Below, piece after piece: positions 1 to 51,743 of a stretch of DNA of 51,743 nt. The stretch is from a virus, in IMG/VR virus record IMGVR_UViG_3300023106_000005, positions 1 to 51,743 of that record, one strand, 5' to 3'. A program made the position numbers and the translations under genes. Every line of letters starts with the position of its first letter. The first letter of the stretch is position 1. The notes under the pieces are model-generated. The model made no database searches, was not told where the DNA came from, and worked only from the letters and a program-made list of their open reading frames with translations.

Positions 1-127
1 TAAAGGAAAAAAATTCTCTTTTAGACAGATTAGGAACCGGTGATGAAACAAAAATTGCTATATCTATAGGCAGGGCGGCCATGATTCAAAGAAAAACACT
101 AAAAGAAGAATTAAAAAAAACAGAAAA
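1..127. repeat. Terminal direct repeat, left copy
   Basis: These 127 bases are identical to bases 51617-51743. An exact end repeat of this length is what an assembler leaves when it runs once round a circular or circularly permuted molecule. The copy lies inside the tape-measure gene, and joining the ends keeps that reading frame open. A biological terminal repeat is less likely because it would be short and inside a coding sequence. Confidence 0.93.
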
Positions 128-1883
128 TGAGTTAAAAGATTTTAATCCTTATGCTATTAATCTTTCGGGAAGAAGTGGTAAAGATATAAAATTAGAAAAA
201 GAAAGATTGATTAAAGCTATAGCGGAACAGGAGCAAATTTTAATTGAATCTCAAAAAAAAATAAGAGGTATTGGTAAAAAATCAGAAGTTTCTAAGAAAG
301 AAGAAGAACCGCCTATAGGTTTATCCGACAAAGAACTAAAAGATGCTTTAAAACGCCAAAAAGAATTAAACGATGCTTTGTTTGAATTGGAACGCCAAAG
401 ACTAGAAAGAATTGCACAATTAAACGGAGAAATTGTTTCTGATGATAAATTAAAAGATGATATCCGAATAGGCGCTGCTAAAAATGTAAACAAAGCTGAA
501 TTAGATTTGATCGACCTTGTTAAACAGCACAAATTAGATGCTGATAAATTTGTTTTGGATGAAGATAAAATGAACGCCAATCAAAAGTTATTCATTGAGC
601 GTGAAGCAGCTAACAAAATTGTTGATGTAAACAAAAAAATGCAAAAAGATATTGATCAAATTCATTTGTTCGATGAGGCATCATATACTAAATCAATGGA
701 AAAACGTATTTCTCGTATCAACGAGAATATGAATAAAGAGTTGGAACTTGAAAATATTCGTTTCAAGGAATTAGGCGATTTAGAATCATTAAAATTTAGT
801 GAACGTGAAAAGCTTACGCAAGATCATGAAAACAGAATTTTTGAGATTAAAAAGAAAGCTGCATTGGCTTCTTTGCGTGCTCAGGCTGATACTTTACAAA
901 ATGAATTAGATGCATCAGATGCTTTACCTGATAAAGAACGTTTGACTGCTGAAAAACGTCAGGAAATAGCCGAAAAACTAAGTAAAGCTAAATCAGATAT
1001 TGCAGAAAAAGAGTTAGAAAAAAATGATAAGAAGAATAAAAAAATATTAGATGCTGAATTAAAATTAGCTGAAGATATTAGAGAAATTTCAAATGATTTA
1101 GCTAATGCATTGGGAAGTTTAGCAGATGCAATTTCAGAACGTAAACTCCAAAATATTGAAGCTGAAATCGATAAAAACAATGAGTTTTACGATAAACAAA
1201 TTGAATTAGCAGGTGAAGATGAAAATCAAAAAGACCTTTTAGAGAAAGAACGCGAAAAAAAGAACGAAATTCTTGAAAAGAAAAAACGTAAAGAACAGGA
1301 GAAACAAGCCAAATTTAATAAAGCTTTAGCAATCGCTCAGGCTGCTATTAATTTAGGTGTTGCCGTTACTGCTGCGTTAACCGTTGCGCCACCTGCATCA
1401 TTTGCTTTTGCTGCCATTACTGCTGCTATTGCCGCGGTTCAATTGGCTGCCGTTATCGCTACACCTATTCCTAAATATAAAGTGGGGCGTAAAGGCGGTA
1501 AAAAAGAAAAAGCGATTATTAATGATGGTGTTACTGGATCAGGAAATTATGTTCCGGAAGTTGTAGAATCAAAAGATGGAACCGCTAAAATTTACGAAGG
1601 TAAAAATCGTTTAGTTCAATTAATGGAAGGCGATACGGTTCATAAATCTGTTGGAGATTATACGGATAAAGAGCGTAAAAAACTATTGAATGGAGTTCAG
1701 GAAGAAGGGAAAAAACTAAATGAATTTCAGCGATTAGTTATCGTAAAAGATAAAAGAGATCCTGAACTGATAAATAAAATTGATAAATTGATAGAAGTAA
1801 CCCGCAGAAACAAACCTTCAAAATCAGAGCAAAAAAACGTAGATTTGTCTCATGCTTTTTGGAAACTTAAAAACCAATTGTAA
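1..1883 (+). CDS. Tail tape-measure protein, C-terminal part
   Basis: This is the 3' part of the gene that begins at 49756. The frame enters at base 3, and the first ATG in this part (base 81) is about codon 648 of 1247, so it is internal and not a start. The protein sets tail length and fills the tail lumen before DNA ejection. Much of this part is charged, Lys/Glu-rich coiled coil. A strongly hydrophobic Ala/Val/Ile stretch follows at about residues 1065-1110, typical of tape-measure C-termini. The tail-tip gene starts 3 bases after the stop. Confidence 0.9.
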   Translation, partial: KEKNSLLDRLGTGDETKIAISIGRAAMIQRKTLKEELKKTENELKDFNPYAINLSGRSGKDIKLEKERLIKAIAEQEQILIESQKKIRGIGKKSEVSKKEEEPPIGLSDKELKDALKRQKELNDALFELERQRLERIAQLNGEIVSDDKLKDDIRIGAAKNVNKAELDLIDLVKQHKLDADKFVLDEDKMNANQKLFIEREAANKIVDVNKKMQKDIDQIHLFDEASYTKSMEKRISRINENMNKELELENIRFKELGDLESLKFSEREKLTQDHENRIFEIKKKAALASLRAQADTLQNELDASDALPDKERLTAEKRQEIAEKLSKAKSDIAEKELEKNDKKNKKILDAELKLAEDIREISNDLANALGSLADAISERKLQNIEAEIDKNNEFYDKQIELAGEDENQKDLLEKEREKKNEILEKKKRKEQEKQAKFNKALAIAQAAINLGVAVTAALTVAPPASFAFAAITAAIAAVQLAAVIATPIPKYKVGRKGGKKEKAIINDGVTGSGNYVPEVVESKDGTAKIYEGKNRLVQLMEGDTVHKSVGDYTDKERKKLLNGVQEEGKKLNEFQRLVIVKDKRDPELINKIDKLIEVTRRNKPSKSEQKNVDLSHAFWKLKNQL

Positions 1884-1885
1884 AA

Positions 1886-4117
1886 ATGGGAAATGTAAAT
1901 CAAGGATATTTTGATCGAATAAGGTATATACTTAGAAATATTCATTTCGATGATGAAACTATTACGGAGCCTGAAGGATGGAAAAGCGATGAAGTCGAAT
2001 TGGAAAGAAGTAAAACGTACCACGGTATTTTTCAGCAATTTTCCAACTCTTTAAAATTTGTTGATGATGGGGCTTCATACATAAATACTGTTCGCCAATT
2101 ATACGGAATTAATGAACGGATAAAATTGATTCGTGAAGAAAGAAATCCTAAAACTGATGTGTGGGAACAAACATATTTCGGTTTTTTGGATTTATCTACA
2201 TGGGAAAGTCAAGAAGGCAAAATTTCGGTAAAATTCAATTCAGGAGGAATGGAACAAGCAATTAAAGCGCGTGATTCCGATAAAGTAGAAATAGATAGGA
2301 TAACCACATTTGATGGTTATCCTGTTGATTCTTTGCAACCTATTACCATTGAAGTTGATGGACGTGAAATATTTTTGAAATCTGAATATAAAGTAAAACC
2401 TGAAGAAAACCGAGTTGAATTAAATAATAGTACAACAGCAGGAAACACTAGAGGCTCAACAGTTGGAGTGCCTTTAAATTTATTCAGTAAATCGCATGAA
2501 AACGCACAATCGGTTTTGCCTGGCGGGAATGTTGGCGATAATAGTTGGGATAGAACCGCACCCGGGGAAGTTAGTAATATGTTCTTCGCGGTTTCTGATC
2601 GTAAAAGAACTTTACATATTAAATTCACTATTAAATTTACACCGGCTTTTTTAGATTTCAATGACGTTACTAATTTTAGATTTTGGTTAAGATTTGCGCA
2701 TTATAAAGACAGTAATGATTTTAATGTTAGAGAAAATAAAATGCTTTTTTCTAGTGATAGCTATTCTTATTTGGACAATAAAACATTTTCAATTTCATTT
2801 GATCAGGTTATTAATATCGAAGCAGGTGATTCTTTAGCATTGGTTTTTGATCAGAATTATGATGGCCGGGATGGTCACGGATCAAGATTAAATATGTTAG
2901 TGCGTGATATTGTGTGTAACGATTTTACAATTGAAGAAGATTCTTTTGTTGAAAAAAGCACAACCAAAGGTATTTTAATTTACGAATTATGCGATAGACT
3001 ACTTACTATCTGTACCAATCAAAAGAATTCACTTAGAAGTAATCTTTTAGGGCGTACCGATTTAGGTTATAATTTTGATGGAAAATGGTCATTGATGGGG
3101 TTTACTCACGGTTTTTGGATTCGTGGTTTTGATAAAAATTCGCCAACTGATGAAGCTGCCAAAGTTGAAAATCTTTTCAAACCATTATCAACTTCTTTCA
3201 AAGAAAATTACGAATCATTAAACGCTGTTTTGGCTGTTGGCATTGGAATTGAAAAAGAAGGTAATAAAGATGTTTTAAGAATCGAGGAACAATCATTCTT
3301 TTATAATAGAAATGTTACCGTAAGGCTTCCGAATCAAGTAAAAAAAGTAAAACGTAACGAAGCCCCGGACAGCTATTTTTCTTCATTAGAAACCGGATAT
3401 GATAAAGGCGGTGATTATGATGAAGCAATGGGATTGGATGAACCAAATGCAAAATCTAATTTTACAACTGTTATCAATGGATTGAAAAATACATTCAGTA
3501 AAGTATCAAAATTTCGTGCTGATAGTTATGGTTTTGAGTTCGCAAGAAGAAAGCCTGTAACTCTTAATAATACTGAAGATACAAGCTATGATAATGATAT
3601 TTGGTTTAATGATTTAAAAAGGGGGCCAAATAATGTATTTTTACAGCGTAAATGGCAGGATGATTTTGCTAAGTTGCCAACAGGAATTTTTAGCCCGACA
3701 ACCGCGTTTAATTTAAGGCTTTCGCCGTTCAATATAATGTTACGTCATGGATGGTTTTTTGGTGCGGGATTCGACAAATATCAAGATGAATTTGTTAGAT
3801 ATTCGAGTTCAACTGCCAACTCAAAATTAACTACTCAGTTAATCGGTAAACCTGAATATGCTGAAAATGGAGTTGTTCAAAACGCTGAATTAGACAAAGC
3901 AAGATTTGTTTGTGAAGAAATTGAGTTCGAACATGTTTGCGATTATGATGTAATGAAGCAAATTAACGGTACAACAATGATTAATGGCGTTCCTGTTAAA
4001 AATATTTATGGATTGATCGAGTTTGTAAATGAATTCAACCAAGTTGAAAAAGGTTTTCTTTTGAATTTAAAACCTACAGGAGAAGGAAAATTTAAAGTGA
4101 TAAAATTTAATAATTAA
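1886..4117 (+). CDS. Large tail-tip protein (distal-tail/hub position)
   Basis: A 743-residue protein encoded directly after the tape measure, where siphophages carry distal-tail and tail-associated hub genes. I recognise no named domain. It is mostly polar and probably beta-rich, with several aromatic-rich segments and no signal peptide or membrane segment. The ATG lies 3 bases after the tape-measure stop, and the next gene begins 3 bases after this one ends, so they are probably co-transcribed. The tail-tip role is inferred from position and size. Confidence 0.6.
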   Translation: MGNVNQGYFDRIRYILRNIHFDDETITEPEGWKSDEVELERSKTYHGIFQQFSNSLKFVDDGASYINTVRQLYGINERIKLIREERNPKTDVWEQTYFGFLDLSTWESQEGKISVKFNSGGMEQAIKARDSDKVEIDRITTFDGYPVDSLQPITIEVDGREIFLKSEYKVKPEENRVELNNSTTAGNTRGSTVGVPLNLFSKSHENAQSVLPGGNVGDNSWDRTAPGEVSNMFFAVSDRKRTLHIKFTIKFTPAFLDFNDVTNFRFWLRFAHYKDSNDFNVRENKMLFSSDSYSYLDNKTFSISFDQVINIEAGDSLALVFDQNYDGRDGHGSRLNMLVRDIVCNDFTIEEDSFVEKSTTKGILIYELCDRLLTICTNQKNSLRSNLLGRTDLGYNFDGKWSLMGFTHGFWIRGFDKNSPTDEAAKVENLFKPLSTSFKENYESLNAVLAVGIGIEKEGNKDVLRIEEQSFFYNRNVTVRLPNQVKKVKRNEAPDSYFSSLETGYDKGGDYDEAMGLDEPNAKSNFTTVINGLKNTFSKVSKFRADSYGFEFARRKPVTLNNTEDTSYDNDIWFNDLKRGPNNVFLQRKWQDDFAKLPTGIFSPTTAFNLRLSPFNIMLRHGWFFGAGFDKYQDEFVRYSSSTANSKLTTQLIGKPEYAENGVVQNAELDKARFVCEEIEFEHVCDYDVMKQINGTTMINGVPVKNIYGLIEFVNEFNQVEKGFLLNLKPTGEGKFKVIKFNN

Positions 4118-4120
4118 GAT

Positions 4121-6151
4121 ATGGCTTATTCAAAAATAACAATACAGTTCAATACGGTTCCGGTTTTTAATCATTCTGTCTATATAGATCAAGAATCGGG
4201 TGGTTATCCTAATTTTATTAGAGAAACATTCAGAACAAAAAGATTAGGACAATATCAGGCTGAAATGCCTTTAGATATTTCAGATGAAACATCTATTGAA
4301 CCTATTTATGCAGGATATGTTTCTGATTTTTTCAGAACAGCTTTTAATTTAGACTTTAATTCTGCTAATTTATTTACTGTCGAATCAATAAGAGGTCCTG
4401 TAAATTCAGGAATAGGAACAGTTATTATAACGGCTAATTTTCCTAATGCCGTTTTTTCCAATGCTTCTGCTGATGGCGATGTAACTTTTACAATTGAAAA
4501 TGAACCGGCCGTTCCTGTAATTTCTATTGAGGAAATCACATTATCAGAAGCAACTACAAATAAATGTCAAAATGTAAAAGTAAATGTCACAACGAGCACA
4601 TTAGCAACTAAAATATTAAGCCCAATTGTAGTAAACCCAAATTCATCAAACCCTTTTTCTTTTGATTGGTTGCGCGGCCAAACATTTAATTTGCTTGTAG
4701 AGGATTCAAATGGATTTCAGGCTTCACAATCAATTACAATGCCGAGTGTTTTAACACCTGATAATTTTGCTATAACTGCAAATAATAGTCCTAACGGAGG
4801 AACGGCAATTATAACACCTATCGGATTGACCGGATTAGAATTAGAATATAGTTTGGATGGTACTACATGGCAGGAAGAAAATGTTTTTCCTGGTTTATCA
4901 GTTGGAAGTTTCACCGCTTATATCCGTGATAAGTTTGGGTGCTCAGTTACGAAAGATTTTGTTGTAAGTGAATTCAATGTTACAGAACCGTATTTTTATA
5001 TTTCAAAGTCAAATTCAATTCGTTTTGCACTTCGTCAAACATGGAATGATGTCACTATTTTCAAAACAGATGAAAATACTTTGAGTTGTGAAAGTGATGT
5101 TATTTTACCATATCAGGAAATTCAGGATTTTAAAACAGAAGATATTATTACAACACAATTCAAATCTAATTATTCAACAAATACCGTAAAGACAATTGAT
5201 AGCAACGGAGTAGAATTAAATGTAACTATCTACAAAAAAAGCAACAACATTGGCATAAAAGACAAGCGACAAGCGATAAAACACGACTTAGGTAACTCCA
5301 AGACCGGAATTTATTTTAATGCCGGTAATACGTATGATTTTGATACAAATGTTGTAAATGGTAGCTATGTTTTGAATGGCGGTTTGCCTGAATGGGGCCG
5401 AATTGGAAATTATATTCAAATTGATGCAGCATGGTTTGAAATCGAACAAATCATTTATGATGAAGCCAAAACTGCTGATGTATTAGTTATCTCAAACATT
5501 TATACCGGAATCGATGCTTCTATAATTGTGGGATCCATTTATAATCGTGAAAACTATGAGGTTTACGAATTCATTAATAACATGGTTGATTTTGAAAACA
5601 ATTTATTTAGAGTTCAAATAAATGCAGAAAACGAACTATTCCCGGATATCGAATATCTGAGCGAAGAAATAAATGTTTCGGATAATGTTGAAGATCTTTT
5701 AGAGTTGAAATACAAAAACAATTCCAATACCGATATTGTTTATTCAACAGGAATTGAGCATTTAATTAGAGTTCCGTTCAATAAAATTAATGGTAAATAC
5801 GATGAAGAATCAGAAACTTATAAAACTGATACAACCTCAAAATTGTTGAGTGCTGATTTATATGAAGTAGATGAATTCGTTTTCGAGCCTAACACGAAAG
5901 AAATTTGGAGAAAGATAAATATAGCTCTTACACATGAAATTGTCGTTATTAATGGCGTTTCCTATGTAAAAAATGCAGGTTTCAATACAGATGGACCTTT
6001 GGCTGAAACAAATTTATATGTTTTAAGCGCTACAATGGTTAAAACAGGTAATGTTTACAATAGTAAATCGAATGCGCCTTTTGAATATAGTGAAACGCCA
6101 ATTGATATGCCGGCATTGATTAAGACAGATTCAGGATTTTTGGAAATATAA
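4121..6151 (+). CDS. Tail protein with a SprB-like (gliding-adhesin) repeat
   Basis: A 676-residue protein that closes the rightward tail operon. Residues about 243-275 match the Bacteroidota SprB-type Ig-like repeat: YSLDGTTWQ, then a Phe-x-x-Leu-x-x-Gly turn, then IRDKFGCS at the end. That repeat is known from gliding and type IX-secreted adhesins of flavobacteria. The upstream part (about 1-220) is Thr/Ser/Asn-rich and probably beta-sandwich. A tail-tip, fibre or receptor-contact role is inferred from position and the repeat. A bidirectional terminator follows the stop. Confidence 0.6.
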   Translation: MAYSKITIQFNTVPVFNHSVYIDQESGGYPNFIRETFRTKRLGQYQAEMPLDISDETSIEPIYAGYVSDFFRTAFNLDFNSANLFTVESIRGPVNSGIGTVIITANFPNAVFSNASADGDVTFTIENEPAVPVISIEEITLSEATTNKCQNVKVNVTTSTLATKILSPIVVNPNSSNPFSFDWLRGQTFNLLVEDSNGFQASQSITMPSVLTPDNFAITANNSPNGGTAIITPIGLTGLELEYSLDGTTWQEENVFPGLSVGSFTAYIRDKFGCSVTKDFVVSEFNVTEPYFYISKSNSIRFALRQTWNDVTIFKTDENTLSCESDVILPYQEIQDFKTEDIITTQFKSNYSTNTVKTIDSNGVELNVTIYKKSNNIGIKDKRQAIKHDLGNSKTGIYFNAGNTYDFDTNVVNGSYVLNGGLPEWGRIGNYIQIDAAWFEIEQIIYDEAKTADVLVISNIYTGIDASIIVGSIYNRENYEVYEFINNMVDFENNLFRVQINAENELFPDIEYLSEEINVSDNVEDLLELKYKNNSNTDIVYSTGIEHLIRVPFNKINGKYDEESETYKTDTTSKLLSADLYEVDEFVFEPNTKEIWRKINIALTHEIVVINGVSYVKNAGFNTDGPLAETNLYVLSATMVKTGNVYNSKSNAPFEYSETPIDMPALIKTDSGFLEI

Positions 6152-6181
6152 ATTGTCACATATTTATGTTATAAACGTGAC

Positions 6182-6218
6182 AAAAAAAAGCCGTATCGAT
6201 TATGATGCGGCTTTTTTA
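6182..6218. terminator. Bidirectional intrinsic terminator
   Basis: An 8-bp stem, GCCGTATC paired with GATGCGGC (one G-T pair), is flanked by an A-run on the left and a T-run on the right. It can stop the rightward tail operon and the leftward ten-gene operon. A second hairpin (TTGTCAC with GTGACAA, 6153-6183) lies just before it. Confidence 0.85.
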
Positions 6219-6446
6219 TTAAAATAAATTAAATTTTCCATCAGGACCGTAGATAACGCCTTTTTCTATTGGTATATAAGGATTGTTTTTTGAATTATTT
6301 CTAACAAAAGACTTACCTTTTTTATGTATACAAGCTTTACATTCTTCAATTAGATATTTTTTACCTGAACGACATTCTGAAGGTGCTAAGAATCTACACG
6401 AACAACCTTGTTTTATTTTGTCGATTTCAATTTTAGATACTTTCAT
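6219..6446 (-). CDS. Small Cys-rich protein, unknown
   Basis: A 75-residue protein, last gene of the leftward operon. Cys residues fall as C-x-C near residues 15-17 and C-x-x-C near 36-39, with one more near 24, which suggests a small metal site. The rest is Lys-rich. No named family recognised. It ends at the bidirectional terminator. Confidence 0.65.
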   Translation of the reverse strand: MKVSKIEIDKIKQGCSCRFLAPSECRSGKKYLIEECKACIHKKGKSFVRNNSKNNPYIPIEKGVIYGPDGKFNLF

Positions 6447-6449
6447 AAT

Positions 6450-6788
6450 TTACATTTCAAATGTTTTGTTTTTAAGTATTATTTCATTAAAAACTTTTGG
6501 ATCAATTTTGTTAGCTTCTTCATACCATTCAGGAACTATGATATTTACTTTTTCTGATTCGTAAAGGTTTTGTTTATGAGAATCATTTACAATCATTAAA
6601 TCAGCATTATTAGAGCCTAATTTATATTTTGGAATTGGCATTATTCCAAGCATTGCAGATTTCAAATTCATTAATGAATAAACAAGTTTTGTTGCGTGAT
6701 GCAGCAATTTAAGTGTATCAATTTGTGATCTTTGGATTGACTTTCTTTTCTTTTTATTCTTGTGGATTGAATAATAATTCTTTTTCAT
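6450..6788 (-). CDS. Hypothetical protein, basic N-terminus
   Basis: A 112-residue protein in the leftward operon. The first 20 residues are very basic (several Lys and Arg), then a helical segment follows. No named domain recognised. Its start overlaps the stop of the preceding gene (6785-7003) by 4 bases (ATGA type), which supports translation coupling. Confidence 0.6.
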   Translation of the reverse strand: MKKNYYSIHKNKKKRKSIQRSQIDTLKLLHHATKLVYSLMNLKSAMLGIMPIPKYKLGSNNADLMIVNDSHKQNLYESEKVNIIVPEWYEEANKIDPKVFNEIILKNKTFEM

Positions 6789-7003
6789 GAGTTTTTATAT
6801 TTGTTATAAAGATATTTTGATTTAAACTTTCTGTCATTTTTAAAGTCACCATCTAAAAATCGAACCATTTCTATACAATGCGTATAATAACCGCGAGGTG
6901 ACCAAAAACGACACACTATAAATTCATCTTCTAAATCTGTGAATTCAGATACTACAACATGTTTTATACCTCTGAAACACCAAAATATATCTCCTATTTT
7001 CAT
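6785..7003 (-). CDS. Small beta-rich protein, unknown
   Basis: A 72-residue protein that begins MKIGDIFWCF and has alternating hydrophobic segments, suggesting a small SH3-like barrel. That fold is a guess from pattern only. It overlaps both neighbouring genes by 4 bases, so it is part of the tightly packed leftward operon. Confidence 0.6.
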   Translation of the reverse strand: MKIGDIFWCFRGIKHVVVSEFTDLEDEFIVCRFWSPRGYYTHCIEMVRFLDGDFKNDRKFKSKYLYNKYKNS

Positions 7004-7215
7004 AATTTTTTAATTTCTTGTTTAACTTTTCTATAAAACAAAATATCCTTATTTAATAATTCTTCGCAATTCAATAAAGGCATTTTAGCTAACTTTAACG
7101 AGTCATGTTTTATTTTAATTAAAGTATTATAAATCACGTCTATATATAATAAAGCTATTTCTATAGAAAAATTATGTTTATTTAATAATTCGAATGCTTT
7201 TTCTTTTGGTGTCAT
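7000..7215 (-). CDS. Small helical protein, unknown
   Basis: A 71-residue protein, predominantly helical by composition, that begins MTPKEKAFELLNKH. The opening resembles another phage protein in this window (24819-25067, MITPKQQAVNLIEDF), so the two may be distant paralogues. It overlaps the next gene by 4 bases. No function can be assigned. Confidence 0.6.
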   Translation of the reverse strand: MTPKEKAFELLNKHNFSIEIALLYIDVIYNTLIKIKHDSLKLAKMPLLNCEELLNKDILFYRKVKQEIKKL

Positions 7216-7227
7216 AATTTTGTATTT

Positions 7228-7431
7228 TTAATTAAAACGCCCTTTATCACCTTTGAAATTTATCATTTTTATGAAACGTTTTCTTAGTGATTCATCAGAA
7301 ACAATATAGTTTTTTAATTCAGGCTTGTTTTTCTCTTTTTGTCTATACCTTAAAAGTACTTCTTGAAAAACAGCTTCTGTTGCTATTTCGGGATATTTAT
7401 TTTCTACACTCATAACTTTTATTTTTTCCAA
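7228..7431 (-). CDS. Small charged protein, unknown
   Basis: A 67-residue, strongly charged protein in the leftward operon. It overlaps the stop of the preceding gene (7419-7604) by 13 bases. No domain recognised. Confidence 0.55.
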   Translation of the reverse strand: MEKIKVMSVENKYPEIATEAVFQEVLLRYRQKEKNKPELKNYIVSDESLRKRFIKMINFKGDKGRFN

Positions 7432-7604
7432 AATCCCTTTCGGAATCTATCAATTTTTGTTTCAGTACTTCCTTGTGTTGTGTAATCAACTTCGATTAAT
7501 CCATCGGTCAAACCAATGCATTTTCCAACTGCAATTTTATTATCGTATTCGAAATAAACAGCATCACCTGGATTTATTTCTTTTGGGTCGCTGAATAAGG
7601 TCAT
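7419..7604 (-). CDS. Small beta-rich protein, unknown
   Basis: A 61-residue protein with a central INPGDAVYFEYD segment and several short beta-strand-like runs, consistent with a small barrel. That fold is inferred from pattern only. It lies one base from the preceding operon gene. Confidence 0.55.
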   Translation of the reverse strand: MTLFSDPKEINPGDAVYFEYDNKIAVGKCIGLTDGLIEVDYTTQGSTETKIDRFRKGFWKK

Positions 7605-7605
7605 A

Positions 7606-7884
7606 TTAAATAATTATTTCAGCGTTAAATTCAATATAATTCTGATATCTTAATCTTTCACGATATTCAGCTTCACTTTCTGACTCAAGTTGTTTATTAT
7701 CAAATGGATCAATCATGCTAAAAGATAAAAGTTCTTTTCGTTTTTCGATTGGTAGACTATTAAAAGAATCTGTTAGAAATTTTATTTCTGCAAATTCAAT
7801 ATAGCTTTTCTGAGAAGCAGCATAAATATGCCTTTGATTACGCCATCTTTTTCTATCGTTCGGGAATATTTCGTTTGTTTCCAT
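7606..7884 (-). CDS. Small acidic protein, unknown
   Basis: A 92-residue protein, Glu/Arg-rich and probably helical in its second half. The gene sits 1-2 bases from each neighbour in the leftward operon. No domain recognised. Confidence 0.55.
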   Translation of the reverse strand: METNEIFPNDRKRWRNQRHIYAASQKSYIEFAEIKFLTDSFNSLPIEKRKELLSFSMIDPFDNKQLESESEAEYRERLRYQNYIEFNAEIII

Positions 7885-7886
7885 AA

Positions 7887-8138
7887 TTATAAATAATAAT
7901 ATTTAGGTTCTTCTAATATTTTTTCAAGTCGTGCTTTGGCTGATTCAAGGGAATCATAACCGCCTTTAATAAATGGATTTACAAGCCTATCTTGAAATTT
8001 TACATTATCATCGTAAGTAACCCATTTTTCACGTTCAGTTAATATGAAACAAAGAATTACTAATTTAGGTTCTCTTACTCGTTTTTCAATAACGAATCTA
8101 TCATCGTATTCTTTTATTCTGAAATCATCTTTATTCAT
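7887..8138 (-). CDS. Small phage protein, unknown
   Basis: An 83-residue protein with alternating charged and aromatic residues (KEYDDRFVIEKR near the start) and a C-terminal helix rich in Lys and Glu. The start overlaps the upstream gene's stop by 4 bases. No function assigned. Confidence 0.55.
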   Translation of the reverse strand: MNKDDFRIKEYDDRFVIEKRVREPKLVILCFILTEREKWVTYDDNVKFQDRLVNPFIKGGYDSLESAKARLEKILEEPKYYYL

Positions 8139-8413
8139 GATGTTGCTTTTTCTATTAGTTCAGATATATTCACAGAAAACATATTTATTTCGTGTTCGCT
8201 TGGCATTTGTCTTTTAGTAAATAAATCTTTTACTTTATTTAACATTTCCAACATTTCAGGAGCGCAAGCAATTAGTTTTGCGTTGGCATTACCGTTTTTT
8301 GTATTGTAAATATACCCTATGTTTTCGCCACCATCGCTTCTAATATCAAAAACTGAATCGTTAAAAGCTTTATTATTCCACTCTCCTTTTGTTCCTTTAA
8401 ATTCCATAATCAT
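8135..8413 (-). CDS. Small conserved phage protein (ANAKLIA...PEML signature)
   Basis: A 92-residue protein. It opens with F-K-G-T-K-G-E-W and carries NANAKLIACAPEMLEML in the middle. From general knowledge this is a signature of small phage and prophage proteins of unknown function (usual form ANAKLIAAAPELLEAL). M3 could also be the start. It overlaps the next gene by 4 bases and the upstream gene by one base. The family is recognised but has no known role. Confidence 0.65.
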   Translation of the reverse strand: MIMEFKGTKGEWNNKAFNDSVFDIRSDGGENIGYIYNTKNGNANAKLIACAPEMLEMLNKVKDLFTKRQMPSEHEINMFSVNISELIEKATS

Positions 8414-8628
8414 TAATTTAAATTGTTTAAAATATTTTCTTTTGTTTGTTCGTCGATGATATGAATATTTTTATGCTCGTGCTTATGGTGATGAACTGAG
8501 TTATCAATAAAAGTATAAGTTGATTTATTTTCGCTTGGAAAAAACATATCAAAAACGCCTATAGCTATTTTGTAGCCAACATAACCAAACAGCCAAAATC
8601 CTAAACCGATTATAAATAATACTATCAT
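8413..8628 (-). CDS. Small single-span membrane protein with His-rich tail
   Basis: A 71-residue protein, first gene of the leftward operon. Residues about 2-30 form one hydrophobic membrane segment. A His/Lys-rich stretch (HHHKHEHKNIH) follows at about 46-57. It would sit in the inner membrane. A metal-binding role for the His cluster is possible but unproven. Confidence 0.6.
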   Translation of the reverse strand: MIVLFIIGLGFWLFGYVGYKIAIGVFDMFFPSENKSTYTFIDNSVHHHKHEHKNIHIIDEQTKENILNNLN

Positions 8629-8632
8629 ACAG

Positions 8633-8640
8633 CAAATTTA
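8633..8640 (-). promoter_or_regulatory. Possible leftward promoter (-7 box)
   Basis: Read on the minus strand this is TAAATTTG, which fits the Bacteroidota -7 box TAnnTTTG, 4 bases before the ATG of the first leftward gene. No clear -33 TTTG is visible, so the call is weak. An initiation site this close would give an almost leaderless mRNA. Confidence 0.35.
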
Positions 8641-8701
8641 TGACAAAATAGCATTGAAAATTTGGTAATACGTAGTTTAGAATGTTTCTAAATAAATTAC
8701 T

Positions 8702-8709
8702 TACATTTG
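8702..8709 (+). promoter_or_regulatory. Promoter for the tail-fibre gene (-7 box TACATTTG)
   Basis: TACATTTG matches the Bacteroidota TAnnTTTG box exactly and lies 20 bases before the fibre start at 8730. The fibre gene therefore has its own promoter, separate from the tail operon. The box also rules out the longer upstream start at 8682. Confidence 0.65.
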
Positions 8710-8729
8710 TAAAACTAAATATTATAAAA

Positions 8730-11054
8730 ATGGCTGATCAATTAACTATTTTAACTCAACAGGTAGCGAATCTAACCACGGCATACAATCAATTAATTAC
8801 ACAAGCTAGATCAATCCCTGAATTGCCACCGCAAACACCGCTTTACACGGGATCTTTATTGCAAGCATATAACGGAAGCATTTCTCAAAAAATTACTGTT
8901 CAGCAAATAATTGATGCTGCTTTATCAGTTCGCCAAAATCAATTATTATCGATTGGCACAATTACAGTTGCCGGAAATGATTTGACTATTCCCGCCGGCG
9001 CAACGTGGTTGATTAATAATGTGAATTATTCGAATCCTTCAAATATTGTTATTAATGTTCCGTATGCTGAAGATGGGAATACAAGAACTGATATTATTGT
9101 TGCTGATGAATTGAATAATATGTATCGCGTGAATGGTCCGGAAACGGGAGGTATATCACCGGCTCCTAATGTACCTTTAAATACTGTTTTGGTTACAACT
9201 GTAAATGTTACTGATGATTCAATTAATGAAACTCCGGCAGTTCCGGGTGTTGAATATAATACTGATGATATCGAAAATGTTTCAACTGTTTTAGGCGCAA
9301 CCGCTAGTGATGCTTTCGGAAATGTAATTACAAGTTACGCTAAATCATCTAAAGGCTTGTTAATAGGTGATTCAACGATAGCAGCTTACGCGGGGGGATC
9401 CGGAATTGAAACATTTTTACTAGAACCTGCTGACGTTTTTCAAGGAAGTACAATTTTAAATCAGGCAGTACCCGGAAACACAATAAATCAACAATTGACT
9501 ATCTATAATGCAGATGCAAACAAAGCTACTTACGATTGGATTATAGTACAGATTGGGCTTAATGATATTTTGCCTACAAGCGAAACTGCTGCAACTGTAA
9601 TTGCTAGATACCAAAATCTTGTAAATACAATTTATTCTACTAAGAAATCTACTGCAAAAATAATTGTTAGTGCAATGTTGCCATGCAAACAAAGATTTAT
9701 TGATTTAGTCGGGGCGGTTGATGGCGCATTAGCACAACAAAAATGGGTAGACATAAATAACGCTATTATGGGAGGTGGTGCAACTCCTGTTATTAATGTA
9801 GATTTCAGAAATAACGATCATGTTTTACCGTTATCTGATGGTAACGGAAATATAGCTAAAAACTATAATGTTGCTTCGGGTGATAATATTCACGAAAATA
9901 ATAACGGTCGAATGATTATTGCTTCGGCAATGCGTAAAACTTTAACTTTAGCCGGATTTTTTAGACCTAAAAGTCAAAATATTTTTTCTAAGTATTTCAC
10001 TAATACCGGTAACAATGTTTATTTGAAAGATGGTATTTTAAATATAGATTCTAAGATAGGCGCAGGAACCGCTGCTTTGTTTATTAGAAATAATGTAAAC
10101 GGTGTAGATCAGTACACGCAATCTACTTACGCAATCACAAAAACAGACTTAAGCGAAACTCAGTATTTTTCTTTAGGTGTTGGAAATTATGGAAATGGAA
10201 CTGCAAGAGAGGAAAACTTTTATTTATTCTATAATAATCCTACTACTGCGGTAAGTTATGACCTTTGGAGAACTGACAAAAACGGAAATTTAACGAATAA
10301 AGGAGCTTTTACCAATGGCGGTAATATTTTTGCGCCTGATGTTGAAATAACCTCGGCAACAAGTAATTTCTCTACTGCTTTAAACCTAAAAAACAACACT
10401 AACCACGCTAACGCTAGAACAGGTATGACCTTGACTAATCAGGCAGGAGAGGCAACCGTATTATACCGTGCAAATAGTGGAGGTTCGACGCTTTATTCTA
10501 CAGCAGGAGATTTTACTATTGCAATGACCACTAACCAAACCAAATTCTTTGCAGGAGGTAACGTAAGTTTTGGTTTTCCGACTGATAACGGAAATAAAGT
10601 GTCAGTTAACGGAAAGATTACAGCAACAGCAGGAACCGCTGCTAGCGATGTGGTTGTCAAAAGTCAATTAGATTTAAAAGCAGATGCAACGGCTTTACCA
10701 ACATCAGGAGGTTATACGCCAACGCTTACAGGAGTATCGAATACTACCTCCATTAGTCACTCGAGTAAAAGTGCCTATACAAAAGTAGGAAACATTGTTA
10801 CATTTAAAGTGGCTTTTTCGATAGTGCCAACGGTCATAAATACTGTGACATCTTTCGATATTACATTACCTATTGCTAGGGCAAACACGGGAACTGATAC
10901 TATTGGATCGGGCTCTATACCAAACACAGGGGCAAATTATTCTTCATGTCTAGCTCAAAGCACAACTACTACAACGGTAAGAGTGTATTTTTATGCTTTA
11001 GGAACAGCATCTTCTCAGGGAGTTATAAATTGTGAATACGACATAACACAATAA
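8730..11054 (+). CDS. Tail fibre/receptor-binding protein with SGNH hydrolase domain
   Basis: A 774-residue protein. I chose the start at 8730 because an in-frame ATG at 8682 lies upstream of the promoter. The N-terminus is helical and is followed by a fibre-like region. An SGNH/GDSL-type esterase domain spans about residues 205-400: GDS (Ser215), a Gly in VPGNT, GLND (276-279) and DNIH (385-388). This family removes acetyl or other ester groups from polysaccharides. The C-terminal 100 residues are Ser/Thr-rich, as in phage fibre tips. A role trimming host surface glycan during adsorption is inferred. Confidence 0.8.
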   Translation: MADQLTILTQQVANLTTAYNQLITQARSIPELPPQTPLYTGSLLQAYNGSISQKITVQQIIDAALSVRQNQLLSIGTITVAGNDLTIPAGATWLINNVNYSNPSNIVINVPYAEDGNTRTDIIVADELNNMYRVNGPETGGISPAPNVPLNTVLVTTVNVTDDSINETPAVPGVEYNTDDIENVSTVLGATASDAFGNVITSYAKSSKGLLIGDSTIAAYAGGSGIETFLLEPADVFQGSTILNQAVPGNTINQQLTIYNADANKATYDWIIVQIGLNDILPTSETAATVIARYQNLVNTIYSTKKSTAKIIVSAMLPCKQRFIDLVGAVDGALAQQKWVDINNAIMGGGATPVINVDFRNNDHVLPLSDGNGNIAKNYNVASGDNIHENNNGRMIIASAMRKTLTLAGFFRPKSQNIFSKYFTNTGNNVYLKDGILNIDSKIGAGTAALFIRNNVNGVDQYTQSTYAITKTDLSETQYFSLGVGNYGNGTAREENFYLFYNNPTTAVSYDLWRTDKNGNLTNKGAFTNGGNIFAPDVEITSATSNFSTALNLKNNTNHANARTGMTLTNQAGEATVLYRANSGGSTLYSTAGDFTIAMTTNQTKFFAGGNVSFGFPTDNGNKVSVNGKITATAGTAASDVVVKSQLDLKADATALPTSGGYTPTLTGVSNTTSISHSSKSAYTKVGNIVTFKVAFSIVPTVINTVTSFDITLPIARANTGTDTIGSGSIPNTGANYSSCLAQSTTTTTVRVYFYALGTASSQGVINCEYDITQ

Positions 11055-11070
11055 TTTAAATAAATATAAA

Positions 11071-11322
11071 ATGAAAAATTGGACTATTAAAGGATTTTTA
11101 GCGGTTTACATTGTGGTATTCTGCACAATATCAATGGCTTTTCTAGATTTGGCTGAAATGATAACAGGCGCTTTTATTAGTATGCTTAGTGGGGTTTTTG
11201 GATATTACTTCGGATCAACTCAGGGAAAATCAGCACAAGACAAGGCACTTGTAGAATCAAAAACAATTTATTCTGATTCAATAGGAGGATCAACACCACC
11301 CGTAAAAACCGATGAAAAGTAA
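11071..11322 (+). CDS. Small membrane protein, holin candidate
   Basis: An 83-residue protein. Hydrophobic segments at about 8-25 and 30-48 are separated by a short loop and followed by a polar, charged tail. This matches two-span holins, and it lies about 1.5 kb before the endolysin. It ends YYFGSTQGKSAQ-, a pattern I associate with lysis-region membrane proteins. The next gene overlaps its end by 11 bases. The holin role is inferred from topology and location only. Confidence 0.5.
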   Translation: MKNWTIKGFLAVYIVVFCTISMAFLDLAEMITGAFISMLSGVFGYYFGSTQGKSAQDKALVESKTIYSDSIGGSTPPVKTDEK

Positions 11323-11728
11323 TTTAAAATACATAATATCTTTCTTTTTATTAACTCTTTATGAGATAAATAAAAACCGGAAAAGCTTAATCCTTTTATG
11401 CTTGATTCCTTTATCTGAGATAAAAGCAATCTTTTATGAATCGGATTTGCGTGTTTCCTGGTATTTATTTTCTGATAATAGAAAGTTGTTATGTAATGTA
11501 TTACAGGAATATTCCAATATAATTGTTATTGGCGTAATCCTGTTTTATGCTATTTTCGTCAAATTAGAAGTGATCACCAAACAAATAATTTTATTTTTAT
11601 TCATTATTAACACTTACGACTTTTTGTTTTTGGGATTAATGGATAACAATTATTATTTGTGTAAACTGCCGTTAACGGCTATAACTTACGCATATGCAAA
11701 CAGCAAAATTACTTTTCAACGCGATTAA
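11312..11728 (+). CDS. Multi-span membrane protein, unknown
   Basis: A 138-residue protein with about three to four hydrophobic segments (near 8-16, 26-38, 70-85 and 90-105). It overlaps the holin candidate upstream and the next membrane gene downstream (by 35 bases). It may assist or regulate lysis, or act on superinfection. No family recognised. Confidence 0.55.
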   Translation: MKSNLKYIISFFLLTLYEINKNRKSLILLCLIPLSEIKAIFYESDLRVSWYLFSDNRKLLCNVLQEYSNIIVIGVILFYAIFVKLEVITKQIILFLFIINTYDFLFLGLMDNNYYLCKLPLTAITYAYANSKITFQRD

Positions 11729-12002
11729 CTATTGTTTTTACATTTTATATAGTTTTACGTTTATCGATGTTCTAAAAAAGAGCTTATTCCATGAATTCTA
11801 TTTAGATAACGCAACAAATATTGCTCAATTGATACTAACCATCATTGGGGTTTTTTTTGCTTATTATAGGCTTAGAACTTATATTCGTGATTCAAAAACT
11901 AGAAGTAAGATTTTAGAACAGGAGTTAATTGCAAAACAAAATGAAAATTTTGCCGGAAAATGGAATAAAGAATTTATACAACCTTTTAAAAAAAATGAAT
12001 AA
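11694..12002 (+). CDS. Membrane protein with cytoplasmic tail, unknown
   Basis: A 102-residue protein with hydrophobic segments at about 12-25 and 42-60, then a charged, probably coiled tail. Its start lies inside the preceding gene in another frame. Third member of a run of small membrane proteins before the endolysin. No function assigned. Confidence 0.55.
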   Translation: MQTAKLLFNAINYCFYILYSFTFIDVLKKSLFHEFYLDNATNIAQLILTIIGVFFAYYRLRTYIRDSKTRSKILEQELIAKQNENFAGKWNKEFIQPFKKNE

Positions 12003-12024
12003 TCATGGATGCAATTACAATAGA

Positions 12025-12040
12025 AAGAATAAAAGAATTT
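12025..12040 (+). repeat. 16-bp direct repeat, left copy, flanking the homing gene
   Basis: AAGAATAAAAGAATTT, identical to 12845-12860. Both copies encode the last codons of RIKEF in the endolysin N-terminus. Together they mark the boundaries of the endonuclease insertion. Confidence 0.8.
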
Positions 12041-12043
12041 TTA

Positions 12044-12051
12044 TATATTTG
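12044..12051 (+). promoter_or_regulatory. Promoter for the homing endonuclease gene (-7 box TATATTTG)
   Basis: An exact TAnnTTTG match, 20 bases before the endonuclease ATG and just after the cut-off endolysin start. It was probably brought in with the insertion. Confidence 0.5.
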
Positions 12052-12070
12052 TATATAAAAAAAATAAAAA

Positions 12071-12829
12071 ATGTTTTATATATACGGAATTTATTCTTCT
12101 GAAAACAATATCATAAGATATATAGGTTTTACTTCAAATCTATATGAAAGATTAAAAGAACATCATAAAGACTTAAAACGTAAAAAGGTTAATACTCATA
12201 AGAAAAAATGGATGTTAAAATGTATAAATAATGGACATAAATTTGATTATATTATTTTAGATAGTTCTGAATCTAAAAGTATAATATACGAATTGGAAAA
12301 ATATTATATAAATAATTACAGTTTAATAACAAAATTGGTTAATGGCACTTTAGGAGGCGATGGTGTAACTATGACTGAAGAAATTAGGAAAAAAATATCT
12401 GTTGCCAATAAAGGAAGAAAAATGACTGAAGAAAATAAAGATAATTTAAGAATCTTAAGACTAGGGACTAAACTATCCGAAGAAACAAAAAAGAAAATGA
12501 GTGATACTCATAAAAAAATTGGCACTAAAATTATTATAACAGATGAAATAAGAAAAAAATATAGCGACAGAATGAAGGGAAGTGTTGTTTTAATGACAGG
12601 TAAAAAGCACACACAAACAACAATAGAAAAAATTAGAAAAGCAAAATTAGGATGTGTTTCTAAGAAAATGAGAGCTGTATTACAGATTGATTTTAAAACT
12701 AAAAATGTTGTTAATACTTTTGAAAGCATTACATTAGCAACAAAAATAACAGGAATAAACAATATACATAGGTGTATTGTAGGAAAAAGAAAAACAGCAG
12801 GAAATTATGAATGGAAATATAAATTATGA
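12071..12829 (+). CDS. GIY-YIG homing endonuclease
   Basis: A 252-residue mobile DNA endonuclease. The GIY-YIG catalytic domain lies at the N-terminus: GIY 6-8, YIG 17-19, Arg27 and the catalytic Glu near 74-76. The middle (about 95-195) has repeated Glu-Glu-x-[IR]-[KR]-[KM] segments typical of NUMOD3 DNA-binding helices. The C-terminal 50 residues resemble NUMOD1 and end in N-Y-E-W-K-Y. The gene has its own promoter and sits inside the former endolysin 5' end, with 16-bp direct repeats at 12025 and 12845. There is too little room outside the gene for a group I intron, so it is probably free-standing. Confidence 0.85.
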   Translation: MFYIYGIYSSENNIIRYIGFTSNLYERLKEHHKDLKRKKVNTHKKKWMLKCINNGHKFDYIILDSSESKSIIYELEKYYINNYSLITKLVNGTLGGDGVTMTEEIRKKISVANKGRKMTEENKDNLRILRLGTKLSEETKKKMSDTHKKIGTKIIITDEIRKKYSDRMKGSVVLMTGKKHTQTTIEKIRKAKLGCVSKKMRAVLQIDFKTKNVVNTFESITLATKITGINNIHRCIVGKRKTAGNYEWKYKL

Positions 12830-13337
12830 CGAATTGTCGATAGCAAGAATAAAAGAATTTCACCCAAAATTTAGGGATTTACTTTTGAAGCAATATATTG
12901 AAGCAAACAATTTACTTGGTAAAGGCGCTAGATTACGATTTGCGTATGTTTATCGTTCAAATGCTTTACAGGATAAATTATATAACCAAAAGCCAAAAGT
13001 AACCAATGCTAAAGGCGGCCAATCAATTCACAATTATGCGATGGCTTTCGATATCGTATTGCTTTATGATAATGATGGCGATGGAAAATTTGAAGAAGCT
13101 TCATGGTCAATGATCCGTGATTTTGATAAAGATGGTAAAGCGGATTGGAAAGAAATTGTTGATTACTTTAAATCTAAAGGTTGGGAGCATGGCGGCGATT
13201 GGAAAAGCTTTAAAGATCAACCTCATTTTCAATTAAAAAAGCCTGATGGATCATCTTATAAATGGCAAGAATTAAAAGCCTTGGTTGATTCCGGAAAATT
13301 TATTTTAGAGAATGGTATTAAATACCCTAAAATATAA
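12807..13337 (+). CDS. Endolysin, L-Ala-D-Glu (M15/VanY-like) peptidase
   Basis: A 176-residue zinc peptidase that would cut the peptidoglycan peptide stem. Zinc and catalytic motifs: S-I-H75-N-Y-A-M-A-F-D82, and GWEHGGDW at 125-132 followed by D-Q-P-H140-F, as in T5-type endolysins. An EF-hand-like loop, DFDKDGKADWKE (105-116), and a second Asp-rich stretch, DNDGDG (88-93), suggest calcium control. The start lies 23 bases inside the end of the endonuclease gene. The first residues (about MNGNINY) come from that gene's 3' end and replace the lost start at 12005. Confidence 0.9.
   Translation: MNGNINYDELSIARIKEFHPKFRDLLLKQYIEANNLLGKGARLRFAYVYRSNALQDKLYNQKPKVTNAKGGQSIHNYAMAFDIVLLYDNDGDGKFEEASWSMIRDFDKDGKADWKEIVDYFKSKGWEHGGDWKSFKDQPHFQLKKPDGSSYKWQELKALVDSGKFILENGIKYPKI
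12845..12860 (+). repeat. 16-bp direct repeat, right copy, flanking the homing gene
   Basis: Identical to 12025-12040. This copy is in frame with the functional endolysin. Confidence 0.8.
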
Positions 13338-13363
13338 TACAATAAATCGTAAAAATTATATAC

Positions 13364-13397
13364 AAAAAAGCTGTTAAATTATATAACGGCTTTTTTT
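13364..13397 (+). terminator. Intrinsic terminator after the endolysin
   Basis: GCTGTTA pairs with TAACGGC (one G-T pair), with a preceding A-run and a following seven-T run. Confidence 0.85.
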
Positions 13398-13398
13398 A

Positions 13399-13406
13399 TA
13401 CCTTTG
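13399..13406 (+). promoter_or_regulatory. Promoter for the spanin-like gene (-7 box TACCTTTG)
   Basis: An exact TAnnTTTG match directly after the terminator. It covers the ATG at 13404, so translation more likely begins at 13431. Confidence 0.5.
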
Positions 13407-13430
13407 TTTTTCATCAAAAACATTTTACTT

Positions 13431-14102
13431 ATGATACAAATAAATCCAAGATCACCCGCGTTTATTCAATTATTAAAATATGCTGCAGTTGCAATTATAT
13501 CTATTTTAATATTCAGTTGGGTAAAAAGTTGTAGTTCCGGACCGACTACATCTAAAACGCAAACTGTAATTGTTCCTGAAAAATCGGGATCATTTGAGCC
13601 TAAAAAACCGGATTCAAAGCCTTTGGAATTTAAAGAAAATCTCAAAAACGAGATAAAAAAAGATGGGACTGTTTATGTTCCGAATCCATTAAATGAAAAG
13701 TTGCTGCAGGAAAACGAACAACTAAAATTAGATTACTCAAAAATGAGTGATTCTTTAAAATCTAAAACCTATGAAAAGGCAATTGAACTAAATACATTTT
13801 CATCCAGGTTTGAAGATAAATTCATGGTATTAAATATTAATGGAACTGTTCGGGGCGAAGTTCAGGAAATCACACCTTCATATACTCGAAAAGAATTTGA
13901 AATCGAAGTAAAACAAAAAGAAAGCATTTTTAGGCTTTTAGCGGGCGCAGAAATCGGAAGCAGTATAATTACACCTAAATTGAATTTTAAAGCAAATGTG
14001 ATGTTTCAGAATAGAAAAGGCGATATAATTAGCACTTCTTACGATACAAATAAAAATGTTTGGATAGGATATAACAAATCAATCTTCAATATTAAGAGAT
14101 AA
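13431..14102 (+). CDS. Membrane-anchored periplasmic protein, spanin-like
   Basis: A 223-residue protein, start set at 13431 because a promoter covers the upstream ATG (13404). One membrane segment (about 12-32) ends at Ser-Cys-Ser-Ser-Gly. A Pro/Lys-rich linker follows, then a coiled coil (about 80-120) and a beta-rich C-terminal domain. An N-terminal anchor with a coiled periplasmic arm next to the endolysin fits an inner-membrane spanin. I see no separate outer-membrane lipoprotein partner nearby. The spanin role is inferred from topology and location. Confidence 0.5.
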   Translation: MIQINPRSPAFIQLLKYAAVAIISILIFSWVKSCSSGPTTSKTQTVIVPEKSGSFEPKKPDSKPLEFKENLKNEIKKDGTVYVPNPLNEKLLQENEQLKLDYSKMSDSLKSKTYEKAIELNTFSSRFEDKFMVLNINGTVRGEVQEITPSYTRKEFEIEVKQKESIFRLLAGAEIGSSIITPKLNFKANVMFQNRKGDIISTSYDTNKNVWIGYNKSIFNIKR

Positions 14103-14163
14103 GTTCATTGTTTTTTTGCGTTCATTTAAACTGAACAATTAAATTTAGTGAACAGAATTCTTT

Positions 14164-14198
14164 AAAAACCGCTTAGTTAATTCTAAGCGGTTTTTTTT
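14164..14198 (+). terminator. Strong intrinsic terminator ending the lysis region
   Basis: AAAAACCGCTTAG pairs perfectly with CTAAGCGGTTTTT around a 6-base loop, followed by more T. Confidence 0.92.
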
Positions 14199-14272
14199 GC
14201 GCCTACTATTTATAATCAATATAAATTACGTTTATTTATTTTTTGTTTGTATTTTTTATACAAATGTTTTAT

Positions 14273-14280
14273 TACATTTG
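14273..14280 (+). promoter_or_regulatory. Early-region promoter (-7 box TACATTTG)
   Basis: An exact TAnnTTTG match with a TTTG-like -33 element near 14242-14249 and the shared upstream TATAAATTA box at 14220-14228. It drives the long rightward early operon. Confidence 0.75.
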
Positions 14281-14315
14281 TCATTCAATTAGTAATCACT
14301 TAAAAATAAAAAATT

Positions 14316-15029
14316 ATGCCTAATCACATTAAAAACAAATTAAAAGTAGTTGGAACTGTTCAACAAATTCAAGAAGTATTTGAAAAATATAATACTCATA
14401 TTCCTGCCGAATTAAATAAAGCACATGATGGAACTATTATTTGCAAAACTGCCGGAGAAGATTATAGTATTGGTTGGTTCGATCCAAAAAATGGAGAATT
14501 CACACAAAGAGGGAAGGAAAATATAATCGGACTACCCGAAGAATATTCGTTTGAAATTAATCAATCTAAAGATTTATTTCCTTCTTTTGAAAAAATTATT
14601 GCACCGCCTGATTGTGATGAATATAAAGATATTCCGAGCCAACAAGCCGTTTCTAATTCTCCTAATTGGTGGCATACATGGAATTGTAACAATTGGGGTA
14701 CTAAATGGGGTGGGTATTCATACGAAACGGAAACATTTGGAACTTATACTTTTGAAACTGCATGGAGTGGAGTTCCTGATTTAATGGCAGAATTAAGCAA
14801 ACAAAACCCTGAAGTTGAGTTTGAATATACTTATGCGGATGAAGACACGGGCTGTAATGTTGGTAAATTCACTTTTAAAGGAGGTGAAGTTTTAAATACT
14901 TATTTACCTTCAAACTGTTCAAAAGAAGCCTATGATTTGGCATTTGAATTAAGACCTGAAAGAAAAGAAGATTACGTGCTTATTGATGGCGAATATGAGT
15001 ATGTAGACGAAGACGAAACAGAAGATTAA
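14316..15029 (+). CDS. Api92-like/DUF1281 protein
   Basis: A 237-residue protein that begins MPNHIKNKLKVVGT. A Trp-rich centre (PNWWHTWNCNNWGTKWGG near 111-128) is followed by FETAWSGVPDLM. These features match the ferredoxin-like Api92/DUF1281 family found in phages and plasmids, whose function is unknown. The C-terminus is strongly acidic (EDETED). It is the first gene after the early promoter, a position often used for host-takeover genes, so that role is a guess. Confidence 0.7.
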   Translation: MPNHIKNKLKVVGTVQQIQEVFEKYNTHIPAELNKAHDGTIICKTAGEDYSIGWFDPKNGEFTQRGKENIIGLPEEYSFEINQSKDLFPSFEKIIAPPDCDEYKDIPSQQAVSNSPNWWHTWNCNNWGTKWGGYSYETETFGTYTFETAWSGVPDLMAELSKQNPEVEFEYTYADEDTGCNVGKFTFKGGEVLNTYLPSNCSKEAYDLAFELRPERKEDYVLIDGEYEYVDEDETED

Positions 15030-15047
15030 TTAAAAACAAATAAACTT

Positions 15048-15275
15048 ATGGCACAAATTAAAATTTTAAAAGACGAGATTTTCGAGGAAATCAAAAAGAA
15101 TTACGATCTAAAACAGGTCATTTCAGAAGTTCTTTTCATTCAAAACAACAGCGTTAGGACATTGGCAATTGCTAAATCTGATAAGCTAACCCAATATGCG
15201 GTTATGTGCGTTGTAAAAGATTTTCTGAAAAAGAAAACCATTGAAGAAATGTTTATCACAAGGGCTAAACGATGA
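15048..15275 (+). CDS. Small early protein, unknown
   Basis: A 75-residue protein, helical by composition and ending in Arg-Ala-Lys-Arg. Its stop overlaps the next start (ATGA at 15272). No family recognised. Confidence 0.6.
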   Translation: MAQIKILKDEIFEEIKKNYDLKQVISEVLFIQNNSVRTLAIAKSDKLTQYAVMCVVKDFLKKKTIEEMFITRAKR

Positions 15276-15415
15276 TTACTCGCATTAATGGAAAATGGAC
15301 TGTTGATGGTAAAAAATACCGTTACATGACCAGGAACGACAAACAAAGGCTTTCTAATTTCATGTTATTCATGAAAGAAGCACATTCAAAAATTAATTCT
15401 AAAAGTCATGGATAA
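15272..15415 (+). CDS. Tiny basic protein, unknown
   Basis: 47 residues, beginning MITRINGKWTVDGKKYRYM and basic throughout. The start overlaps the previous stop by 4 bases, and the end overlaps the next gene by 8 bases. That packing supports a real gene despite its length. Confidence 0.55.
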   Translation: MITRINGKWTVDGKKYRYMTRNDKQRLSNFMLFMKEAHSKINSKSHG

Positions 15416-15611
15416 GCAACAATATACCTTAGATCAGTTAAGGCATTTAGCTAAAATAAGATCTTCGCCAATGGATGATTACCTTGATGATTATTATACA
15501 TCGGATAAAGGGATTTTTAAAGAAGGAACAAAAACATTTTTTGATTGGATTGAAGAAATGGAATCAAAAGGAAAGATTAGCGAATTATTAAATCATAAAT
15601 TAAAATCATAA
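15408..15611 (+). CDS. Small acidic early protein, unknown
   Basis: A 67-residue protein with an acidic centre (DDYLDDYY). Its stop TAA ends on the first base of the next ATG (TAATG). No domain recognised. Confidence 0.6.
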   Translation: MDKQQYTLDQLRHLAKIRSSPMDDYLDDYYTSDKGIFKEGTKTFFDWIEEMESKGKISELLNHKLKS

Positions 15612-16693
15612 TGAAAAACAACGAAATCGTATTAAAGCAATTGCCTATCATAGTTCACAAATTACAGGATGCCGGAAAAAGTGTTCAAAAAAGAATTGAT
15701 AGTTTAGAACTTGATAAACAAGTTGCTACTGAAGAAACTGTAAAATCAATGAAGGTTTTGCGAGCCGAACTTAACAAAGAAGTAAAAGATTTTGAAGAGC
15801 AAAGAGGTTACATCAAAAGCGAAGTAAATAAACCTTATTTAGAGTTCGAAAATATTTACAAAACAGAAATCACTGACCGATATAAAAAAGCAACTGATTT
15901 GCTAAAAAACAATATAGATACGGTAGAATTCAAAATCAAAAAAGAAAAAGAAAACAATATCAAAGAATATTTCGATGAACTTTGTGTTGCTGAAGGAATT
16001 GATTTTGTAAAATTCGAATCATTAAAAATAGAGGTAAATCTTTCTACTGCTGAAAAGAAATACAAAGAACAGGTTTATGCCTTCATTGAAAAAGTAAATG
16101 ATGATTTAGCACTAATTAAAGCTACTGATTTTGAAGCCGAAATCATGACCGAGTACAAACTTACTTTGAATGCTTCAAAAGCTATTACAACGGTTAAAAC
16201 GCGTAAAGAATCAGAAGCAGCAGAGGAAGCAAAAATTAAAGCTGAACTTATTCAAAACCGTAAAAATGCACTAATTAAGCTCGGTCTAAATTACGTCGAA
16301 ATCACTAATGCTTATGAATATAACGATGATATTTTCGTATCTTTAAGTGATGTAATCAACAGATCTAAAGAAGAGTTTATTAAGATTCATGCCGAGGTTT
16401 CAGCTAAAATTAAATCATCAAAAGAAGTGGAATCCGAAAAAATTGTTCAGCCGGAAACAATAGAGATAAAAGTAGAACTTTTTGAAGTTTCAAAAACCGA
16501 GGGAATAAATCCCGAAACAGGTCATTCAAGAATTGTAAAACCAGTTATTACCGCGCCTATTTCGGCCCCAAAAGTAGAAGTTGTAGAAGAAGAAATTAAA
16601 ACCGCCTCATTCGAGGTAAAAGCAACAATGACTGCATTACGTGGATTAGGGGCTTACATGAAAGAAAACGGAATCGAATATAAAAATATTTAA
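15611..16693 (+). CDS. DUF1351-like protein, recombination partner
   Basis: A 360-residue protein. The N-terminal 200 residues are a long Lys/Glu-rich coiled coil that starts with LKQLPIIVHKLQ and matches the style of DUF1351. That family is regularly encoded beside phage RecT and is presumed to help recombination. The C-terminal 40 residues (ATMTALRGLGAYMKENGIEY) resemble a nuclease-associated tail. recT follows 18 bases downstream. The assignment rests on this pairing and the N-terminal pattern. Confidence 0.65.
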   Translation: MKNNEIVLKQLPIIVHKLQDAGKSVQKRIDSLELDKQVATEETVKSMKVLRAELNKEVKDFEEQRGYIKSEVNKPYLEFENIYKTEITDRYKKATDLLKNNIDTVEFKIKKEKENNIKEYFDELCVAEGIDFVKFESLKIEVNLSTAEKKYKEQVYAFIEKVNDDLALIKATDFEAEIMTEYKLTLNASKAITTVKTRKESEAAEEAKIKAELIQNRKNALIKLGLNYVEITNAYEYNDDIFVSLSDVINRSKEEFIKIHAEVSAKIKSSKEVESEKIVQPETIEIKVELFEVSKTEGINPETGHSRIVKPVITAPISAPKVEVVEEEIKTASFEVKATMTALRGLGAYMKENGIEYKNI

Positions 16694-16711
16694 TAATTAA
16701 AAACAAATAAA

Positions 16712-17509
16712 ATGAGTACACAAGTAGCAAACACAGAACCAAAAAAAGCCGTATCGATTGGAAACTTCTTAAACTTTCCAAATACGCAAAAATTTCTTTC
16801 AGATAATCTTCAAGACAATAAAAAAGAATTCGTTAGCAATCTGTTAGCCTTATGCGATGGTGATGCAAATTTAGCAGCGTGCGATCCGCAAAGATTAATG
16901 CTTTGTGCAATGAATGCAACTGCTTTAAACCTACCTTTAAATAAAAATCTTGGATATGCCTATATCATTCCTTATAAAGGTATTCCAAGTTTTCAAATTG
17001 GTTATAAAGGACTTATTCAGCTTGCTTTACGTTCAGGACAATATAAGTTTTTAAATGCTTGTGAAGTTCGTGAAGGTGAAATTTCAAGAAATAAATTTAC
17101 AGGAGAAATTAAGTTTTTAGGAGAAAATGAGGATTCTCCAATTATTGGTTATATGGCTTGTTTAGAACTCACAAACGGATTCAAAGCATCTTTATATATG
17201 ACTGAAAAGCAAATTGAAGATCACGCAATTAGATTTAGCAAAATGTATGCAGCCGACAAACAATATGGAAAAAGAGTAAGTAAATGGAGCGATGCCGATG
17301 CTAGGCCAAAAATGGCTGTAAAAACAGTATTAAAAGGATTACTTGGTACTTATGGTGTATTGTCTACTGAAATGGTAAAAGCTATTTCAGAGGATAATGA
17401 CAATGAGGAAGAAAAACCATCTTCAGGTTCCCGTGGAGGTGAATTTCAAGAAGCTGTAATCGTTCAGGATGAACCAGGGGAAAAAGAACCTGAAAAAGTT
17501 AAAATTTAA
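16712..17509 (+). CDS. recT: RecT-family single-strand annealing protein
   Basis: A 265-residue protein that anneals complementary single strands during phage recombination and replication. Family features: NLPLNKNLGYAYIIPY, then FQIGYKGLIQLALRSGQY (near 75-110), and RPKMAVKTVLKGLLG toward the end. The C-terminal 40 residues are acidic and disordered. It is in one operon with DUF1351 and an MBL-fold protein 2 bases downstream. No RecE or lambda-type exonuclease gene is visible, so the MBL-fold protein may supply nuclease activity. Confidence 0.92.
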   Translation: MSTQVANTEPKKAVSIGNFLNFPNTQKFLSDNLQDNKKEFVSNLLALCDGDANLAACDPQRLMLCAMNATALNLPLNKNLGYAYIIPYKGIPSFQIGYKGLIQLALRSGQYKFLNACEVREGEISRNKFTGEIKFLGENEDSPIIGYMACLELTNGFKASLYMTEKQIEDHAIRFSKMYAADKQYGKRVSKWSDADARPKMAVKTVLKGLLGTYGVLSTEMVKAISEDNDNEEEKPSSGSRGGEFQEAVIVQDEPGEKEPEKVKI

Positions 17510-17511
17510 TT

Positions 17512-18159
17512 ATGAATTATGAATTAAATAAAAGCATTGTAAACGTGGTATCTTCCGGGAGCCACGGCAATGCTGTTATATATCATGAAAACATATTAAT
17601 TGATATTGGTGTTTCATATAAAATGATAGAACCATTCAAAAAACAACTACAATTAGTTCTTTTAACACACGAACATACAAGTGATCACCTAAATATATCA
17701 TCATTAAAAAAACTGTGTTCAGAACGTCCTTTGTTACGTGTTGCTTGTGGTGAGTGGATGGTAAAGTATTTAGATGGAATAAAAAATATTGATGTTTTAG
17801 AACCCGGAATTATTTACGATTATGGATTATTTAAAATTTCACCTGTAATTTTATATCATGATGTTAAAAATTTTGGTTATAGAATATTTAAAGGAAACCA
17901 TAAAACAATTCATATAACTGATACTTCTCATGTGATAGGAATCGTGGCAAAAAACTACGATCTGTTTTCAATAGAATTTAATTACGATGAAGAAACAGTT
18001 TTTGACAGCATTCAAAGAATTGAATCAAAAGGCGGTTATGCATATCAAAAAGGAGCTATTAACAGTCATTTAAGCCAACAACAAGCAAAAGACTTTATAT
18101 TTAAAAATGCCGGTCCGGATTCAAAATTTATTCGGCTTCATGAAAGCAAAAACAATTAA
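17512..18159 (+). CDS. MBL-fold metallo-hydrolase (nuclease candidate)
   Basis: A 215-residue protein with the metallo-beta-lactamase motif H53-x-H55-x-x-D58-H59 (THEHTSDH) after an N-terminal SSGSHGN loop and the LIDIGVS strand. Further ligands are likely in the ITDTSH segment near 150. It is of the YycJ/VicX-like type. The gene lies 2 bases after recT, so a DNA-processing role with RecT is inferred. It could be the resecting nuclease. Confidence 0.75.
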   Translation: MNYELNKSIVNVVSSGSHGNAVIYHENILIDIGVSYKMIEPFKKQLQLVLLTHEHTSDHLNISSLKKLCSERPLLRVACGEWMVKYLDGIKNIDVLEPGIIYDYGLFKISPVILYHDVKNFGYRIFKGNHKTIHITDTSHVIGIVAKNYDLFSIEFNYDEETVFDSIQRIESKGGYAYQKGAINSHLSQQQAKDFIFKNAGPDSKFIRLHESKNN

Positions 18160-18178
18160 TCAATAAATACAAATACTT

Positions 18179-18544
18179 ATGAAAAACAGAATCACAATTT
18201 TAGGAATCATTTTAATTTCTTTATCATTAACTTCTTGCTATGATTTCAATAGAGACCAAGCCGAAAAAGATGCCCAAAGTGTAGGTAAACAAATTTTGCT
18301 GAAAGCAGAAAGTTCTAAAAAAGCGAAAATTGAAGAAGCTAAAGCCGATTATGAGAGTGCAAAGTTAAATGCTCAGACGCGTATTATAGAAGCTGAGTCA
18401 AAAGCACGCTCAATTAATACCATTAGTAAAGCTATTAAAGAAAATCCGGAGTATATGCAATTTCAATTAATAGAGAGCATGAAAGGCGCTAATAGGATTT
18501 ATATTCCTACTGAAGCAGGTATTCCAATAATCGAAAAAAAGTAA
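18179..18544 (+). CDS. Lipoprotein with a prohibitin/SPFH-like C-terminal part
   Basis: A 121-residue lipoprotein: hydrophobic signal (about 4-19) ending in L-T-S-C20, the lipidated Cys. An Ala/Lys/Glu-rich helix follows (about 30-85). The tail, N-P-E-Y-M-Q-F-Q-L-I-E-S-M and then YIPTEAGIPI, resembles the C-terminal part of SPFH proteins such as HflK-type stomatins. An early membrane protein of this kind could act on host proteases or on superinfection. That is inference. Confidence 0.65.
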   Translation: MKNRITILGIILISLSLTSCYDFNRDQAEKDAQSVGKQILLKAESSKKAKIEEAKADYESAKLNAQTRIIEAESKARSINTISKAIKENPEYMQFQLIESMKGANRIYIPTEAGIPIIEKK

Positions 18545-18546
18545 TT

Positions 18547-18645
18547 ATGAGATTCACACTTTATATTTTAGTAGGAATACCAATTTTAATTATTTTTTAC
18601 TTGATTATTTGGAAAGTAATTAAAGAGCTTTTTAAGAAAGATTAA
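18547..18645 (+). CDS. Tiny single-span membrane protein
   Basis: 32 residues: one hydrophobic segment (about 3-22) and a basic end (KELFKKD). It begins 3 bases after the lipoprotein stop and is followed by a terminator, so it probably belongs to the same transcript. Confidence 0.55.
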   Translation: MRFTLYILVGIPILIIFYLIIWKVIKELFKKD

Positions 18646-18650
18646 TCATT

Positions 18651-18677
18651 AAGCCGTTTCGAAAGATTCGGCTTTTT
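18651..18677 (+). terminator. Intrinsic terminator with GAAA loop
   Basis: AAGCCG pairs with CGGCTT. An inner TC-GAAA-GA tetraloop hairpin sits inside, and five T follow. Confidence 0.8.
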
Positions 18678-18733
18678 CTTATTTAGAATCTGTATAAACT
18701 ACAACGTAATGTATTTTATATACAAATATTTTA

Positions 18734-18741
18734 TACATTTA
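18734..18741 (+). promoter_or_regulatory. Promoter (-7 box TACATTTA)
   Basis: A near-consensus TAnnTTTG box. Upstream lies the shared motif TATAAACTACAACGTAATG (18694-18712), nearly the same as at 27.9 and 31.1 kb. It sets the start of the next gene at 18775. Confidence 0.6.
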
Positions 18742-18774
18742 CATCATAGAAATAAACAATTAAAATTTATCATC

Positions 18775-19065
18775 ATGAAAGCAAATAGATCACAAATTTT
18801 TTCACAAGCTTGGACATTATTTAGAAAGTACAATATTACTTTTGCTCAGGCATTAAAAAAAGCATGGACTGATTTTAAAAGACAGTTTTATGTTTCTATT
18901 TATAATTCAATTCCTTCTAAACCATCAACGGCTAAAAAGAAACTTGAAGCAAAAAAAATGTATGAGCAATTTAATACTGTTGATTTCGCTTTAACTTTTA
19001 GAAGTGTTGAAAGCAATTCAAATGCTGCAGCTTATTACGATGGACATACTTTAAACCTAGATTAA
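18775..19065 (+). CDS. Small basic protein, unknown
   Basis: A 96-residue protein. An in-frame ATG at 18709 lies upstream of the promoter box, so the start is 18775. The N-terminus, MKANRSQIFSQAW, is basic and helical with aromatics, suggesting a nucleic-acid-binding protein. I associate its opening with Bacteroidota mobile elements but know no function. Confidence 0.6.
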   Translation: MKANRSQIFSQAWTLFRKYNITFAQALKKAWTDFKRQFYVSIYNSIPSKPSTAKKKLEAKKMYEQFNTVDFALTFRSVESNSNAAAYYDGHTLNLD

Positions 19066-19067
19066 TT

Positions 19068-19151
19068 ATGAAAGCATTAAAACTTTGTTCAATATGTTTG
19101 AGGTTTTTTAATAAATGTCAAACTTGTAAATGTAAAACAAATAAAAAATAG
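19068..19151 (+). CDS. Tiny Cys-rich protein
   Basis: 27 residues with C7-x-x-C10 and C17-x-x-C20-x-C22, a possible zinc ribbon of minimal size. It begins 2 bases after the previous stop. The short length limits confidence. Confidence 0.45.
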   Translation: MKALKLCSICLRFFNKCQTCKCKTNKK

Positions 19152-19156
19152 AAACC

Positions 19157-19345
19157 ATGCAAAATCAAAACCGTTACCGAATAGAAAATACACTTCATAG
19201 CAATATTTACAGTTATCACGCATGTTGTGTTATAGGTTATCATCCTTATACAGATACTTTAGCGCAAATAAATTATGTTTATGAGCAAAGTGCTAGAAGA
19301 AATAAAACTCCTAAATCAGTAGGTATTTGGCGAGTAAAACAATAG
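19157..19345 (+). CDS. Small protein, unknown
   Basis: A 62-residue protein rich in Tyr, Asn and His, with a Cys-Cys pair near 23-24. It is in line with its neighbours in the early operon. No domain recognised. Confidence 0.5.
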   Translation: MQNQNRYRIENTLHSNIYSYHACCVIGYHPYTDTLAQINYVYEQSARRNKTPKSVGIWRVKQ

Positions 19346-19370
19346 ATAAATAACAATTAAAACCAAAATT

Positions 19371-19859
19371 ATGAAAGAAGAATTATTGTATTTAGAACCA
19401 TTAGAAGTTTTTATAAAAAACATTCAAAAAATAAAAGTTTCAAAAGAATTAAGATATGATTTTATATTAAGATATATAAAATTCATAAGCGCACCATTCC
19501 AAACTAAGTTTATTTGGGAGGTTGATAATTTTGGAAACGAATTATATTTAGTAAACGGTAAGTATGGTTATTTTGAGTTTGATAATAGCCGATACGGAAT
19601 GTTTGTTCAAGTTCCTGATAGGATTTATAAAAAGGCTATAAATATGAAGTTAGTTACAGGTAATATAGAACTAAGAAATGAAGGTAAAATGTACACAGAT
19701 TCTAAAGATCATTGGACAAGAATAACTATTTCAAATGTAACACCCTGGACACCTAAAACTTTAATTGATGTTATTCGTTATGCAAATAAAAAAGACGAAA
19801 AGTTTAAATTAACCGAAAGATCATTAAAATATTTATTTAAAGAAATTTACACATCATGA
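19371..19859 (+). CDS. Hypothetical early protein
   Basis: A 162-residue soluble protein, mixed helix and strand by pattern, with no recognised motif. Its stop overlaps the next start (ATGA at 19856). Confidence 0.6.
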   Translation: MKEELLYLEPLEVFIKNIQKIKVSKELRYDFILRYIKFISAPFQTKFIWEVDNFGNELYLVNGKYGYFEFDNSRYGMFVQVPDRIYKKAINMKLVTGNIELRNEGKMYTDSKDHWTRITISNVTPWTPKTLIDVIRYANKKDEKFKLTERSLKYLFKEIYTS

Positions 19860-19996
19860 CAACTAACCAATTATTCCAACAAAACAACCGTTATTTAATG
19901 TTGCGGTTGATTCCTGAAAATCGTTTTAGATTTTGCAAAACCAACAAAGAACTGATTGATAAAATTATTAAAGAAATAGGAATCTGCTTAAATTAA
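19856..19996 (+). CDS. Tiny basic protein, unknown
   Basis: 46 residues, Gln/Asn-rich at the start, then basic and helical. The four-base overlap with the upstream stop supports it. Confidence 0.5.
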   Translation: MTTNQLFQQNNRYLMLRLIPENRFRFCKTNKELIDKIIKEIGICLN

Positions 19997-20002
19997 ATAA
20001 TT

Positions 20003-20338
20003 ATGATAAAATCGACTGATGTGAAAATTGGAAATTATATTCAAGGAGTAGCAAACATATTAATTGTAGACAAATACATTATTGAAAATATTGTAGATAA
20101 TCCCAAACACCCATACAAGCCAATCCCATTAACAATTGATTGGTTAAAAAAAGCAGGTTATAAGCAATTGAAATGCATAAATAAAACCTATTCATTGGGA
20201 TCATTCGAAGATAATTCTGCAATATTTGTTTCAGGTGAAAAGTTTACGCATATCAATACGGGAATACGTTTAGAGTTTGTTCACGAACTTCAAAATTTGC
20301 ATTCATGTTTATTTAAAAAAGAACTTAAATTTGATTAA
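20003..20338 (+). CDS. Phage protein with EFVHELQ tail (first of a tandem pair)
   Basis: A 111-residue protein. It starts IKSTDVKIGNYI, has IDWLKKAGYKQ in the middle and ends with LEFVHELQNLHSCLF. The VHELQNL ending is, to my knowledge, a mark of a small Bacteroidota phage/prophage family without known function. The next gene ends the same way, so the two look like a tandem duplication. Confidence 0.6.
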   Translation: MIKSTDVKIGNYIQGVANILIVDKYIIENIVDNPKHPYKPIPLTIDWLKKAGYKQLKCINKTYSLGSFEDNSAIFVSGEKFTHINTGIRLEFVHELQNLHSCLFKKELKFD

Positions 20339-20339
20339 T

Positions 20340-20666
20340 ATGGATTATAAAACTTTAATGCCTAACAATATTATTCTTTACGGGATAATAAACGAACCGA
20401 TTTCTATTAAAAAAATTGATCCGAAATCCGTAGTTATTGAAATGGCCACAGGATGCCCGCTGACAAATGAATGGTTTGATAAATTTAAGTTTCAAAAATT
20501 AGCAGAAAATTACGTTTCTGAAAGATTCAAATTCATGTTTAAAAAAGGATATAATTATTGGTATGTTGTAGATCGTTTATCACTTACTTATTTAACCAAA
20601 ATTGAATTTGTTCACGAACTTCAGCAGTTTATGTTAATTATGGATGGTAAAACTTTAAAACTTTAA
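20340..20666 (+). CDS. Phage protein with EFVHELQ tail (second of a tandem pair)
   Basis: A 108-residue protein. The start is set at the ATG at 20340, just after the upstream stop; an earlier in-frame ATG (20277) lies inside the previous gene. It has N-E-W-F-D-K-F-K-F where its partner has I-D-W-L-K-K, and ends with IEFVHELQQF. Probable diverged paralogue of 20003-20338. Confidence 0.6.
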   Translation: MDYKTLMPNNIILYGIINEPISIKKIDPKSVVIEMATGCPLTNEWFDKFKFQKLAENYVSERFKFMFKKGYNYWYVVDRLSLTYLTKIEFVHELQQFMLIMDGKTLKL

Positions 20667-20676
20667 AGCTTTAATT

Positions 20677-21117
20677 ATGTCAATATATAACGGCAGCAAG
20701 CCCATCGACCAACAGCGAGCAATTCAAAGATTGCAGTTCTTAATTGCCAATGGAAAAGTTTTTGAACTTACAGAAAAGAAGAGAACCAGGTCAATAAGTC
20801 AAAATTCATTCCTGCATCTTATTTTGCAATTTTTTGCACATGAAACGGGTTACACGACAGCTGAAGTAAAACAGGAAATATTTAAGAAAATTGTAAATCC
20901 TGATACTTTTTACGATGGTGAAGTTTATAAAGGTTTAATTGTGTTGCAACGTTGGCGATCAACTGCTAACCTCAACACAAAAGAAATGACACTTTGTATT
21001 GACCGGTTCCGGGATTACGCATCGAAAGAAGCCGGAATTTATCTTCCTGACCCGCACGATCTTTCTTTGATCGATGAAATCAAAATAACAGTTGAAAATA
21101 ATAAGCAATATTTATAA
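20677..21117 (+). CDS. NinB-like recombination protein (tentative)
   Basis: A 146-residue protein. A basic motif, EKKRTRSISQNSFLH (38-52), is followed by a helical region with E-V-K-Q-E-I-F-K-K and then LQRWRSTANLNTKEM. The arrangement resembles NinB/Orf-type recombination mediators in lambdoid phages. It fits the recT/ninG context. The family match is by eye, and another DNA-binding family is possible. Confidence 0.45.
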   Translation: MSIYNGSKPIDQQRAIQRLQFLIANGKVFELTEKKRTRSISQNSFLHLILQFFAHETGYTTAEVKQEIFKKIVNPDTFYDGEVYKGLIVLQRWRSTANLNTKEMTLCIDRFRDYASKEAGIYLPDPHDLSLIDEIKITVENNKQYL

Positions 21118-21133
21118 ATTAAAAACTAAAAAA

Positions 21134-21547
21134 ATGAGAACAATTAGATTTAGAGGAAAAAGATTAGATAATCAGGAATGGGTTTACGGTGGGATTTCAA
21201 TTTTTGAAGGTGAAGCAACCATTTACGATGAAAATGATTTAACAAATTCAGCTCATGAAGTTGATATTAATACAGTGGGTCAATTTTCAGGTGAAGCTGA
21301 TAAAGATGGTAATGAAGTTTACGAGGATGATATTTATTTACCTGAAAATTCAAAAGAATACTATTTAGTTTCTTTTTCAGATGGCGCTTTTAATGGTGGC
21401 GTAAATAAAGCAAATTGTTCTCCTTTGTTTTGGCAAGCTGAAGAAGATAATCACGGTGAATTAACCGGTGATTTAGAACCGGAAAACTTTTTTAGTAAAT
21501 GGGGAATTTGCGGAAACATTCACGATAACCCCGAATTATTAAAATAA
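21134..21547 (+). CDS. YopX family protein
   Basis: A 137-residue protein, start set at the ATG at 21134. It begins M-R-T-I-R-F-R-G-K-R and contains GQFSGEADKDGNEVYEDD and a final W-G-I-C-G-N-I-H-D-N-P-E-L-L. These are the defining YopX features. The family is common in phages of Firmicutes and Bacteroidota and has no established role. A promoter and structured RNA follow. Confidence 0.85.
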   Translation: MRTIRFRGKRLDNQEWVYGGISIFEGEATIYDENDLTNSAHEVDINTVGQFSGEADKDGNEVYEDDIYLPENSKEYYLVSFSDGAFNGGVNKANCSPLFWQAEEDNHGELTGDLEPENFFSKWGICGNIHDNPELLK

Positions 21548-21553
21548 CATTCT

Positions 21554-21561
21554 TATATTTG
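21554..21561 (+). promoter_or_regulatory. Promoter for structured leader 1 (-7 box TATATTTG)
   Basis: An exact TAnnTTTG match just after the YopX stop. A transcript from here would begin with the interleaved-stem RNA. Confidence 0.65.
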
Positions 21562-21562
21562 T

Positions 21563-21661
21563 CTAGTGGTTTATTGTCGGATTAATCACAAAGTAAGACA
21601 TATTAGAATTCCCTAAAGATCAGCTATCCGACAATAGCCCTTTAGGGAATTTCTACTTTTT
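21563..21661 (+). ncRNA. Structured leader RNA 1, interleaved (pseudoknot-type) stems
   Basis: Stem 1: 21572-21582 pairs perfectly with 21626-21636 (11 bp). Stem 2: 21607-21618 pairs perfectly with 21640-21651 (12 bp). The order 1-2-1'-2' is pseudoknot topology. The long first loop carries AAGACATATTAG at 21595-21606. Stem 2 is followed by a T-rich stretch and could act as a terminator. The next ATG is at 21696, so this may be a regulatory leader or a separate small RNA. Confidence 0.75.
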
Positions 21662-21695
21662 AAAACTTAATCAATAATAATTAAATATTTAAATC

Positions 21696-22304
21696 ATGGG
21701 AAAAGCCATCAAAGAAAAAGAAGTGAACGAAGAAGTTCAAGACGTACAAAAAGATTTTGAAATCAAATCTGCATCAATTAAAGACCATCAATGTACTTAT
21801 GGCTATGAAATTTTAACCGGGCCAACTCGCGGAGATCTTATTCCGGGGCGAAAAGGAGTTCATTTAATTCATGATGATTTGAATGAATGTTTTTCAGAGT
21901 TAAGCATTTTCCTAATGCATATCGATGATTATTTCAAAAACGATGAAAACGTAAATAATCAAACGCCTTTATCGAAATTGGAGGAACATGAAGATTTAAA
22001 TCGTTATTGGGTAACAGGTTTCAAAGTTACCGGATTCGATGAAAATAAATCAATTATCCTAACGGGTGAAAAATCTGTAACAAATGGGTTAATTAAAATT
22101 GTTTCGCCTAAAATCAAACTCGATGGTACTTATTTGTACGTTGAAGAATTGAACGAAAGGCTGCGTATTGCTTTGAATGAGGTTGAAGCGTACATGAATG
22201 GTAAATCAGCGCCTAAATTGGAACAAACCGAATTAGATCTTCAAACTTTTGCACAAGAGGATAATTTACCAATTATTGGTGATATGGAATCTGCTGAAGT
22301 TTAA
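21696..22304 (+). CDS. Hypothetical protein before the helicase
   Basis: A 202-residue acidic protein. Residues 25-180 look like a compact alpha/beta domain; the N- and C-termini are charged and probably disordered. No family recognised. It follows structured leader RNA 1 and ends 3 bases before the helicase gene, so it probably works with it in replication or recombination and may be controlled by the leader. Confidence 0.6.
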   Translation: MGKAIKEKEVNEEVQDVQKDFEIKSASIKDHQCTYGYEILTGPTRGDLIPGRKGVHLIHDDLNECFSELSIFLMHIDDYFKNDENVNNQTPLSKLEEHEDLNRYWVTGFKVTGFDENKSIILTGEKSVTNGLIKIVSPKIKLDGTYLYVEELNERLRIALNEVEAYMNGKSAPKLEQTELDLQTFAQEDNLPIIGDMESAEV

Positions 22305-22307
22305 TTT

Positions 22308-23468
22308 ATGGTTTTTCAAGAACGTCAGTACCAAAAAGATGCGATAGCACACGGAATAAATTACCTTCTTGGCGATTCTAAAGAAAATGCATTACAGATA
22401 CTACCGACCGGCTCAGGCAAGTCGGTAGTAATTGCAAAAATATTAGAGCCATTGCCAGGGAAAACGGTAATACTTCAACCATCAAAAGAAATCTTAGAAC
22501 AGAACTATGAAAAGTTTTCAAAATATGGTAGAGCTTCTATTTATTCAGCATCGGCCGGACAAAAAGTAATTGATCGAATTACCTTTGCAACTATCGGTTC
22601 TATTATTGAAAAGCTTCACATGTTCAAAGGAACTGACTATTTCCTTATAGATGAATGCCATTTGTGTGGTCCGGAAAAAGGAATGTATCAAAAACTTTTT
22701 AAAGCTTTTCCGAAAGCTAAATTTTTAGGATTAACCGCAACGCCTTACAGATTGACCCAAACGGAAGATGGGGCGCAATTAATTTTTCTTACGCGCAGCC
22801 AACCAAGATTATTTCATAATGTTCTTTATTACGTTCAAAATTCAGTTTTATTTGATGCCGGATATTTAGCTAAACTAAGATATTTCTCTTATGATGTAGT
22901 TGACAGGTCTAAATTAGAAATGAATAGTTCAGGAACCGACTTTACAACAGCGAGTTTAAGCCGATTATATAAATCTATAGACATGCCTTCAAAAATTGTA
23001 ATGTACGCTAAAATGATACTTTCTAAGCGAAAAAACGTTTTGATATTTTGTGCTACTATAGTCGAAGCGACAATTGTAATGCGCAGAATGCCGGGATCTG
23101 CAATTTTAACAGGAGAAACAAAAACCCTTGAGCGTGAAAGAATTTTAGCCAGGTTCAAAAAAGGAGAAATAAAATGTTTGATCAATGTAGGGGTTTTAGT
23201 AGTAGGCTTTGATTATCCTGCATTAGAAGCGGTTTTAATTGCCCGCTCAACAATGTCATTATCATTATATTATCAAATTGTTGGCCGTGTAATGCGTATT
23301 TTTACCTACCCTGATGGAACAAAAAAAGAAGGTTGGGTTGTAGATTTGGGAGGAAATATAAATTTCTTTGGAAAGATTGAAACAATGATCATCGAGGAAC
23401 CGAAAAAAGGTCAGTTTTCTATATGGAACAATGGAAAACAGTTAACAAATGTTCCGTTAATTAAATAA
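22308..23468 (+). CDS. SF2 DNA/RNA helicase
   Basis: A 386-residue two-domain helicase. Motif I PTGSGKS (33-39), motif II DECH (115-118), motif III TATPYR (143-148) and a motif VI-like QIVGRVMR near 322-329 are all present. The N-terminal RQYQKDAI is a Q-motif-like start. It resembles RadD/type-III-restriction-like phage helicases that unwind or remodel branched DNA. Translated just after the unknown 21696 gene. Confidence 0.9.
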   Translation: MVFQERQYQKDAIAHGINYLLGDSKENALQILPTGSGKSVVIAKILEPLPGKTVILQPSKEILEQNYEKFSKYGRASIYSASAGQKVIDRITFATIGSIIEKLHMFKGTDYFLIDECHLCGPEKGMYQKLFKAFPKAKFLGLTATPYRLTQTEDGAQLIFLTRSQPRLFHNVLYYVQNSVLFDAGYLAKLRYFSYDVVDRSKLEMNSSGTDFTTASLSRLYKSIDMPSKIVMYAKMILSKRKNVLIFCATIVEATIVMRRMPGSAILTGETKTLERERILARFKKGEIKCLINVGVLVVGFDYPALEAVLIARSTMSLSLYYQIVGRVMRIFTYPDGTKKEGWVVDLGGNINFFGKIETMIIEEPKKGQFSIWNNGKQLTNVPLIK

Positions 23469-23485
23469 CTTTAATAATAAATATT

Positions 23486-24118
23486 ATGAAAAAAATAAAC
23501 ATGACTGAGCAATTGGAACATTTAATTTCTGAAGAATCCCGGATTAAAGAAACTCATTTACAGGAATTTTGGAGTAAAAACCAACTGCCTGAAAAATTAT
23601 TCACAGTAGATCGTTTAGGAACTATTAGAGAAATTGAAATCACAGGAAATCATATTGGTTATCTATTTGAAGATAGAAATATTTGGCGACCGAATTATGA
23701 TAAAGAAAAAAGACCAAGCAAAAATTTAGTCGTTGCGTATATTGAATACGTAGAATCAATAAAAACCGCTGAACAGGTTGTTTATATTGATTATCGTGAT
23801 AGGGGTACAGGCTGTTATAAATATTCTGATTTAATAAAAGAACCTCATTTTGCATTTAATGAATTGGAATTACAAACAGAATCAAAAAGGCTTTCTGAGA
23901 CTTATGCACCAAAAGAAAATCATACTGCATGCGGTTATTGCGGAAAACAAACGCCTAATGATAAATTAGTAAATAGTACTATTATCGGGCGTGGGAGAAA
24001 AGAAGTTTATAACGATTGGAAAAGACGTTATGAAAGTAGAGCATATGTAACGCATGAACCTATGAAATTTTGCTCAGCAACTTGCGCAGGAAATGAACAA
24101 ATGTTACGTGAAGGATAA
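23486..24118 (+). CDS. Zinc-finger protein, unknown
   Basis: A 210-residue protein. The C-terminal quarter has CGYCGK (near 149-154) and a later C-S-A-T-C, a likely four-Cys zinc site. The first 130 residues are mixed alpha/beta with no recognised domain. A second ATG, MTEQLEHL at residue 6, is possible. A nucleic-acid-related role is likely from the finger and the neighbours. Confidence 0.6.
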   Translation: MKKINMTEQLEHLISEESRIKETHLQEFWSKNQLPEKLFTVDRLGTIREIEITGNHIGYLFEDRNIWRPNYDKEKRPSKNLVVAYIEYVESIKTAEQVVYIDYRDRGTGCYKYSDLIKEPHFAFNELELQTESKRLSETYAPKENHTACGYCGKQTPNDKLVNSTIIGRGRKEVYNDWKRRYESRAYVTHEPMKFCSATCAGNEQMLREG

Positions 24119-24133
24119 TTTAAATTATAAATC

Positions 24134-24388
24134 ATGCCAACATGGAGAGAACACGCATCGCCAATTATAGCAAAAGTAATTGCTGATAATAAAGGAAAAA
24201 CACCAAATGAGATAAAAAAGGCTTTACATTCTGCCTATCCTTATAGAGAACGCGCCCGACACCCGTATAAAATATGGTGTGATGAAATAAAAGTTCAATT
24301 AAAAACTAAAGTTTCAAATTTAAAACCTCAACCGGAAAATCAGATCGATTTATTTGATATGATCCAAGAAGTTGAAAAAGAAAAGTAA
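24134..24388 (+). CDS. Small phage protein with possible sliding-clamp motif
   Basis: An 84-residue protein. It opens PTWREHASPIIAKVI and contains AYPYRERARHPYKIW, which I know from many phage hypothetical proteins. Near the end is Q70-I-D-L-F74, a good match to the bacterial beta-clamp-binding consensus QxxLF. A link to the host sliding clamp is an inference from that motif. Confidence 0.6.
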   Translation: MPTWREHASPIIAKVIADNKGKTPNEIKKALHSAYPYRERARHPYKIWCDEIKVQLKTKVSNLKPQPENQIDLFDMIQEVEKEK

Positions 24389-24390
24389 TT

Positions 24391-24645
24391 ATGATAACAC
24401 CTGAAATTTTACACGAAAAAGCATTCTATTTTGAATCAGAAGAAAATGGAATATTCCAAAGATATGTTAAACAAATTGATGAAAATGTCGATTTAGTAAT
24501 TGAGGTAAGCCCGGAACAAAGAATTTTTGTTTATATTTTTGAAGATCAAGAAACGAAACACGAAGAAGGAGTAGTTATCCTTTTAAATACTGATGATGTT
24601 GATTTTGCTATTAAAGTTGCGGAATGTATTATTGGTGTAGAGTAA
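24391..24645 (+). CDS. Small acidic protein, unknown
   Basis: An 84-residue Glu/Asp-rich protein beginning MITPEILHEKAFYF, beta-rich by pattern. It starts 2 bases after the previous gene. No family recognised. Confidence 0.55.
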   Translation: MITPEILHEKAFYFESEENGIFQRYVKQIDENVDLVIEVSPEQRIFVYIFEDQETKHEEGVVILLNTDDVDFAIKVAECIIGVE

Positions 24646-24697
24646 TTTAAAATCATTATAAATTACCTTAAATTGTTTGTACATTGAAATAAATGTG

Positions 24698-24705
24698 TAT
24701 TTTTG
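24698..24705 (+). promoter_or_regulatory. Promoter for structured leader 2 (TTTG and TATTTTTG)
   Basis: A -33 TTTG (24676-24679) and a -7 TATTTTTG (24698-24705) are separated by 18 bases, as expected in Bacteroidota. The shared TATAAATTA box lies upstream at about 24657-24665. Confidence 0.75.
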
Positions 24706-24806
24706 TCAATGTAATCTACCACTTACGATAAAGACATTTTAGTGTAAAAACTAAACCGACAAATCCGTTAATAGTGTGGTAGCTGTTAACGGATTTTGTC
24801 ATTTTT
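24706..24806 (+). ncRNA. Structured leader RNA 2, interleaved (pseudoknot-type) stems
   Basis: Stem 1: 24716-24722 (CTACCAC) pairs with 24776-24782 (GTGGTAG). Stem 2: 24758-24771 pairs with 24786-24800, with one bulged T. The order is 1-2-1'-2', and the gap between 1' and 2' is 3 bases, as in leader RNA 1. The first loop holds AAGACATTTTAG (24731-24742), 11 of 12 identical to leader 1. Stem 2 is followed by ATTTTTAAT. The next ATG is at 24819. Confidence 0.75.
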
Positions 24807-24818
24807 AATACTTTTATT

Positions 24819-25067
24819 ATGATAACACCAAAACAACAAGCAGTAAATCTTATTGAAGATTTTTTAGACAATCATACTCAATTCGGAGGTATAGGAATAA
24901 CCGAAAAACAAGCGATTAATTTTGCTTTAATTACTGCTAAAAAAATGCATTATGAATTATCAGATCTTCCACGCATTCCATACAATGAAAAAAGAACAGA
25001 TTATTGGAAAATGGTAATTTATGAACTTGAAAAACTTTTAGCTTTAATTAAGGTTATAAAAAAATAA
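24819..25067 (+). CDS. Small helical protein, unknown
   Basis: An 82-residue protein with the opening MITPKQQAVNLIEDF, helical throughout. It lies only 13 bases after structured leader 2, so it may be controlled by it. Resembles the opening of minus-strand protein 7000-7215. Confidence 0.6.
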   Translation: MITPKQQAVNLIEDFLDNHTQFGGIGITEKQAINFALITAKKMHYELSDLPRIPYNEKRTDYWKMVIYELEKLLALIKVIKK

Positions 25068-25071
25068 TATC

Positions 25072-25362
25072 ATGATTAGTAAAAAAGTATATCGGTATTA
25101 TGCCGATTGTGGTAAAGCGTATTGGACAAAAAGAGCGTGTTTAGATCACGAAAAGATTTGCATATGTTGGAAGAATGCAAAATTTAAAACATGCTTAACT
25201 TGCGTTCATAAAAATATTAAAGTTGATGATGATGGTGAACAGTCTTGGCAATATAATGACTGTAAAAACCCTGAAATGAACCTCAACACTATGTTTATTC
25301 CTGCGCACGAAAAAGCGGATTATATTTGTATTAATTGCCCTAAATGGGAGTTAAAAACTTGA
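25072..25362 (+). CDS. Cys-rich zinc-binding protein, unknown
   Basis: A 96-residue protein with many Cys residues: C-x-C near 26-28, C-x-x-C near 39-42, a Cys near 62 and a final C-x-x-C (I-C-I-N-C). It probably binds two zinc ions. No named family. It ends 2 bases before the initiator start. Confidence 0.6.
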   Translation: MISKKVYRYYADCGKAYWTKRACLDHEKICICWKNAKFKTCLTCVHKNIKVDDDGEQSWQYNDCKNPEMNLNTMFIPAHEKADYICINCPKWELKT

Positions 25363-25364
25363 TT

Positions 25365-26237
25365 ATGGCTGAGAATAAGAAAGGGTTTCTTTTGTATGCA
25401 AATTACATAGGAACAATTAATCAACTTCCGGATGAAGTAGCAGGAAGATTGTTTAAGCATATTTTTGCTTATGTAAACGATCTTAATCCTGTTAGCGATG
25501 AATTATTGCTTAATGTTGTTTTCGAACCAATAAAAAACCATTTAAAAGATGATTTAGAAAAATACATATTAGGTAAACATGATAAAAGTTTAAGTGGTAG
25601 GATTGGTAATTTAAAGCGCTGGCACAAAGATTTGTACGATGATTTTGCAGCCGATAAGCTTAATTTACAAGAAGCTGAAACAATCGCACAAAATCGCAAA
25701 GTATCGCACCGCGATGTTTCGCCATCGCAACACATCGCAAACATCGCTGTTATAGATATAGTAAAAGATAAAGCTATAGTTAATGATAAAGTAAAAGCTA
25801 TAGTTAAAGTAAAAGATTCTTTTGAATTAGAAGAAACTAAGGAGTACGTAGCATTTGAGGAATTAAAAATTCCTCCCAACTCTCCAAAAATTGATTTTAT
25901 GAAACTTCAAAAGTATTTTAATGATAATCGTGGAATGCTTCCTGAAGTTAAAAAAATGTCAGATGCAAGAAAAAAAAGGATTTTGGTTTTAGAAAAGCAA
26001 TACGGAAAAGATTTGATTTTAACCTGTATTAACAAAACTAGGGATTCACCATTTTTACAGGGAGAAAATAAAGCCAATTGGATTGCATCATTTGATTGGA
26101 TTTTTACACCGGCTAATTTTTTAAAAATAATAGAAGATAACTATGAAAAACGAATTAACACCTCAGGAAAAACAAACGAACAAATATTTGTCGACGCAAT
26201 GCAGTCAGAAACAGCTAAAAACTTTAGATTTAAGTAA
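25365..26237 (+). CDS. Replication initiator (DUF6291-type) carrying the origin
   Basis: A 290-residue protein; start set at 25365, just after the upstream stop. The N-terminus (KKGFLLYANYIGTINQLPDE, then RLFKHIFAYVND) matches DUF6291 proteins of Bacteroidota phages, thought to act in replication. The C-terminal part (about 180-270) is helical and DnaD-like in pattern. Between them is a low-complexity linker whose DNA carries phased ATCGCA repeats followed by an AT-rich repeat region, the layout of lambda ori inside gene O. The next gene overlaps its end by 95 bases. Confidence 0.7.
   Translation: MAENKKGFLLYANYIGTINQLPDEVAGRLFKHIFAYVNDLNPVSDELLLNVVFEPIKNHLKDDLEKYILGKHDKSLSGRIGNLKRWHKDLYDDFAADKLNLQEAETIAQNRKVSHRDVSPSQHIANIAVIDIVKDKAIVNDKVKAIVKVKDSFELEETKEYVAFEELKIPPNSPKIDFMKLQKYFNDNRGMLPEVKKMSDARKKRILVLEKQYGKDLILTCINKTRDSPFLQGENKANWIASFDWIFTPANFLKIIEDNYEKRINTSGKTNEQIFVDAMQSETAKNFRFK
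25683..25748 (+). repeat. Iteron array, probable replication origin
   Basis: ATCGCA begins at 25683, 25693, 25703, 25724 and 25734, with ATCGCT at 25743 and an inverted GCGAT at 25711. Spacing is about 10 bases, one helical turn, so all sites face the same side of the DNA. It lies inside the initiator gene. Confidence 0.7.
25749..25816 (+). other. AT-rich unwinding element next to the iterons
   Basis: About 68 bases made almost entirely of A/T, with a direct repeat, AAAGCTATAGTTAA, at 25770-25783 and 25794-25807 (24 bases apart). It adjoins the iterons and is a plausible DNA-unwinding element. Confidence 0.55.
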
Positions 26238-26880
26238 AAATATTATTTCAGGAACTGCAAGTTTAGCGTTTATTGAAATGGGAGTATCAATAAAAAATAC
26301 TTTCGATAGTTCTTCTTTACGTTCTACTTTCAAAGGCGAAAATGGTCAGATTGGATTTAGTGTTGTTAAGATTCTTGTAGATCGTTTTATAAATTCTTTT
26401 GGATTCGCTACAAAAATGACTGATATTCAAATTGAAGTTTTAACCGTTGATACTTTAGAAAAGTTTTCATTTGAAACATTGGAAGATATTATTTTGTTTT
26501 TTAAAATGGCTAGAAATGGTGATTTTGGCAGCACAATGAGAGGTGTGGATTCAAATTTGATATTTGGCGAATGGTTTCCAAAGTATTTAGAAATCAAATC
26601 AATTGAGAGAGAAAAAATAGTTGCAAAAGAACAATTTGAATTGAACAATAATTTATTATCAATTGAAGATGTTAAAAATGCTTATAATAAAGCTGAAAAT
26701 ACGCCACAAAAAAAACACGATCGACTTAAAGAATTGATTGATGAAAATACAAAAGGCTTTACTAGGCAGCAACTCGAAGATTTAATTGCTGAATGGGAAA
26801 AAGACGAAAGTAAAGCTCCTTTTCTTTATGCTTTGAGAAGAAAGAGATTAGATATTAAAGGCGATTTCGAATTTAAATAA
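26143..26880 (+). CDS. Replication accessory protein (helicase-loader position)
   Basis: A 245-residue protein whose start lies 95 bases inside the initiator gene in another frame. A helical core includes ETLEDIILFFKMARNGDFG (near 109-127), a pattern I know from Bacteroidota phage proteins that follow the initiator (DUF6633-like). By analogy with lambda O and P it may load the host helicase. That role is inferred from order. The C-terminus is charged and coiled. Confidence 0.5.
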   Translation: MKNELTPQEKQTNKYLSTQCSQKQLKTLDLSKNIISGTASLAFIEMGVSIKNTFDSSSLRSTFKGENGQIGFSVVKILVDRFINSFGFATKMTDIQIEVLTVDTLEKFSFETLEDIILFFKMARNGDFGSTMRGVDSNLIFGEWFPKYLEIKSIEREKIVAKEQFELNNNLLSIEDVKNAYNKAENTPQKKHDRLKELIDENTKGFTRQQLEDLIAEWEKDESKAPFLYALRRKRLDIKGDFEFK

Positions 26881-26905
26881 TTATTAACCATTTTAAAATA
26901 AAATT

Positions 26906-27163
26906 ATGAAAAAGAAATTCAAAACAAGAATTGTTCATTATTTAGATAAATGCTATGTAGTTGAATATGCTAGTTATTATTTAATTCCTTTCTATGAGGT
27001 TTTAAAAGACACAACACTCGGGAGAAACATACCTGAATTATTTTCTAAAGAACAAGCAGATTTTTTAATTTTGAGATTAAAATCTATAGAGGATATTAAA
27101 ATCTTTGATTTAGAATTGTTTTATTATGATTTTCTATCTCATGAAAAAATTCAATTGCCATGA
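26906..27163 (+). CDS. Small protein, unknown
   Basis: An 85-residue soluble protein with alternating aromatic and hydrophobic residues. It ends in an ATGA overlap with the MmcB-like gene. No family recognised. Confidence 0.6.
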   Translation: MKKKFKTRIVHYLDKCYVVEYASYYLIPFYEVLKDTTLGRNIPELFSKEQADFLILRLKSIEDIKIFDLELFYYDFLSHEKIQLP

Positions 27164-27798
27164 CCGAAAAATCAATTCAAAAAGCGCTATTTCGTGCATT
27201 CAGTTCGCACAAATACAAATTCACTAACGTTTACTACTTCGGGAATGAATCAGACTTTCTGAGCTTCTTAGATTCCGGATTCTGTTATGAATGTGAAATA
27301 AAGATCAGCCGTTCAGATTTTAAAGCTGATTTTAAAAAAGAGAAACACACCATTCATAAAGCTAACGAGATAAAAGGGAATTTGTTTCTAAGAAAAGAAG
27401 GTGTTTCATTGTCTTTTAATCCTAGTTGGCAGTTTTGTAAAGAATTTCCGGAATTAGTTGAATCTGAAGAATACATTCAAAGACGAAGATTAACTCACGA
27501 TCCTTTTTTCGAAGAAGTTACAGTTTTAGATTTACGGGCAACAATTTCATCTAAAATTAGATTTGTTTCCCATGACAACAAGTTGCTGCCAAATAAGTTT
27601 TTTTACGTTGTGCCTATGGGATTGATCAGCAAAGAAGAAGTTCCGGAATATGCAGGATTAATTTATGTTGATGAATTTGGAGAATGTACTAAAATTAAAG
27701 ATGGAAAATTTTTGCATAAAGATAAACTCGATGTAAAAAAGCTTTTTACAAAATGTTATTACGCTTACGAAGAAAAATTAATTCAAAAATTGAAGTAA
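27160..27798 (+). CDS. MmcB-like/PD-(D/E)xK nuclease candidate
   Basis: A 212-residue protein. Residues 34-63 include FLSFLDSGFCYECEIKISRS and DFKADFKKEKH, with E46-I-K48 as the nuclease core, matching MmcB-type putative DNA-repair nucleases. F-F-Y-V-V-P-M-G and Y-A-G-L-I-Y-V further along fit the same family. It lies in the recombination/replication operon, so a DNA-processing role is likely. Confidence 0.65.
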   Translation: MTEKSIQKALFRAFSSHKYKFTNVYYFGNESDFLSFLDSGFCYECEIKISRSDFKADFKKEKHTIHKANEIKGNLFLRKEGVSLSFNPSWQFCKEFPELVESEEYIQRRRLTHDPFFEEVTVLDLRATISSKIRFVSHDNKLLPNKFFYVVPMGLISKEEVPEYAGLIYVDEFGECTKIKDGKFLHKDKLDVKKLFTKCYYAYEEKLIQKLK

Positions 27799-27800
27799 AC

Positions 27801-27938
27801 ATGAAAAATATTTTTAAAATTTTAGCAAAGTCTTTGAATGAACCTGATAGTTTTATTGAATTCTTGTTTTGGCCGATATTTATATCAACTGTTTTATTTT
27901 TCATATTAGTTTTTATAAGCAATTTAAAATCATTCTAA
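27801..27938 (+). CDS. Small single-span membrane protein
   Basis: 45 residues; start set at 27801, just after the upstream stop. A hydrophobic segment spans about 20-40, with a basic N-terminus. No function assigned. Confidence 0.5.
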   Translation: MKNIFKILAKSLNEPDSFIEFLFWPIFISTVLFFILVFISNLKSF

Positions 27939-27974
27939 ACTACGTTGCAATGTATTTTGTGTTTGTATAAAAAG

Positions 27975-27982
27975 TACATTTA
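27975..27982 (+). promoter_or_regulatory. Promoter before the IbrA/IbrB-like genes (TACATTTA)
   Basis: A near-consensus -7 box with TTTG about 11-22 bases upstream. The shared element CTAAACTACGTTGCAATGTA lies at 27936-27955. Confidence 0.6.
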
Positions 27983-28004
27983 CGTATAATTAAAAAGTAA
28001 AATA

Positions 28005-28397
28005 ATGGAAAGAATTTACCATCGATACGAATATTGGGAATGCTTTAAAGAAGGTTTTTTTAGAAATGTTTCGGGTGAAGAAAGAAAGAAATTATCAAAA
28101 AAAGTCATTGAACTTTTTGAAGATTCAAATAAAACCGAAATTTTCATGCAAAAAGTAATTGATAATTGGATTTATTCATGTGAACATAATTTAACCAATA
28201 TTTCAATGAATCGTGTTGCATGGTTGGGACAATCGGCATGCTGCTTATATGCTAAAATACCTTATTCAGTCACGATGGAAAATTGGCGATTTGTTTCAAA
28301 ACAAAAAGCAGATAAAGCCTGTGAAATAGCTGAAAGATTAATTAAAAAATACGAAGAAACCGAAAAAATAAATCAATTATGCCTAAAGTTTATTTAG
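28005..28397 (+). CDS. Helper protein of the PAPS-reductase-like cassette
   Basis: A 130-residue helical protein. Its middle reads W-I-Y-S-C-E-H-N-L-T-N-I-S-M-N-R and then VAWLGQSACC. I recall this pattern from small phage proteins encoded beside DUF3440 (IbrA-like) genes. It overlaps the next gene by 19 bases, which strongly suggests joint function. Biochemical role unknown. Confidence 0.6.
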   Translation: MERIYHRYEYWECFKEGFFRNVSGEERKKLSKKVIELFEDSNKTEIFMQKVIDNWIYSCEHNLTNISMNRVAWLGQSACCLYAKIPYSVTMENWRFVSKQKADKACEIAERLIKKYEETEKINQLCLKFI

Positions 28398-29593
28398 ATC
28401 AAAACGTTTACGATGCAGCAGTCGAAAGAATAAAATTTACTTTCGATAATTTTGAAAAGATTTATCTTTCTTTTAGTGCAGGAAAAGATTCGACAGTTAT
28501 GCTTCACATGGTTATGGATGAAGCTATTAAAAGAAATGTAAAAATTGGTTTGATGATTGTTGATTTAGAGGGCCAATATAAACTTACAATTGATCACATG
28601 CATAAATGCATTGAAATGTACAAAAGCCACATTGATTTATATTGGGTTTGTTTACCAATTCATTTACGAAATGCAGTTAGTGTTTTTAAACCATTTTGGA
28701 AATGTTGGGATACTGAAGTTAAAAAAGATTGGATTCGTCAATTACCAAAAGAAGCAATTTGGGATATTAATTATTTTCCTTTCTTTCGTGATGGAATGGA
28801 ATTTGAAGAATTTGTTCCGGAATTTGGCGAATGGTATTCACAGGGCAAAACATGCGCCTGTTTAGTTGGTATTCGTGCAGATGAAAGTTTAAACCGTTTC
28901 AGAACTATTGCAAGCGAAAGTAAAATTACTTTTATGAATAAGCAGTACACTACCAAAGTAACTGATAATGTTTTTAATCTTTATCCTATTTACGATTGGA
29001 AAACTGAAGATATTTGGATTTACCATGCTAAAAATAAGCATAAAAGACATAATGAACTTTATGATATGATGCATAAAGCCGGGTTATCAATTCATTTACA
29101 GCGTATATGCCAACCTTATGGCGATGATCAAAGGCGAGGTTTATATTTATTTCATTTGATCGAGCCTGAAACCTGGGCAAAAGTTGTTGCACGTGTAGAA
29201 GGCGCTAATAGTGGCGCTTTATATGTTCAAGATACCGGAAACATAAACGGTTACGGAAAAATCACAAAGCCAATGCATCACACATGGAAAAGTTTTTCCG
29301 AATTAATATTAAATACTTTGCCTGAAGTGACAGCCGAGCATTACAGAAATAAAATATTTACTTTTCTAAAATGGTGGTCGGAACGTGGTTATTATGATGG
29401 TTTACCTGATGAAGCGCCCGCAATTTTAGAAAGTGAAAGATTAGCCCCATCATGGCGAAGAGTAGCAAAATCATTGCTTAGAAACGATTATTGGTGCAAA
29501 GGTTTAGGATTTACCCAACACAAAACCGAAGCTTATAATAAATACTTAAAATTAAAAAAAGAACAACGTTTAAACTCTAATATCAAAATATAA
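28379..29593 (+). CDS. PAPS-reductase-like PP-loop ATPase (IbrA/DUF3440)
   Basis: A 404-residue protein. The PP-loop SFSAGKDS (31-38) binds ATP. A later K-T-C-A-C-L-V-G-I-R-A-D-E-S-L-N-R segment (near 159-175) is the DUF3440 signature. IbrA-like proteins are usually paired with a ParB-like IbrB, and that gene follows with a one-base overlap. Substrate unknown; sulfur or nucleotide modification is possible. Classic PAPS reduction in sulfur assimilation is unlikely in a phage. Confidence 0.8.
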   Translation: MPKVYLDQNVYDAAVERIKFTFDNFEKIYLSFSAGKDSTVMLHMVMDEAIKRNVKIGLMIVDLEGQYKLTIDHMHKCIEMYKSHIDLYWVCLPIHLRNAVSVFKPFWKCWDTEVKKDWIRQLPKEAIWDINYFPFFRDGMEFEEFVPEFGEWYSQGKTCACLVGIRADESLNRFRTIASESKITFMNKQYTTKVTDNVFNLYPIYDWKTEDIWIYHAKNKHKRHNELYDMMHKAGLSIHLQRICQPYGDDQRRGLYLFHLIEPETWAKVVARVEGANSGALYVQDTGNINGYGKITKPMHHTWKSFSELILNTLPEVTAEHYRNKIFTFLKWWSERGYYDGLPDEAPAILESERLAPSWRRVAKSLLRNDYWCKGLGFTQHKTEAYNKYLKLKKEQRLNSNIKI

Positions 29594-30258
29594 TGAAAGA
29601 TTTAATTTTACAACAATTTGACTTAATTATAGAATCATTAAAACATTTAGAAACTGATTTGAAGGTTTCTATTATGAACGAAATTAAAATTAAAATGCAT
29701 GAAGTTTCGCCATTTAAAAGCGAACCTGTTGATTGTGTTTTATGGGTTAAAAATGATAGCGTACATGCAAATGATTACAACCCGAACAGCGTAGCCCCTC
29801 CCGAAATGGAGCTTTTACGCTTATCGATTGAATCAGATGGATATACTCAGCCGATTGTTTCGATGTTGGATGAAAATCTAACTACACGAGAAGTAATTGA
29901 TGGATTTCACCGTAATAGAGTAGGAAAAGAGTGTCCGGAAATTCAAAGCCGCGTTCACGGTTATTTACCGGTTGTTACAATAAATGAAGATCGAACAAAA
30001 ATAAACGATCGTGTTGCTTCAACAATTCGCCATAACCGCGCCCGTGGAAAACATAAAATAGATGCTATGAGCGATATTGTTATTGATCTTAAAAAACGTA
30101 ATTGGTCAGATGCTAAAATATCTAAAAACTTAGGTATGGATGCTGATGAAGTTTTAAGGCTTTGCCAAATTGGAGGTTTAGCAGAATTGTTTTCTGATAA
30201 AGAATTTTCCAAATCCTGGGAAGCTGATATTTATAATCCTGAAACTGAAAACATGTAA
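29593..30258 (+). CDS. ParB/Srx-like protein (IbrB-type)
   Basis: A 221-residue protein. A ParB-like domain at about 60-165 carries V-A-P-P-E-M-E-L-L, a turn DGYTQPIV and then I-D-G-F-H-R-N-R. A helix-turn-helix-like segment follows (S-D-A-K-I-S-K-N-L-G-M, about 177-187). It overlaps the IbrA-like gene by one base, the usual IbrA-IbrB layout. ParB-like folds use CTP or act as nucleases; the role here is unknown. Confidence 0.75.
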   Translation: MKDLILQQFDLIIESLKHLETDLKVSIMNEIKIKMHEVSPFKSEPVDCVLWVKNDSVHANDYNPNSVAPPEMELLRLSIESDGYTQPIVSMLDENLTTREVIDGFHRNRVGKECPEIQSRVHGYLPVVTINEDRTKINDRVASTIRHNRARGKHKIDAMSDIVIDLKKRNWSDAKISKNLGMDADEVLRLCQIGGLAELFSDKEFSKSWEADIYNPETENM

Positions 30259-30260
30259 TT

Positions 30261-30965
30261 ATGGGAATTCCAATAAAAGAAAAGCCCTGCAAAGGGCTTG
30301 GTATCACAAAAGATTTAGGTTGTGGAAAAATTACTTCTCATCGAAAGCTCGGCCTTGGTCTTATGTGCGGGTGTTATTCTGATTTTATTCTTAAAACGGA
30401 ACCGGGAAAATTGATTATGCAAAGGGCTATCGGTAAAGGAAAAAGCAACAATCAAAAAATAGTTGTTAAAAATAACCGTGAAGAAATTAAGCAGCAAAAG
30501 GAAAATCTAAAAACAATTTCCGCTTTTAGAAATGATCTTCAAAAAGAAATTAACTCTATAGTTCGTTTAATTGATAATGGTCATGCGTGTATAGCAACTA
30601 ATAAATTTTTTGGAAAAATGAACGCGGGGCATTATATTTCAGTTGGATCCAATGGAACTATCAGATATCATTTAGAAAACATTTGGTTGCAATCTGAACA
30701 TTCTAACAATTGGAAAGCCGGCGATACTATTCGATATCAAAAAGGAATCAGGAAATTGTTTGGTAGGGATTATTTGGAGTACTTGGATTCTTTACAATCA
30801 ATTGCGCCAATAAAATTAACTATCCCGGAAATCAAAGAAAAAATTTCAATTTGCCGCGGAATAATCAAATGGTTAAAATTACAGGATAGAATTTTTTCAA
30901 CTGAAGAAAGATTGAGTTTAAGACTTAGGTTTAACAAAGAAATTGGAATTTATGATCCAACTTAA
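30261..30965 (+). CDS. ninG: NinG/Rap-like recombination protein with altered zinc site
   Basis: A 234-residue protein. The N-terminal Cys cluster (C10, C21, C36, C38) and the core N-A-G-H-Y-I-S-V-G-S (121-130) followed by I-W-L-Q match lambda NinG (Rap), a structure-specific nuclease for recombination intermediates. The usual second zinc pairs are lost: C-I-A-T (110-113) instead of CxxC, and Q-S-E-H-S-N (144-149) instead of QCxxCN. Activity may therefore differ. It follows IbrB by 2 bases. Confidence 0.7.
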   Translation: MGIPIKEKPCKGLGITKDLGCGKITSHRKLGLGLMCGCYSDFILKTEPGKLIMQRAIGKGKSNNQKIVVKNNREEIKQQKENLKTISAFRNDLQKEINSIVRLIDNGHACIATNKFFGKMNAGHYISVGSNGTIRYHLENIWLQSEHSNNWKAGDTIRYQKGIRKLFGRDYLEYLDSLQSIAPIKLTIPEIKEKISICRGIIKWLKLQDRIFSTEERLSLRLRFNKEIGIYDPT

Positions 30966-31074
30966 ATATTGGCGTTCGCTAACTAAACCCCAAAAACAGG
31001 ACCTAATGAAAGCTAATAACATAAAAGCCGTTACCTTTGATTTCATAAAGAAATGTTATTTAGAATCGCTATAA
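30952..31074 (+). CDS. Tiny protein, unknown
   Basis: 40 residues, overlapping the NinG end by 14 bases and containing T-K-P-Q-K-Q-D-L-M-K. Length and overlap suggest a real small gene, but no role is known. Confidence 0.45.
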   Translation: MIQLKYWRSLTKPQKQDLMKANNIKAVTFDFIKKCYLESL

Positions 31075-31110
31075 ATTAAGATGTAATGTATTTTATATGT
31101 ATATATTTTA

Positions 31111-31118
31111 TACATTTG
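31111..31118 (+). promoter_or_regulatory. Promoter (-7 box TACATTTG)
   Basis: An exact TAnnTTTG match. The shared element TATAAATTAAGATGTAATG lies at 31071-31089. Confidence 0.7.
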
Positions 31119-31155
31119 TATATGCAATAATGCAAAACAATTTAAAAAGTTAATA

Positions 31156-31473
31156 ATGATTTCAAAAGAAGTTTATTTAAAAGCCTTATCAATTGTAGAA
31201 ACTTATCACGATCAGGTTAGATTAGAAGCTTTAGAGGTTAAAGCGGTTCAATCAAATCACAAATCAAAAGATGATTTACAAGTTGGAGATTTTGTTGAAT
31301 GTGTAGAAGTTCACGGAAATAGCATAAACAATCTAACCAAAGGCGAAAAATACGAAGTTTCACGAACTCGATTAAGTTACAATGAACGTGATAAATACAT
31401 TTTCATTAGAGTAAACTCAGGAAAGCTAAAAGAGTACAACGTTAAAAACACTCAGTTCAAAGCATTAAAATAA
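31156..31473 (+). CDS. Hypothetical protein with SH3-like segment
   Basis: A 105-residue protein: N-terminal helix (1-35), then L-Q-V-G-D-F-V-E-C-V-E-V and L-T-K-G-E-K-Y-E-V, a pattern typical of a small SH3-like barrel. First gene after its promoter and followed by a hairpin. No function assigned. Confidence 0.6.
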   Translation: MISKEVYLKALSIVETYHDQVRLEALEVKAVQSNHKSKDDLQVGDFVECVEVHGNSINNLTKGEKYEVSRTRLSYNERDKYIFIRVNSGKLKEYNVKNTQFKALK

Positions 31474-31482
31474 AAATTAACC

Positions 31483-31506
31483 AAGGCGGCATAAAAACCC
31501 GCCTTT
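31483..31506 (+). terminator. Hairpin after 31156-31473, possible weak terminator
   Basis: AAGGCGG pairs with CCGCCTT around a 9-base A-rich loop. Only three T follow, so it may be a partial terminator or an mRNA 3' end. Confidence 0.5.
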
Positions 31507-31519
31507 AAAAACAAATATT

Positions 31520-31690
31520 ATGTATCAAGACGCTTATAATACAATCAATGAATTAATGAAAACAAATGATAAAATAAATTTCATTGCTTTTATTAATGAT
31601 GGTCAAATAATGATTTCAATAACTACATGTCTCGCACCATCAACAGTAAGTAATATTGATGAATTGCTAGAATTTGTAGAAAGAATTTAA
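31520..31690 (+). CDS. Small protein, unknown
   Basis: 56 residues, begins MYQDAYNTINELMK and ends with an acidic helix (NIDELLEFVERI). It lies after the hairpin and 3 bases before the next gene. No family recognised. Confidence 0.5.
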   Translation: MYQDAYNTINELMKTNDKINFIAFINDGQIMISITTCLAPSTVSNIDELLEFVERI

Positions 31691-31693
31691 GCC

Positions 31694-31951
31694 ATGAGAA
31701 AACTAAGCGATATCTATTTAAAACTTCAGGAATGCTTTATTATATTCAGAAGCTCCAACTTATGCATCGAGATTCAATATTTAATAAATGCTAAAAAGAT
31801 CACTAAAGAAGAATTTGATTTGCTTTGTGCCGATTTTGCAACATTCAAGCCCGAAGGAAAGAAAAAAGGCGAATTTTGGTTTGAATCATGGGATGAAAGA
31901 AACGAGTTTTTAAAAGAAAGGATTATTAATTTACAAAATGAGGCATTATGA
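31694..31951 (+). CDS. Small protein, unknown
   Basis: An 85-residue helical protein with F-W-F-E-S-W-D-E-R-N-E-F-L in its second half. Overlaps the next gene by 4 bases. No family recognised. Confidence 0.55.
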   Translation: MRKLSDIYLKLQECFIIFRSSNLCIEIQYLINAKKITKEEFDLLCADFATFKPEGKKKGEFWFESWDERNEFLKERIINLQNEAL

Positions 31952-32145
31952 AAGCAGCAACATTGACCGAAGCAGTAAGTAAAATATTAGGCAAAAAAGT
32001 AACTGAAGGCGAAGCAATGCATTTTGCTTTTAACAATTACATGGAGCTGAGAATGTTTACAAGACATGAGGATCAAATAATTTATTTGAAAAAACAAAAC
32101 AAATTAAAAAGAGAAGAATTAAGACGAAAATATTCAAAAAATTAA
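31948..32145 (+). CDS. Small basic helical protein, unknown
   Basis: 65 residues, strongly basic in its second half (K-K-Q-N-K-L-K-R-E-E-L-R-R-K). Helical. Possibly nucleic-acid binding by charge only. Confidence 0.55.
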   Translation: MKAATLTEAVSKILGKKVTEGEAMHFAFNNYMELRMFTRHEDQIIYLKKQNKLKREELRRKYSKN

Positions 32146-32148
32146 ATC

Positions 32149-32334
32149 ATGGCACGTTTTATAAGTTTATCGCCCACAATACCTGTACCCGATCAGATTT
32201 TAATAATTGAGCATTGGAAACACAAACCGAACAATACTATTGCAAATTTGTCAGAAACATTCCATTACAGCCAACACAAAATAAATCATTTGATTAACGA
32301 ATATTTAAAATCAAAACCATCCAATGGCAAATAA
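32149..32334 (+). CDS. Small helix-turn-helix-like protein
   Basis: 61 residues. I-A-N-L-S-E-T-F-H-Y-S-Q-H-K-I-N-H-L-I-N near 32-51 looks like a helix-turn-helix. A small regulator is possible, but the match is by eye only. Overlaps the next gene by 11 bases. Confidence 0.5.
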   Translation: MARFISLSPTIPVPDQILIIEHWKHKPNNTIANLSETFHYSQHKINHLINEYLKSKPSNGK

Positions 32335-32500
32335 ATCAGAAATTCAGGAAAGAATCAATCATTACGAAGAAAAGTTGATCGAATACAATATCGGATTCAA
32401 ATTTAAACATCGTATTCCGGCAACTGAAAGCCTTTTAGCTTTTTGGAAAGGTCAATTGGCAAAGCAACAAAGAATCGATAACCGCGTTGCAAATGCTTAA
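32324..32500 (+). CDS. Tiny basic protein, unknown
   Basis: 58 residues, helical and basic (IQERINHYEEKLIEYNIG). Starts 11 bases inside the preceding gene. No family recognised. Confidence 0.5.
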   Translation: MANKSEIQERINHYEEKLIEYNIGFKFKHRIPATESLLAFWKGQLAKQQRIDNRVANA

Positions 32501-32526
32501 ATAAAAATAATTTATAGTATAAAATT

Positions 32527-32919
32527 ATGACTAAACAAGAAAAAATACAAGAGGCTTACGGTGAAAACTGGGAACTTGTAAAATATAAAGTAAATAAAGA
32601 TGGTTGGATAAAAGACCGTGAATTTATATTCTCAGATTTCATAAATGGTATTGATTGGCAAACTACCGATCACGATGACGAATATTACGACACAAGTCGT
32701 CCTAAATCTTTAAAAGGAATAGAAGATAATAACGGATGGATTAAAATAAATAATGAAACAGATTTACCAAAAGAAGGTGCTGAATATTGGGTTGTTACTA
32801 AAAGAGGAACAATTACAAAAGCATCATATTTAAGTGATAGAAAAGTTTTCTTTGTGTTTGGAGATATTCAAGTAACACACTATCAAAAACTAATATATCC
32901 ACAAAAACCAATATATTAA
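32527..32919 (+). CDS. DUF551-like protein (tentative)
   Basis: A 130-residue protein. Its second half has N-G-W-I-K-I-N-N-E-T-D-L-P, then Y-W-V-V-T-K-R-G and a final H-Y-Q-K-L-I-Y-P-Q-K-P-I-Y, a layout like the DUF551 C-terminal domain. Phage DUF551 proteins have no known function. Confidence 0.5.
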   Translation: MTKQEKIQEAYGENWELVKYKVNKDGWIKDREFIFSDFINGIDWQTTDHDDEYYDTSRPKSLKGIEDNNGWIKINNETDLPKEGAEYWVVTKRGTITKASYLSDRKVFFVFGDIQVTHYQKLIYPQKPIY

Positions 32920-32922
32920 ATA

Positions 32923-34317
32923 ATGCTAAACCCAAATCAAATATATCATCGTAAAAACAAAATACTTTATGATTCATCAGGAAAAGAGATCGTAAAGTTC
33001 AAAGAAATTACGGTAGATGCGGAAAACCTAACAGGTGTTTTAGTCGAAAACATGAATAAATACATAGCCTGTTATCCGGAGAGAATAGAGATTATAGAAA
33101 AACAAACAATTAACCTTATTTTAAAAATTATGAAAAAAGCAATTGCAATGCGATGCACTAGAGAACAATTCGAAGTTATTAAACCTAAAATAAACAAATA
33201 TATTTGTTTTAATCACATAAGAATTGAAGAATTTAATCATCTTCCATACTTAACAAATTATTTCGAAGGGAAAGAAAATTTAATTGCTAATATAACTTAT
33301 ATAGGCATTCAAAATTATAACAGAGAACTTGTAGAAGAGTGGAATGAAAACACATTCCTTGATGCTTGTGGAATTAAAATCGAAAAACCAATAAGAACCA
33401 ACAAACTAACCGAATTAGAAAAACGTGTTGAGGTTTTGGAACATAAAGTTGATTTGAAAAATATTGCAGATATGCCTGTTAACCTTGAATTAAAACAACC
33501 ATTCACAGGAATAAAAGCGCCAATGTATGAATCTATATTAAAATCAATCAAAGAAGGTAAAATTGTAATTCCTAAAACCACAAACATTATCGAGGAATTA
33601 AAAAATTATAAACCTATGAGTTTGAATTTCGGTTTAGATATTGCACCTGGATTTATGCAACCGCATCTTTCTGATTCATTTGGTATTTTTCAGCAATACG
33701 AAACATTAAAACAGGAAAACAATAAACTAAAACTTCGTGTTGAAGAATTAGAAGCCGAAAACAAAGCTCTTTTATCTGCTCCAAATGCTGCTGCAATCAG
33801 TTTTACCGCATCATCTACTTTTGATTTTAAAGATATGCCAATCGCAGGAACCGATGTTAAAGAGTTGGAAGTCGGTAAGTGGTATAAGTGTATTGAAAAA
33901 GAATTTGAATCACTGGTAGTTATCACTGATTTAGAAGGTAACAAAGCATATGGGTTTTCTTATTATGGAGAAAATGATAGAAACATTTGGAACGATGAAT
34001 CAAACTGCGGATGGTCATTTAAATCAGATACTAAAAACTGGGAATTAGCCACCGAACAAGAAGTAACCGAAGCTTTGACTAAAGAGGCGGTTAAGAGAGG
34101 GTTTAAAGAAGGTGTTGCTGTTAAATATCCGTGGTTTTCAGAATTAAACAAACAGCATTATATTTATACTCCTGACTTTAAAGAAGAAAGTATATTAGAG
34201 AACGAACGATTTTTATATTTAGGATGTTGCGTTTTTTGTGGTGGTCAATGGGCTGAAATAATCGAAACTGTTTCTTTAAATGATGCTGAAAAAATATTAG
34301 GCAAAAAAATAATTTAA
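32923..34317 (+). CDS. Large early protein with coiled coils, unknown
   Basis: A 464-residue protein. Coiled coils lie near 165-185 (LTELEKRVEVLEHKVDLKN) and 258-285 (ETLKQENNKLKLRVEELE). The last 130 residues form a separate domain with L-E-V-G-K-W-Y-K-C and A-L-T-K-E-A-V-K-R-G-F-K-E-G-V, known to me from phage hypothetical proteins. Multidomain, possibly an oligomer. It is followed by a terminator. Confidence 0.6.
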   Translation: MLNPNQIYHRKNKILYDSSGKEIVKFKEITVDAENLTGVLVENMNKYIACYPERIEIIEKQTINLILKIMKKAIAMRCTREQFEVIKPKINKYICFNHIRIEEFNHLPYLTNYFEGKENLIANITYIGIQNYNRELVEEWNENTFLDACGIKIEKPIRTNKLTELEKRVEVLEHKVDLKNIADMPVNLELKQPFTGIKAPMYESILKSIKEGKIVIPKTTNIIEELKNYKPMSLNFGLDIAPGFMQPHLSDSFGIFQQYETLKQENNKLKLRVEELEAENKALLSAPNAAAISFTASSTFDFKDMPIAGTDVKELEVGKWYKCIEKEFESLVVITDLEGNKAYGFSYYGENDRNIWNDESNCGWSFKSDTKNWELATEQEVTEALTKEAVKRGFKEGVAVKYPWFSELNKQHYIYTPDFKEESILENERFLYLGCCVFCGGQWAEIIETVSLNDAEKILGKKII

Positions 34318-34480
34318 TCAGTCAAGCGACATAAAAACAAAATAGAAATCATGAAATAGCAAATCAAAACCAAGTAATTAAACCATTTTTAAAAATAATT
34401 AATCAATGCACTTTTTCTTAGGTTTTAAACTGATAGCTTAATTACAAAAACTCATGCGAATAATAGTAACATGATTCAAT

Positions 34481-34512
34481 AAAAAACCTCAGCAATAACG
34501 TTGAGGTTTTTT
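34481..34512 (+). terminator. Intrinsic terminator ending the early operon
   Basis: CCTCAGC pairs with GTTGAGG (one G-T pair), with A6 before and T6 after. Confidence 0.85.
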
Positions 34513-34598
34513 ATTTCCAAAAATGAACGTTTTGTCTCCAAAAACAACCAAAAATTATATAAAACCGTTATAAATAATCCGTTTTTGAATACTTTTTG

Positions 34599-34606
34599 TA
34601 CATTTG
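34599..34606 (+). promoter_or_regulatory. Promoter for ParB-like and terS genes (TACATTTG)
   Basis: An exact TAnnTTTG match. A second box, TACATTTA at 34620-34627, is only 4 bases before the start codon and is less likely to be used. Confidence 0.6.
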
Positions 34607-34631
34607 CTTTAAATTTTAGTACATTTACAAC

Positions 34632-35216
34632 ATGGAAACGAAAAGCATACAAATAGAATTTCTAAATCATAACACCGGACAAATCGAAGGATTGCCCAAA
34701 AACCCGCGTGTTATAAAAGATGCCAGGTTTAAAAAATTGGTTCAGTCCATCAAAGAAGATCCGGAAATGCTAGAGCTTCGTGAATTAATTGTTATCCCTT
34801 ACAAACGCCAATTCGTAGTAATAGCAGGAAACCAACGTTTAAAAGCTTGCACGGAATTAGGTTACAAAGAAATGATCTGTAAAATATTGCCGACTCAAAC
34901 TTCAATTGATAAGCTAAAAGCAATTACAATCAAAGATAACATCAGTTTCGGCCAACACGATTGGGAATCACTTAATTTAGAATGGAATGATTTGCAGCTT
35001 TCGAATTGGGGTTTAGATATAGAAAAGAAAATTGATCCCATCGGAAATAGTTCAATTTCAAAGAACGAAACCAAAAAGACCAAATCGATAATGATTGCTT
35101 TTGATATAAATGAATATGATGAAGCATTTGCGTTAATCAAGTATTTTAAAGACCGTGGTTACAATATTGGTAGTTCATTAGTACAATTGCTCAAAAAAGA
35201 AAAAGAAACGCTTTAA
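34632..35216 (+). CDS. ParB-like (ParB/Srx) protein before terminase
   Basis: A 194-residue protein. L-P-K-N-P-R-V-I-K, then a G-N-Q-R-L-K-A-C turn (near 68-75) and K-A-I-T-I-K-D-N are the ParB N-terminal fold. The C-terminal third is a helical, Lys-rich domain. ParB-like proteins are commonly encoded just before phage terminases and are thought to act as nucleases in DNA processing. It is distinct from the IbrB-like ParB at 29.6 kb. Confidence 0.7.
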   Translation: METKSIQIEFLNHNTGQIEGLPKNPRVIKDARFKKLVQSIKEDPEMLELRELIVIPYKRQFVVIAGNQRLKACTELGYKEMICKILPTQTSIDKLKAITIKDNISFGQHDWESLNLEWNDLQLSNWGLDIEKKIDPIGNSSISKNETKKTKSIMIAFDINEYDEAFALIKYFKDRGYNIGSSLVQLLKKEKETL

Positions 35217-35227
35217 AACATATTAAA

Positions 35228-35650
35228 ATGGCTTTCAATAAAAAAAAGATTTATAAACAGGCTTTGGAATTAATCAATAAAAAAGAAATTCTTGATATTA
35301 CTGAACTTACGGCTTTGCTTCCTTGTCATAGATCAACGTTTTACCTGTTTTTTCCTGCTGATTCGGACGAATTAGACAATATAAAGGATTTAATAGATAC
35401 AAACAAAAGAATCGTTTGTGGAAGCCTAAAACGTAAATGGATTGGATCCGAAAATTCAACGCTTCAAATCGCTGCTTATAAATTAATGGGAAGTGACGAA
35501 GAGGTTCACAGATTAAGTGGAACACGCCAAGAAACAACGCTAAAAGGCGATAAAGATCATCCGATTGAATTCAACGATGAGGTTTCAAGAAATAAACTGA
35601 TTGCTGAACTTACAAAAGAGTTGGCAGAATCAGGAATTAAAGTAGAATAA
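35228..35650 (+). CDS. terS: Terminase small subunit
   Basis: A 140-residue protein that would recognise phage DNA for packaging. The N-terminal 60 residues include a helix-turn-helix-like LDITELTALLPCHRSTFY. The segment S-T-L-Q-I-A-A-Y-K-L-M-G-S-D-E-E (near 77-92) is typical of terS in Bacteroidota phages. terL follows 1.3 kb downstream, separated by a non-coding stretch and small genes. Confidence 0.8.
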   Translation: MAFNKKKIYKQALELINKKEILDITELTALLPCHRSTFYLFFPADSDELDNIKDLIDTNKRIVCGSLKRKWIGSENSTLQIAAYKLMGSDEEVHRLSGTRQETTLKGDKDHPIEFNDEVSRNKLIAELTKELAESGIKVE

Positions 35651-35929
35651 TAAAAATATACAAACTAATTTCAGTCTTTGGATGGTTATAATAACCACGG
35701 GTAACTCTCAGGGTTGTAAAGGCTCTTTAAATCATTACTCGCTATTGGGATTGTGAGATCGTTTACCGGTTTCTGACATAGGGTAAACAGTAGGGCAGTA
35801 GAAAATGTGATCGGTTCGCGTTACGGTAATTGAATTTTTTATTAGAACTTTCTTAAAAAAATTATCGTTATAAAAAACACATGTGAAAAAGATTGAAATT
35901 AAGTGTATGTTTTATTAAAAAATATAATC
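35651..35929 (+). other. GC-richer non-coding stretch after terS: structured RNA or packaging site
   Basis: No long frame crosses these 279 bases. Hairpins: GGTTAT (35684-35689) with ATAACC (35691-35696), and GTTTACC (35761-35767) with GGTAAAC (35782-35788). TGTGAGATCG (35752-35761) recurs as TGTGATCG (35807-35814). The base composition differs clearly from the AT-rich surroundings. A cos/pac site or a structured RNA would fit; I cannot tell which. Confidence 0.5.
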
Positions 35930-36142
35930 ATGGAAAAAGGATTGATCACAAGGGATGATTTAATTTATTTAGGGAATTACAATCGTGACTTAAAAGCCAT
36001 TAAATATACCTTGAAAGGATTGATGTTTATAAATACAATCACTTTTGGACTTATAGAAGATAGATTATGTTTTCAATATGATAAGCTTCTTGAAACTTGG
36101 CAAAAAGCCATTGGGGAGCCTGGTTATTTTGACAAAAATTAA
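35930..36142 (+). CDS. Small protein, unknown
   Basis: 70 residues; start set at the ATG at 35930, because the upstream in-frame ATG (35903) would lie in the non-coding stretch. Begins MEKGLITRDDLIYLG. Mixed helix and strand; no family recognised. Confidence 0.5.
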   Translation: MEKGLITRDDLIYLGNYNRDLKAIKYTLKGLMFINTITFGLIEDRLCFQYDKLLETWQKAIGEPGYFDKN

Positions 36143-36208
36143 CATTTCAAAAAAGTCAATGTTTATAAGGCTTAAGGCAGAAAGCTACAGTACGCCAAGA
36201 CAATAAAA

Positions 36209-36241
36209 TTTGTCGAAAAAATATACTATACTTGCGACAAA
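36209..36241 (+). promoter_or_regulatory. Palindrome-flanked promoter
   Basis: The -7-like box TATACTTG (36227-36234) and a TTTG at 36209-36212 lie between the arms of a perfect 7-bp inverted repeat, TTTGTCG (36209-36215) and CGACAAA (36235-36241). The arms could be an operator for a dimeric repressor. Spacing between the promoter boxes is short (14 bases). Confidence 0.5.
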
Positions 36242-36262
36242 ATAACCAATAAAAATATAGCC

Positions 36263-36451
36263 ATGTTAGAAGTAAAAGAAGGAAAAATATTTGTTGAAGG
36301 AGTTGAAACGATTGATCCGGAATTGATCGGTTTTGCTTTCATGGATTTTGCTGAAAACATTTCAAAGAATAATGTTGATTGCGAACTTCAATTAAAAGAC
36401 AATCATTTCGATAATGATTACGTAGAAATTATATTCATCCCTAAAAATTAA
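36263..36451 (+). CDS. Small acidic protein, unknown
   Basis: 62 residues, begins MLEVKEGKIFVEGVET. First gene after the palindrome-flanked promoter. No family recognised. Confidence 0.55.
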   Translation: MLEVKEGKIFVEGVETIDPELIGFAFMDFAENISKNNVDCELQLKDNHFDNDYVEIIFIPKN

Positions 36452-36456
36452 CCATT

Positions 36457-36687
36457 ATGAAAAACCCATTCAAACAATTTGCTACCTTCATTCAAAAAAA
36501 GTTCAGCAAAAAAGTAGATGAAAAACAAGTTACTGAAGATTTGAAACAAGAAATTGCTTATAACATTCAGCAATATCAATTAATTCAGGAAAAGAAATCT
36601 GATTTACCACGATCAAAACGCGATCAGGTTGAAAGAAATATTGCTGAGTATGTTCGATTAGGTCATATAACACTTATGAAAGCATGA
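36457..36687 (+). CDS. Small basic helical protein, unknown
   Basis: 76 residues, highly Lys/Gln-rich and helical. Overlaps the next small gene by 4 bases (ATGA). Confidence 0.55.
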   Translation: MKNPFKQFATFIQKKFSKKVDEKQVTEDLKQEIAYNIQQYQLIQEKKSDLPRSKRDQVERNIAEYVRLGHITLMKA

Positions 36688-36788
36688 CAGCATTAGAACG
36701 AATTTCAATTGTAATGGATTTTTACGCCAGTCGCGGAATAAATTCTGAGAGGATAAATAAAGTATATCTAAAAATTATAAATATATGA
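36684..36788 (+). CDS. Tiny protein, unknown
   Basis: 34 residues (MTALERISIVMDFYASRGIN and a basic end). Overlaps its upstream neighbour and the next gene by 4 bases each. Confidence 0.45.
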   Translation: MTALERISIVMDFYASRGINSERINKVYLKIINI

Positions 36789-36943
36789 TCATTACACAGT
36801 ATTATTCAAAAAAGCCTAATTGGATAATCTTATGGAAAGATATTTCAGGTTTAAAATTATCAGCCGTAAACCATTGCGGGCTGCCTAAACAGCAAGCTTT
36901 AGGAAAATGGCGAATAAAATATAAAACTAAACGTGACAATTAA
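36785..36943 (+). CDS. Small basic protein, unknown
   Basis: 52 residues, begins MIITQYYSKKPNWII and ends basic. Its stop lies inside the terminator stem that follows. Confidence 0.5.
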   Translation: MIITQYYSKKPNWIILWKDISGLKLSAVNHCGLPKQQALGKWRIKYKTKRDN

Positions 36944-36956
36944 GAGTCACGTTTTT
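36930..36956 (+). terminator. Intrinsic terminator overlapping the end of the small-gene operon
   Basis: AACGTGAC (36930-36937) pairs with GTCACGTT (36946-36953), followed by T. It overlaps the preceding stop codon. Confidence 0.85.
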
Positions 36957-36971
36957 TGCATTTAAAATAAT

Positions 36972-38414
36972 ATGGAATTAAAAAGGCTGCTTTTACTTAA
37001 AAAACTACTGACCGACAAAAAACACTTTGATCTTCGGCAATCGCTTAATGATCCAAACTCACAACAAAACCCCAACTTTAAGATACTCCAAAAATCTATT
37101 AATGAACAGGCTTATAATGATAAAGGCGAATTGGTTTCGGGTTTCCGTGCTGCTGAATTACCTGGTTCATCACGTTCAGGGAAAACATGGTCCGGAGTTG
37201 ATATAATAATTTGGCTTTGTTTATTCAAAGAAACGCATTGTACTATCAATATTTACCGTGAAACTTACAATGAATTCAAAACAACGCTTTACGATGATTT
37301 CAAAAGGCGTTTGGATGATTTCGGTTTAGATAATCCTTTTCACAATGCCAAAGAAGTAAAAAGCTTTAAGATTGGTAAAAATGTCATTTCGTTTCTTGGT
37401 GATGGTAAACACGGGGGAGGTTGTGATTATGCTTTCTTCAATGAGGTTATGTTTATCGGAAATGCTTTATTTGATCAGGTTGAAATGCGTTGTAGAAAAT
37501 TTTGGTGGGCAGATTACAACCCATCATTTACAGAACATTGGTTTTTCAAAGTTGCAGATAGGCCTGATGTGGTTACATTAAAAACTACTTACAAAGATAA
37601 TCCGTTTATTTCTCCGGGTGAAAAGAATAAAATCTTAGGATATGAACCTTGGAAGCCCGGAAGTTATATTGTTAAAGGAGATGATGTTTTTTGTTACAAT
37701 AAAAAAACTGATAAAGTTGAGGTTATAAGCGAAAAGAATCAGCCGCTACCGCATCCAACAAATATTAAAAACGGAACCGCTGACGAGTACATGTGGAAGG
37801 TTTACGGTCTTGGTTTACGTGGAGCAATGAAAGGTCAAATATTTAAAAATGTTGAGTACATAGATGAATTCCCGGATATCGCTTTTTCTTATGGTTTGGA
37901 TTTTGGATTTACTGCGGATCCCTGCACGCTTACAAAATGCGCTGAAGATGATCATAATATTTGGATTGAATTACTTTCTTATCATCCAATGGAAACATCG
38001 GAAACGGTTAGCGAATACATGGAATCGATCGGAATTGATAAAGATCTTCCAATAAGCGCAGATAGCTCAGATAAATATACTTCTGAGAATAACGGAACTG
38101 TTGAAATGGTGCGCGATCTTAGAAAAAAAGGTTGGAAAATATCAAAAGTTAGCAAAACAAAATCTGTTATGTTTCATTTGCTTGCTATGCGTGAAAAGAA
38201 AATTCACATTGTAAACAATCATTTGATTAAATTTGCAAAGACAGAGCAACAAAATTATAAGTTGCGAGAGATCAACGGAATATTTATAAATCAACCTGTT
38301 GATAAATTTAATCACATGTGGGATTCATCACGATATAGACATATGAGCTTTAAAAGCGTTTTAGTTGAAGAACAAATGAATCAATCAGCGCGACAAGCCG
38401 GGGTAAATTATTAA
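36972..38414 (+). CDS. terL: Terminase large subunit
   Basis: A 480-residue packaging motor. Walker A-like G-S-S-R-S-G-K-T (65-72) and a Walker B-like D-Y-A-F-F-N-E158-V mark the ATPase. Y-G-L-D310-F-G-F-T (307-314) marks the RNase H-like nuclease half that cuts concatemers. The terminator stem ends about 15 bases before the ATG. portal follows 18 bases after the stop. Confidence 0.92.
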   Translation: MELKRLLLLKKLLTDKKHFDLRQSLNDPNSQQNPNFKILQKSINEQAYNDKGELVSGFRAAELPGSSRSGKTWSGVDIIIWLCLFKETHCTINIYRETYNEFKTTLYDDFKRRLDDFGLDNPFHNAKEVKSFKIGKNVISFLGDGKHGGGCDYAFFNEVMFIGNALFDQVEMRCRKFWWADYNPSFTEHWFFKVADRPDVVTLKTTYKDNPFISPGEKNKILGYEPWKPGSYIVKGDDVFCYNKKTDKVEVISEKNQPLPHPTNIKNGTADEYMWKVYGLGLRGAMKGQIFKNVEYIDEFPDIAFSYGLDFGFTADPCTLTKCAEDDHNIWIELLSYHPMETSETVSEYMESIGIDKDLPISADSSDKYTSENNGTVEMVRDLRKKGWKISKVSKTKSVMFHLLAMREKKIHIVNNHLIKFAKTEQQNYKLREINGIFINQPVDKFNHMWDSSRYRHMSFKSVLVEEQMNQSARQAGVNY

Positions 38415-38432
38415 TTAATATAATAAATAGTT

Positions 38433-39869
38433 ATGGAAGACGAATTAACGGTTAGCGAGATAATATCAGCTGATTTAACCAAAGCAATTACAACGCTTAC
38501 TTCTCAATCAAAAGATAAAAAGATCATTGAGAATTACGTTAAAGAATATACTAACTTAGATCGTACTATTCGTGATACTCAGGTTGGAAATGTTCAAAAA
38601 GATAAAACAATTGGCACCGGCAACAATCAAAGACTTGTTAAGTCAATCCGATCACCTGTTAACTATCAAAAAAAGATTGTTACTACATCATGCGCTTTTG
38701 AAGTAGGCGAACCGGTTACGCTTTCAACAGCGACAATAAACGATTTGTTTAATGAATTATTGCGTTTGTGGAAATCAAACCGTATTGATGATAAATTACA
38801 AAAAGCAAAAACTACACAGAAAAGCCAAACCGAATGCGCAATTCATTTCTTTATTGCTCCAAAAGCAACAGGAACAAAAGCAACTCAGCCAACAGGAACG
38901 AACGAAAAGATTGATATTAAATCAAATGTTTGGACATGGAAAAACGGATTAATGTCGCCTTATTTTGATGCTACTAATGACATGAAAGCTTTTACTTGGC
39001 AATTCGTCACAAAAAACGCTGAAGGAAAAGATATAAATAATACCTGGATATTCGACGAAACCAATGTTTATAAAATTAGTAACGCATCCGGAACATTGGC
39101 TTTGGATGATACCCAATTACATGGATTCGATCGTATTCCAATTGTTTACATGGAACAGGAATTCCCTGAATGGTATGATGTTGAAGGATTAATCGATCGT
39201 TACGAAGTTGCTTTATCTAAATTGGGAGTTTCAAATGATTATTCCGGCCATCCAATACTTTTGACTTATGGAGACTTAAAAGTGCTGCCTGAAATGAATG
39301 ATGATGGTAAAACAATTAATTTTCCTATTAAGTTTAAAGATGATGATGTAAACAAACCTTATAATGGTGATGCAAAATTCTTAACAAATGATAATGCACC
39401 TGAAGCCGTTAAACTTGAAATGGATACCATCAGAGAGCTTTTATTTTCAATCACTCAGACCCCGGACATATCATTTGAAAAAATGAAAAGTATCGGCGCT
39501 ATTTCAGGTACTGCTTTAAAGCTTATGTTTTTGGACCCAATGATTAAGGCAAAAATGAATGAAGGGCAAAACAGAACCATTGTAGAGCGTATTATTAATA
39601 TTTTAATATCAGGAATAACCGGCGCGGTAAATGTTACCTCTAAGGCGCAAACTAATGAATTGGTTGTGGATGTTAAGTTTAATTCTATTCTTCCATCTGA
39701 TACGCTAGAAAATAGCACAATTGCATCAAACGGATTTAGTTCTCAAAGTATTTCACGTTTAGAAAGAGTTAAGTTATTGGATTTAGTTACTGATGTTGAA
39801 GCTGAGGTTTTAAGATTAGCAGAAGAATTTCCGGAAGCCACAACGGAGGTTGTTCCTCCTGTAGTTTAG
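38433..39869 (+). CDS. Portal protein
   Basis: A 478-residue protein that forms the dodecameric vertex ring. It follows terL, has the expected length, and its central region (F-P-E-W-Y-D-V-E-G-L-I-D-R-Y-E near 245-260, then a basic-polar stem) matches SPP1 gp6-type portals. The C-terminal part carries the helix-rich clip and barrel-like region. No MuF-like head gene follows; an accessory cassette comes next. Confidence 0.85.
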   Translation: MEDELTVSEIISADLTKAITTLTSQSKDKKIIENYVKEYTNLDRTIRDTQVGNVQKDKTIGTGNNQRLVKSIRSPVNYQKKIVTTSCAFEVGEPVTLSTATINDLFNELLRLWKSNRIDDKLQKAKTTQKSQTECAIHFFIAPKATGTKATQPTGTNEKIDIKSNVWTWKNGLMSPYFDATNDMKAFTWQFVTKNAEGKDINNTWIFDETNVYKISNASGTLALDDTQLHGFDRIPIVYMEQEFPEWYDVEGLIDRYEVALSKLGVSNDYSGHPILLTYGDLKVLPEMNDDGKTINFPIKFKDDDVNKPYNGDAKFLTNDNAPEAVKLEMDTIRELLFSITQTPDISFEKMKSIGAISGTALKLMFLDPMIKAKMNEGQNRTIVERIINILISGITGAVNVTSKAQTNELVVDVKFNSILPSDTLENSTIASNGFSSQSISRLERVKLLDLVTDVEAEVLRLAEEFPEATTEVVPPVV

Positions 39870-39893
39870 AATGATTCTTAACAAAATATTTTT

Positions 39894-39901
39894 TATATTT
39901 G
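39894..39901 (+). promoter_or_regulatory. Promoter after portal (-7 box TATATTTG)
   Basis: An exact TAnnTTTG match followed by a terminator 90 bases on, so it may produce a short RNA. Confidence 0.55.
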
Positions 39902-39904
39902 GGT

Positions 39905-40016
39905 TCTAATCTAAAATAGATATTTAAATATTTTATAATCTAAAAAACATAGCCTATGTAATTATTTAACATTAACTAAAAACTAAACGCATCGCCTTTA
40001 TTGTCGGTGCGTTTTT
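39905..40016 (+). ncRNA. Possible small RNA between promoter and terminator
   Basis: About 110 bases with no open frame. Hairpins: TAGAT (39917-39921) with ATCTA (39938-39942) and ACATA (39947-39951) with TATGT (39955-39959), then the terminator. Expression is inferred from the promoter-terminator pair. Confidence 0.4.
39985..40016 (+). terminator. Intrinsic terminator
   Basis: AAACGCATCG (39985-39994) pairs with CGGTGCGTTT (40005-40014, one T-G pair), followed by T5. Confidence 0.75.
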
Positions 40017-40078
40017 CATTTACGTTATTTATAATGATTATAAATTGATGCAAACGAATAAAATATTTGTATAAAATA

Positions 40079-40110
40079 TACATTTGTATTATAAAATCGT
40101 TGTATATTTG
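40079..40110 (+). promoter_or_regulatory. Double promoter boxes before the barrel-protein genes
   Basis: TACATTTG (40079-40086) and TATATTTG (40103-40110) are both exact. The TTTG of the first can serve as the -33 of the second (16-base gap). The shared TATAAATTG box lies at 40039-40047. Confidence 0.6.
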
Positions 40111-40164
40111 TTGAACCGAAAATTAGTAATTAATTTATTTGATTATTATTTTATTGGTGGTGAG

Positions 40165-40199
40165 AAAATGGTTGTGAAGTATAGTAGCAACCATTTTTT
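40165..40199 (+). terminator. Leader hairpin with U-run, possible attenuator
   Basis: AAAATGGTTG (40165-40174) pairs perfectly with CAACCATTTT (40188-40197), followed by T. It lies between the promoters and the next start codon, so it could attenuate the barrel-protein operon. Confidence 0.7.
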
Positions 40200-40224
40200 A
40201 ATATTAATTTTAAACTTAAAAAAT

Positions 40225-40446
40225 ATGATGGAAACAATTATTCAAATCTCAATTATCATAGCAATAAACGCTATTTGGTTTTACTTTTACAAAAAAGCTA
40301 TCCAAAGCAAAATTAACATTACTAAAGAATATGTTGAAAGTCTTAAATCTCATAGTGAGTATTTAAAAAAAGCCAAAAAAGATGGCGAAGAATTAACCAA
40401 AAGCTTAGAGGAAACCGTTAGATTAGTAATTCAACAATTAAAATAA
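40225..40446 (+). CDS. Small membrane-anchored coiled-coil protein
   Basis: 73 residues, start at the ATG at 40225 (or 40228). One membrane segment (about 6-20), then a Lys/Glu-rich coiled coil. It ends 6 bases before the barrel protein. A holder or regulator of that protein is possible. Confidence 0.5.
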   Translation: MMETIIQISIIIAINAIWFYFYKKAIQSKINITKEYVESLKSHSEYLKKAKKDGEELTKSLEETVRLVIQQLK

Positions 40447-40452
40447 AATACC

Positions 40453-40980
40453 ATGAAAACTAAAAAATCATTATTCGAAAGATTCTACGACTACATTTCA
40501 AACGTTTTATTTGGAGGTAAAAAAACAATATTCATTTTATTTGCGTCTTTATCAATTGCAAATTCATACGCTCAGGATAGAAAAGTTTCTGTTATGGCCG
40601 GATATAAAGCCTTTGAATTATCGGCTACTTATACAGATGAAGAAACTGAATTAATATTTGGTGGATCCGCTTCAATAGTTGATTCAGGAATATCAGAGAA
40701 ACGCGCCAATACAAATGACAAAGGAAAAATTCACAGATTCAAAGGTGATGTTGTTCCTGCTGCTTTTGCTTTAATAGGCGCTAAATTCGACGAATTAAAT
40801 ATCATTGGTAAATTTGGCGGTGCTTATGTTAATCAAACGATCAACGGCAAACATGAAAGCCAAAACATTTACATTGCTTTCGGGGTTGCAATTGATTATG
40901 AGGTTTCGGATCAAATAGGAATACGCGCTTCTTATGATTCTGTAAATGCAGTTATGGCGGGTTTAACTTTTAAATTTTAG
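40453..40980 (+). CDS. Exported outer-membrane beta-barrel-like protein
   Basis: A 175-residue protein. Residues 1-40 form a long signal peptide: a basic start, a hydrophobic core (about 25-38) and a likely cut after N-S-Y-A40 before Q-D. The rest alternates polar and hydrophobic residues in strand-like runs and ends T-F-K-F, the C-terminal Phe that barrel-assembly machinery recognises. A phage-made surface porin could block superinfection or alter the envelope; that role is a guess. Confidence 0.65.
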   Translation: MKTKKSLFERFYDYISNVLFGGKKTIFILFASLSIANSYAQDRKVSVMAGYKAFELSATYTDEETELIFGGSASIVDSGISEKRANTNDKGKIHRFKGDVVPAAFALIGAKFDELNIIGKFGGAYVNQTINGKHESQNIYIAFGVAIDYEVSDQIGIRASYDSVNAVMAGLTFKF

Positions 40981-40983
40981 CTT

Positions 40984-41115
40984 ATGAAAGATAAATACAA
41001 AGTTATTAGAGCAGGAAATATAACACTAGCCCAAGGTATTAAATGTGGTAATTGTAATTTAATAAGAAGTTACGATACTCCAAAATGTATTTGTACTAAA
41101 GATTTAACCAAGTAA
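40984..41115 (+). CDS. Tiny zinc-ribbon-like protein
   Basis: 43 residues with C21-x-x-C24 and C35-x-C37, a compact metal-site pattern. Starts 3 bases after the barrel protein. No family recognised. Confidence 0.5.
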   Translation: MKDKYKVIRAGNITLAQGIKCGNCNLIRSYDTPKCICTKDLTK

Positions 41116-41125
41116 ATTATTAGGG

Positions 41126-41293
41126 ATGGAAGAAAAAGACATAGATAGAATGTGGGCTATTGACACCGATATTCAAATGGGAATTGATATAAGCGAAACA
41201 AGTGCAGAGTTTTATAACAAAAATAGAAAATTAATGATAACTAATTTACAGGAAGAATTAGATCATTGGAAATATCATACTGAAGATTATTAA
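41126..41293 (+). CDS. Small acidic helical protein, unknown
   Basis: 55 residues, Glu/Asp-rich (EEKDIDRMWAIDTDIQMG). No family recognised. Confidence 0.5.
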   Translation: MEEKDIDRMWAIDTDIQMGIDISETSAEFYNKNRKLMITNLQEELDHWKYHTEDY

Positions 41294-41327
41294 ACATAAA
41301 CCACCTATTTACTAAAAACCTAAAACC

Positions 41328-41813
41328 ATGAAAAAATTAATATCGTCAAAGGAATATATTATCCTTGTTTGGAAAATGGTAGGATTGACCTACATTCAAA
41401 AATTACATTTGTTGGTTGCATACGCTAATTTTTTAAGTAAAAAACTAGAATTATGGATGTTTATACCTTGCAAGTTAGTTGATGGTGTTTGGGTAGTTTT
41501 GGAAGAGCCGGACGGTGATAATTATAAATCAGATGAAGAAAAGGAAATACCAAAATTTGACTATTTTAAATACAAAAAAGATTCAGAAGAATACCAAGAA
41601 GCAAAAGACAGAGTTTTGTTTGAGGGGTTTGAAAAAATAATAACCAATAATTCAGGGAGTTTTGAAATTATGAAAGATGGGTTTCAGGTTTATTATTATA
41701 AGTCAATCCCTGATTATTGTTTATGGTTAGGATCTCAAAAAGAAAAATTAGTAGAAGATTTAGTAAAATACAATTTAGAACTAACCCAAACCGCACAAAA
41801 ACAATTATCATGA
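41328..41813 (+). CDS. Hypothetical protein
   Basis: 161 residues. An N-terminal hydrophobic stretch (about 8-38) may be membrane-associated; the rest is charged and contains E-E-P-D-G-D-N-Y and an acidic middle. It overlaps the next gene by 4 bases. No family recognised. Confidence 0.5.
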   Translation: MKKLISSKEYIILVWKMVGLTYIQKLHLLVAYANFLSKKLELWMFIPCKLVDGVWVVLEEPDGDNYKSDEEKEIPKFDYFKYKKDSEEYQEAKDRVLFEGFEKIITNNSGSFEIMKDGFQVYYYKSIPDYCLWLGSQKEKLVEDLVKYNLELTQTAQKQLS

Positions 41814-42052
41814 ACCCGCCACCACCACCACCATTTAACTGCGTACAGTTTTCGCCTTGTTGGTGTTCATTAGCAGGGCGTGAGAACAACCCGCATTGTA
41901 AAACAGGATTATCTATTGAAAGTAATTTATTTGCTTTGTTATTAGTTGTTTTTATTGTAGTTTATACGCTATGGGTTTTCAAAATTATTAAATCATTTCC
42001 AATTATTTTTAAAAGAAATAGTAATTGGGAGTCTAAAAAAATACTACAATGA
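41810..42052 (+). CDS. Small Pro/Cys-rich single-span membrane protein
   Basis: 80 residues; start set at 41810. MNPPPPPPFNCVQFSPCWC is a Pro-run plus Cys cluster, followed by a membrane segment (about 40-58) and a basic tail. The next gene begins inside its stop. No family recognised. Confidence 0.5.
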   Translation: MNPPPPPPFNCVQFSPCWCSLAGRENNPHCKTGLSIESNLFALLLVVFIVVYTLWVFKIIKSFPIIFKRNSNWESKKILQ

Positions 42053-42156
42053 AAACAAGAAACAAATACTTCGAAAGATTCATCATCACATTATTTTTTA
42101 TTGGTTTTATGGGATGGATAGCGTTTTGCATTCACGTAATAAAAAATGGATCATGA
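42049..42156 (+). CDS. Tiny single-span membrane protein
   Basis: 35 residues: basic start MKTRNKYFERF, then a membrane segment (about 11-30). Overlaps its neighbours by 4 bases. Confidence 0.45.
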   Translation: MKTRNKYFERFIITLFFIGFMGWIAFCIHVIKNGS

Positions 42157-42230
42157 ATATCGGTGATAAATGTTTGATCGCCGAATCAACAACAGCAATA
42201 TTATTAATTTTAATTTATTTTATATCATGA
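42153..42230 (+). CDS. Tiny hydrophobic protein
   Basis: 25 residues, hydrophobic in the second half (AILLILIYFIS). Overlaps the next gene by 4 bases. May be only a short membrane peptide or a coupling frame. Confidence 0.35.
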   Translation: MNIGDKCLIAESTTAILLILIYFIS

Positions 42231-42439
42231 CAATAGCAATTATTACACCTTCAGAACGTGATTATAGAATGCATGTTCTACAGCAAACACAAACGGATAG
42301 CGAAACAAAATTCGTTCAGGTTAAAGATCTAAATTCCGCGTATGGAATAACTGTAAATGATTACGTTTCAATCACAAATTCAGTAAGAATGCATAATTAT
42401 AATTCGGTTGTTGAAGCCGTTCAAAGAAGAGTAAGATAA
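42227..42439 (+). CDS. Small protein, unknown
   Basis: 70 residues; start set at the ATG at 42227. Begins MTIAIITPSERDYRMH and looks alpha/beta. Its stop overlaps the next start by one base. Confidence 0.5.
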   Translation: MTIAIITPSERDYRMHVLQQTQTDSETKFVQVKDLNSAYGITVNDYVSITNSVRMHNYNSVVEAVQRRVR

Positions 42440-42654
42440 TGGATAAGCGAATTTTAAATGAAATAGCTAAAAGATGGTGCAAAGGCATTCTTATGATGAA
42501 TGATGTTACTGACGAAAAAACAAACAAATTATTATCCCAAGAAGAAGCTGATTATTTAGTTGCGCAATCTGAAAAGATAGCAAATAGAATTACAGATAAA
42601 CCCGCAGCGATATCTTTAAATGATCTAATTCAGGAATATTACGAGATTGAATAA
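42439..42654 (+). CDS. Small helical protein, unknown
   Basis: 71 residues, mostly helical (LNEIAKRWCKGILMM and L-S-Q-E-E-A-D-Y-L-V-A-Q-S-E-K). No family recognised. Confidence 0.55.
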   Translation: MDKRILNEIAKRWCKGILMMNDVTDEKTNKLLSQEEADYLVAQSEKIANRITDKPAAISLNDLIQEYYEIE

Positions 42655-42669
42655 TTTAAAAACTATAAT

Positions 42670-42927
42670 ATGGCAGAACTAAAAGACGTTTCAATTCAAA
42701 AAATAGTAGATCTTATTGGTAATTACATCGTAAAAGATAACATTCCAAATTCAAAGTCAGTAAGTAAATCATTTGGCGAAGTGGAGATAAAAGACACTCG
42801 ATATCAAATTCAAATATCGTTAGTTCCTGGCGAAGAAAATTTCAATCCTGAAAACGGTGTAGTAAGTACTAAAATTAAAAAGTCATGGAAACAAATAATC
42901 ATAAAATTATTCACACGTGAAAAGTAA
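42670..42927 (+). CDS. Small protein, unknown
   Basis: 85 residues, alpha/beta by pattern with a basic tail (K-K-S-W-K-Q-I-I-I-K-L-F-T-R). Overlaps the next gene by 11 bases. Confidence 0.5.
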   Translation: MAELKDVSIQKIVDLIGNYIVKDNIPNSKSVSKSFGEVEIKDTRYQIQISLVPGEENFNPENGVVSTKIKKSWKQIIIKLFTREK

Positions 42928-43387
42928 ATTCAAACTCGAAATATTACGCGGAACTATAAACGTTGTGGTAAAAAAGGATTTTACTAAGTTAGCCAAAAAG
43001 CATAAATTAGAATTTCGTGACGAAATAAAATATTATGATGCTTTCGTTTTTCAAAACATTAAAAATAGATTGGATTATTATATTTGCTTTGAAGAAAAAT
43101 ATATTTCGTTTGATACAATATCGCATGAGATAGAACACTTGGTTAATTCAATTTACATTGATCACGGTATTTTTCATGATTCAAATAATGATGAATGGTC
43201 TGCCTACTTTACCGGATGGTTAACAAAAAAGATTACTAATATTTTAAAACCATATTTAATGAAAAAACTAATCCCAAAAGTATCAAAAGAAAAAAGGAAT
43301 AGCAATTCCAAAAACAAAGAATTTAAAACTAAAGTTGATAACTCTAAATCTGATCCGGTTATAGATAATAACCTTTCGGAAAGATAA
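42917..43387 (+). CDS. HExxH metallopeptidase-like protein
   Basis: 156 residues. H70-E-I-E-H74 fits the HExxH zinc motif, and E93 (D-E-W-S-A-Y-F-T-G-W) may be the third ligand, as in gluzincins. The last 40 residues are basic and disordered. A protease role is inferred from the motif; I do not recognise the family. It might process phage proteins or act on the host. Confidence 0.5.
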   Translation: MKSKFKLEILRGTINVVVKKDFTKLAKKHKLEFRDEIKYYDAFVFQNIKNRLDYYICFEEKYISFDTISHEIEHLVNSIYIDHGIFHDSNNDEWSAYFTGWLTKKITNILKPYLMKKLIPKVSKEKRNSNSKNKEFKTKVDNSKSDPVIDNNLSER

Positions 43388-43411
43388 ATATTAATTATAA
43401 AATAAAAAGAA

Positions 43412-43675
43412 ATGGCAGATATTAAAATTACAGGAACAGTAAAAGAAATCGAAGGATTAAAGCAATCAACTAACGGTTTCAAAACTCAGGAAATAGCAGT
43501 TGATGAAGGCGGCCAATTCGGAACCGTGATTCCTATAAAGTTTTGCGGTGATAAAGGCGTTGCAATTGTGGCTTCTCTGAAAGTGGGTCAAAAAGTAAGT
43601 GTTCAATGCAATTTAAGAGGAACAATTTACAGCGAAAGAAGATTTTTGAATTTGGAAGGTTGGCGAATTGATTAA
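43412..43675 (+). CDS. DUF3127-like OB-fold protein (SSB-like candidate)
   Basis: 87 residues: I-T-G-T-V-K-E-I-E-G-L, then K-T-Q-E-I-A-V-D-E-G, V-G-Q-K-V-S-V and Y-S-E-R-R-F-L-N-L-E-G-W match DUF3127, a Bacteroidota family with an OB-like fold thought to bind single-stranded DNA. It is the last gene before the tRNA-like RNA. Confidence 0.65.
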   Translation: MADIKITGTVKEIEGLKQSTNGFKTQEIAVDEGGQFGTVIPIKFCGDKGVAIVASLKVGQKVSVQCNLRGTIYSERRFLNLEGWRID

Positions 43676-43682
43676 AATGTTT

Positions 43683-43690
43683 ATATTTGT
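43683..43690 (+). promoter_or_regulatory. Promoter for the tRNA-Leu-like RNA (-7 box TATATTTG)
   Basis: An exact TAnnTTTG match, 4 bases before the acceptor-stem start at 43695. Confidence 0.7.
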
Positions 43691-43694
43691 TATT

Positions 43695-43927
43695 CGGGAT
43701 TGGCGGAATAGTGGTAGTAAGGTGTATTTATCCCACAACTAAAACACGTGGTAGACGCTAAAAAAATAGAAGTAAGTGAATAAGTTTTTTTGAATTACAG
43801 AAGCCTGAGTAATAGTCTTATCAATTAAACGAAATCTAACCGAGGATTACAGCCTTATTAATTTAAGTCTCAGGTATCCGTTGAAAAAATCGGTTTCACG
43901 TGAAGGTTCGAATCCTTCATCCCGAAC
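43695..43927 (+). ncRNA. tRNA-Leu(UAA)-like RNA with long internal insertions
   Basis: The 5' TCGGGAT (43695-43701) pairs with ATCCCGA (43920-43926), and base A927 sits in the discriminator position, as in tRNA-Leu. GCGGAATAGTGGTAG and a later GACGC make a Leu-type D-arm. The T-arm is perfect: GAAGG-TTCGAAT-CCTTC (43903-43919). CTGAG (43806-43810) pairs with CTCAG (43870-43874), and TTTAAGT just before the latter offers a TAA anticodon. The total of 233 bases is far beyond the usual 85-90; the excess lies between D- and anticodon-arms and inside the anticodon loop. GTGGTAG occurs twice (43712 and 43749). It may be an interrupted tRNA, a tRNA mimic or a degenerate relic. Confidence 0.55.
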
Positions 43928-43984
43928 AACTATAGCGAAAGGCGAATTTAGAGAGAAAACAGTAATTAAAAATTGTTTTCATGT

Positions 43985-44013
43985 AAAACCACTCATAATT
44001 GAGTGGTTTTTTT
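43985..44013 (+). terminator. Strong intrinsic terminator before the head operon
   Basis: AAAACCACTC (43985-43994) pairs perfectly with GAGTGGTTTT (44001-44010), followed by T3. It ends the RNA transcript. Confidence 0.93.
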
Positions 44014-44065
44014 ATGCCTTTTAGTGAAATAATCTAGAATGAGTATAAATAAGGAATAAATTTTC

Positions 44066-44073
44066 TACATTTG
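44066..44073 (+). promoter_or_regulatory. Late promoter for head and tail genes (TACATTTG)
   Basis: An exact TAnnTTTG match with the shared TATAAATAA box at 44044-44052. It drives the scaffold-to-tail operon. Confidence 0.7.
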
Positions 44074-44109
44074 TCATTATAAATAACAACAATCTAAAAA
44101 ATTATTTTT

Positions 44110-44775
44110 ATGGCAGTTACAACAGAACAGATTAAGGCACGACTTAAGGTGAAATTTCCTAAGGCGAACTTATCACAAAAAAGGATAGATGCTTTGGCAG
44201 CTAAACTTGCACCAAAGCCAAAAGATGGGGCTACTGATGAAGAGATTGATTCAGTTTTAGAAAATGCAAATGACTTTATATCTTTTGAGGACATCGCTAA
44301 AGAAGATGATCGAATGAGAACATTAGAGGCAAACCAAAAACCTAAAACAGAACCTGCTCCAACTGACCCACCAACACCAAAACCAACTGAACCTGTAATT
44401 ACACCACCTGCCGGTGATGTGCCTGAATGGGCTAAAGCGCTTATTAAGCAAAACGAAACCGTTTTTGCTGAAATTACCGCTTTAAAAACAGGAAATGTTT
44501 TGGCAACAAAAAAGGCAACGGCTGCGGAATTGTTTGGAAAATCTGAAGTGTTGAAAGCTTTAAAAGAAGAGGTTCGCCCAAATTGGATAAACAGAATAAA
44601 TGTAGATTCTGAAACTTCTATTGAAGATCAGATCACCGCATTAGAATCTGAGTACACAATTATAGCGCAATCAAATGCTAATTCAACACCGTATTCCGGA
44701 CCAACTCCAACGGGATTTAATCCAGGAAACAAAGTTGATGATGCGTTAGTTGATTCGGTTGTTGCTTCAATGTAA
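44110..44775 (+). CDS. Scaffolding-like protein
   Basis: 221 residues: charged helical N-terminus, a Pro/Thr-rich disordered linker (about 80-105, P-A-P-T-D-P-P-T-P-K-P-T), and a helical C-terminus. This layout and its position two genes before the major capsid protein fit a capsid scaffold. No protease domain is visible. Role inferred. Confidence 0.55.
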   Translation: MAVTTEQIKARLKVKFPKANLSQKRIDALAAKLAPKPKDGATDEEIDSVLENANDFISFEDIAKEDDRMRTLEANQKPKTEPAPTDPPTPKPTEPVITPPAGDVPEWAKALIKQNETVFAEITALKTGNVLATKKATAAELFGKSEVLKALKEEVRPNWINRINVDSETSIEDQITALESEYTIIAQSNANSTPYSGPTPTGFNPGNKVDDALVDSVVASM

Positions 44776-44802
44776 ATATTAATTTAAAAAACAACTAAAA
44801 AG

Positions 44803-45201
44803 ATGCCAACAGCAAATTTAAACAACGAGGGCGTTCAGGTTGATACTACTTGGGATTCAATTATCATCAAAAAACTTTTGGTTGATATTCCCGGCGGTAA
44901 AACGTTAGACGTTACAGGAATCACAGAAGAGGTTTTAAAAGCCGGTCGAGTGATCATCGAACAAACATCTAACGGAGTGTTAAAACCTTTAGCTATTTCA
45001 GAGGGTGCATATGTAACACTTCCTGCAGGACATACCTACAAAGGTATTTTGTACGCTACAATTTTGACCAAAAGACCATTAGCACCGGTTCTTTTATCAG
45101 GTGATGTTAACAATGTAGCAATTGTTAATTATGGTTTACCGGCGGTTCCCGCTGCTGCCATTACAGCACTTGAAAATCACATTTTATTCACAAAGGATTA
45201 A
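44803..45201 (+). CDS. Capsid decoration-like protein
   Basis: 132 residues, beta-rich, with A-I-S-E-G-A-Y-V-T-L-P-A-G-H-T-Y in the middle and V-A-I-V-N-Y near the end. Length, order (before the capsid gene) and pattern fit gpD-like decoration proteins that stabilise the expanded head. Family assignment is by position. Confidence 0.6.
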   Translation: MPTANLNNEGVQVDTTWDSIIIKKLLVDIPGGKTLDVTGITEEVLKAGRVIIEQTSNGVLKPLAISEGAYVTLPAGHTYKGILYATILTKRPLAPVLLSGDVNNVAIVNYGLPAVPAAAITALENHILFTKD

Positions 45202-45221
45202 TCCTAAAAATCATTTAAAAA

Positions 45222-46505
45222 ATGGAACAATCATTATTCCCGCAATGGGTAGACAAATTCTTTAAAGCGATTGCGCTTAAAGTAATTGAAAAGTTAAATG
45301 GTACGACTAATCCTTTAACATACATGCATAAAACAATGCTTAGAAAAACCTTTTCAACATCGTTGCAATGGGGTTCAATTTCTAGCAATGGTACAGTTGT
45401 AAGAGCAGATGTAGTTGCTTTGGATTCTAGCCTTCCTTTAAAAAGAAGAGATTCAATCAGTAAAGCTACAGGTGACATTCCTAAATTAGGTATGAAAATG
45501 TATCTTAATGAACATACCATGAATGATCTTAAGATTTTAGTCGCTACAGCCGGACAAGAATCTGAAATTTTACGTAAACTATTTGGTGATGTAAACAAAT
45601 GTGTTGCCGGTATTTATGAAACCTTAGAATTCATGTTCTTACAAGCTTTATCTTCAGGTGTAACTTTGATTACAGGCGATGATTCTACAGGAGTAGGAAT
45701 AAGAATTGATTTTGGTATTCCTGCAGAAAATAGATACGGTGTTACTTTGCCTTGGACAGATGCCAATGCTACGCCAATCGATGATATCAATTGGGTAAAA
45801 TCTCAGGCACGTGTAAAAGGCGCAACACTTTCTTATATTTTCATGGATTTAAGCACTTGGAACTTATTTAAAGCTAATTCACAAGTTAGACAAGAATATG
45901 CTTTCTCACTTAATTATGTAGGCGCTCAGGTTCCAAATGTTCCATCGGTTGAACGCGCAAATGAGTTCTTGAAAGCGAATTACGGCGTAACTATTACAAT
46001 TGTTGACAGACAAATGTTAGTAGAGAAAAACGGTGTACGTAGCGTTACAAATCCTTGGACTGCAAACATTGTTACTTTCTTGACTGATTTGAATGTTGGA
46101 ACATTAACTTATGGTTCGTTGGCCGAAGAAACATTCCCTGTTAAGCAAGTTACTTATACCAAAGTGGATGATTTAATTTTGATTTCTAAGTATGGTAAAA
46201 ACGATCCTGTAAGAGAATTTACTTCTTCTCAGGCTTTAGCTTTACCTGTTTTAGATAATGTTGATTCAATCTATTTAATGGACGTTTCTGATGCCGATGT
46301 TAGCGCACAAACAGAAGGTGATGCAAATTACAGCTATGAAGGTACTAATTATACTAAAGTTTCGGTTATTGCAGGTTTAAACGCTGCTGATCCAACTAAT
46401 AAGTTAACTACTTCTTCAACAGATGCATCAATTAAACAAGCAATCAATAAGCTTAATGAAGAGCAAATTTTGATCTTTGAAGCTCAATTAGTAGCATCAG
46501 CATAA
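45222..46505 (+). CDS. Major capsid protein
   Basis: 427 residues, HK97-fold expected. It follows scaffold-like and decoration-like genes and precedes the neck genes. It looks like the capsid E-type group: an N-terminal helical start, P-domain segments near 60-150, and a conserved L-T-Y-G-S-L-A-E-E-T-F-P near 300-311. The C-terminal 60 residues look like an added Ig-like or decoration-contact region. Confidence 0.8.
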   Translation: MEQSLFPQWVDKFFKAIALKVIEKLNGTTNPLTYMHKTMLRKTFSTSLQWGSISSNGTVVRADVVALDSSLPLKRRDSISKATGDIPKLGMKMYLNEHTMNDLKILVATAGQESEILRKLFGDVNKCVAGIYETLEFMFLQALSSGVTLITGDDSTGVGIRIDFGIPAENRYGVTLPWTDANATPIDDINWVKSQARVKGATLSYIFMDLSTWNLFKANSQVRQEYAFSLNYVGAQVPNVPSVERANEFLKANYGVTITIVDRQMLVEKNGVRSVTNPWTANIVTFLTDLNVGTLTYGSLAEETFPVKQVTYTKVDDLILISKYGKNDPVREFTSSQALALPVLDNVDSIYLMDVSDADVSAQTEGDANYSYEGTNYTKVSVIAGLNAADPTNKLTTSSTDASIKQAINKLNEEQILIFEAQLVASA

Positions 46506-46506
46506 T

Positions 46507-47088
46507 ATGTATAGTCCTGAAAGCATACAGTCGTTAGTAGATAGAATTGGATTCGCTGAACCAATGGATTCTAATTTTGCAATTGCACTTTCTCCGGAAG
46601 TGATTTTGTCGAATTCAGGCCGTTACGTGAATTCATTTCATCAACTTGCGATAGTTGAAAATATTTATTCGGCAATTCCACAAGTAAACATGTTGGAATT
46701 GCCGTTTAATACTTACTTACAAAGTATGAAAACTCAGGCTGTTTTAGAATCGCTAAATGAAATCATCAATAAAGATTCGCGTTCACTTATTGATACTGAT
46801 TATTCAAATATCATAATTACCAATCCGTTTATTTTTGATGATGTTATAGGTTATACAATTGCAATAAAATGCATTGAATTATTTATTTCCACATCAAGAA
46901 AAAACTTATTCGAGCGTAACGCGAAAGAAGCCTACGAGAAGTTAAAAATGGAATTGGAAGGCGTTATGAGTGATTCAGGCGCAATTGTGGCACAAGGAAT
47001 AAAAAGAGAACGTTATTATGCTATTAGAAAAGCTAAAGAAGTAATCTTTCCCTTTGAAATTCCTATCGATGGAACAAAATCATGGTAA
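46507..47088 (+). CDS. Neck/head-tail connector-like protein
   Basis: 193 residues, helical, directly after the capsid gene. By position it is an adaptor or head-completion protein (DUF6712-like pattern). No single decisive motif. It ends 2 bases before the next gene. Confidence 0.55.
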   Translation: MYSPESIQSLVDRIGFAEPMDSNFAIALSPEVILSNSGRYVNSFHQLAIVENIYSAIPQVNMLELPFNTYLQSMKTQAVLESLNEIINKDSRSLIDTDYSNIIITNPFIFDDVIGYTIAIKCIELFISTSRKNLFERNAKEAYEKLKMELEGVMSDSGAIVAQGIKRERYYAIRKAKEVIFPFEIPIDGTKSW

Positions 47089-47089
47089 T

Positions 47090-47647
47090 ATGAATTATAC
47101 TATAACAAATCCAAAAGGATTAGACGAACAGGTTCAATACACGCAAAAGCTTTTGTTCGACAATCTAAAAACTAAATGGAAAACATCAGGAATTAATCCT
47201 GACACTACATTAGATGTTTTTGGAAGAATCAGAAGAAACCCTGTTAGTAATGATTTTTATCCGGAAGCGTATATTGCTAATGGTGAGTACGGAGATTTGT
47301 ATTTGAATGATTCTGTAAACGCTACGATTTGTTTTATTGAAGAAGATCGGGACCATACAACGGATGATTTTAATGAATTCTATTTTGCTGAGGGAAAATT
47401 TGTGGTGATGATGAATCTTAAGAATTGTTATCCAATTATTTTACATCGTGCGGATTCTGAAGCCCAATTAGATGTTATTGCTCAGATCAAGAAAAACAAA
47501 ATGTTTACTATTGATGGTATTCAAAAAGGATTAGAAAATATATTCAAAGGTTTTAAAACTGATAACATTAAAACTGATGATATGCAGCCATTTCATTGCT
47601 TCGCTATTACAGGCACAATGAAATATAAAATAAACATTAACTGTTAA
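47090..47647 (+). CDS. Head-tail joining/tail-completion-like protein
   Basis: 185 residues; start set at the ATG at 47090 after the upstream stop. Mixed alpha/beta. Between the connector-like and tail-tube genes, where stopper and tail-terminator proteins are coded. Role inferred from order. Confidence 0.5.
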   Translation: MNYTITNPKGLDEQVQYTQKLLFDNLKTKWKTSGINPDTTLDVFGRIRRNPVSNDFYPEAYIANGEYGDLYLNDSVNATICFIEEDRDHTTDDFNEFYFAEGKFVVMMNLKNCYPIILHRADSEAQLDVIAQIKKNKMFTIDGIQKGLENIFKGFKTDNIKTDDMQPFHCFAITGTMKYKININC

Positions 47648-47663
47648 TTAAATAAAAATAGAT

Positions 47664-48542
47664 ATGGCAATATTTGTAAAATGCAAAGGCAAAGATCAAA
47701 ACAAACGCAATACAGGTGCTAAAGAGCAATGTATTGAAGGCGTTATGATTCGTACCGCGGTCGCTATTCCTGGATTCCAATTTGATAGCCGTGATGATGC
47801 GGAAGATTTGGACAAATGGAATGCAGCAGTTGCCGCAAAACAGATTTTCCCGCTTTACGAAGCTGAGGAAGTTACAACTGCAAACACGGAACCTACATAT
47901 TTTGAAGGCCGTAGACAGCAATATTTAACATCGAACGGTAAAAAGATCACAACATTCACCAGTATTTTAGGTTTGTGCTCACATTTTGCTTTAACGTCAT
48001 TCGGTGATACTCCTTTACAATTATTCGAATTCACAGAAGATGGAGCGATTAAAGGCGTGAATACTACTGATGGTGGCGTAAAAGGTCAATCAGTTAAACT
48101 AAATGTTGGACCACGTTTAGATGCAACAGCTGACAGACCGCCATCCACATTGGTAACAATCAATTATTTGGATTCAAGTGAATTCGAGCAAAACGGTTGG
48201 ATTGGTAGACCTGATTGGAGAGATTCAGAATTGTTTGGAATCTTTGATGTTACACTTATGCAGGTTTCAGCAAGCGCAACCGTTATTAAATTAACAGCAG
48301 GCGTTGGTTGTGCGGGTGGTGATGAATTAGTTGAAACTTTTGTATTAGCTAATTTTGCAGTTAGAAACCTTACGGGTGTTATTCAAACAGTAACTTTTAC
48401 TGCTCCGGATTCTGAAGGTGTTTATACATTGACAGGCACAGGTTTTGCAGATGGGTTTACGGTTGAATTGGTAAATGTTGTAACGGTTGGAGGGCTTTCT
48501 TATGAAACTCCTGAAACATTAATTCTAGAAGTTACACCATAA
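47664..48542 (+). CDS. Major tail (tube) protein
   Basis: 292 residues, beta-rich. It lies between neck and tape measure and has the expected length. The C-terminal 80 residues (I-Q-T-V-T-F-T-A-P-D-S-E-G-V-Y and on) look like an added Ig-like domain. Its stop overlaps the next start by one base. No sheath gene follows, supporting a non-contractile tail. Confidence 0.7.
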   Translation: MAIFVKCKGKDQNKRNTGAKEQCIEGVMIRTAVAIPGFQFDSRDDAEDLDKWNAAVAAKQIFPLYEAEEVTTANTEPTYFEGRRQQYLTSNGKKITTFTSILGLCSHFALTSFGDTPLQLFEFTEDGAIKGVNTTDGGVKGQSVKLNVGPRLDATADRPPSTLVTINYLDSSEFEQNGWIGRPDWRDSELFGIFDVTLMQVSASATVIKLTAGVGCAGGDELVETFVLANFAVRNLTGVIQTVTFTAPDSEGVYTLTGTGFADGFTVELVNVVTVGGLSYETPETLILEVTP

Positions 48543-48760
48543 TGCCAAAGTATAAAGGTATAGAATTCCCGAATGGATATAAAACTTCATTCGGGCAATT
48601 CAAAAAAGACTTTTCTGATAGTCATGTTTTTAAAGATACCCCCGCCGAAAATCTAGATTCAGAACTAGAAAAAGCTTATGAATTTTTAACCAATCAAAAT
48701 GGCAAACTTCAATCAACAACTAAAGAAAGCAAGAAGTCTGACACCGACACGGTTAAGTAA
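48542..48760 (+). CDS. Small tail-region protein (chaperone candidate 1)
   Basis: 72 residues, Lys/Asp-rich, helical. It overlaps the next gene by 62 bases in another frame. Small overlapping genes here often encode tail assembly chaperones. No clear slippery site was seen. Confidence 0.45.
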   Translation: MPKYKGIEFPNGYKTSFGQFKKDFSDSHVFKDTPAENLDSELEKAYEFLTNQNGKLQSTTKESKKSDTDTVK

Positions 48761-49148
48761 TGACTTGTTTAAATTTATCAGGCAGATTGAAAAAGAAATT
48801 GTAAAGCTGAATGTTGACCAAATAAACATTGATAGCAAAGATATTTACAATAAGAATATCGGTTTTTATTCTTATATGACTGAAGTTATTACTAATGGAA
48901 GAAAAAAAAGAGGCGAACCTTTCGATGGTAAAGAATCCGGTAAATGGTTAGGCAGTTTTTACGTTGATATTCAGGGAAAAGCTTTCAGATTATTTGCTAC
49001 AGATCCGAAAACACATCTTATTTTAGATAGTGAACATTGGCTTTCAGATGATTTATTTGGACTTACTGACAAAAATCTTAAGGAGTTAATCGCTAGTCGC
49101 TTAGCTCCTTTTTTTATTGAAAACCTCAGAAACAACTTAGATATATGA
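48699..49148 (+). CDS. Tail-completion-like protein
   Basis: 149 residues: helical N-terminus, then K-W-L-G-S-F-Y-V-D-I-Q-G-K-A-F and a helical end. Position between tail tube and tape measure suggests tail terminator or minor tail protein. Starts 62 bases inside the preceding gene and overlaps the next by 4. Confidence 0.5.
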   Translation: MANFNQQLKKARSLTPTRLSNDLFKFIRQIEKEIVKLNVDQINIDSKDIYNKNIGFYSYMTEVITNGRKKRGEPFDGKESGKWLGSFYVDIQGKAFRLFATDPKTHLILDSEHWLSDDLFGLTDKNLKELIASRLAPFFIENLRNNLDI

Positions 49149-49750
49149 TTTACAACAGCCTTGATACGATCCCCCATAAAACGTTTTTAAAAATTGCCGC
49201 AACAGGTGATTTTTCTTTATTAAGTGATGCCGAAGAAAGTTTGACCATCTTACAAATAATTTGGGAAAAACTATTCCAGGAACATTTAGAACTTGATAGC
49301 ACACCGGAATCAAAAAGAGAATTCAGAATTACTTTAGATGTTGAATCTTTAGAAATGGAACATAAATTTATTGTCGGCGCATGTGATTGTTTAGAATTTG
49401 ATATTGATGATGAATTAATTGAAATTTTGAAATCAAAAAGATACGTTATTAGAACTGATAATACTGAAAACTACTATCACGACATAAACCAAGTAAAACG
49501 TTTCGCAAAAGGTCTAAATATCAAGATAAAAACGCTAAAGAACCAATTGCCAAAAGAAGATTCAGAAGAAAACCAACCTTTGCAACATGAAAAATTAACA
49601 ATTGATGATATAATGTGTGGTTATGCTGATATTATGGGATTTGATTTTGATTACAATACGGTTTCTTATATGAAGTTTAGAGCAATTAAACGCCAAGTAA
49701 ATAAAAAGATGAAACAAATATCAGAACAAAACGCGAAAGCTAAAAAATAA
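49145..49750 (+). CDS. Tail assembly chaperone-position protein
   Basis: 201 residues. The opening I-P-H-K-T-F-L-K-I-A-A-T-G-D-F-S is familiar from Bacteroidota phages just before the tape measure. Acidic middle, basic helical end (K-K-M-K-Q-I-S-E-Q). It ends 5 bases before the tape measure. Chaperone role inferred from position. Confidence 0.55.
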   Translation: MIYNSLDTIPHKTFLKIAATGDFSLLSDAEESLTILQIIWEKLFQEHLELDSTPESKREFRITLDVESLEMEHKFIVGACDCLEFDIDDELIEILKSKRYVIRTDNTENYYHDINQVKRFAKGLNIKIKTLKNQLPKEDSEENQPLQHEKLTIDDIMCGYADIMGFDFDYNTVSYMKFRAIKRQVNKKMKQISEQNAKAKK

Positions 49751-49755
49751 ATACT

Positions 49756-51743
49756 ATGGCAAACGATGGTGTTATTACGCAAAAAGATATTATAGAGGAA
49801 AAAGCCCTTACTATCGGTAAACAATACGCTGATAATATGGTTCAGGCGATTGAAGCAAACAAGCAATTTGTTGAATCATTGAAAGCTATTAATAAATTAG
49901 CTCAGGAATTCAAAGGAATCAAAGATCAATCAGGGTATATTACAGCGAAGCAACAGCAAGCTTTAGAAACTCAAAAAATGATTGATGCAATTAAGCGACA
50001 AGAAGCCGCTGAAATTTCCATGAATAAAATTGAGCAGGAAAGAATTAAAACATCTAAAGCGGATGCGGATGCTCAAAATAAATTATCTGTTCAAAAGCAA
50101 AGAGGTACTAAGTTAACACTTGAGGAAAGAATTCAATTAGAAATATCAAATAAAGCAGCCAAACAAGCTACTTTAGAAAGATTGGGATTAGTAGGCGCTT
50201 ATACCAAATTAAACGCAGCAAGAACAGCCGCTAAAAAAACACTTTTAGATTTATTGGCTGCTGAAAACCAAGATATAAAAGCAATTAAAGAAGCAACTAA
50301 AGCTTTTGATGCTTTAGACAAACGTGTTCGTGCTGCCGATCATGCAGTTGGTGATTTTCATAAAACAGTTGGTAATTATCCAAATTTAAAAGGCTTTGCA
50401 AAAGGTTTAAAAGATTTGGCAGGTGCTTTTGGTTTGGTTGGCGGGATTACTGCATTTGCAGCAATATTAGGTGATGCCTATAAAACTATAAAAGAGTTTG
50501 AACAATCGTTAGCCGATTTAAGTTCCATCACAGGCGCAACCGGTAAAGATTTATCATTCCTTAAAAACTCGGCTATTGATTTAGGTCAGACAGTTGAGGG
50601 AGGCGCACAGGCCGTTGTTGAAGCTTACAAATTAATTGCCGGTGCAAAACCTGAATTACTTGATAATGTTAAAGCATTGAACCAAGTAACGGAAGCAGCT
50701 ATTACTTTATCTCAGGCTGCGGGCATGGAATTGCCTGAGGCCGCTACTGCATTAACGGATGCACTAAATCAATTTGGAGCACCCGCAGAAGAAGCTCAGG
50801 CTTTTATCGATGCCTTAGCTAATGGTGCAAAATTTGGATCTGCCGAGATACCTCAATTAACAGAATCATTATTGAAATTTGGAGCAGTTGCGAGGTCTTC
50901 AAATATAAACATCAAAGAAAGTGCTGCGTTAGTTGAATTATTAGCAGAGAATGGTTTAAAAGGTGCTGAAGCAGGAACCGCTTTACGTAATATACTTTTA
51001 AAGATTTCCGCTCCTGATGCATTGCCTAAATTGGCCCGTGCTGAATTCCAAAGATTAGGTATTTCAATGGAAACTTTGAAAGATCAAACAATTCCGGTTG
51101 CTGAAAAATTAGCATTGTTAAAACCATTGTTAAAAGATAATGCTTCAATTGTAAAAGTTTTTGGAGTTGAAAACGCAACCGCTGCAATCAATGTGCTTTC
51201 CCATAACGATAGATTAAAAGAATTAATCGGTCAAATGTCTGAAGTTGGAACCGCTGCCGAACAGGCGGCTATTAGAATGGACACATTAAATGGCAAGACA
51301 GAATTATTAAAATCAACATATGATTCATTTATATTATCTGTAGGCAGTGGTTCGGGGGTTGTATCGGATTTTTTTAAGTTCTTTATTGATGGCGCTAATG
51401 GGTCTTTAAAATCATTAATTAGATTAAATACTTCTTGGGATGATTTGTTTGGAAAAGCAGCACAGGAAGGATCATCACAAGGGGTTAAAACTTTTCAACA
51501 GCAATTTAATGAGTTAATACGTCCTGAAATAAGTGAAAAAGAACGTAAAAACATTAGAAATCGTATAAAAGAAATTAATGATGCAATTCAATCGGGCTAC
51601 AATGATCCCGCTTTACTAAAGGAAAAAAATTCTCTTTTAGACAGATTAGGAACCGGTGATGAAACAAAAATTGCTATATCTATAGGCAGGGCGGCCATGA
51701 TTCAAAGAAAAACACTAAAAGAAGAATTAAAAAAAACAGAAAA
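49756..51743 (+). CDS. Tail tape-measure protein, N-terminal part
   Basis: First 662 codons of a 1247-codon gene that continues at base 3 of the window. The TP901-type tape-measure domain lies at about residues 248-420 (E-F-E-Q-S-L-A-D-L-S-S-I-T-G, then E-A-Y-K-L-I-A-G and later G-T-A-L-R-N-I-L). The N-terminal 230 residues are coiled coil. The frame runs into the window end without a stop and matches the frame at base 3. Confidence 0.9.
   Translation, partial: MANDGVITQKDIIEEKALTIGKQYADNMVQAIEANKQFVESLKAINKLAQEFKGIKDQSGYITAKQQQALETQKMIDAIKRQEAAEISMNKIEQERIKTSKADADAQNKLSVQKQRGTKLTLEERIQLEISNKAAKQATLERLGLVGAYTKLNAARTAAKKTLLDLLAAENQDIKAIKEATKAFDALDKRVRAADHAVGDFHKTVGNYPNLKGFAKGLKDLAGAFGLVGGITAFAAILGDAYKTIKEFEQSLADLSSITGATGKDLSFLKNSAIDLGQTVEGGAQAVVEAYKLIAGAKPELLDNVKALNQVTEAAITLSQAAGMELPEAATALTDALNQFGAPAEEAQAFIDALANGAKFGSAEIPQLTESLLKFGAVARSSNINIKESAALVELLAENGLKGAEAGTALRNILLKISAPDALPKLARAEFQRLGISMETLKDQTIPVAEKLALLKPLLKDNASIVKVFGVENATAAINVLSHNDRLKELIGQMSEVGTAAEQAAIRMDTLNGKTELLKSTYDSFILSVGSGSGVVSDFFKFFIDGANGSLKSLIRLNTSWDDLFGKAAQEGSSQGVKTFQQQFNELIRPEISEKERKNIRNRIKEINDAIQSGYNDPALLKEKNSLLDRLGTGDETKIAISIGRAAMIQRKTLKEELKKTE
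51617..51743. repeat. Terminal direct repeat, right copy
   Basis: Identical to bases 1-127. The unique circle is 51,616 bp. Confidence 0.93.

Follow-up and report, generated by a model that had tools for sequence, protein, structure and literature searches.

Many viruses of Bacteroidetes bacteria carry, at the start of key DNA-replication and recombination operons, a roughly 100-base RNA made of two hairpins whose loops pair with each other in front of a terminator-like signal. The letters change from virus to virus but the pairing is kept, so this is a real and apparently undescribed family of viral RNAs, for which a control function is inferred. Two members lie in the window analysed here, positions 1 to 51,743 of IMG/VR virus record IMGVR_UViG_3300023106_000005, at 21554-21662 (leader A) and 24698-24805 (leader B), and the same layout with different sequences occurs in about 40 leaders from other Bacteroidetes phages, including Flavobacterium phages tooticki9-1, 11b and elemoC, Olleya phage Harreka_1 and Cellulophaga phage phi19:3. 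In the named phages the main copy precedes a DUF6291/DnaD-like replication gene, as it usually does in the family, while leader A precedes a different operon. The existence of the family is considered nearly certain, whereas the mechanism proposed below, a cis-acting transcription attenuator, is inferred and holds with a probability of about 0.5. The features of the two leaders are as follows (relatives are designated by L numbers).

21554..21561 (+): promoter -7 element TATATTTG of leader A, with no obvious -33 box.
21566..21589 (+): hairpin I of leader A, GTGGTT (21566-21571) with AATCAC (21584-21589); its loop (21572-21583) holds kiss strand S1 TATTGTCGGAT (21572-21582).
21595..21606 (+): linker motif AAGACATATTAG of leader A.
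21607..21651 (+): terminator-like hairpin II of leader A, S2 AATTCCCTAAAG (21607-21618) with S2' (21640-21651, 12 bp); its loop holds kiss strand S1' ATCCGACAATA (21626-21636, 11 bp with S1), which overlaps an inner hairpin GCTAT/ATAGC; the gap between S1' and S2' (21637-21639) is 3 bases.
21652..21662 (+): T-rich run after hairpin II of leader A.
21696..22304 (+): first gene behind leader A (202 aa, phrog_9513-like), followed by a DEAD/ResIII helicase gene at 22308-23468.
24676..24705 (+): promoter of leader B, -33 TTTG (24676-24679) and -7 TATTTTTG (24698-24705), nearly identical upstream of different RNA bodies in L002 and L006.
24711..24726 (+): hairpin I of leader B, GTAA (24711-24714) with TTAC (24723-24726); its loop holds kiss strand S1 CTACCAC (24716-24722).
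24731..24755 (+): linker motif AAGACATTTTAG of leader B (24731-24742) with an extra small hairpin TTTAG/CTAAA (24738-24742 with 24751-24755); a similar extra hairpin is found in L243, L183 and the second L128 element.
24758..24800 (+): terminator-like hairpin II of leader B, S2 (24758-24771) with S2' (24786-24800, 14 pairs plus one bulged base); its loop holds kiss strand S1' GTGGTAG (24776-24782, 7 bp with S1); the gap between S1' and S2' (24783-24785) is 3 bases.
24801..24805 (+): T-rich run (ATTTTT) after hairpin II of leader B.
24819..26237 (+): operon behind leader B, with an 82-aa gene (24819-25067), a 96-aa gene (25072-25362) and a DUF6291/DnaD-like replication gene (about 25368-26237).

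Both leaders directly follow a -7 element that appears to match the Bacteroidetes promoter consensus TAnnTTTG, and the same spacing is seen in all relatives. An earlier note had described the two leaders as interleaved stems in the order 1-2-1'-2' and proposed an undescribed phage RNA element whose structure is kept while its sequence changes. The stem order is confirmed and the interpretation is supported, although several points need amending. The small stem flanking S1 had been missed, and its presence makes the architecture a pair of kissing hairpins plus a linker motif rather than bare interleaved stems. The exact 3-base gap between 1' and 2', which the note stressed, is a coincidence, as relatives have up to about 12 bases. 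AAGACATATTAG and AAGACATTTTAG are the only exact matches to the shared box AAGACATWTTAG in the window, but this box is a local form of a family linker motif, A[A/G][A/G]NATT, which was found in 23 of 40 linkers against 3.7 in shuffles. Finally, the sequence is not free, because many members share a GUGRRA-type kiss. Of the three functions that the note offered (switch, attenuator, trans-acting RNA), a ligand switch looks least likely.

The homologues with compensatory changes in both stems that the note asked for were found. In 30 aligned members the loop-loop helix is 99.2% paired, 4 of 8 pairs are changed on both sides, and one position shows all four Watson-Crick pairs; in a set of 8 members the pairing is 100%. 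In the leader A set 11 of 11 kiss pairs are kept, with a C-G to G-C swap in L242, and the stem of hairpin I is 93% paired in 5 relatives with one pair changed on both sides. In the leader B set 7 of 7 kiss pairs are kept in four relatives, 3 of them changed on both sides. The kiss was also found without selecting for it. Leaders with a promoter and a terminator-like hairpin, chosen without regard to the kiss, show a loop complement of 8 bp or longer in 26 of 80 cases, against 0.75 expected when loops are swapped, and a database pattern that ignored the kiss still recovered it in every match that looked non-coding. G·U pairs far outnumber A·C mismatches in the stems (64 against 14), so the folded strand is the transcript. 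Single-strand folding gives z = -3.9 for leader A and -5.0 for leader B, in both cases driven by hairpin II.

No Rfam 15 family reached its gathering threshold in the window or in 18 loci with relatives, and with relaxed thresholds nothing was found over either leader or in the tooticki locus. The motif AAGACATWTTAG with a promoter, used as a database probe, returned 118 stretches, nearly all without the structure, and besides phages already known added one true relative, L082, while a blastn search of leader A against phage records gave chance matches only. A covariance model was searched against 399 genomes of the Flavobacterium genus and gave five weak matches (E 0.002-0.005) that were not inspected; similar weak chromosomal matches from another search were plain terminators. 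There is thus no evidence for chromosomal members, although the model covers only the GUG subfamily. The immediate upstream regions of the hook gene in relatives from Sphingobacterium, Pedobacter and Chryseobacterium genomes lack the leader, so it is not tied to that gene. Another strong promoter followed by a terminator-like leader in the window, at 40103, has no kiss, and no conserved short reading frame indicative of a leader peptide was seen by eye. No description of the element was found in the literature that could be searched, which did not extend to subscription journals or to the supplementary alignments of large RNA surveys.

Taken together, right after the promoter the transcript can form hairpin I, then an A/U-rich linker with the motif A[A/G][A/G]NAUU, then hairpin II followed by a U-rich run, with the two apical loops complementary over 6-11 bases. 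Hairpin II is stable (mean about -19 kcal/mol) and is followed by at least 6 T in 8 bases in 32 of 40 members, although T-richness was one of the criteria of the scan and this share is therefore biased upwards. This would suggest that hairpin II is an intrinsic terminator, so that part of the transcripts end as RNAs of about 95-120 nt and the rest read into the replication or recombination operon. The loop-loop helix can form as soon as S1' emerges, before the 3' arm of hairpin II is made, and is inferred in this way to set how often the terminator closes; perhaps the kiss delays closure and gives more read-through, a direction that is only slightly favoured. The leader starts at the promoter and ends just before the operon, and in eight phage sequences examined, some of them incomplete, the only partner of each longer kiss word is, with few exceptions, in the same leader, which fits action in cis. 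The device would then be a sequence-interchangeable attenuator that meters expression of phage replication genes. However, this reading rests on sequence without transcript or termination data. The kiss and hairpin II could coexist as a coaxial kissing complex, so the kiss need not affect termination, and only in leader A does it clearly overlap an inner hairpin of the terminator. In addition, genes that a phage presumably needs lie behind the putative terminator, and 8 of 40 members have a weaker T run.

Alternatively, the folded 5' end could shield the messenger from decay, or hairpin II close to the start codon could gate ribosome binding, with the T run being incidental. This is possible but less likely than attenuation. 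Hairpin I begins within a few bases of the expected start site, and in several members the start codon lies about 8-25 bases behind hairpin II. On the other hand, the U-run directly behind hairpin II in 80% of members is a terminator hallmark, and in leader A as well as in L218, L141 and L143 the start codon lies about 40 bases or more away.

A similarly doubtful alternative is a leader-derived small RNA acting in trans, in which terminated or processed leaders pair through either loop with nascent leaders of the same allele, lowering operon expression as phage templates rise and giving allele-specific exclusion of related phages in the manner of P4 CI RNA. The element sits at the replication operon, as P4 CI RNA does (PMC4825925), and since each RNA holds both complementary loops, two copies could pair. 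Between the window and L002 the RNA body is exchanged as a block between an almost identical promoter and the same gene, and two elements in one phage carry different kisses in each case seen. Conversely, the longer kiss words have almost no second complement elsewhere in the phage sequences examined, and several phages of the same hosts (tooticki, hattifnatt, hemulen) share one kiss, which does not look like diversifying selection. A broader and more speculative version, unlikely but not excluded, is a widespread RNA self-recognition system of Bacteroidetes phages, in which each phage carries an interchangeable kissing code in the leader of its replication operon and leader copies recognise the same code in cis and in trans. 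This would give template-number feedback and code-specific exclusion of related phages, and exchange of the RNA body between close relatives would swap that identity.

A DNA-level element, such as part of a replication origin extruding hairpins or a primer-RNA site, is improbable. The main copy does precede replication genes, and the STAXI pseudoknot near DNA-handling genes has been discussed as possible single-stranded DNA (PMC2864571), but the excess of G·U over A·C indicates that the RNA strand is what is kept, the position behind a promoter is fixed, and second copies precede HNH endonuclease genes. Chance complementarity in ordinary terminators, which are common and in which kisses of 6 bp or less do arise by chance, is refuted for the family as a whole by the excess of long kisses, the covariation and the recovery by a pattern blind to the kiss.

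Among known systems, the phage P4 CI RNA and P1-P7 C4 antisense RNA (Rfam RF01695) are likewise untranslated RNAs in a phage leader, and for P4 the RNA lies in front of the replication operon and causes premature termination by RNA-RNA pairing (PMC4825925). CI RNA, however, pairs with separate sites upstream and downstream of itself, while here both partners lie within one ~100-nt leader and, for the longer kiss words, almost no second site is seen in the phage sequences examined; there is also no Rfam C4 match, and the host phylum and promoter type differ. Antisense-controlled attenuators of plasmid replication genes of the pT181 type seem to share leader hairpins and a terminator in front of replication genes, with loop-loop recognition, but in the present case the recognition partner is in the same strand and not in an antisense transcript. 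H-type pseudoknot and kissing-loop riboswitches (for example preQ1, purine and guanidine-II) also appear to be small leader RNAs with pseudoknot or loop-loop contacts next to a terminator; here no conserved ligand-pocket-like core is apparent beyond the linker motif, the pairing sequence itself is exchanged, and the downstream genes share no metabolic theme. The STAXI motif (Rfam RF01728) is a pseudoknot near genes for DNA-manipulating proteins, sometimes near C4 RNAs (PMC2864571), but it is repeated two to three times and occurs in Enterobacteriales, while this element is single, promoter-coupled and found in Bacteroidetes phages. A type III toxin-antitoxin system with a ToxI-like pseudoknot RNA is not supported, as the downstream proteins match helicase, replication, HNH endonuclease or unknown families and no toxin of the ToxN/AbiQ kind.

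The family is defined by architecture rather than by sequence, and both sequence searches and the Rfam scan missed it. It occurs in named isolates of Flavobacterium, Olleya and Cellulophaga phages and in many uncultured phages, at the gate of the replication operon. It offers a natural set of different terminator-coupled kissing pairs that could serve as parts for RNA circuits, and a direct test bed for RNA control of replication in a phage group with little known gene regulation.

The two ends of the virus record of 51,743 bases share an exact 127-base direct repeat (1-127 and 51617-51743), as expected of a complete circular phage contig. Leaders A and B are as the earlier note had described them, with strands in the order 1-2-1'-2', each behind a TAnnTTTG element, with 3-base gaps and the AAGACATWTTAG box. 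What the note missed is that strand 1 sits in the loop of a small hairpin at the expected 5' end of the transcript. With that stem added, each leader is two hairpins with complementary loops, and hairpin II is followed by a T-rich run. Another promoter with a strong terminator-like hairpin leader (window 40079-40230), lying before a short reading frame starting ATGATGGAAACAATTATT, lacks any kiss.

Close relatives of the window phage were found through the genes behind leader A. In two of these, the loci L002 and L006, leader A is nearly identical although the next protein in L006 is only 68% identical. At the position of leader B, both carry an unrelated body with the same architecture, while L082 and L125 carry a further body there. 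So the transcribed element is exchanged as a unit. The regions compared were:
window 24650-24840 against L002:8450-8650 and L006:8830-9020, precise exchange of the RNA body between an almost identical promoter and, in L002, the same downstream gene
L128:3613-3724 and L130:3885-3983 against L006:8879-8994, the same kiss duplex GUGAGACG/CGUCUCAC with its strands swapped between hairpin I and hairpin II, which is unexplained

To extend the family, the DUF6291/DnaD-like protein behind leader B was used as a hook, and scanning about 90 loci after TAnnTTTG elements gave about 40 distinct kissing-hairpin leaders with 29 different kiss words. This sample is biased by the hook gene and by the promoter and T-run rules of the scan, and some weaker entries (for example, loci L164 and L161) may be chance. 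Named phages that carry the element are Flavobacterium phages tooticki9-1, hattifnatt9-1, hemulen6-2, 11b and elemoC_14-1A, Olleya phage Harreka_1 and Cellulophaga phage phi19:3. In the phage sequence examined there are one or two elements per phage, against 0.3 expected in shuffled copies of the whole set (kiss of 7 or more), although two short-kiss entries labelled G014 and one 11b entry in that list look like chance. Second elements precede HNH endonucleases or small genes, and in the tooticki second element the kiss GTCGTCG/CGACGAC was read by eye. Features noted at these loci were:
L218:2600-2693, L168:1983-2085, L210:1499-1589 and L243:2319-2421, kissing leaders in front of HNH/NUMOD-type endonuclease genes, as if the mobile gene carries or adopts its own leader (L168 and L243 judged from sequence only)
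L143:3738, L218:3752 and L221:3758, a second conserved small motif AGTT..GGTA.CTTAAAACC just before the start codon of a small gene in front of the replication gene
L216:3361-3436, a tRNA-Ala gene about 200 bases upstream of the kissing leader in Flavobacterium phage elemoC

Selection blind to the kiss recovered it nonetheless. Of 80 distinct leaders chosen only for promoter and terminator-like hairpin, 34 have a loop complement of 7 bp or more against 3.75 expected on swapping loops, and 26 have 8 bp or more against 0.75. A database pattern of linker plus stem 2 only gave 48 hits, 35 of them distinct, of which 29 have a kiss of 7 bp or more; the other six look like two coding sequences and have no promoter. 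Because many of these hits share related kiss words, swapped loops also reach 7 bp in about 19% of cases.

Covariation was assessed on MAFFT alignments not fitted to the structure. In alignment A3 (8 sequences) the kiss helix is 100% paired with 4 of 8 pairs changed on both sides. In alignment A6 (30 sequences) 97.6% of cells are paired against 82.7% in shuffles and 33-43% when slid, the kiss is 99.2% paired, and position 27/107 shows UA 12, CG 11, AU 6 and GC 1. For the window's own elements, L242, a relative of leader A, changes C-G to G-C in the kiss and G-C to A-U in the hairpin I stem, while the leader B subfamily (L243, the second L128 element and L183) keeps all 7 kiss pairs with 3 changed on both sides. 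These two sets are small (5 and 4 sequences), and their counts alone would be modest evidence. The G·T and A·C counts also indicate the strand, with G·T 61 and 16 against A·C 7 and 5 in hairpins II and I, and 64 against 14 when detection treated both alike. The opposite strand would show the reverse, so the folded molecule is the transcript. In addition, the linker motif A[A/G][A/G]NATT is in 23 of 40 linkers against 3.7 after shuffling, and the AAGACATWTTAG box pointed out in the earlier note is its local form.

The family shows a promoter-like element, two hairpins, a kiss, the linker motif and a U-rich run at the start of an operon. In the absence of expression data, we infer that hairpin II terminates a share of transcripts and that the kiss, which can form before the 3' arm of hairpin II is made, tunes that share. 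The energies are of a size to matter, with means of about -11.5 for the kiss, -3.7 for hairpin I and -19 kcal/mol for hairpin II, loop strain not included. Most kiss words of 8 or more bases occur once forward and once reversed in the phage sequence examined, so the partner is in the same leader, which favours cis action or self-pairing over a separate target. Although the sign of the effect is unknown, we lean slightly to the kiss slowing terminator closure.

Alternatively, the leader could be a 5' stabiliser or translation gate, a tentative reading that fits hairpin I at the very 5' end and the short distance to many start codons. A leader-derived RNA acting in trans is also possible, as suggested by the block exchange of RNA bodies and by the parallel to P4 CI RNA, which comes from the untranslated leader of the replication operon and terminates it by pairing (PMC4825925). 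Against this stand the lack, with few exceptions, of a second target in the phage sequence examined and the sharing of one kiss by several phages of the same hosts. A DNA-level origin is disfavoured by the G·U excess, and chance is excluded for the family.

No Rfam family matches the element, and no description was found in the literature searched, which did not extend to subscription papers and supplements. While leader RNAs, terminators and kissing loops are each already known, a phage leader family defined by an interchangeable loop-loop pair on a terminator appears to be new.
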